Source of the DNA: Candidatus Kaiserbacteria bacterium | Lineage (GTDB): Bacteria > Patescibacteriota > Minisyncoccia > Phycocordibacterales > UBA2100 | Length of the DNA: 32,543 bases | Assembly: GCA_028286585.1 (NCBI GenBank) | Contig: JAQBRI010000007.1 | Span: forward strand, 82,479 to 115,021 | Direction of reading: 5' to 3' | Shown: piece after piece, positions 1 to 32,543 of the stretch | Layout of the letters: each line of letters starts with the position of its first letter | Numbering within the stretch: position 1 is the stretch's first letter | Made by a program: the position numbers and the translations under genes | Notes under the pieces: generated by a model | The model's input: the letters and a program-made list of their open reading frames with translations, nothing else | Database searches by the model: none | Told to the model about the DNA's origin: nothing

Positions 1-640
1 TGCCCTTGATCTCATCATTTGGGAGCTGCACTGTTGTTGCAAGTACGTCAGAAACGACAGAATTACCCAATCGATGAATTGCGGTGACCAAAATGTCATT
101 TGCCTTTTGTTCAAGCTTTTCATTGCCGACGAGCTCAAGCTTGCGCATGCGTCCTTCGGTATCTGTGTTGTAGCGAGACTCGATAGCCTTGAGAAGATCT
201 GCGCGAGCTTCCTCGACAGAAATACCTGCAATATTTTCCAGCTTGTCCTGCTGCGCCTTGATAAGAGAATCAACCTGCTGTTTTTGTGATTCAAGGTCGC
301 TGAGCTTACGAGCAAGAGATTCCTGATCGGCATCGATGTTGACCTGCCGAGTATCGAGCATCTCTTCTTTGCGGATGAGACGTTCTTCGGTTTGCTTGAA
401 TTCGCGTTCTTTTTCTTTGAGTTCGGTTGAGACTTCTTTTGCTTTTGCTTCTGCCTTTTCCTCACTTTCTTCGATAATCTTTTTTGCTTTGACTTCTGCA
501 TCAAGCATCATCTGCTTGATCTGAAGTTCCATGGAACCCTTTTTGCCGAGACTGATGATGAGTCGGAGATAGTATCCGACCCCTATACCTATTATCCCCA
601 TCCCGGCGAGAAGGGTAAGAAGTACTGTTAATGAAATCAT
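1..640 (-). CDS. rny: Ribonuclease Y, N-terminal part (truncated by window edge)
   Basis: Manual minus-strand reading from ATG at 640: MISLTVLLTLLAGMGIIGIGVGYYLRLIISLGKKGSMELQIKQMMLDAEVKAKKIIEE... coiled coil ...VVSDVLATTVQLPNDEIKG; N-terminal TM, long coiled coil and start of the KH region typical of RNase Y. Confidence 0.88.
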   Translation of the reverse strand, partial: MISLTVLLTLLAGMGIIGIGVGYYLRLIISLGKKGSMELQIKQMMLDAEVKAKKIIEESEEKAEAKAKEVSTELKEKEREFKQTEERLIRKEEMLDTRQVNIDADQESLARKLSDLESQKQQVDSLIKAQQDKLENIAGISVEEARADLLKAIESRYNTDTEGRMRKLELVGNEKLEQKANDILVTAIHRLGNSVVSDVLATTVQLPNDEIKG

Positions 641-817
641 ACGCGTTGTTGGTATCCGCGCTCATTTTTGCTATGCAAGAGTAAAAAGCCTTATTTTAAG
701 CCATTATTTACGTTTGCAGATTGGAATTGAGACATGGAAAATTTTGTTGCCATAAATAGTAATGGTTACTCACAGTATACCCATATTACGCAAATGTGCC
801 AAATGCCCTATTTTGGA

Positions 818-1411
818 TTACATTATCTTGTCGACAATACCGTAGGTAACTGCCTCGTCTGCATCCATAAAGAAGTCGCGATCGACATCTTGTTCGATCT
901 TTTTGACCGTCTGACCCGTAGCTTTTGCTAGAAATGCATTCAATTTTGCACGGATTTTGAGAATCTGCTTTGCAGTAATCTCGATATCTGCTGCCATACC
1001 CTCTGCACCTCCCGAAGGCTGGTGGATCATGATCTCGGCATTAGGAAGAACGAATCGCTTGCCCTTTTTGCCGGCTGCCAAGATAACAGCTCCCATTGAT
1101 GCTGCCATACCAACGCAAACTGTTGAAACGTCGGGTTGAATATGATTCATTGTGTCGATGATAGCAAGTCCGGCAGTTACGACGCCGCCTGGTGAGTTAA
1201 TATAAAGCGAAATATCCTTTTTAGGATCTTCGGACTGCAAAAAAAGCATTTGTGCAATAACAAGATTGGCTACTTCGTCATTGATGCCGCCAGTTAAGAA
1301 AATAATGCGCTCTTTGAGGAGGCGTGAATAAATGTCATATGCTCGCTCGCCCATGTTGGTCTTTTCAACCACCATTGGTACAAGCGTATTGTCAGTGATT
1401 TGGTTTTTCAT
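818..1411 (-). CDS. clpP: ATP-dependent Clp protease proteolytic subunit
   Basis: 197 aa; [12 protein letters not shown] (catalytic Ser) and IHQP (catalytic His) motifs of ClpP. Confidence 0.97.
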
Positions 1412-1452
1412 TGAGTCAGTGTACCCCGACTGATTATCACCGTCCAGTAATA

Positions 1453-2553
1453 TTATTCGTGGTCGTGGCTACCGTGACCGACAGGCTCGTCATTGCCTTC
1501 GAGGAATCGAATTGTCATTTCATTCCTGAGTGCATGCAAGATATGTGCGCGAAGCGCAGTTTCTTCTGCTCCCTTGTAGTGTTCGCGAGCATGTTCCAAT
1601 TCGTGCTCAAGTACTTCTTTTGGAGGGTCGATGTTTTCTTTGCGGGCAATGTCGGCAAGAATCAAGCGAATCTTTGCTCGATTGTCGGCACCTGGCTCCC
1701 ATGTTTTACGCAATTCTTCTTTTGTTTGCTTGGCGTCAGCAAGGTATTTTTCAAATGTTATGCCTGCACGAGATAGGTCATGTGTAAATTGACCTTCCAT
1801 TTCATCAAGCTCATATTCTTTGAGTGAAATAGGGTATTTGACCGTTGCGGATTTGACGAGTTCATCAAGGATAGCTGCGCGGTGTTTTTGGGTTGCCTGC
1901 AATTCTTTCTCGTTTTGAATATTAGAACGGAGCGCATCACCAAAAGCGGTCGCATCGGCATAGCCAAGTTCCTGTGCAAATGAGTCATCAATTGATGGGA
2001 GATCGCCCTCGGCGAGGCTTTTTGCCAATTCTCCTGCCTCGATCGCCGAAGTTCCTTTCTCTACTGCTTCGATGCGAGCTCGTTCACGACGGATATGAGT
2101 GAGTGCTTCTGTATGTTCGAGGTCTGTTACATCCGTAACCTTTTCGAGAGGAAATCGAGTCTGCAATTTTTTGTAGTCGCCAGTTTCTATCTTGGGTGCA
2201 AGACCGGCACGAGCCGTAAAGGTAACTGGTTTGCCACTTTCAACGATGTTGATGGTGACTCGAGGTGCTTCGACTATTGGTACGTTTTCGCGGGCGAGCA
2301 TTGTAGGAAGTTCTTCTTGTACTGCGCGCTCGGCGACCATGCGATCAATAGAATCTGGAGAATACTGTGCCAATATAAGATCTTGTGGTGCGTTTCCTTT
2401 GCGAAAACCTTTTAACTCCGTGTTCTTTTGAAGATCATTAATGATGACAGTGCGGTACTTCTCGAGTACTTCAACTGGAATTTCTGCTTCGATATTTGCT
2501 TCCCAAGCGACTTCGTCGTTTGTAATGGTGCAGGTTGTTTGTGATGTGGACAT
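1453..2553 (-). CDS. tig: Trigger factor (ribosome-associated chaperone), PPIase domain apparently missing
   Basis: 366 aa; GFRKGNAP signature of the ribosome-binding domain and trigger-factor-like C-terminal helical region; adjacent to clpP. Confidence 0.9.
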
Positions 2554-2568
2554 GATAAATAGTGAATA

Positions 2569-2784
2569 TTATTGAATAGTAGTGGTACCAAGATCGATTG
2601 TCGTAGTACCTGAAATAATGTGCGATGTTTGCTGAGCCTGTTGCCGCTCTGCACGTTTATTTACAAAAACATACATTGCGCCAAGGCAGAGTATCACAAG
2701 AACGATAATAGTGGCAACAAATGCGCCAACGGATTTAGGTCGGGAGTATAATAATGAGCTTTCGATAATTTCATTCTCATCCAT
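2569..2784 (-). CDS. Small single-TM protein, hypothetical
   Basis: 71 aa ORF with one TM segment (VGAFVATIIVLVILCLGAMYVFV); TAAACT box 6 nt before ATG. Confidence 0.6.
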   Translation of the reverse strand: MDENEIIESSLLYSRPKSVGAFVATIIVLVILCLGAMYVFVNKRAERQQAQQTSHIISGTTTIDLGTTTIQ

Positions 2785-2871
2785 GTGGTGAGTTTACCAC
2801 AAGGTAGTGAATGTGTAAGAATTTTCCTCAGTATAGAATTGACGCTCTCAAAAATCTATACTTTCGGAAAA

Positions 2872-3411
2872 CTATTTCGTTCCGAACTTTGCTTTGTAGA
2901 GTTCTACTGACTTTGTGATTGCGGCAATTGCATCATCCTTGCCCTTGATTCCCTTGATTTCGACTGGTGCTGGCTTACCTTTGAGCAGTTTGTAGGTCTC
3001 AAAGAAATGCTGGAATTCCTTAAGAGAGTGAGCGTTGATATCTGCGAGATCGACAACATCATCCCAGCGCTTATCGTCGACTGGTACTGCGATGACTTTG
3101 TAGTCGGATTCACCCCCATCTATCATTTCCATGACAGCAACAGGGCGCACTGTAACCAAAATGCCAACATCGAGCGGGTATGTTGTAAGTACGATTACGT
3201 CGAGAGCATCGCCATCTTCCCACAATGTTTGTGGAGCAAAGCCATAATCAAAAGGATACGCAGCCGAAGAGTAGTTGGCACGGTCGAGTTTGATAAGACC
3301 TGTAGCCTTATCTATTTCGTATTTATTATTTGATCCCTTTGGGATTTCGATAATAACATTTATTTCAGAAGGTGCATTATCACCGAGAGGTACGTCGTGC
3401 CAGAGATTCAT
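2872..3411 (-). CDS. ppa: Inorganic pyrophosphatase, family I
   Basis: 179 aa; EIPKGSNNKYEIDKATG, YPFDYGFAPQT, DGDALDVIVL motifs. Confidence 0.97.
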   Translation of the reverse strand: MNLWHDVPLGDNAPSEINVIIEIPKGSNNKYEIDKATGLIKLDRANYSSAAYPFDYGFAPQTLWEDGDALDVIVLTTYPLDVGILVTVRPVAVMEMIDGGESDYKVIAVPVDDKRWDDVVDLADINAHSLKEFQHFFETYKLLKGKPAPVEIKGIKGKDDAIAAITKSVELYKAKFGTK

Positions 3412-3452
3412 ACAATGAGTTAAGAATTACTACTAGTAAAATAACTATAACA

Positions 3453-4784
3453 CTATTCTGCGTCCTTTTCTTTGTCAGTACTGACTTCTTCCTGCTGTTC
3501 TTCGACAGTCTCAGATGCAATATCGCGATCCTGAGATACCGGATCGATGTTTCGTCCGTCAGTATCGGTCATTTCTGTAGCATCGTGAGTCATTTCTTCT
3601 TTTGAAACTTCAAATGCTGATTCATCCTCTGTTGTTGGTGTTTCCTCAACTTCTGCAGCAGGTTCTTCTTTTGTTACGTCGCCTCCTGTTGAGCGTATAT
3701 CGATTTTCCAGCCAGTAAGACGAGCTGCGAGTCGCACGTTTTGACCTCCGCGGCCAATAGCGAGTGACTGCTGCTCTTCGTCGACAAGGACTTCTGCACG
3801 ACTTTCGTTATGATTGAGTTCGATTGAGATAATTTGAGCTGGTTTAAGTGCTTCTTTTACATAAGCTGCTGGATCTTCTGACCATTCGATGACATCTATT
3901 TTTTCTCCAGCAAGTTCCGAAGTGACTACTGCAACACGTACCCCGCGCTGGCCAACGAGCGCACCAACTGGATCAATATGATCGTCTGTTGATACGACTG
4001 CGATCTTCGCACGGCTTCCTGGCTCGCGAACAATACCTTTTACTTCGACAACACCACTCGCCATTTCGGGTACCTCTGCTTCAAACAATTTCGTCAAAAA
4101 CTTTGGGTGTGATCGAGAGAGGCGGATAAAGGTGCCACGGACGCCTTCGTCGACGCGCAAAAGAAGTGCACGAACACGTTCTCCTTGGCGATATCGCTCG
4201 TTTGGAATCTGTTCATCATAAGGAAGTACTGCTGTGGTGCGGCCGAGATCGATATAGAGATTACCTCTTTCGAATCGTTGTACATGACCGGTAACAATGT
4301 CTCCTTCGCGTTCACCAAATTCTGCAATTACTGAGGAACGTTCTGCTTCACGGATTTTTTGCATAATGACCTGCTTTGCAGCTTGCGCTGCAATACGTCC
4401 AAAATCTTCTTGGGTTTCAAGAGGGAAGCTGATCTCATCATCAAGCTGTGCATCGCGTTTCATACGACGTGCATCTTCGAGCATGATGTGCTGTTCTGGG
4501 TTAAAGCGGGATCGGGTGTCGGTTTCGTCACGTTCTTCGCCTTCTTCCTCTTCTTTGCGCACAAGTGTATCGTCAACGACGATTTTAGCCTGGCGGAATT
4601 CGACATCGCCTGTTTCTGCATTGAATGTTGCACGGATGATTTGTCCACGCTTGCCGTATTCGCGTCGGTACGCAGCTGCCATAGCCGTTGCTATCGCATC
4701 TACAACACTTTCACGAGAAATACCCTTCTCTTGCTGAAGGTCATCGAGGGCACTGTTAAGAACTTTGAGATCAAATAAAGCCAT
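3453..4784 (-). CDS. nusA: Transcription termination/antitermination factor NusA
   Basis: 443 aa; NusA N-terminal domain, S1 (VTGHVQRFERGNLYIDLG) and KH domains (DPVGALVGQRGVRV; LAIGRGGQNVRLAARLTGWKIDI). Confidence 0.96.
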   Translation of the reverse strand: MALFDLKVLNSALDDLQQEKGISRESVVDAIATAMAAAYRREYGKRGQIIRATFNAETGDVEFRQAKIVVDDTLVRKEEEEGEERDETDTRSRFNPEQHIMLEDARRMKRDAQLDDEISFPLETQEDFGRIAAQAAKQVIMQKIREAERSSVIAEFGEREGDIVTGHVQRFERGNLYIDLGRTTAVLPYDEQIPNERYRQGERVRALLLRVDEGVRGTFIRLSRSHPKFLTKLFEAEVPEMASGVVEVKGIVREPGSRAKIAVVSTDDHIDPVGALVGQRGVRVAVVTSELAGEKIDVIEWSEDPAAYVKEALKPAQIISIELNHNESRAEVLVDEEQQSLAIGRGGQNVRLAARLTGWKIDIRSTGGDVTKEEPAAEVEETPTTEDESAFEVSKEEMTHDATEMTDTDGRNIDPVSQDRDIASETVEEQQEEVSTDKEKDAE

Positions 4785-4832
4785 ATAAATAAGGATAATT
4801 TAGTAGAAAAATAATAAAGAAGGGTAAAGAAA

Positions 4833-4850
4833 AGGCCCGCCTAAGGCGGA
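4833..4850 (-). terminator. Hairpin with U-rich 3' side in the nusA leader (candidate attenuator)
   Basis: On minus strand: GTCCGCCTTAGGCGGGCCTTTTCTTT, GC-rich stem followed by a T-rich run, located between a sigma70-like promoter and nusA. Confidence 0.55.
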
Positions 4851-4879
4851 CACACGACAACCTTTCAGTTGTACGATTC

Positions 4880-4907
4880 ATAATACCAGGCGTTGTACCG
4901 TTGTCAA
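4880..4907 (-). promoter_or_regulatory. Sigma70-like promoter of nusA
   Basis: Minus strand TTGACA-N16-TATTAT with an extended -10 (TGGTATTAT). Confidence 0.75.
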
Positions 4908-4908
4908 A

Positions 4909-4944
4909 TAATCAAAACCACGCTCGTAAGCGTGGTTTTGATTA
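4909..4944. terminator. Palindromic terminator-like hairpin
   Basis: TAATCAAAACCACGCT-CGTA-AGCGTGGTTTTGATTA, 16-bp perfect stem downstream of the minus-strand DUF5666-like gene. Confidence 0.7.
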
Positions 4945-4996
4945 AGTACGTGTGATTTTGGTGGTCGAAGTCACCAAATCAGTCTGTTAGGAGGGG

Positions 4997-5794
4997 CTAG
5001 AAGCCAAACATGTGTTTGAAGAAGTTTCCAATGTTACCCAAAAACCCATGGTTTTCGCCATTTGGGCCCTTTGGGTTAGTAGAACCGGTTGTTGAAGCCG
5101 CTTTTGGAACACCTTGGTCCATAACGGTGGTAGCAACTACTGCGCTGCCCTGTACAGTGCCTTGTACGACTACAAAATCGCCCACTGCAAGATTTGTAAT
5201 GGTAGAGGGTGCGCCCATTTTGAGAACTTTTGCACTACTCAAGTCTACGGTGTACGAGAGGTTGGTCTTGGTGCTCAATGTCATTGAATTCCCAGTAATC
5301 GAGGCAATACTGCCTGCAATGACTGGATGACCATCGCCCTGTATCATAGCCATAGTAGAGCTCGCCTCATTGTGCTTGCCCATCATGTCACCATGTCCCA
5401 TCATCATGCCTGGGCCAACATCGGTACGAATCATTGTTGCAACGACAGAAGTTCCAGTAACGGTTCCTTCGATCATAACCTTTTCGCCCGAAGTCAGAGC
5501 AGAAACGGTTGTAGTAGCTCCCTTTTTGACCACCTTTGCATTTGAGGCGTCAACGGTAAAGGTTGATGTAGCGTTTTGGAACCCTGATTTGCCAGTAACA
5601 GTAAGCGATGTGCCATTTACTGCTGTAATGACACCCATTAGCATAGGTTTCATTGGGTTACCGTTCATTCGCTCCATGCCCGGACCTCTTTGTGGGGCTG
5701 GCTGCGTGTTGGTATCGGCAAATACAGTCGAAAGCGCAGCACCACTCATTAATAAGGTAGCCATGGTGGCTACGGACATTGTTTTTACGTTCAT
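4997..5794 (-). CDS. Secreted protein with two DUF5666-like repeats and a Met/His-rich linker
   Basis: 265 aa; signal peptide (MATLLMSGAALSTVFA); two repeats of the form G.I.....S..V......T..V..S.AKV...GA...T....GD.V.V.GTV.G..VVAT. Confidence 0.7.
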   Translation of the reverse strand: MNVKTMSVATMATLLMSGAALSTVFADTNTQPAPQRGPGMERMNGNPMKPMLMGVITAVNGTSLTVTGKSGFQNATSTFTVDASNAKVVKKGATTTVSALTSGEKVMIEGTVTGTSVVATMIRTDVGPGMMMGHGDMMGKHNEASSTMAMIQGDGHPVIAGSIASITGNSMTLSTKTNLSYTVDLSSAKVLKMGAPSTITNLAVGDFVVVQGTVQGSAVVATTVMDQGVPKAASTTGSTNPKGPNGENHGFLGNIGNFFKHMFGF

Positions 5795-5925
5795 ATCAAT
5801 AATTATTGGTTTATAAGCAAGTTCTGTTTAATGGATGACGTCTCACCCTGCTTATGTTACATGTCGCACTCATCGCTTATTACATTCTTATCCACATACC
5901 AAATACTGGTAATATAGCGCTGTAA

Positions 5926-6624
5926 TCAGTTATTTGGATAAATAATATATTTTTTTGATTCATCGCGCTCACTCATGGTGAAATCGTCGGTCTCTTCTTT
6001 TTCTGAAATGTCCCCATCTTCTTCATCCTCGTCATCTTCTTTGTAATCAAGTTCTGCCTCGATACGGTTGCTACCGTGCCGAATAATGTGATGCGAAAGT
6101 GAATGCGCGAGTTTTGCATCTATAAGAGGAATAAGAAAAGCGCGAGATTCTGCAGAACGGCCGGTATCACGATCACCGGAACTAATAGTGACATCAAGCT
6201 GCGCCAATCCAAAAATACGAAAATGGTAGGGACGCTCTATTTCGATGTTACTTATCTGCATGTAGGGAATACGTGTTTCCCGGGTACGAAATAACCCGCG
6301 GCGCAAATGAAACGCGTGCCTGTCTACCATAAAGGTATGTTGTCGATACATGACCCAGCCGCGCAAAAGCCCAATAAATATAAATGAAATTGATGCAAGA
6401 AATGTCCATTCGGATAGCATTCCTGAGTCGATATACCAGTCGCGATGACTAGTTAAAAATGAATCGAGGGGAGATCGTAGCGCACCAAAGTACATTTCCC
6501 ACGACAGGTACATCAGCCCGAGTCCTATCGCTGTTGCCCACCATCCGTAACGAAGGAATGTGTATATAAAGGTACGTTTTCCAAGATGGTACCGAGTTTC
6601 ATACTCGAGTGGCATGACTTTCAT
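5926..6624 (-). CDS. PH-domain (bPH2/DUF304-like) membrane protein
   Basis: 232 aa; two TM segments then FRTRETRIPYMQISNIEIERPYHFRIFGLAQLDV, typical of bacterial PH YdbS/YdbT-like proteins; acidic C-terminus. Confidence 0.75.
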   Translation of the reverse strand: MKVMPLEYETRYHLGKRTFIYTFLRYGWWATAIGLGLMYLSWEMYFGALRSPLDSFLTSHRDWYIDSGMLSEWTFLASISFIFIGLLRGWVMYRQHTFMVDRHAFHLRRGLFRTRETRIPYMQISNIEIERPYHFRIFGLAQLDVTISSGDRDTGRSAESRAFLIPLIDAKLAHSLSHHIIRHGSNRIEAELDYKEDDEDEEDGDISEKEETDDFTMSERDESKKYIIYPNN

Positions 6625-6669
6625 GTCGATAATTGTATCAGACCTTTTAGGACTGTTTTTCGGGTGCGA

Positions 6670-9156
6670 TTACAAACTATAGCGGGCGAGGAATTTTTGT
6701 TTCATGTACTCGACAAGGGTGAGATAGGTAAGCACGAGCGCAATGAGTGTTGCAAAGAGAGTAAATGATGGCGCGACGAATCCAAGTGAATGAGCAAATG
6801 GAGAGAAGGGAATACAAAGTGCTGCAGCAATGAGTGTAAAGCAGGTGATGAGCAAAGTCTTACTTGGCTTACTTTTAAAAAACGGAGTGCGTGCAGTACG
6901 AATAACAAATACGACCAAAATTTCCGTCATAACTGATTCGATAAACCAGCCTGTTTGAAAGAGTGGGCCATTTGCATGAAACACGAACAAGAGTATTCCA
7001 AATGTGAGAAAATCATACATCGAACTGATAGGCCCAAAGAAAAGCATATAATTTTTTATGAAACCAATATTCCAGTGTCTTGGTTTGAGAAGTGATTCAC
7101 GATCGACATTGTCCGTTGGAATTCCCAGTTGGGACACATCATATAAACCATTGGTAAGCAATATCTGCACAGGAGTCATTGGAAGAAAAGGAAGAAAAAA
7201 CGAAGCGCCAGCGGCAGAAAACATATTGCCAAAGTTTGAACTCGTACTCATAAGAATATATTTGATGGTATTACTGAATGTCCGTCTACCTTCGCGCACA
7301 CCCGAGGCAATAACATCGAGGCCTTTGCTCAAAAGCACAATAGATGCGGCACCCTTTGCGACATCGACTGCACTATTAACTGATATTCCAACGTCAGCTG
7401 CACGAAGCGACGGAATGTCGTTAATGCCATCACCCATATAGCCAACGACGTGACCAAGCGATCGCAGAGTTGTGATCACTTTCAACTTTTGTTCAGGTGT
7501 ACACCGAGCTACTATCGTTGCAACCAAAAGCGCGTCTTGTAGTGCCGATTCCGAGAGGGAATCTACGTCGGAGCCGAGCATAATGTGCGTCGTATCCATA
7601 CCCACTTCTTTGCAAATTGATTGTGCAACAAGTTCATTGTCTCCTGTAATCACTTTAACCGACACATTAAGATGGTGCAGATGCTGCAGTGCAATACGCG
7701 CACTTTCTTTTGGAACATCCTTAAACGTTAAATAACCCAACACTTGCATGTCGGTGGCGTCGCTCCAAGAATAGTGATTACGCTTCTCAACTTTTTTCGT
7801 CACTATAATACTTACGCGCAAACCAGACGTGTATAATTTTTCGAAAGCAGCTTTTAATGTTGCGGCATGTGCGCCATGGCAATGTTCGAGTATCCACTCG
7901 GGTGCGCCTTTCCCAATCAAGTGCAGAGAAGTATCTTTTTGCACGACACTAAACATTGCCTTACGATCAAAATCGAAAGGTTCGTTAACTATATGCATTG
8001 TAGTATCAGTAATATGTTTGGATTGCGTCGCGCGCGCGACTGCTGCATCAATACCGGTCTTTGTACTGTCTTGTGATGTTGCAATCAGTGCCGCCTGGAG
8101 TAATTCTTCGTGTGTAGTTTTGCCAATCGGCACACAATCAACAAGTTCTATAATGCCTTCTGTAAGTGTGCCTGTTTTGTCGGTACACAATATATCCATG
8201 TTGCCCAAATTTTCAATCGCGATCAACTGTTTGGCGATGACATGGTGACGCGCAAGTACTCCCGCGCCGCGCGACAAGCTAACGGTCACAATGACCGGCA
8301 ATAATTCTGGAGTGAGACCGACTGCAATTGCGAGTGCAAACAAAAGTGAATCAAGCACCGGGTGCCCCAAGAGCGCATTCACTGCGAACATAACAACAGT
8401 AAGCAATAAAATTACCTTGACTAACAATGTTCCAAACTGCGCGAGTCCTTTTTCAAATTCGGTTTGCGGTTTAATGTACGTGGTGCTTTCGGCAAGTGCA
8501 CCAAATGTGGTCGTTTGGCCGACGAGTACGACCACGCCCACGCCGTTTCCAGATTCAACCATGGTGCCCATGTAGGCAATGTTGCTGTATTCGTTTGGAT
8601 TTTTTGGTGCTACTGAAAGCGGGTCCGATCGCTTTTCACTCGCAAGGGACTCGCCGGTGAGAGTCGACTGATTGATAGAAAGATTATGCGATGAAATAAT
8701 GCGAAGATCTGCGGGGATGATAGAACCCTGTGAAATAAGGACGATATCGCCAACAGTGATGTCGGCAACTGGTATTTCGATGTGTGATCCGTTTCTTTGT
8801 ACGGTCGCGCGCGGTGAAATTGTATCAAGCAAACTATCAACAGTGCGTTCGGCAGCATACTCATTCCAAAAACCTAAACCGACACTGAGTAATATCATCG
8901 CAAAGATGTAATACGAACTCGTGTGTTGTCCGAGTGAGTATGAAATAAGAGTAGCCACGGAGAGGACAATGATCAGTACATTGCTTGTTACTTGTCGCCA
9001 CAAGATTTTTAGAACATGCGTGCGAGTTTTTTTGACGGAGTTTGGACCGTTGAGTGCGAGACGCGCTGCTACTTCTGCGTCTGTAAGTCCGGAATCACGC
9101 GATTTTAATTCTGAAAGTACTGCATCACGCGTACTTTTCCAGAGCATTTCTTGCAT
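6670..9156 (-). CDS. mgtA: Magnesium-transporting P-type ATPase (MgtA-like)
   Basis: 828 aa; STLTGES, DKTGTLT, MGDGINDIPSLR motifs; C-terminal GPISSMYDFLTFGILLFVF and LFQTGWFIES characteristic of MgtA/MgtB. Confidence 0.9.
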   Translation of the reverse strand: MQEMLWKSTRDAVLSELKSRDSGLTDAEVAARLALNGPNSVKKTRTHVLKILWRQVTSNVLIIVLSVATLISYSLGQHTSSYYIFAMILLSVGLGFWNEYAAERTVDSLLDTISPRATVQRNGSHIEIPVADITVGDIVLISQGSIIPADLRIISSHNLSINQSTLTGESLASEKRSDPLSVAPKNPNEYSNIAYMGTMVESGNGVGVVVLVGQTTTFGALAESTTYIKPQTEFEKGLAQFGTLLVKVILLLTVVMFAVNALLGHPVLDSLLFALAIAVGLTPELLPVIVTVSLSRGAGVLARHHVIAKQLIAIENLGNMDILCTDKTGTLTEGIIELVDCVPIGKTTHEELLQAALIATSQDSTKTGIDAAVARATQSKHITDTTMHIVNEPFDFDRKAMFSVVQKDTSLHLIGKGAPEWILEHCHGAHAATLKAAFEKLYTSGLRVSIIVTKKVEKRNHYSWSDATDMQVLGYLTFKDVPKESARIALQHLHHLNVSVKVITGDNELVAQSICKEVGMDTTHIMLGSDVDSLSESALQDALLVATIVARCTPEQKLKVITTLRSLGHVVGYMGDGINDIPSLRAADVGISVNSAVDVAKGAASIVLLSKGLDVIASGVREGRRTFSNTIKYILMSTSSNFGNMFSAAGASFFLPFLPMTPVQILLTNGLYDVSQLGIPTDNVDRESLLKPRHWNIGFIKNYMLFFGPISSMYDFLTFGILLFVFHANGPLFQTGWFIESVMTEILVVFVIRTARTPFFKSKPSKTLLITCFTLIAAALCIPFSPFAHSLGFVAPSFTLFATLIALVLTYLTLVEYMKQKFLARYSL

Positions 9157-9162
9157 TCGTAC

Positions 9163-9189
9163 ACTATAGCTTATATTTCGATGTATAAT
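9163..9189. promoter_or_regulatory. Overlapping divergent -10 elements for mgtA (minus) and pilB (plus)
   Basis: Minus TATAGT at 9163-9168, 6 nt from the mgtA ATG; plus TATAAT at 9184-9189, 14 nt from the pilB ATG. Confidence 0.6.
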
Positions 9190-9203
9190 TATCTACAATC
9201 ACT

Positions 9204-10937
9204 ATGTACATTCCTGATGACACGTTAAAAAAATTCCTACTCGATGGTTCGATCGTTTCACTTAAGGATATTGAAATTGCCGAACGAGATGCAACCTCAC
9301 ATCATCGGCCGTTGGGCGACGTGCTCGTTGCAAACAATACGATTACCGTAGACGAACTCCGCCGCACTATGGCGACCGCGCTCGGTATCCCGTTTGTTTC
9401 ACTCAAGGGAATGAATATTCCGCTTCCTGTTTTGTCCTTGGTGCCCGAACCGATTGCGCGACGCAACAATATCATTGCATACAAACAAGAGGGCAATGAA
9501 CTTGAGATAGCGATGCTTGATGTTGATGATCTGACCTCGATCGATTTTATAAAGAAAAAAACACAGCTCAAGGTGCTTGCCCGGCTTACCGATACCGACT
9601 CATTGAAAGGTGCGCTCAAGCTTTATCAGCAGTCATTAAATGATAACTTGGGCGACGTGCTTCGCCGCGAATCACAGACGGTTACAAAGACAGACGGCAC
9701 GCAAGACCCGAGTAGTTCCGATTCCAATGGTGAAAGTGCCATTCGCATTGTCGACACCTTGCTGCGACACGCGAGTGCACAAAACGCATCCGATATTCAC
9801 ATTGAGCCCTATGAAACGGCACTTATCATTCGATATCGTATCGATGGAATTTTGCACGACGCGATGGAGCTGCCAAAGAGCACTGCAGCTGCGATAACCG
9901 CGCGCATCAAGGTATTGTCGGCGCTTAAGCTTGATGAAAAGCGCCTGCCGCAAGACGGTCGTTTTTCTGTTACGAACAGTTCCGAAAAAGTATCGTTCCG
10001 TGTTTCAATATTGCCCACATACTATGGCGAAAAGATCGTTATGCGTTTGCTGCGCGATTCGGTCTCGGGCTTTACTCTCGAATCGATCGGTTTTCATGGT
10101 GCGGCACTCGACCGTATGCATGACGCCATGAAAAAGACGACCGGACTTATTCTGACGACTGGCCCAACTGGCGCCGGTAAGTCGACAACGCTTTATACTA
10201 TTCTCGATATTTTGAATACGCCTCGCGTTAATATTTCTACGATCGAAGACCCGATCGAATATCAGATGCCTCGTATTAATCAGACGCAGGTACGTCCTGA
10301 CATCGGATTTACATTCTCAACTGGGCTTCGAAGTCTTGTTCGTCAAGATCCGGACATTGTTATGGTTGGTGAAATTCGCGATAAGGAAACAATCACACTC
10401 GCAGTTAATGCCGCATTGACTGGTCACCTTGTGCTTTCGACCTTGCACACCAATTCGGCAGCAGGTGCTATTGCGCGTATGCTCGAAATGGGCGTTGAAC
10501 CGTTTCTTCTTGTTTCAACCCTGCGCGTTATCATCGGCCAACGATTGGTGCGCAAACTTACACCAGAAAAACAGGAGTACACACTTTCTCGCGATGAGCA
10601 GGCGCAGCTTGAGCACATCAGTAATCCGCCAGTGGTTCTGAAAGCTCTCAAAGATGAAAAAATTGTTAATGCCGCTGCAACATGGAAAAACGTTCCTTTT
10701 TATCATGCTGGCGAAAGTATTGAGCATCCAACGGGTTATGCGAGTCGATTGGGTATTTATGAAGTGTTGCCAGTCTCAGCCAGCATCAAAGAGCTTATTA
10801 TGGGCAACAAGACCGGTGATGATATCGAAAAGCAGGCACGAGCAGAAGGCATGCTTACGATGAGTGAGGATGGAATATTTAAAGCCGCACAAGGAATTAC
10901 TTCTATTGAAGAAGTTATGCGTGTGATTACGGATTAA
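9204..10937 (+). CDS. pilB: Type IV pilus assembly ATPase PilB/GspE
   Basis: 577 aa; Walker A GPTGAGKSTT, Asp box IEDPIEYQ, His box LSTLHTNSA, N-terminal MshEN-like domain. Confidence 0.95.
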   Translation: MYIPDDTLKKFLLDGSIVSLKDIEIAERDATSHHRPLGDVLVANNTITVDELRRTMATALGIPFVSLKGMNIPLPVLSLVPEPIARRNNIIAYKQEGNELEIAMLDVDDLTSIDFIKKKTQLKVLARLTDTDSLKGALKLYQQSLNDNLGDVLRRESQTVTKTDGTQDPSSSDSNGESAIRIVDTLLRHASAQNASDIHIEPYETALIIRYRIDGILHDAMELPKSTAAAITARIKVLSALKLDEKRLPQDGRFSVTNSSEKVSFRVSILPTYYGEKIVMRLLRDSVSGFTLESIGFHGAALDRMHDAMKKTTGLILTTGPTGAGKSTTLYTILDILNTPRVNISTIEDPIEYQMPRINQTQVRPDIGFTFSTGLRSLVRQDPDIVMVGEIRDKETITLAVNAALTGHLVLSTLHTNSAAGAIARMLEMGVEPFLLVSTLRVIIGQRLVRKLTPEKQEYTLSRDEQAQLEHISNPPVVLKALKDEKIVNAAATWKNVPFYHAGESIEHPTGYASRLGIYEVLPVSASIKELIMGNKTGDDIEKQARAEGMLTMSEDGIFKAAQGITSIEEVMRVITD

Positions 10938-11003
10938 GGTGTATACTTTTTCCCAGTTCAGAGTGAGTACGCACTAGTTGAAATGGCAATCGAGGAGATT
11001 GTG

Positions 11004-11438
11004 ATGAGCGCGCTTATAACTCTTTATGCTGCAGTGCAAACAACGGTGGCAGTCGCCGTTCTTCCCTTGGAGACACCGAAGATGTTTAGCTTCGACGGCG
11101 TGGACACACTTCGAACGACGGCACGAGAGATAGCGAGCGCATTGCATATTTCTGCAGGGAAATGCCGGGATCTGCAGAATAAACTCGATCAAGGTAAGAT
11201 TACTATTTGCGTCATTCCCTTGGTTGGAGAGCAGATAACCGTCAGCAATGTAGCAATTGGCCAGAAGGCTGAATTATGCACGCTCACCTATCGAATTCCG
11301 ATGGAAGGAAATCACTTTGGAATTGGAATTCGTTGCACAGACGATTCCTTTACCAAAGAGATGGAGGAGAGGAGTTTCATATCTGATCACGCACGCGGTC
11401 TCATGTCTCTGTTCAATATGTTGATCGTACGTAAATAA
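11004..11438 (+). CDS. Hypothetical orphan protein
   Basis: 144 aa from ATG 11004 (the track ORF starts at 10983); SD GAGGAG upstream; terminator immediately downstream. Confidence 0.65.
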   Translation: MSALITLYAAVQTTVAVAVLPLETPKMFSFDGVDTLRTTAREIASALHISAGKCRDLQNKLDQGKITICVIPLVGEQITVSNVAIGQKAELCTLTYRIPMEGNHFGIGIRCTDDSFTKEMEERSFISDHARGLMSLFNMLIVRK

Positions 11439-11453
11439 ATCGAATGTTCTCTC

Positions 11454-11484
11454 AAACCCGGCGTCCGCGCCGGGTTTTGTTTTT
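11454..11484 (+). terminator. Rho-independent terminator
   Basis: AAACCCGGCG-TCCG-CGCCGGGTTT followed by TGTTTTT. Confidence 0.9.
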
Positions 11485-11506
11485 AACTGTTAATAGCAAT
11501 AATTGA
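11485..11506 (+). repeat. 22-bp direct repeat, copy 1
   Basis: AACTGTTAATAGCAATAATTGA, identical to 12389-12410. Confidence 0.9.
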
Positions 11507-11664
11507 CTCGCTGTACAGACGTGATACAAAGCACGTGTCTGTTCATTGGCATGCATTACAGATGGTTGTAGCCATATAATCCTAAAATTAGCTTTGGGGT
11601 GTTATGGCTATGACCATTCTGGGCATAGTTTTCCGTGAGTAGCGGTAAAATCAGGAGAACCGCC

Positions 11665-12276
11665 ATGAGCAATGGCAATATTCTTGAACGTCTTTGGAAG
11701 TTAGAAGCTACTGCGAATAAGCTTGTTCTTGACGGCAAGCGAACACCAGAAAGTCTTTGTTCTTTGTTACAAGAATTTAATGTCAATCGTCCTGAACCAC
11801 CGTGGCGCGAGGAACACGACATCATCTACTTTTCGGTTACCTCTGACGGCACGACGGGTGTGAAGTGGATCGCTCGACTCGAAAGCAAAGACTTCCACGT
11901 GAGTGACGAAGCGGTGCGTATGCTTTGTTCAACGGATTTTAAACCGACGAGCGGTGTGACGACCAAAGTTGCCGTTTTCAAGGGAAGTCTCTTTGGGGAC
12001 CGGAATCGAATCACGTCGAAGATTCGCAGCCGGGCAGAAGCATGCAGATTCGTCAAACCAAATACTGAATTGGCCTGCCTCATCCGTGAGAAGTTCTCGG
12101 ATGAGGAGATCGCAATGATGGGGTTGCGTCTCATCTCTGTCATGCATGAGCACTTCAAGATATACCTACCTAGCGGTCGTTACCAACTGTGTGTGGGCCA
12201 CCATAATTGGCTTAGTGTATGCGAGTCAGAGCGCGAATGGTATCGTAACGACGGTTTCGCATTTGCTGTTCCGTAA
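11665..12276 (+). CDS. Hypothetical protein, possibly of a recurrent Parcubacteria orphan family
   Basis: 203 aa from ATG 11665 with SD AGGAGA; phrases such as KPNTELACLIREKFSDEEIAMMGL resemble recurrent CPR hypotheticals from memory only. Confidence 0.7.
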   Translation: MSNGNILERLWKLEATANKLVLDGKRTPESLCSLLQEFNVNRPEPPWREEHDIIYFSVTSDGTTGVKWIARLESKDFHVSDEAVRMLCSTDFKPTSGVTTKVAVFKGSLFGDRNRITSKIRSRAEACRFVKPNTELACLIREKFSDEEIAMMGLRLISVMHEHFKIYLPSGRYQLCVGHHNWLSVCESEREWYRNDGFAFAVP

Positions 12277-12341
12277 ATCAGTTCTTAATGGTAAAACGTT
12301 GTAGTCTGATAGGAACTTTGATTCCTCGGATTTACTTTTGA

Positions 12342-12380
12342 AACCTCGCTTCGATTTTTGTCGGAGCGAGGTTAATTTTT
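12342..12380 (+). terminator. Rho-independent terminator
   Basis: AACCTCGCTTCG-ATTTTTGT-CGGAGCGAGGTT followed by AATTTTTT. Confidence 0.88.
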
Positions 12381-12388
12381 TAATATAC

Positions 12389-12410
12389 AACTGTTAATAG
12401 CAATAATTGA
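12389..12410 (+). repeat. 22-bp direct repeat, copy 2 (upstream of pilC)
   Basis: AACTGTTAATAGCAATAATTGA, identical to 11485-11506. Confidence 0.9.
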
Positions 12411-12441
12411 TATGTGATTCGCACGCTATACTGTCTAGTGA

Positions 12442-13653
12442 ATGGCAAAATTTACATACATAGCAAAAAAAGGCGACAGCGAAACATATCGAGGTACTGC
12501 CGAAGCACGCGATCGGTTTGAGTTGTATCAAATAGTTCGCCGTGAAGGTGGGAGTGTTGTATCGGTAACAGAACAAGGCAAAGCGGTCGCATTTTCATTT
12601 GACCGCATGTTCGGCCGCATCAAAGAATACGAAAAAATTCTTTTTGCTCGTAATCTTAGCGCTATGCTCTCCGCCGGACTTAACCTCCCTCGCGCACTTG
12701 CAGTTCTTGCGCGTCAAACATCAAACAAAAAACTCGGTGAAGTGTTGGGTGAGATTGACTCAGCGTTGCGTAAGGGTGAGCCATTTAACGTTGCTATATC
12801 TCATTTTCCAAAAGTATTTCCAAGTCTCTTTGTTTCTATGATTCGCGCAGGCGAGGAAAGTGGTGAATTGTCCGGCGCTCTAGCCACCGTTGCCGAACAA
12901 ACCGAGCGCATGTATGACCTTAAGCGAAAGGTGCGAAGTGCAATGATTTATCCCTGCATCGTACTTGTTGCGATTGTGGGCATCGGTATTCTCATGATGA
13001 TTATTGTCGTGCCAACGCTCGCCGAGACGTTTAAGGCAGCGCACGCGACATTGCCGGGTGCCACCCGCGCGGTGATTGCGGTGAGTGATGCGCTTGCACA
13101 CAATACGATTCAAACATTAGGAAGTATGTTTGGAAGTGTCGCACTTGTAATCTACGGTTTTCGTACCAAGAAGGGAGCCGTTGTGTTGGACTGGATCGCA
13201 ATCCACATGCCGCTCATTAGCGGACTGACCAAAGAAATCAATGCAGCACGTACTGCGCGCACCATGGCATCCCTGGTGGGAGCAGGTGTTGGTGTTATTC
13301 AGTCTCTCGAAATCACCAAAGAAGTCGTTCAAAATTCTTTTTATAAAGATGTCATTCAGGATGCAATTGTGCAGGTAAACGCAGGAAAGCCACTATCTGT
13401 TGGATTTGCGTCACACTCTGATTTATATCCGCCATTTGTCTCCGAAATGATGGCAGTGGGAGAAGAGACAGGCGCAACCACCGATATGTTAAAACGACTC
13501 GCACTCTATTATGAGGATCAGGTGGATCGTCAAACCAAGGATATGTCGACGATCATTGAACCATTTCTCATGCTTTTTATTGGTGCGGCGGTTGGTTTCT
13601 TTGCCGTTGCAATGATCATGCCTATTTACCAGCTGACGGCGAGCGCAGGCTAG
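12442..13653 (+). CDS. pilC: Type IV pilus inner-membrane platform protein PilC/GspF
   Basis: 403 aa; two GspF domains (FARNLSAMLSAGLNLPRAL; TARTMASLVGAGVGVIQSLEI), EPFLMLFIGAAVGFFAVAMIMPIYQL end. Confidence 0.95.
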   Translation: MAKFTYIAKKGDSETYRGTAEARDRFELYQIVRREGGSVVSVTEQGKAVAFSFDRMFGRIKEYEKILFARNLSAMLSAGLNLPRALAVLARQTSNKKLGEVLGEIDSALRKGEPFNVAISHFPKVFPSLFVSMIRAGEESGELSGALATVAEQTERMYDLKRKVRSAMIYPCIVLVAIVGIGILMMIIVVPTLAETFKAAHATLPGATRAVIAVSDALAHNTIQTLGSMFGSVALVIYGFRTKKGAVVLDWIAIHMPLISGLTKEINAARTARTMASLVGAGVGVIQSLEITKEVVQNSFYKDVIQDAIVQVNAGKPLSVGFASHSDLYPPFVSEMMAVGEETGATTDMLKRLALYYEDQVDRQTKDMSTIIEPFLMLFIGAAVGFFAVAMIMPIYQLTASAG

Positions 13654-13655
13654 CT

Positions 13656-15368
13656 ATGCGTGGTTCTCGAGGAATAACTCTCATCGATACACTCGTTGGT
13701 GTTGCGATCATGGCTATTACATTTATTGGTATTGCAGGAGTATTCAGGCTTTCGGTCGATGTAGTGACCAACAACAAGGCGCGTACGACGGCGACAGCGC
13801 TTGCGAGTCAGCGACTTGAATATGCACACAGTATCGCGTACTCATCATTGGGAATGCAGCACGGTATTCCGTCTGGAATAATTCCAGAAACAGAAATCGT
13901 ATTATTTAACGGTATTAATTTTACGCGCAAAACATTCATCGAATATGATGATGATCCGGCCGACGGAGTAGGTGCGTCGGACACCAATGGCATAAGTGAG
14001 GATTACAAAATGGTCAAAGTGGATGTGTCGTGGAATATTCATGGCTCGGTACGTCATGTGATTTTGGCAACACGTGTGTCGCCACCCGCCCTCGAGACAA
14101 ACGTACTGGGAGGCGTTCTTTCACTCGTCGTAACCAATGCGACAGGGGTTGCTCTTCCGGGTATTACCGTCAGTGTTATTAATAATTCGCTTAGTCCGAC
14201 AATCAACGAAACATTATTAACAGATGCAAGCGGTACCGCAATGATTTTGGGAGCACCAACGAGTACTGCTTATCAAATCATAGTTACTAATCCCGGATAC
14301 TCGACAGCACAAACCTACGCGGCCTCAAGTCAAAACACCAGTCCGACTCCAGGAAATTTAACGGTTACTAACGATGGTACGACTGCTGCGACATTTGCTA
14401 TTGATATATTGGGTACCAAAATCATAAACACATGGACTCAAATATTATCGGCGGCATGGTCTGATAGTTTTGCTAATTCAAATCTTTTGGCATCGATGGC
14501 TTCGACCACGGTCTCGGGTGGGTCACTCACACTTTCGGGCTCTGCTGCTACCGGCACTGCAATGAGTGTTGCATTTGGCACGACGACGATCGCAAGCTGG
14601 GGAACAATAACTATTAGTCAGACCACTCCAGCAGGCACTGGTATTTTGTACCGAGTATATAACAGTGCCGGAACCACTCTGGTACCTGACTCACAATTAC
14701 CGGGGAATAGCGCCGGTTTTGCAACGACAACCATTAGCTTGAGCGGTGTTTCAACCAGCTCCTACCCGCTCCTCACACTTGGCGCAACACTGTCCACAAT
14801 AAATGCGTCAAAACCATCTGTTGATTCTTGGGCAGCCTCATATATGTATGGACCGTTGCCGCTTGGAAATATAGGAATGAGTATACGAGGAAACAAAAGT
14901 ATTGGTACAGGGCCTGGCGGAACAGTCTATAAATATAGCGGCAATGCTACGACATCAGCTGCAGGCACGGTAACGATAAATGGTCTTGAGTGGGATAGCC
15001 ATACCATAAGCATTCTTACTTCGAGCGGTTATGATGCTGCCTCAGTATGCAGTCCGCAGCCCGAGGCATTGGCTCCAGGTGGAAGTCTAACTACAAATAT
15101 CTATCTCACGGGGCACACTACCAACACGCTGCTTGTAGACGTGCATTTGCAGTCGACTGGCGCTGCACTCGCTGGTGCGCAGGTAAATCTTACTCGCTCA
15201 GGTACTAACATGTGGGCCGTCACCGATTCCTGTGGACAGGCATTTTTTGGAGGACTTACGAGCGCAGCTAACTATACGCTTGCAACAGGCGTAGGAGGAC
15301 ATGCAACGACAACTACAATCAACGTCAACGTTTCTGGACAATCTCGCGTGTCACCAGTGGTCAATTAA
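13656..15368 (+). CDS. Prepilin-like protein (minor pilin/PilV-like) with carboxypeptidase-regulatory-like repeats
   Basis: 570 aa; prepilin signal RG|ITLIDTLVGVAIMAITFIGIAG; Ser/Thr-rich body with beta-sandwich-like repeats (SLVVTNATGVALPGITVSVIN; LLVDVHLQSTGAALAGAQVNL). Confidence 0.85.
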   Translation: MRGSRGITLIDTLVGVAIMAITFIGIAGVFRLSVDVVTNNKARTTATALASQRLEYAHSIAYSSLGMQHGIPSGIIPETEIVLFNGINFTRKTFIEYDDDPADGVGASDTNGISEDYKMVKVDVSWNIHGSVRHVILATRVSPPALETNVLGGVLSLVVTNATGVALPGITVSVINNSLSPTINETLLTDASGTAMILGAPTSTAYQIIVTNPGYSTAQTYAASSQNTSPTPGNLTVTNDGTTAATFAIDILGTKIINTWTQILSAAWSDSFANSNLLASMASTTVSGGSLTLSGSAATGTAMSVAFGTTTIASWGTITISQTTPAGTGILYRVYNSAGTTLVPDSQLPGNSAGFATTTISLSGVSTSSYPLLTLGATLSTINASKPSVDSWAASYMYGPLPLGNIGMSIRGNKSIGTGPGGTVYKYSGNATTSAAGTVTINGLEWDSHTISILTSSGYDAASVCSPQPEALAPGGSLTTNIYLTGHTTNTLLVDVHLQSTGAALAGAQVNLTRSGTNMWAVTDSCGQAFFGGLTSAANYTLATGVGGHATTTTINVNVSGQSRVSPVVN

Positions 15369-15373
15369 TTCAT

Positions 15374-15979
15374 ATGAAAACCAATATATATTCTCGCGGA
15401 CTTACACTCATCGAATCAGTCGTATGGGTATCGGTGTTTGCATTTATTATGGCAACGATGGTGACCTCGCTACTGTTTTTTTATAGTACTAACCGCTATG
15501 TGCTGCAAGAAGCAGTTGCGATTGCTTCGACACAGCGCGTTATGGATAATACGATCCGAACGATTCGTTCAGCATCATATTCTGCAGTCGGCGCGTATCC
15601 AATTGTCTCGATTGGAGGAAACCAAATCACTTTTTATGCGAGTGCAGCAGCCAATAGTTCGATTATTCAGCAGGTGCGATTTTTTGTTACGGGTACGCAG
15701 CTCAAGGTAGGTGTCATTCAACCAACTGGAACTCCACTAACCTATAACCCAGCAAATGAGGTGATAACATTCGTCGGAGACAATATACAAAATATAACCG
15801 TCGGTACTTCTACTTTTTTCTATTATGATAATACGGGAACACAAATAACTGACTTTACCCGCATACAAGATGTACGTTTTGTTACCATGAAGGCGGTTGT
15901 CGACGTATCCACAACAACGGCACCACTTGCGACGACATTGTCAGCATCGGCGGCGCTGCGTAATCTCATTGGCCACTAA
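15374..15979 (+). CDS. Prepilin-like protein (PilW-like)
   Basis: 201 aa; prepilin signal RG|LTLIESVVWVSVFAFIMATMVTSLLFFY. Confidence 0.85.
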   Translation: MKTNIYSRGLTLIESVVWVSVFAFIMATMVTSLLFFYSTNRYVLQEAVAIASTQRVMDNTIRTIRSASYSAVGAYPIVSIGGNQITFYASAAANSSIIQQVRFFVTGTQLKVGVIQPTGTPLTYNPANEVITFVGDNIQNITVGTSTFFYYDNTGTQITDFTRIQDVRFVTMKAVVDVSTTTAPLATTLSASAALRNLIGH

Positions 15980-15980
15980 T

Positions 15981-17429
15981 ATGAAAAAACTTTCAAAATT
16001 GCATATTCGAGGAGTAACGACACTCATGGTTATCATTTTTCTCGGGATCTTTCTCGTTATTATGGCTACTGTGTCGAGTTTTGCACTTGAACAAGAAAAA
16101 TATGCGCAAGCGCTTCTTGCTCGCGAGCAGGCGCTTACAGTGGCTGAATCCGGTATCGAATATTATCGATGGTTTTTGTATCACAATCCAAACAACGTAA
16201 CCAATGGAACCACAACTCCGGGACCTTATCCATACACAGTTAAGGATCCCGAGACAGGTAATCTTATTGGAAGTGCACAAATATCTGTTGCAGGAAAAAC
16301 CCAATGCGGAGTAGTGCAATGGGTTGATATCTATGCGACGGGTACCTCTGCAATTAGCTCTGTCTATAAACGCAGCATCTTTGCACGTTTTATGAAGCCT
16401 TCTGTTGCAGCATATTCTTACTTACTCAATAGTAATGTGTGGGCTGGCCCTACACGCGTCATTACCGGACCATATTATTCAAACGGCGGAATACGTATGG
16501 ACGCTGTTAGTAATTCCGATGTATCAAGTTCCGTATCTTCATGGACGTGCGACAGCTCATTTGGATGTTCACCAACCGACAACAGCGCCGATGGAGTGTT
16601 TGGCTCAAGTACAAACTCAGCGTTATGGCATTTTCCAGTCGCGAGTATCGACTTTTCGGGCGGAATTGGATTGCAGCTAAGTACCATTAAGACTGCGGCA
16701 AGGAATTACGGTGTCTATTTTGCGCCCTCAACCGGAACTGCGGGCAAGCGCGGCTATCATTTTATATTTTTGAACGACGGAACCGTAAATGTTTACCGTG
16801 TGACAGGCGTTGTAAGCGGTATCAAAAGTTCTCCTGACGGATCCGTGTTTACAAACGACTATAGTATTATCGCGAGTGAAACCTCGCTAGGAAACTATAC
16901 GATTCCCGCATCCTGCCGCGTGATTTTTGCAGAAGACAATATTTGGGTTGAGGGAACTGTCAAAAATCCGGTACTTATTGCTTCGGCCGACTATTCTGGT
17001 TCGGGCGTGACACCAAATGCGTACCTGCCAAATAATATTTACTATGCAGCGTACGACGGAACGGCGGGACTTTCGGTAGTTGCCGATGGTAACGTGCTTA
17101 TTCCGCTTAATTCACCTGACACGATGGAAATTCACGGAATATTTGTGGCGCACAATGGTTTGTTTGGACGAAATTATTATCAAAGCAGCGGTACCTATCA
17201 GGTACCAAGTGCTTATTCAAGCGCCGTATTGCAGACACAACTTACCACTATTGGTACGGTAGTCTCAAACTTGCGTACGGGTACCGCCTGGCTTGATGGA
17301 AGCGGAAACACCGTCTCGGGCTATCAAACCCGTATCGACTCGTATGATGAATTGCAGGCTCTGGCGCCGCCGCCCTTTACACCTTCGGCTTCTGCAAATC
17401 CGACCCTTATCAACTGGGATGAGCGATAG
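15981..17429 (+). CDS. PilX/GspK-like pilus assembly protein
   Basis: ATG 15981: MKKLSKLHIRG|VTTLMVIIFLGIFLVIMATVSSFALEQEKYAQALLAREQALTVAESGIEYYRW; AESGIE motif typical of PilX-like proteins. Confidence 0.82.
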   Translation: MKKLSKLHIRGVTTLMVIIFLGIFLVIMATVSSFALEQEKYAQALLAREQALTVAESGIEYYRWFLYHNPNNVTNGTTTPGPYPYTVKDPETGNLIGSAQISVAGKTQCGVVQWVDIYATGTSAISSVYKRSIFARFMKPSVAAYSYLLNSNVWAGPTRVITGPYYSNGGIRMDAVSNSDVSSSVSSWTCDSSFGCSPTDNSADGVFGSSTNSALWHFPVASIDFSGGIGLQLSTIKTAARNYGVYFAPSTGTAGKRGYHFIFLNDGTVNVYRVTGVVSGIKSSPDGSVFTNDYSIIASETSLGNYTIPASCRVIFAEDNIWVEGTVKNPVLIASADYSGSGVTPNAYLPNNIYYAAYDGTAGLSVVADGNVLIPLNSPDTMEIHGIFVAHNGLFGRNYYQSSGTYQVPSAYSSAVLQTQLTTIGTVVSNLRTGTAWLDGSGNTVSGYQTRIDSYDELQALAPPPFTPSASANPTLINWDER

Positions 17430-17436
17430 TCCATGA

Positions 17437-17442
17437 TATAAT
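17437..17442 (+). promoter_or_regulatory. Extended -10 box of tpiA
   Basis: TGATATAAT, 6 nt before ATG 17449. Confidence 0.7.
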
Positions 17443-17448
17443 CCCGAA

Positions 17449-18201
17449 ATGAGCATACTTGTCGTCTTGAACTGGAAGATGCACCCAGCCTCCCAAAAGG
17501 AGGCACAGTCATTGTTTGCTGCAACGCGGCAATATACAGAAAAAGTGAAAGACATACACGTTATTGTTGCGCCTCCCGTTGTGTATTTGGGAAAACTTCG
17601 CAGTGCATACAAAGGTAAAAAGATTTCTTTTGCGGTGCAGTCGGCGCGCGCTGATGCAGTTGGCGCTTTTACAGGATCAACTTCGATGACGCAGGCACAA
17701 AATGTCGGCGCGCACTATGCAATTATTGGCCATGCAGAACGTCGTGCAGAAGGGGAGACCAACGATGATACTCGCCGCGAAGTTGCCGCTGCCTACGCGC
17801 TGGGTATGACACCCATACTCTGTATCGGTGAAAAGACACGCTCTGGAGAAAACGAGCATTTTGCATTTATTCGTGAACAGCTTCGGATTGGTTGTACCGA
17901 CGTACCAGCTACAAAAATAGCCAATATTATAATTGCATATGAGCCGGTTTGGGCAATTGGAGCAACAAAACCGATGGCGCCGCACGAAATGCACGAGATG
18001 GCAGTCTTTATACGAAAAACACTTCATGAATTGTACGGACCCCGCGCTATGAACGCATCAATTCTCTATGGCGGATCGATCGATGACTCATCAGCGCCAG
18101 CGATGCTAAAACTGGGAGATGTAAAAGGTCTTTTGATCGGACGCGCGAGCGTCGACCAAGCTGCGCTCAAAACACTTGTCGAAAGCATTACAAATTCTTA
18201 A
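17449..18201 (+). CDS. tpiA: Triosephosphate isomerase
   Basis: 250 aa; NWKMHP, IIGHAERR, AYEPVWAIG, LYGGSI motifs. Confidence 0.95.
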   Translation: MSILVVLNWKMHPASQKEAQSLFAATRQYTEKVKDIHVIVAPPVVYLGKLRSAYKGKKISFAVQSARADAVGAFTGSTSMTQAQNVGAHYAIIGHAERRAEGETNDDTRREVAAAYALGMTPILCIGEKTRSGENEHFAFIREQLRIGCTDVPATKIANIIIAYEPVWAIGATKPMAPHEMHEMAVFIRKTLHELYGPRAMNASILYGGSIDDSSAPAMLKLGDVKGLLIGRASVDQAALKTLVESITNS

Positions 18202-18205
18202 GCGA

Positions 18206-19336
18206 ATGAAATACATTACTGACATAGCGCCGGAAGAGTTGCAGGGCAAAAGAGTTTTGTTGCGCACCAGTCTCAATCTTCCGATTGCAGCTGATGGCAG
18301 TGTCGAAGACATTTTTCGTCTTACTCGAGGGCTTCCGACCATCGAATTTTTGGTACAAGCCGGAGCGCGTGTGATTATTGTTGGATACTTGGGTCGCAAA
18401 GGGGATTCGATGAAACCCGTTGCAGACGCTCTCATGCTGCAGGCTCCGCATATACCAATGCATTTTTTTGGTACACCCTACGCAATGGCGCCCGATCAAA
18501 TTGCGCTGCTCAAAAATGGAGAATGTCTTATCCTTGAAAGCACACGGCGTGAAGAAGGTGAGGAAAATAATGATCCTGCGTTTATTCAGCAGCTCGCGAG
18601 TTTTGCAGATATTTTTGTAGGGGATGCATTTGCCGAGGCACATCGAGATTATGCGTCAAACGTGGGTGTTGCAAAATTACTTCCTCATTACGCAGGAATA
18701 TTGATGCGCGAGGAAATTGAACAGCTTAATCGCGCACTTATCCCGGTTTCTCCTTCACTCATGATATTGGGTGGTGCAAAATTTGAAACCAAAGAACCAC
18801 TCATTCGTAAATTGCTCGACGTCTACGATAATTTTCTTATAGCCGGCGCTCTCGCAAACGATATTTTTAAGGCACACGGATTTGCAGTCGGAAAGTCACT
18901 CGTTTCAGAAATGGTGCCTGAAGAATCGGTCTTGAATCACGAGCATCTGCTCATTCCAAAAGATATTACGGTAGAGGGAATAAATAAGCAGGCGCGTGTA
19001 ACTACCCCAATCGATGTGCATGATACCGATATCATTGCAGACATTGGACCAGATACGGTTGCGATGCTGGCACCAATTATTGAGAACGCAAAAAGTATTC
19101 TTTGGAACGGGCCAACAGGTATTTATGAACAAGGCTATACTCACTACACGACTGCAATTGCAGAATTAATTTCAAAAAGTACAGCACGCGCCGTAATAGG
19201 AGGAGGGGATACTGTTGCAACAATCGAAAAATCTGGCGCCCCGATTGGAAATAATATTTTTCTTTCAACAGGCGGCGGAGCAATGTTGGAATTTTTGATC
19301 AAGGGAACACTTCCGGGAATACAAGCGCTTGAATAA
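18206..19336 (+). CDS. pgk: Phosphoglycerate kinase (divergent)
   Basis: 376 aa from ATG 18206; GDAFAEAHRDYAS, GGAKFETKEPLI, WNGPTGIYE, IGGGDT, STGGGAMLEFL motifs. Confidence 0.93.
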   Translation: MKYITDIAPEELQGKRVLLRTSLNLPIAADGSVEDIFRLTRGLPTIEFLVQAGARVIIVGYLGRKGDSMKPVADALMLQAPHIPMHFFGTPYAMAPDQIALLKNGECLILESTRREEGEENNDPAFIQQLASFADIFVGDAFAEAHRDYASNVGVAKLLPHYAGILMREEIEQLNRALIPVSPSLMILGGAKFETKEPLIRKLLDVYDNFLIAGALANDIFKAHGFAVGKSLVSEMVPEESVLNHEHLLIPKDITVEGINKQARVTTPIDVHDTDIIADIGPDTVAMLAPIIENAKSILWNGPTGIYEQGYTHYTTAIAELISKSTARAVIGGGDTVATIEKSGAPIGNNIFLSTGGGAMLEFLIKGTLPGIQALE

Positions 19337-19341
19337 GGTAC

Positions 19342-19761
19342 TCAAACGTATTTCAACTCATTCTTTATTTTTGAAAGCACTTCTTGTGCTTCGCCTTCTT
19401 TGTACGAATTTCCTTTCCAATCTATAAGACCGTCACCTTTGAAGCGGGGGATAAGGTGTATGTGCGGATGATATACGACCTGACCTGCGTGCTCACGGTT
19501 ATTCATTCTGAGATTTATTCCGTCCGCATTAAGTGCTTTCGTTATTGCGCCCGCAAGCATGTGAGTTGCGCGCGACATGTGTTCCCAGTCGGGAAGCTCA
19601 ATATCAAAAATATTTTGTGAATTTTTGTTTTTTGGAATGATCAATGTGTGTCCGGGGTTAACGGGGTGAATGTCCAAAAATGCGAGTACGTGATCGTCTT
19701 CGTATATCTTTTCAGCAGGAATGTCACCATCAATAATTTTACAAAATATGCAGTTATTCAT
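19342..19761 (-). CDS. HIT family nucleotide hydrolase
   Basis: Starts MNNCIFCKIIDGDIPAEKIYEDD; histidine triad YHPHIHLIPRF. Confidence 0.95.
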   Translation of the reverse strand: MNNCIFCKIIDGDIPAEKIYEDDHVLAFLDIHPVNPGHTLIIPKNKNSQNIFDIELPDWEHMSRATHMLAGAITKALNADGINLRMNNREHAGQVVYHPHIHLIPRFKGDGLIDWKGNSYKEGEAQEVLSKIKNELKYV

Positions 19762-19865
19762 GTGAGTAGTATAGCAGAAACATAAAACACAGGTTGAGAT
19801 TGAATTGACAAAACACAATTTAGGTGTCTAATTATAGACCTTGTTCTTTGATAGGCAATCAGCAT

Positions 19866-19915
19866 ATTCGCCACAGCAGACAATATCTTGACGGGTTGTG
19901 TCTGCTGTAGCGAAT
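19866..19915 (+). promoter_or_regulatory. Long hairpin in the 5' leader of the 19969 ORF
   Basis: ATTCGCCACAGCAGACA...TGTCTGCTGTAGCGAAT region: about 16-17 bp stem with one mismatch, followed by ATCCCTAAGGGAT. Confidence 0.7.
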
Positions 19916-19968
19916 CCCTAAGGGATAAGTTTGAACGGCAACTGTAAAAACGGTTAAAAGAGGATTCC

Positions 19969-20595
19969 ATGACCGAACAACAGATTCCCCAACTTGCTGG
20001 GGCTCTAGTCACTCATCAGCGTCATTTCGGTGCATTGTCGACGCATGATGCTCAGTGGGCGATCCAGAATACTGCAACTGCCATCGCGTTGTGGGTTAAT
20101 GCAATCAGGAACCGCGGAAACGTGGTCGAAAAACGCCTCGAGTTCGTGGCAACTACATCGGTCGCCGCAATCGAGAGCTTCAAGTCCTTCGAGAGCTTCA
20201 AGAAGGGTAAGAAGGGCCCGGTGCAGATTTATTCGGTCAGCGACGACTTCAAGAAACACTTCGGTGGGAAGGAAGAGGGTGCCTCAGAAGCTGTTGATCT
20301 GAAGATACACAAATTGCTTGTAAGGTCGCTCGACGTGCTGGTCATCAAGGAGCTCGCCGATAAGTTCGAGATCACCCTCGGCCAATTCTTCGCTCTGCTG
20401 AAAAAGCAAGGGAAGGGTGAAGCTGGAGTGCTTCTCCTCGAGGGCTATAACGTCATCATCGCTTATATCCGTGATGACGAAGGCATCCTCTGGGCCGTGT
20501 TCGCCTTCTGGGACACCAGCCGCGGCTGGTGCATTGATGTTCATTCGATTGCGGGTGTCGGGTGGCTCGGTAGCTCTCGGGTGCTGTCTCGCTGA
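19969..20595 (+). CDS. Hypothetical orphan protein
   Basis: 208 aa; SD AGAGGA before ATG; own terminator; C-terminal FALLKKQGKGEAGVLLLEGYNVIIAYIRDDEGILWAVFAFWDTSRGWCIDVHSI. Confidence 0.75.
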   Translation: MTEQQIPQLAGALVTHQRHFGALSTHDAQWAIQNTATAIALWVNAIRNRGNVVEKRLEFVATTSVAAIESFKSFESFKKGKKGPVQIYSVSDDFKKHFGGKEEGASEAVDLKIHKLLVRSLDVLVIKELADKFEITLGQFFALLKKQGKGEAGVLLLEGYNVIIAYIRDDEGILWAVFAFWDTSRGWCIDVHSIAGVGWLGSSRVLSR

Positions 20596-20650
20596 TTCAT
20601 AAGTCCTTAGGCTTTAGCCTCAAGTTTCTCTGACACTTTACACGTGCAAT

Positions 20651-20686
20651 TGAGCCCCGTCTGAAATATGTTGGGGTTCATTTTTT
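20651..20686 (+). terminator. Rho-independent terminator
   Basis: TGAGCCCC...GGGGTTCA followed by TTTTTT. Confidence 0.85.
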
Positions 20687-20715
20687 ATTTAGCTGGACTA
20701 GGGTACACTTCTCCA

Positions 20716-22395
20716 ATGGTTGTTTCAGATTTAGTACGAACATTGCTTGCCCAGCGCGGAGTCATTGAAGAGGAGGAAGTGGAGAAGTTTCTTGAGCCCG
20801 ATTACGCGCGCGATACGCACAATCCATTCTTAATGGTCGACATGCAAAAGGCAGTCGAGAGAATTTTTGTAGCAATGGAACAAAACGAAACGATTGCGAT
20901 CTACTCGGACTTCGATTGCGATGGAATTCCAGGCGCTTCAGTTTTGTACGAATTTTTTATGAAAATCGGTTACACGAAGTTGCAAGTCTATATTCCGCAC
21001 CGCGACCGCGAAGGGTATGGTCTGCATATTGCAGCCATAGATTTGCTCTATGAAAAAGGTGTGACGCTGATGTTAACGGTAGATGTGGGAACAGTCGCAT
21101 TCGACGCAATTGCGCATGCGCAAAATATTGGTATCGACGTTATCGTAACCGATCACCACGAAATTATAGGGGAGATTCCAAATGCATTTGCACTTCTCAA
21201 TCCCAAATATAAAAAGGAAAATTTTGTATATCCATTTCCAGATTTGTGCGGAGCCGGTGTCGCATTCAAATTAGTTCAAGCATGTTTAATAACTGGTAAG
21301 AAAAATGGTGACCAGCGATTTACATCAATTGTTGAAGGATGGGAAAAGTGGTTACTCGATCTTGTTGGAATCGCGACTGTCGCAGACATGGTCCCTCTTG
21401 TCGGAGAAAATAGAGTGCTCGCTTTTTGGGGATTGGTCGTACTGCGCCGAACGCAACGAGTCGGACTCGTCGCACTTTGTAGCAGACTCAAACTCAGACG
21501 AGAACATATAACAGAAGAAGATATTGGATTCTCAATTGGTCCGCGAATCAATGCGGCATCTCGCATGGGTAACCCACATCTCGCATTTGAATTGTTGACG
21601 ACACACGATCCCGAACGTGCCGAGGAAATTGTGACTGAACTTGAAAACTTAAACGCATCAAGAAAAGGCGTTGTAAGTGCGATGGTAAAAGATATTAAAA
21701 AACGAGTAAAGGCTCGTTTCACAAAAGACGATACGGTCATCGTGCTTGGAGACACAGATTGGCGACCGGCACTTTTGGGACTTGCGGCAAATTCGATTAT
21801 GCAGGAACGAGGAGGGGTAGTTTGTATTTGGGGAAGAGATAGTGAAGGAAAATTAAAAGGCTCATGCAGATCTGACGGGGCAATTACACTTCCGGATTTA
21901 TTTACTGCAGGATCACATTTGTTTGAAAGTTACGGAGGTCATAGTGCTTCGGGCGGTTTTGCTGTTTCGCATGAACGAGTTCACACGCTCGGCGAAGATC
22001 TCGCACTCGTCGCGCAATCAATTCCAAGAATTGAAAAAGATACATCGTCGGATATTTCACACGACTATATCGTAAGTGCACGAGAAGTATCCGCCACCTT
22101 ACTGAAGGAGATTGCACAACTCGCTCCGTATGGAATGGGAAACCCAAAACCAACACTTCGTCTTGCGCGGGTTTCGATTAGTTCGTTCAAAAAATTTGGA
22201 AAAGAAAACAATCACGTTGAGGTGTCGCTGCATTGTCCTGAATCAAATGTCTCATTGCGAACATTTGATTTTTTTCGCTCGCCAACCAGTTTCACACGCA
22301 CGCTTGTTTCTGGAGAAACGGTGGATGTGCTCGCAACCATCGAACGAGATTCATATCGCGGCGGAGTATGTCTACGGCTTAAAGATATTGTGTAA
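20716..22395 (+). CDS. recJ: Single-stranded-DNA-specific exonuclease RecJ
   Basis: ATG 20716 preferred because the track start 20668 lies inside a terminator; DHH motifs YSDFDCDGIPGA, TVDVGT, TDHHE; DHHA1 GGHSASGGFAV. Confidence 0.93.
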   Translation: MVVSDLVRTLLAQRGVIEEEEVEKFLEPDYARDTHNPFLMVDMQKAVERIFVAMEQNETIAIYSDFDCDGIPGASVLYEFFMKIGYTKLQVYIPHRDREGYGLHIAAIDLLYEKGVTLMLTVDVGTVAFDAIAHAQNIGIDVIVTDHHEIIGEIPNAFALLNPKYKKENFVYPFPDLCGAGVAFKLVQACLITGKKNGDQRFTSIVEGWEKWLLDLVGIATVADMVPLVGENRVLAFWGLVVLRRTQRVGLVALCSRLKLRREHITEEDIGFSIGPRINAASRMGNPHLAFELLTTHDPERAEEIVTELENLNASRKGVVSAMVKDIKKRVKARFTKDDTVIVLGDTDWRPALLGLAANSIMQERGGVVCIWGRDSEGKLKGSCRSDGAITLPDLFTAGSHLFESYGGHSASGGFAVSHERVHTLGEDLALVAQSIPRIEKDTSSDISHDYIVSAREVSATLLKEIAQLAPYGMGNPKPTLRLARVSISSFKKFGKENNHVEVSLHCPESNVSLRTFDFFRSPTSFTRTLVSGETVDVLATIERDSYRGGVCLRLKDIV

Positions 22396-22487
22396 CACCA
22401 GTCCGGTATAGATGCTGCAGCCTGGGGATAGGCGACATTGTCTGGTCTTCCTTGTGCCGGGTCGTGGGTGTGTTAGCATTCCGGTAT

Positions 22488-23147
22488 ATGGAAACATTTT
22501 CAGCAGCAGGGTCTATCACCTTTGGGTGGGAATTATTTAAAAAACGGGCATGGTTTTTTATTGGGGTTGAGGTCTTGGTTTTTATAGCAAGCTATTTGTT
22601 TAGTTATGTATCTGGTCTGTTACACAATGGAGCACTTTCATTCATTGTAAACTTTTTACTTTCTAATTTACTCTATGTCGGCTACACCGCTTTTGTTCTA
22701 AAGGCGCATGATGCAGTCGAGACAGTCACGCTCGAATCATTTTGGAATCCACGCCAATACTGGCAGTATCTTGTTGTCTCAATACTCACATCACTTGCAA
22801 TCATAGGAGGATGCATTCTTCTTATTGTGCCAGGAATTATTCTTGGACTCATGTTTTTGTTTGCGACATATATTGTTGTCGACAAGAATATAGAAAATCC
22901 AATTACTGCAATTAAAGAAAGTGTGAGAATCACCAACGGTCACAAATGGCAGTTGTTTATTTTTGCACTGCTCGCGATCGGAGTATATATTCTCGGAGCA
23001 ATTGCTCTTGGCGTTGGGCTTCTTGTTGCAGTACCAGTCGTGTCGTTTGCAACAGCGCACGCATATCGCACACTCGGTCATCAGGCAACAGAAACTGTTG
23101 CGCAACCCGTCAGTCCAATAACTGTACCGTTTGTCCCATCCGTATAA
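22488..23147 (+). CDS. Multi-pass membrane protein, hypothetical
   Basis: About 219 aa from ATG 22488 (METFSAAGSITFGWELFKKR...); several TM segments; TGTTAGCAT box 8 nt before ATG. Confidence 0.75.
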   Translation: METFSAAGSITFGWELFKKRAWFFIGVEVLVFIASYLFSYVSGLLHNGALSFIVNFLLSNLLYVGYTAFVLKAHDAVETVTLESFWNPRQYWQYLVVSILTSLAIIGGCILLIVPGIILGLMFLFATYIVVDKNIENPITAIKESVRITNGHKWQLFIFALLAIGVYILGAIALGVGLLVAVPVVSFATAHAYRTLGHQATETVAQPVSPITVPFVPSV

Positions 23148-23557
23148 TGGCGAACATTCTTATTTATACCGATGGAGGCGCGCGCGGAAATCCGGGGCCG
23201 GCTGCAGCTGGCTACGTCATCAAAAATGGCGACACAACAGTTGCCGAGGCGGGAATATATCTTGGAGATTTTTTGACAAATAATTCTGCTGAATACGAAG
23301 CACTCTTTTTGGCATTGCAAAAAGCTGTTGAACTAAATCTCGAAAAAAATGCAATCGAAGCACGACTCGATAGTAAACTCGTTGTAGAACAAGTGATGGG
23401 TCGCTGGAAAATCAAAGAACCAAATCTCAAAATACAGTGTGCAAAAATAAAAGATCTGATACAAAAAAGTTTTACAAAAGTTACCTGCGTATATATTCCT
23501 CGTGAACAAAATAAAAGAGCAGACGCACTTGTAAACGAAGCACTCGATTCTCACTAA
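23147..23557 (+). CDS. rnhA: Ribonuclease HI
   Basis: ATG overlaps the upstream stop (TAATG); MANILIYTDGGARGNPGPAAAGYVI, NSAEYEAL, LDSKLVVEQ, RADALVNEAL. Confidence 0.92.
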   Translation: MANILIYTDGGARGNPGPAAAGYVIKNGDTTVAEAGIYLGDFLTNNSAEYEALFLALQKAVELNLEKNAIEARLDSKLVVEQVMGRWKIKEPNLKIQCAKIKDLIQKSFTKVTCVYIPREQNKRADALVNEALDSH

Positions 23558-23589
23558 TTGAAATCACTTTTCATGTTACCCTGATTATC

Positions 23590-25086
23590 ATGACGGGGGT
23601 CATGGTATGGGCGGCACTTATAGGATGCGTGGCAGGAATCATATTGAGTCTCGTGACTCATGTTGGTTTTTTGTTTGCCGCACTTTTATTTGTAGTCGCA
23701 TGCGTCAGCATGTTCTGTTCTCGGTTGTTTCACCGGTACTCATTTTATTTTCTTGCTGTTACTCTCTGCTGTGTGGGAATGGGGATTGGAGTTATACGAG
23801 GATATATGGTGTTGCATATTCCGGTTTCGAAGGTGCACACTTTTTTTGGTCAGCGAGTACTGATGACCGGTGATGTTGTACTCGAGCCCGACGAACGGGA
23901 CACTGGAATGCGAGTCACACTTGCCGCCCATAGTATTGTTGGAACAAGTACTTCTGCAGTTGTTGACGAGCGGGTGCTCGTGGTACTTCCACCCCACTCT
24001 GATATTGGATACGGTGACCATATAACGATTACCGGTACAGTAACCGTGCCAAAACCTTTTGCGACCAACGGCGGCAAAATGTTCGATTATCCGGGATACC
24101 TTCATGCACAAGGCATTGATACTATTCTCTCGTTTGCCAACATCAGTGCTGATGAGACGGGCGGCGGCAAAATAATTGCAGCGGTATTGCATATCAAAAA
24201 GATTTTTTTGGAAGGAGAGCATGCGGTCTTACCCGAACCACAATCTTCGCTTGCGGGCGGAATATTGGTTGGCGACAAGCGGTCAATCGGCAAAGATCTT
24301 TCGGCCGCATTCCAACGGGCATCGCTCACGCATATACTCGTCCTTTCTGGTTACAATATAACAGTTGTCGTAGATTGGCTGATTAACATCCTTTCGAGAA
24401 CCCCAAGGATAGTACAGTCGGGTTCCGCACTTGGGGCAGTGTCGTTTTTTATTATTATCTCTGGCGGGTCCGCGAGCGCAGTGCGTGCGGGCTGCATGAC
24501 ACTAATTGCGTTATATGCCCGGATATCGTCCCGCATGTTTGATGCGCTTCGAGCATTGGGGCTGGTTGCGGTTGGTATGCTTTTGGTTAATCCGCTTATC
24601 ATTTTGTATGATCCGAGTTTTCAGTTGTCATTTTTGGCAACGCTAGGGCTTGTATTGTGTTCGCCATATGTAGCACCGTATTGTTTTTGGATTACCGAGC
24701 GCTTTGGAATACGCGAGTTAGTCGTTGCAACATGTGCCACACAATCCTTGGTCGCACCTTACATTTTGTATACCAGCGGCACGCTATCGTTGGTTGCGCT
24801 GCCGGCAAACATACTCGTTCTCATTGTTATGCCACTTGCGATGGGATTGAGTGCGTGCGCTGGCATTCTTGGAGTGTTCTTTGGATCGTCCGTCGCACTG
24901 GTTGCATACCCAGCCTATCTAGTGCTTTCGTATATTCTTTCGATGACACAATTTTTTGCAGCATTTCCATTTGCCAGCGCGACTTTTTCGCACATTCCCA
25001 CATGGCTGATTGTTTTGTGGTATCTCGCACTCGGATCATATATTGGCATTACCTCATACAAAAAAACAACCGAGTCACAAACATGA
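23590..25086 (+). CDS. comEC: ComEC/Rec2-type competence protein, channel domain only
   Basis: 498 aa; multi-TM; SLTHILVLSGYNITVVV, GGSASAVRAGCM, DPSFQLSFLATLGL signatures; no C-terminal MBL domain. Confidence 0.9.
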   Translation: MTGVMVWAALIGCVAGIILSLVTHVGFLFAALLFVVACVSMFCSRLFHRYSFYFLAVTLCCVGMGIGVIRGYMVLHIPVSKVHTFFGQRVLMTGDVVLEPDERDTGMRVTLAAHSIVGTSTSAVVDERVLVVLPPHSDIGYGDHITITGTVTVPKPFATNGGKMFDYPGYLHAQGIDTILSFANISADETGGGKIIAAVLHIKKIFLEGEHAVLPEPQSSLAGGILVGDKRSIGKDLSAAFQRASLTHILVLSGYNITVVVDWLINILSRTPRIVQSGSALGAVSFFIIISGGSASAVRAGCMTLIALYARISSRMFDALRALGLVAVGMLLVNPLIILYDPSFQLSFLATLGLVLCSPYVAPYCFWITERFGIRELVVATCATQSLVAPYILYTSGTLSLVALPANILVLIVMPLAMGLSACAGILGVFFGSSVALVAYPAYLVLSYILSMTQFFAAFPFASATFSHIPTWLIVLWYLALGSYIGITSYKKTTESQT

Positions 25087-25099
25087 CTCGGTTGTTTTT
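25062..25099. terminator. Bidirectional terminator between convergent genes
   Basis: AAAAACAACCGAGTCA-CAAACA-TGACTCGGTTGTTTTT. Confidence 0.9.
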
Positions 25100-25121
25100 A
25101 TCTTTGTCTCGCACCGATGAT

Positions 25122-25559
25122 TTACATTTTTGGTGCTGATCTTTCCTGCATCATTCCTACAATTGCAGCTGGGATAACCCATACTGCGATAAGGACGAGA
25201 GTTGCCCAGTTCCACAAAAATGGTCCGAAGTTAGGGACGATAGCAAATGCCTGTGAAAACGATCCTGTTTGAACAAGTGTACCTGCGAGAGCAGAGACAA
25301 AAGTACTTGCAATCGCTATGAGAAATCCCACAACGCCGAAAGTGGTTCCAGAAATCAAAGTGCCTCGAGAGTATTTGAAATACCAGCATGTAAACAATGC
25401 TACGAAGATGGCCGAAACCAACGCAAAGACAACGTATTGAGGAGAGGTAATACCTTTTGTCGTACTTGCTGGCATGATTGCAACAATGATGCCAGCAATT
25501 ATCGTGTTAATAATGTAGTTTCCAAAAAACGAAACCAAAATCATTCGTTCCCATTTCAT
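25122..25559 (-). CDS. Four-TM hypothetical membrane protein
   Basis: 145 aa with about four hydrophobic segments. Confidence 0.7.
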   Translation of the reverse strand: MKWERMILVSFFGNYIINTIIAGIIVAIMPASTTKGITSPQYVVFALVSAIFVALFTCWYFKYSRGTLISGTTFGVVGFLIAIASTFVSALAGTLVQTGSFSQAFAIVPNFGPFLWNWATLVLIAVWVIPAAIVGMMQERSAPKM

Positions 25560-25614
25560 AATGAATGTAATTTAGAAAGAGTCTATTGAGTAATAGGCTA
25601 ATCCTAGCGCACTT

Positions 25615-26205
25615 TTATAATCCTGCAAAGCGGTTTTCCACCGCTGTCCAATTGAGATTTTTGAAGAATGAATCGATATATCCGCCCTTGCCTTGTGCAC
25701 CATAGTCGAGCAGAAACGCATGTTCCCATACATCGAGTGCAAGTACGATAGGTAGTGTCGCAAAATGCCCTTGATGCTGCTCACCTGCAAATCCGATATG
25801 AAATGTTTGCACAGACTCATCATAATAGAGAATTGCCCATCCAGGACCTCGCATCAAACCGACCTGCTTGAGCTGTGCAAGCAGAGTATCGGTGCTTCCA
25901 AATTGTTTTGAAATAGCCTGTGCAAGTGGTGATTCTGCATTGCTTGAGGTTGCAGCAGTTTCGAGCTGGGTAAAATATATTTCATGGAGACGCATGCCAT
26001 CAAACTCGAATGACAAACGACGAGTCAGTTCCGAAATCGCGTGTGCATTTTTTGCGGAGTCGCTCATGAGGTCTTGGACTGCTGCAGTAATTGCATTAAA
26101 GTTTTTTACGTATCCGTTATACAAACCGATGTGTTCATCGATCGATTTTTGAGAGATTCCTTCGAGGGTGGGAATAGTAAAAGTTTTTGGTTCGTATGTG
26201 TGCAT
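25615..26205 (-). CDS. Fe/Mn superoxide dismutase family protein
   Basis: 196 aa; DEHIGLYNGYVKNFN, LHEIYFTQL, GPGWAILYYD, LDVWEHAFLLDYG (D and H metal ligands retained). Confidence 0.9.
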   Translation of the reverse strand: MHTYEPKTFTIPTLEGISQKSIDEHIGLYNGYVKNFNAITAAVQDLMSDSAKNAHAISELTRRLSFEFDGMRLHEIYFTQLETAATSSNAESPLAQAISKQFGSTDTLLAQLKQVGLMRGPGWAILYYDESVQTFHIGFAGEQHQGHFATLPIVLALDVWEHAFLLDYGAQGKGGYIDSFFKNLNWTAVENRFAGL

Positions 26206-26225
26206 AAAATGATGTGAATTGATTC

Positions 26226-26333
26226 GTTCTTTTCGACATTGTTTTTAAAAGCACGCATATTTGCCTACTGGCAAATTGCTCCTCTCGCGCCGCCGCGCTG
26301 CGAGAGGCTTTTAAAAACAATGTCTCAAAGAAC
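26226..26333. repeat. 108-bp imperfect inverted repeat with two inner hairpins (three-way junction/cloverleaf-like)
   Basis: 27-nt arms GTTCTTT-TC-GACATTGTTTTTAAAAGC / GCTTTTAAAAACAATGTC-TC-AAAGAAC (25/27 paired, 18 contiguous) enclosing ATTTGCC-TACT-GGCAAAT and CTCTCGC-N11-GCGAGAG. Confidence 0.92.
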
Positions 26334-26382
26334 TCTGGTAAGTGCTTTTATTATAGCAAATATACGGGTGTAGTATGAGGGG

Positions 26383-27225
26383 ATGCAGTTGAGTGCACGT
26401 ATAGTGGGGTCGATACTTGTGCTGTGCTTTGTCGTAACGCTCATGATCTGGAATTTTCTTTTGGGGCGCGACAAGAATATGCACATAACAATAGCGCCAA
26501 GTGGCGCCTCGGTCGTGACCCTTATAAGGACTCCCGGAAATAAATCGATACTAATCGGAGGGGGAAGTGATGCGAGCGTATTGCGCATCGTTTCGAGCAT
26601 ACTGCCATGGTATCAACATTCACTCGATACACTGATTCTGCCTCAAATTGATGCAGTTCATTCTGGAGGCACTATTGATTTGCTGCGACGATATCAAATT
26701 CCAATTGTGCTCATGGAAAGTGCGGCCGGAAAGGGGGCTGAATGGGTATCACTTTTGGATGCGTTACGTTCGGTTTCGAGTAGCGCACGCAAAGTGCCGC
26801 TTATGCGAGGGGAAATACTTTCCACGGATGACGGTTTGTATATACGGGCACTGTTACCCGACAGAAACATGCCGCATGCAGATTCACATACGGCGTGTTC
26901 TCCGCTCAAAATCGTGTATGGAGCGACTGCAGCGTTGCTGATGTGCGATATCAATCCAGCAATACTGCCGTATCTTGCCTTTCTTGATGGCTCTACGCTT
27001 GAGGCACAAATAGTGGTGCTTCCGGAATCAGTATTCAAATCAAACAACGTGGATTTTTTGCTTGGTTTTGCAAAACCCCGCGAAGTTGTCGTGATGCATG
27101 TCTGTACGCAGGGGATAGCGAGTACGACATTGCGAACTATTCAAAAATTTAATGCACGCAGTATCGATCCGTGTTCAGTGCCAGTTTCAATAGAATCCAA
27201 TGGAACAATAATCGTATTTCGTTAG
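26383..27225 (+). CDS. Membrane-anchored protein resembling the ComEC C-terminal metallo-beta-lactamase domain, degenerate
   Basis: 280 aa; N-terminal TM, then NKSILIGGGSD...SLDTLILPQIDAVHSGGTIDLLRRYQI, aligning by pattern with the ComEC LIDGG...THxDxDHxGG region. Confidence 0.65.
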   Translation: MQLSARIVGSILVLCFVVTLMIWNFLLGRDKNMHITIAPSGASVVTLIRTPGNKSILIGGGSDASVLRIVSSILPWYQHSLDTLILPQIDAVHSGGTIDLLRRYQIPIVLMESAAGKGAEWVSLLDALRSVSSSARKVPLMRGEILSTDDGLYIRALLPDRNMPHADSHTACSPLKIVYGATAALLMCDINPAILPYLAFLDGSTLEAQIVVLPESVFKSNNVDFLLGFAKPREVVVMHVCTQGIASTTLRTIQKFNARSIDPCSVPVSIESNGTIIVFR

Positions 27226-27827
27226 TTTTCGGTTTTGTTACCAAAGAATTTTATCGGATCATGTTGTAGCTTTTCGATGAGATGTTCAACAATCTCGTGT
27301 ATTGGCGGACTTTTTTCGGTCGTTCGGCGCTTTAGTTCTGTTATCTGCGCAAGAGAAATTCCTAGTTCTTTCCAAATAATTCCACCCTGTAAATAATTGG
27401 TTATTACCGGTAGTATTTTGTCTACCGCACGCACAAAGATACTTTCTGGATCAGTTTGTAGTTCGTAGTCCGCGATTGTTTTGTGCATCGAGGGAAATTC
27501 GGGAATTTCGTGCGCAAGCTGTTCTTGCGCCTTTTTCTCGCGATCATGTTTGGTGAGCTGTGCCTCTGTATCAAATACATAACTATCTCCTGCATATATT
27601 TCGACCATGTCGTGGACGAGGGCATATTGCATGATCTTTGAAATACTTAAATCAAGCTTGAGAAAATCGACTAGATACCAGCATGCCATCGCAAGAAGGT
27701 AGCTATGCTCGACATCATTTTCTTTTCGAATTAGATCGGGTGCATAGTAAACGCGCTCCACTTGTTGAAATTTGTGGAGCAAATCCATGAACGAAATTAA
27801 TCGTTCAGTTTCTTCTTTGGTGACCAT
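27222..27827 (-). CDS. HD-domain hydrolase (YfbR/HDDC2-like)
   Basis: 201 aa; ENDVEHSYLLAM, ALVHDMVEIYAGD HD motifs. Confidence 0.85.
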   Translation of the reverse strand: MVTKEETERLISFMDLLHKFQQVERVYYAPDLIRKENDVEHSYLLAMACWYLVDFLKLDLSISKIMQYALVHDMVEIYAGDSYVFDTEAQLTKHDREKKAQEQLAHEIPEFPSMHKTIADYELQTDPESIFVRAVDKILPVITNYLQGGIIWKELGISLAQITELKRRTTEKSPPIHEIVEHLIEKLQHDPIKFFGNKTEN

Positions 27828-27844
27828 ATTGGTCAGTATATCAG

Positions 27845-28087
27845 TTACACCAACCCTGCCTTTTTGAGGGTAGTGAATGCTCCGCGCTTTTGCATGGTGC
27901 GAATAGCCTTTGTCGATACTGTGAGAGTGATCTTTTTGCCCAATTCTGGAATAAAAAGAGTCTTCTTTTGGAGGTTAACCTGACGGCGTCGTTTGCCAGT
28001 TGGATTAAATTTGGTTGCACGTGTGCGGTTAGAGTAGCCGCCGCCGACTTGTGATTTACTTCCTGTGATTGCGCATACCCGTGCCAT
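27845..28087 (-). CDS. rpmB: 50S ribosomal protein L28
   Basis: 80 aa; MARVCAITGSKSQVGGGYSNRTRATKFNPTGKRRRQVNLQKK. Confidence 0.95.
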   Translation of the reverse strand: MARVCAITGSKSQVGGGYSNRTRATKFNPTGKRRRQVNLQKKTLFIPELGKKITLTVSTKAIRTMQKRGAFTTLKKAGLV

Positions 28088-28224
28088 AGTGGTTGGGATA
28101 GTACCATGCGCCTGTTATAAATGCAATGCGTTTGTGTTGCATCCTCCTTATATATAGGTACTATGCACCCCGGTGCCGATACATTCTATTGTATTGGTGA
28201 ATATAGTCTTAAACGGAGGGTGTC

Positions 28225-29652
28225 ATGCAATACGTTTCAACACGCGGCCAAAGCCCAAAGGTTTCGTTTGCCGAAGTCGTTCGTGCAGGCCTTGCGCCCG
28301 ACGGCGGTCTATATATGCCCGAGAGTATCCCAGTACTCTCGGATATGAGCTTAAGTCTTATGAGGAGGCAGTCGTTCGAGGAGCTCAGTCGCAACATTAT
28401 GAGTCGTTATATCGACGGAATCTCACCATTTGCGTTGTCGAAGATTGTGCATAACGCATTCAGGCCAGATATTTTTGGATCAAAACTCATTACCCCGGTC
28501 GACCGAATCGCCAGAGGGCAATATCGACTGCAACTATCCAACGGCCCAACGGCCGCATTTAAGGATGTTGGATTACGATTCCTTTCAGAGTGGATGCGGT
28601 ATGCGCTGAAACTATCTGGAGAAAAGCAGACGATTGTCGGCGCGACAAGCGGTGACACTGGCCCAGCGGCACTGCATGCCCTGCAGGATGTTCCTGGTAT
28701 CGAAACAGTTATTTTGTTTCCTCGGATCGGAATGAGTGAATTCCAACGACGGCAAATGACCACGATTGCAAGCACAAATGTGCATTGTCTATCAATCGAC
28801 GGTACCTTTGATGATTGTCAGGCAATCGTCAAAGCAATATTCAACGATCACGTGTTTAGCAAAAAACACTCGGTCGGCGCCATCAATTCGATCAATTGGG
28901 CACGCATCTTAGCTCAGACGATCTATTACTTCTCGGCATATTTTCAGGTAACGATATCAGATGAAGAGAGGGTAACGTTTTCCGTGCCTACCGGAAACTT
29001 TGGTGACATTATGGCTGGATTGGTTGCTCGATCGATGGGATTGCCCATCGATTTTATCTTGGCAACCAACGAGAATGACGTACTGCGTGAACTGTTTGAA
29101 GATGGTATATATCGTCCAAGAAACCAAAACGAGATGATTATGGCGGACAGCGCCTCGATGAACATCTCCAGGGCGTCAAATCTTGAACGAGCGCTGTGGC
29201 TTGCGAGCGGTATGGATTCTAATCTGATTGCATCGCTGTATTCACAGATTGAATCATCCGAATCGCAGGGATTTTTCGACATCTTCGGCACCCCGCTCCT
29301 GGATCGGTTGCGGGGGTTGGGTATTACTGCACGCACTAGCACTCACGATGATCGGATTCGGATGGCGCGATATATATATGAGCGACAGGGAATTATCATC
29401 GACCCGCATACTGCCGATGGATTTGTCGCTGCAGAAATGCAAAGGGCACGCTCTTCAGAAAAAAATCCGATAGTCTGTCTTGAAACTGCGCTGCCGGTTA
29501 AGTTTCAGGACTTCGTTTTTGAAGCAACCGGAATTCGTCCAGAAATGCCGGAGCGGTTCAAGTCAATGATGAAGGCTCCCGAGAGATCGACATTTCTTGG
29601 GAACAGCGTTCTTGAGGTGAAGGAATACATCGACAAACATATTGGAAACTAA
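28225..29652 (+). CDS. thrC: Threonine synthase
   Basis: 475 aa; MQYVSTRGQSPKVSFAEVVRAGLAPDGGLYMPE; PLP lysine context GPTAAFKDVGLRF; GATSGDTGPAAL; PTGNFGDIMAG. Confidence 0.93.
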   Translation: MQYVSTRGQSPKVSFAEVVRAGLAPDGGLYMPESIPVLSDMSLSLMRRQSFEELSRNIMSRYIDGISPFALSKIVHNAFRPDIFGSKLITPVDRIARGQYRLQLSNGPTAAFKDVGLRFLSEWMRYALKLSGEKQTIVGATSGDTGPAALHALQDVPGIETVILFPRIGMSEFQRRQMTTIASTNVHCLSIDGTFDDCQAIVKAIFNDHVFSKKHSVGAINSINWARILAQTIYYFSAYFQVTISDEERVTFSVPTGNFGDIMAGLVARSMGLPIDFILATNENDVLRELFEDGIYRPRNQNEMIMADSASMNISRASNLERALWLASGMDSNLIASLYSQIESSESQGFFDIFGTPLLDRLRGLGITARTSTHDDRIRMARYIYERQGIIIDPHTADGFVAAEMQRARSSEKNPIVCLETALPVKFQDFVFEATGIRPEMPERFKSMMKAPERSTFLGNSVLEVKEYIDKHIGN

Positions 29653-29674
29653 CTGCTCTTTCGAATCAACTCTC

Positions 29675-29708
29675 ATCACCGCGGACAGCTTGTCCGCGGT
29701 GATTTTTT
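29675..29708 (+). terminator. Rho-independent terminator
   Basis: ATCACCGCGGACA-GCT-TGTCCGCGGTGAT followed by TTTTT. Confidence 0.95.
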
Positions 29709-29765
29709 CTTACTGCAGAAGTGATGGACGAAACATGTATTCACGCTTTGATGTACTATTAGTAT

Positions 29766-30407
29766 ATGAACATCACTAAATTTGGACATTGCTGCCTTTT
29801 GATTAAGATAAATGGCAAAACTATTCTAACGGATCCGGGCAATTATTCCGATGCGCAAGATTCGGTCACTGGAATTGATATCGTGCTTATTACGCACGAA
29901 CACGGTGATCATTGTCACACCGACTCCATCAAAAAAGTGATTGCAAACAATCCAGGAGCGATGGTCGTTTGTAATAGTGCTGTCGGAAAAATTCTTGATG
30001 GACTGGGTATTTCGTACACCATCATTGAAGGGAATGCGACTTCGGAAGTCGCGGGCATAGCATTTGAGGCGTGTGACGGTATGCATGAGGAAATATTCGA
30101 AGAAATGGGTCAGGTGCAAAATACCGGATATTTGGTTAACAACGATTTTTATATTCCAGGAGACTCATTTCATGTACCGGAGTTCGCTGTCAAAACACTG
30201 GCCCTTCCCGTTGCCGGACCATGGTGCAAATTTCCTGATGCGTTGCGGTACGCGATTGCCCTCAAGCCAGAGCGTGCATTTCCAATTCATGATGCAATGA
30301 TCAAAGAGGGAAGTTTAGGATTTTTGTACACAGCCACAAAAAACGTGCTCGGTCAGCATGGCATCGAATTTATACCGCTTAACGCAGGCGACTCCGCGGA
30401 ATTTTAA
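29766..30407 (+). CDS. MBL-fold metal-dependent hydrolase (UPF0173/UlaG-like)
   Basis: 213 aa; MNITKFGHCCLLIKINGKTILTDPG, ITHEHGDHCH. Confidence 0.88.
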   Translation: MNITKFGHCCLLIKINGKTILTDPGNYSDAQDSVTGIDIVLITHEHGDHCHTDSIKKVIANNPGAMVVCNSAVGKILDGLGISYTIIEGNATSEVAGIAFEACDGMHEEIFEEMGQVQNTGYLVNNDFYIPGDSFHVPEFAVKTLALPVAGPWCKFPDALRYAIALKPERAFPIHDAMIKEGSLGFLYTATKNVLGQHGIEFIPLNAGDSAEF

Positions 30408-30483
30408 CTTTTCGTTATTCCCAATAATGCAGAGAACTGTTCCCGTATTATTAATATTTTGGAACAGTGTGTACAATGAGGTT

Positions 30484-31107
30484 ATGACCCTTATTGATGG
30501 ACTTTTTATTGTAGTTGTCATTATCTTCTCCGCGGTAATACACGAAGTCATGCATGGCGTGGCAGCAGATATGTTGGGCGACAAGACCGCGCGCTATGCA
30601 GGAAGACTGACACTTAATCCTATTTCACATCTTGATCCGCTCGGTTCAATAATTTTGCCGCTCTTTTTTACACTTTCACACTCGCCAATATTCTTTGGTT
30701 GGGCAAAGCCGGTGCCGTACAACCCTTACAATTTGCGACCAGGGCGATTTTCGGAAGCAATTGTCGCCGCCGCGGGGCCTCTGTCAAATCTAGCAATCGC
30801 CATACTTTGTGGGCTTGTTATCCGCGCGAGCCTCTATATACCAGCAAACGAAGTGCTATTTACCGTTGTTGTAATCAATATCATGTTGTGTTTTTTTAAT
30901 CTCATTCCAATTCCACCACTTGATGGATCAAAAATTCTCACTTCAATTCTACCGTCATCTCTGGCGTACCAATACGGAAAACTCCGTACAGCATTTGAGC
31001 GCAATCCAATCATAGGAATGATTATTGCAGTTATTTTGATCAATATTTTTGGTTCGGCCTTTGGAGTATTTGTTTACAATGTTGCAGGTGTCATTTCCGG
31101 AACGTAA
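30484..31107 (+). CDS. Site-2 protease family (M50) membrane metalloprotease
   Basis: 208 aa from ATG 30484; HEVMHG (HExxH), NLIPIPPLDGSKI. Confidence 0.92.
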   Translation: MTLIDGLFIVVVIIFSAVIHEVMHGVAADMLGDKTARYAGRLTLNPISHLDPLGSIILPLFFTLSHSPIFFGWAKPVPYNPYNLRPGRFSEAIVAAAGPLSNLAIAILCGLVIRASLYIPANEVLFTVVVINIMLCFFNLIPIPPLDGSKILTSILPSSLAYQYGKLRTAFERNPIIGMIIAVILINIFGSAFGVFVYNVAGVISGT

Positions 31108-31147
31108 TACTCCTCACTTTCGCGCCCGTGACATTAATTCTCGGAAG

Positions 31148-31177
31148 TATATAATCCTCCTTGGAAATAGGGAGGAT
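31148..31177 (+). promoter_or_regulatory. Promoter with inverted repeat spanning the -10 end, start site and SD
   Basis: TATATAATCCTCCTTGGAAATAGGGAGGATTTTCATG: AATCCTCC / GGAGGATT inverted repeat overlapping the -10 (TATAAT) and the SD. Confidence 0.7.
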
Positions 31178-31181
31178 TTTC

Positions 31182-31577
31182 ATGAAGAGAATGCCGATAA
31201 TCTGCACCATCTGCAGCAAAGACAAGAGTCTTCGTAAAGAGCCGATCCCGGCAAAAGAAAGGTATCTTGGGACACATATCGCCAAGGTCGCGATGATGGC
31301 AATGTGCAAAAGGAAACAATATTGCATACTTTCGGGCCTCTATGGAATGGTCGGTGGGAATACGCTCATTCCGTATTATGACCACCTTCTGACCGATGCG
31401 GACGTTCCCGACCTTACCTTGAAGGTAAAGAATCAGTTAATAAGCCTTCGAGTCTCTGAAATCGACTTTTATATCGAAGACAAACCCAGCTGGTCGCTGT
31501 ATCGCCAAGTTTTGCGCACCGCTGCGACGAGTCTCCATATAAGGTTTCAAGAACATACGCTCCCCAAGCCACCCTAA
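31182..31577 (+). CDS. Hypothetical protein, weakly DUF6884-like
   Basis: 131 aa from ATG 31182 with SD GGGAGG; ICTICSKDKSLR...IPAKERYLG...YCILSGLYGMVGGNTLIPYYDHLL. Confidence 0.6.
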   Translation: MKRMPIICTICSKDKSLRKEPIPAKERYLGTHIAKVAMMAMCKRKQYCILSGLYGMVGGNTLIPYYDHLLTDADVPDLTLKVKNQLISLRVSEIDFYIEDKPSWSLYRQVLRTAATSLHIRFQEHTLPKPP

Positions 31578-31596
31578 TACTGAATCAGGGTGGCTT
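31566..31596 (+). terminator. Terminator-like hairpin
   Basis: AAGCCACCCT-AATACTGAATC-AGGGTGGCTT, 10-bp stem. Confidence 0.75.
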
Positions 31597-31668
31597 ACTT
31601 CTTGCTTTTATGCATACTCGTGATACACTCCTTTCACTGCACTATTTTCCTTTTGTGCGGCGATAACA

Positions 31669-32085
31669 ATGGCAACAATCAACCAACTTACACGTAAGCC
31701 TCGCGTCCTTAAGACGTGGCGCTCAAAAACCATCGCACTTGGCCGTGGTTTTAATTCATTGCAAAATCGCCCAACCTATTTTAATTCACCATTTAAGCGC
31801 GGTGTCTGTACTCGCGTTACTACCAAAACTCCTCGTAAGCCTAACTCAGCTATTCGAAAAATTGCCCGAGTTCGTTTGACCAACGGTATGGAAGTTACTG
31901 CATATATTCCAGGAGAAGGACATAACTTGCAGGAACACTCAGTTGTTATGCTTCGTGGTGGCCGCGTTAAGGATATTGGTGTTCGTTATACTATTGTTCG
32001 CGGACGACTCGATGCTACTGGTGTCGACAAGCGCCGACGTGGACGATCTCGATACGGTGCAAAACGACCAAAGGCAGCTAAGTAA
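31669..32085 (+). CDS. rpsL: 30S ribosomal protein S12
   Basis: 138 aa; [60 protein letters not shown]. Confidence 0.97.
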
Positions 32086-32103
32086 TCTCAATTTTAAACT
32101 ATT

Positions 32104-32543
32104 ATGCGACGACCAATCAAACGAAAATACCTTCCACAACCGGACGATGTCTACGGTTCTGTTAAAGTGAGTAAGCTCATTAACTATGTGATGGAATCAG
32201 GTAAAAAGGATACTGCACGCAAGGTGGTATACAAGGCACTCGAACTTCTTAAAGAAGAAGGGGATCCTCTCGTAATCCTCGAAGAGGCACTCGAGAAGGC
32301 AAGTCCAACAGTGGAGGTGCGTTCACGACGTGTTGGAGGTGCTAACTATCAAGTTCCTCGTGAAGTTCGCCCAGAACGCCGATTGGCTCTTGGACTTCGA
32401 TGGATTGTTACTGCAGCAGAAGGCACAAAAGGAAAGCCAATGCACGAAACACTCGCAGCTGAACTCAAGGCAGCGCACAAGGGAGAAGGAGTTGCAGTTG
32501 CAAAGCGCGACACTACTCACAAGATGGCAGAAGCAAACAAGGC
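32104..32543 (+). CDS. rpsG: 30S ribosomal protein S7 (truncated by window edge)
   Basis: Manual reading from ATG 32104: MRRPIKRKYLPQPDDVYGSVKVSKLINYVMESGKKDTARKVVYKAL...; follows rpsL. Confidence 0.95.
   Translation, partial: MRRPIKRKYLPQPDDVYGSVKVSKLINYVMESGKKDTARKVVYKALELLKEEGDPLVILEEALEKASPTVEVRSRRVGGANYQVPREVRPERRLALGLRWIVTAAEGTKGKPMHETLAAELKAAHKGEGVAVAKRDTTHKMAEANK

Follow-up and report, generated by a model that had tools for sequence, protein, structure and literature searches.

A dispersed repeat family of Parcubacteria that conserves a three-way fold and is possibly recognized as a single strand

A 108-nt inverted repeat located upstream of a superoxide dismutase (SOD) gene of a Candidatus Kaiserbacteria bacterium belongs to a previously uncatalogued repeat family, which is present in many Parcubacteria, a group of ultra-small bacteria. 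The copies hold the same three-way fold while the sequences of their stems change completely, and this suggests a small mobile element that is recognized through the shape which one of its strands adopts on folding. The reading that we favor, with a probability of roughly 0.55, is that of a non-autonomous, probably mobile dispersed repeat family of Kaiserbacteria and related Parcubacteria, which is recognized as a folded single strand. The parts of the copy in the window (the whole stretch of 32,543 nt that was analyzed, from contig JAQBRI010000007.1) and the neighboring genes are listed in Table 1.

Dispersal, conserved fold and strand bias

BLASTN detects dispersed copies of the element both in the genome from which the window comes, which totals 885 kb on 20 contigs, and in 25 of 60 relatives. 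A covariance model (R1), built from 20 copies that were picked by sequence alone and aligned with MAFFT without structure, and giving E-values that are to be taken as rough, locates 22 complete copies and a single fragment (~23) in the own genome, as well as copies in 48 of the 60 relatives, at 0-31 per genome. Among 116 genomes sampled across the phylum only three besides the own genome have R1 matches, one of them with 11 copies; hence, the model is not a mere detector of any palindrome. An exact pattern of the core is found on 41 GTDB contigs, whose informative titles all point to Patescibacteria (Kaiser-, Nomura-, Vogel-, Harrison- and Liptonbacteria), the remaining ones being titled just 'bacterium'. 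The viral contigs searched for the element gave no match, no family of Rfam release 15 matches it at the gathering threshold or at E<=5, and the open-licence literature yielded neither a paper on it nor one joining Parcubacteria with MITEs and inverted repeats. The preliminary description of the window copy had proposed such a search of the genome and its relatives, with a single copy of unconserved pairing as the result that would count against it. Instead, the copies are many and their pairing is conserved, and multiple dispersed copies are the outcome that it had associated with a mobile element.

The copies are short, non-coding and intergenic, and the genes flanking them are diverse. In terms of longest-ORF calls, on which the gene contexts rest, copies are often found between convergent genes and within a few nucleotides of a stop codon, which applies to 29 of 75 close contexts. 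Their orientation to the neighboring genes shows a modest bias, (-,-) 24 versus (+,+) 14, on which we do not rely. In one relative (G009) a SAM riboswitch (RF00162; L025:1638-1737, minus strand) and one of the copies are ~100 nt apart. Three copies of the own genome (L048, L055 and L059) have an extra insert of ~55 nt, itself a hairpin, within hairpin A; internal length variants likewise occur in some of the ERIC/RU elements and other bacterial MITEs.

On recomputation the arms of the window copy (26226-26252 and 26307-26333) pair at 25 of 27 positions, as originally described, with 54 nt between them. The three-way junction that had been predicted emerges on both strands, with -54.4 kcal/mol (z -10.8) on the plus strand and -56.6 kcal/mol (z -9.8) on the minus strand, and in either case 0 of 200 shuffles are as good. 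Both hairpins that had been reported as independent and perfect 7-bp structures are present; ATTTGCC-TACT-GGCAAAT continues for three extra base pairs across one bulged base, and the second hairpin (26282-26306) contains an internal bulge. The 18-bp inner stem is part of the conserved element and the outer 7 bp lie beyond it.

Table 1. Parts of the window copy and features of the surrounding locus (positions within the window)
Feature	Position	Strand	Remarks
Whole element	26226-26333	-	Conserved, better-folding 'A-B strand'; R1 match C7:108705-108810 (-), 108.6 bits
Inner stem P2, 3' arm on minus strand	26235-26252	-	18 bp; pairing conserved, sequence nearly free
Inner stem P2, 5' arm on minus strand	26307-26324	-	Pairs with 26235-26252
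Hairpin B	26255-26279	-	7-bp stem of constant length; ANYA tetraloop, in this copy AGTA; 3 further pairs beyond a bulged A
Hairpin A	26282-26306	-	CTCTCGC-AGC-GCG-GCGG-CGC-GAGAG; conserved CAG bulge, GNCG loop
Outer stem P1 (7 bp) and internal loop	26226-26234	not assigned	Outside the conserved part; varies among copies in length and sequence
P1 partner and internal loop	26325-26333	not assigned	Outside the conserved part
Fe/Mn superoxide dismutase (SOD), host gene	25615-26205	-	PF02777, E 8e-22
MBL-like gene, host gene	26383-27225	+	Conserved SOD neighbor in the genus (tblastn synteny); no Pfam match
Probable SOD -10 box TATAAT	26350-26355	-	Upstream of the element; from sequence and the same motif before SOD in relative L093

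An examination of the pairs across copies reveals extensive compensatory change. In the structure-free alignment of 20 copies 34 of 43 pairs vary on both sides, with 203 double-changed cells versus 67 in shuffled and 40-66 in slid controls. In an alignment of 109 copies, which unlike the former was fitted to the structure, 91.1% of the pair cells are standard, 35 of 37 pairs show double changes, and the double-changed cells number 1282 versus 389 (shuffled) and 213-329 (slid); as the copies are related, such counts of changes do not equal independent events. The arms average 40% identity between copies, yet pair within each copy. P2 is ~18 bp long, almost free in sequence, and has an internal G.A region. 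In 30 of the first 32 copies to be examined, hairpin B has a 7-bp stem (10 in one copy) together with an A-N-Y-A loop; its 7 pairs covary in the set of 109. Hairpin A retains its CAG bulge and GNCG loop among copies. Conservation stops ~8 nt beyond P2, and no conserved promoter was found upstream of the copies.

Read on the strand in which hairpin A precedes hairpin B (the minus strand of the window), P2 contains 129 G.U against 16 A.C combinations, and 35 against 7 in the structure-free alignment. Since a G.U pair on this A-B strand is an A.C mismatch on the complement, the wobble bias marks the strand. The same strand folds better in 97 of 107 copies with RNA parameters and in 100 of 107 with DNA parameters. 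The G.U:A.C ratio is 15:2 in copies co-directional with both adjacent genes and 28:4 in those running opposite to them; the bias is thus the same whichever way the neighbors run, and folding of their mRNA cannot explain it. An intrinsic single strand, be it ssDNA or an RNA of the element's own, can account for it, and strand-biased cytosine (C-to-T) damage could be a partial source. The want of a conserved promoter, together with the point at which conservation ends outside P2, lends mild support to ssDNA.

The copy at the superoxide dismutase locus

The window copy lies upstream of both divergent genes, as had been noted. The likely -10 box of SOD is in turn upstream of the element, which for this reason probably sits in the SOD 5' leader of this genome; TGCTATAAT also precedes SOD in a relative (L093). 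The order of ComEC, a small membrane protein, SOD and the MBL-like gene is kept across the genus (tblastn), and 29 relatives have no R1 match between SOD and MBL. Among 30 SOD loci the element precedes SOD only in the window's genome; in the relative L119 a copy lies on the opposite flank of the SOD gene. Of 22 SOD-MBL spacers that were inspected, over half are short (26-109 nt) and empty, and a few of the rest harbor unrelated hairpins. Because the gene order is kept in relatives that lack the element, the window copy is, judging from these comparisons, an insertion specific to this lineage, placed between the start codon of SOD and its probable promoter, and it may affect SOD in this organism.

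As SOD and its neighbors persist across the genus without the element, the earlier suggestion of a structured 5' UTR with a conserved function in regulating SOD finds no support. The alternative offered alongside it, a non-autonomous mobile palindrome, best fits the 22 dispersed copies, the range of copy numbers among relatives, the empty SOD-MBL spacers and the near-identical copies described below. A non-coding RNA, the third proposal, is conceivable, although the copies show neither a conserved promoter position nor an Rfam match. No target-site duplication was evident at this copy on re-examination either, and the closest genome for reading the ends of the insertion, at ~80% DNA identity, is too distant. 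Other palindromes were observed in the SOD-MBL spacer (L092, L103 and L108, and also L099 and L109), comprising perfect stems of 17-21 bp and inverted repeats containing CCCGTTAGA. Directly after the ComEC gene of the window (25055-25106) there is an inverted repeat with A- and T-tracts, which resembles an ordinary bidirectional intrinsic terminator.

Slot re-use and the search for a mobilizer

One relative (G017) contains ~165-bp units that are 98% identical, arms included, at unrelated loci, and these represent recent dispersal; they end in TA...TA, which is not diagnostic of target-site duplication. An analysis of ~107 of some 400 copies counted in relatives shows many of them sharing an intergenic slot with copies of other genomes. 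The slot with the largest group of copies is the replication origin, flanked by rnpA/rpmH and dnaA (genes identified by inspection of their proteins and, for DnaA, by Pfam as well). Here a copy is present at 9 of 30 dnaA loci; of the remaining loci, some contain a hairpin of a second kind, its arms being up to 27 bp long, and some contain nothing. This second family of long-armed hairpins (L258, L259, L261, L266, L273 and L278 upstream of dnaA, and L207), with arms up to 27 bp that are often perfect, has the interior GAACMTCGCGCAGC...AGTGGTGAT, adjoining half-copies and no Rfam match. Low-complexity hairpins with TAGC/CTAG-rich or similar arms were also seen upstream of dnaA (L271, L272, L274, L276).

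The occupants of a given slot differ in several ways. The origin copies of G003 and G061, whose DnaA proteins are 98% identical, have an identical core and share ~55% of their arm bases, each being well paired. Downstream of purC in G003 and G008 the outermost bases are shared, as are the flanks (~80% identical over 250 nt), but the inside is of a different subfamily (L147/L190). The same-slot pairs L146/L183 and L133/L164 display compensated block changes or indels, and in L256/L257 the arms diverge more than the flanks or the core. In L184/L186 the arms (34/36) and core (53/55) are better conserved than the flanks (77-82%), with a compensatory change, which suggests vertically inherited copies under selection in place.

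The own genome encodes a single Y1/RAYT-like transposase (~232 aa; L038, G000:C8 around 32454), whose gene lies amid copies of another repeat, AATGGGGTCAGCCACGATTTA / AATGGGGTCAGCCACGATTTATTA (e.g. L038:1126-1150 and 1157-1190). Across the genus Y1 and copy number are uncorrelated (rho 0.15, p 0.38), and genomes with 31, 19 and 9 copies (G053, G048 and G004) have no Y1 match. The other repeat at this gene and the lack of tracking led us to reject Y1/RAYT as the mobilizer. No integron integrase above the TIGR02249 cut-off was found in any of 60 genomes, the partial sub-threshold matches being as expected of Xer-like recombinases. A Pfam search of 124 proteins flanking copies showed no enriched transposase family, four IstB matches among them probably being the AAA domain of four DnaA proteins, and no autonomous partner with the same ends was seen among the flanking genes.

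Competing explanations and the proposed mechanism

Comparison with known systems suggests that the element works somewhat like attC or REP sites while being a member of neither. attC sites are folded as single strands, with variable stem sequence and a strand preference (PMC2727003), and the element resembles them in its strand-preferring single-strand fold, variable stem and presumed structural recognition. That it is itself an attC site is hardly credible, given the lack of integrases above the cut-off, the lack of cassette arrays and the absence of any R-box consensus seen; furthermore, its branched tip is conserved and its outer stem variable, the reverse of attC, where the tip is the variable part. 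It is also very unlikely to be a REP/REPIN of a RAYT (TnpA-REP, Y1) transposase. Like these repeats, which are thought to be non-autonomous (PMC8266576, PMC3733652), it is palindromic, dispersed and intergenic, with strand-specific folding in a genome that has one Y1 gene; but REPs are 20-40 bp long with a tetranucleotide tag (PMC3733652), whereas the element is a three-way structure of ~106 nt with no terminal tag recognized, and its copy number is independent of RAYT, as detailed above. With ERIC/RU-1, RU-2 and other bacterial MITEs (PMC2229807, PMC2759123, PMC10969869), which are non-coding intergenic repeats of ~100-170 bp and presumed non-autonomous and mobile, it shares its size, multi-copy state and location. 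However, MITE copies share the sequence of their terminal repeats, whereas here the arms differ between copies and always pair, and no target-site duplication was seen.

The main rival, which we consider rather unlikely, is a structured RNA or cis-element that spread by duplication and is kept by selection, each copy being transcribed on the A-B strand and binding a protein. The massive covariation and the tolerance of G.U are typical of RNA, and a covarying three-way junction with a conserved tetraloop is a design seen in Rfam structured RNAs; the conservation of L184/L186 beyond their flanks and the recurrence in the same slots, e.g. upstream of dnaA, point the same way. Against it speak the lack of a conserved promoter and of an Rfam family, the dispersed and variable occurrence among relatives with slots empty or replaced, and the diverse flanking genes. 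A terminator or a 3'-UTR/5'-UTR stabilizer in the mRNA of a neighboring gene would agree with the frequent position between convergent genes close to stop codons; it is improbable in view of the strand bias, which is indifferent to which strand is co-directional with the neighbors, and of copies in divergent spacers (SOD-MBL, rnpA-dnaA). It is just as improbable that arm pairing is kept mainly by fold-back copying, i.e. palindrome correction, with no selection on function: the compensated blocks and indels of L146/L183 and L133/L164 and the divergent arms of L256/L257 are in its favor, but it leaves the constant helix lengths, the conserved unpaired bases and the wobble asymmetry unexplained. 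Such copying could, nevertheless, act jointly with mobility.

The favored reading of a probably mobile repeat itself has to contend with the failure to find a mobilizer or a target-site duplication and with the apparent vertical inheritance of L184/L186; it is compatible with the structured-RNA or cis-element reading if copies can be domesticated. Under the mobile reading the functional form would be one strand (here the minus strand) folded upon itself, with the 18-bp stem opening into a three-way junction from which two hairpins of constant geometry branch. This strand would most likely be DNA exposed at replication rather than RNA, and a putative host or mobile-element enzyme acting in trans would recognize its shape and a few unpaired bases and insert or exchange the element in intergenic slots. 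Tentatively, the family might even stand for a mobile module of a new class in the Candidate Phyla Radiation, a folded single strand that is recognized by its shape. Like cassettes, such modules would be re-inserted or swapped at fixed slots, the replication origin among them, and fold-back copying would rewrite both arms together, giving each copy a private self-complementary stem.

To our knowledge, hardly any small dispersed repeats have been described from bacteria of the Candidate Phyla Radiation. The present family shows a very clear signature of shape over sequence, with a strand assignment that is independent of host genes. The covariance model, together with defined loci such as empty and filled slots and the origin-proximal hotspot, provides a means to seek the enzyme that recognizes it. 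The origin regions of these reduced genomes have been repeatedly colonized by long hairpins.
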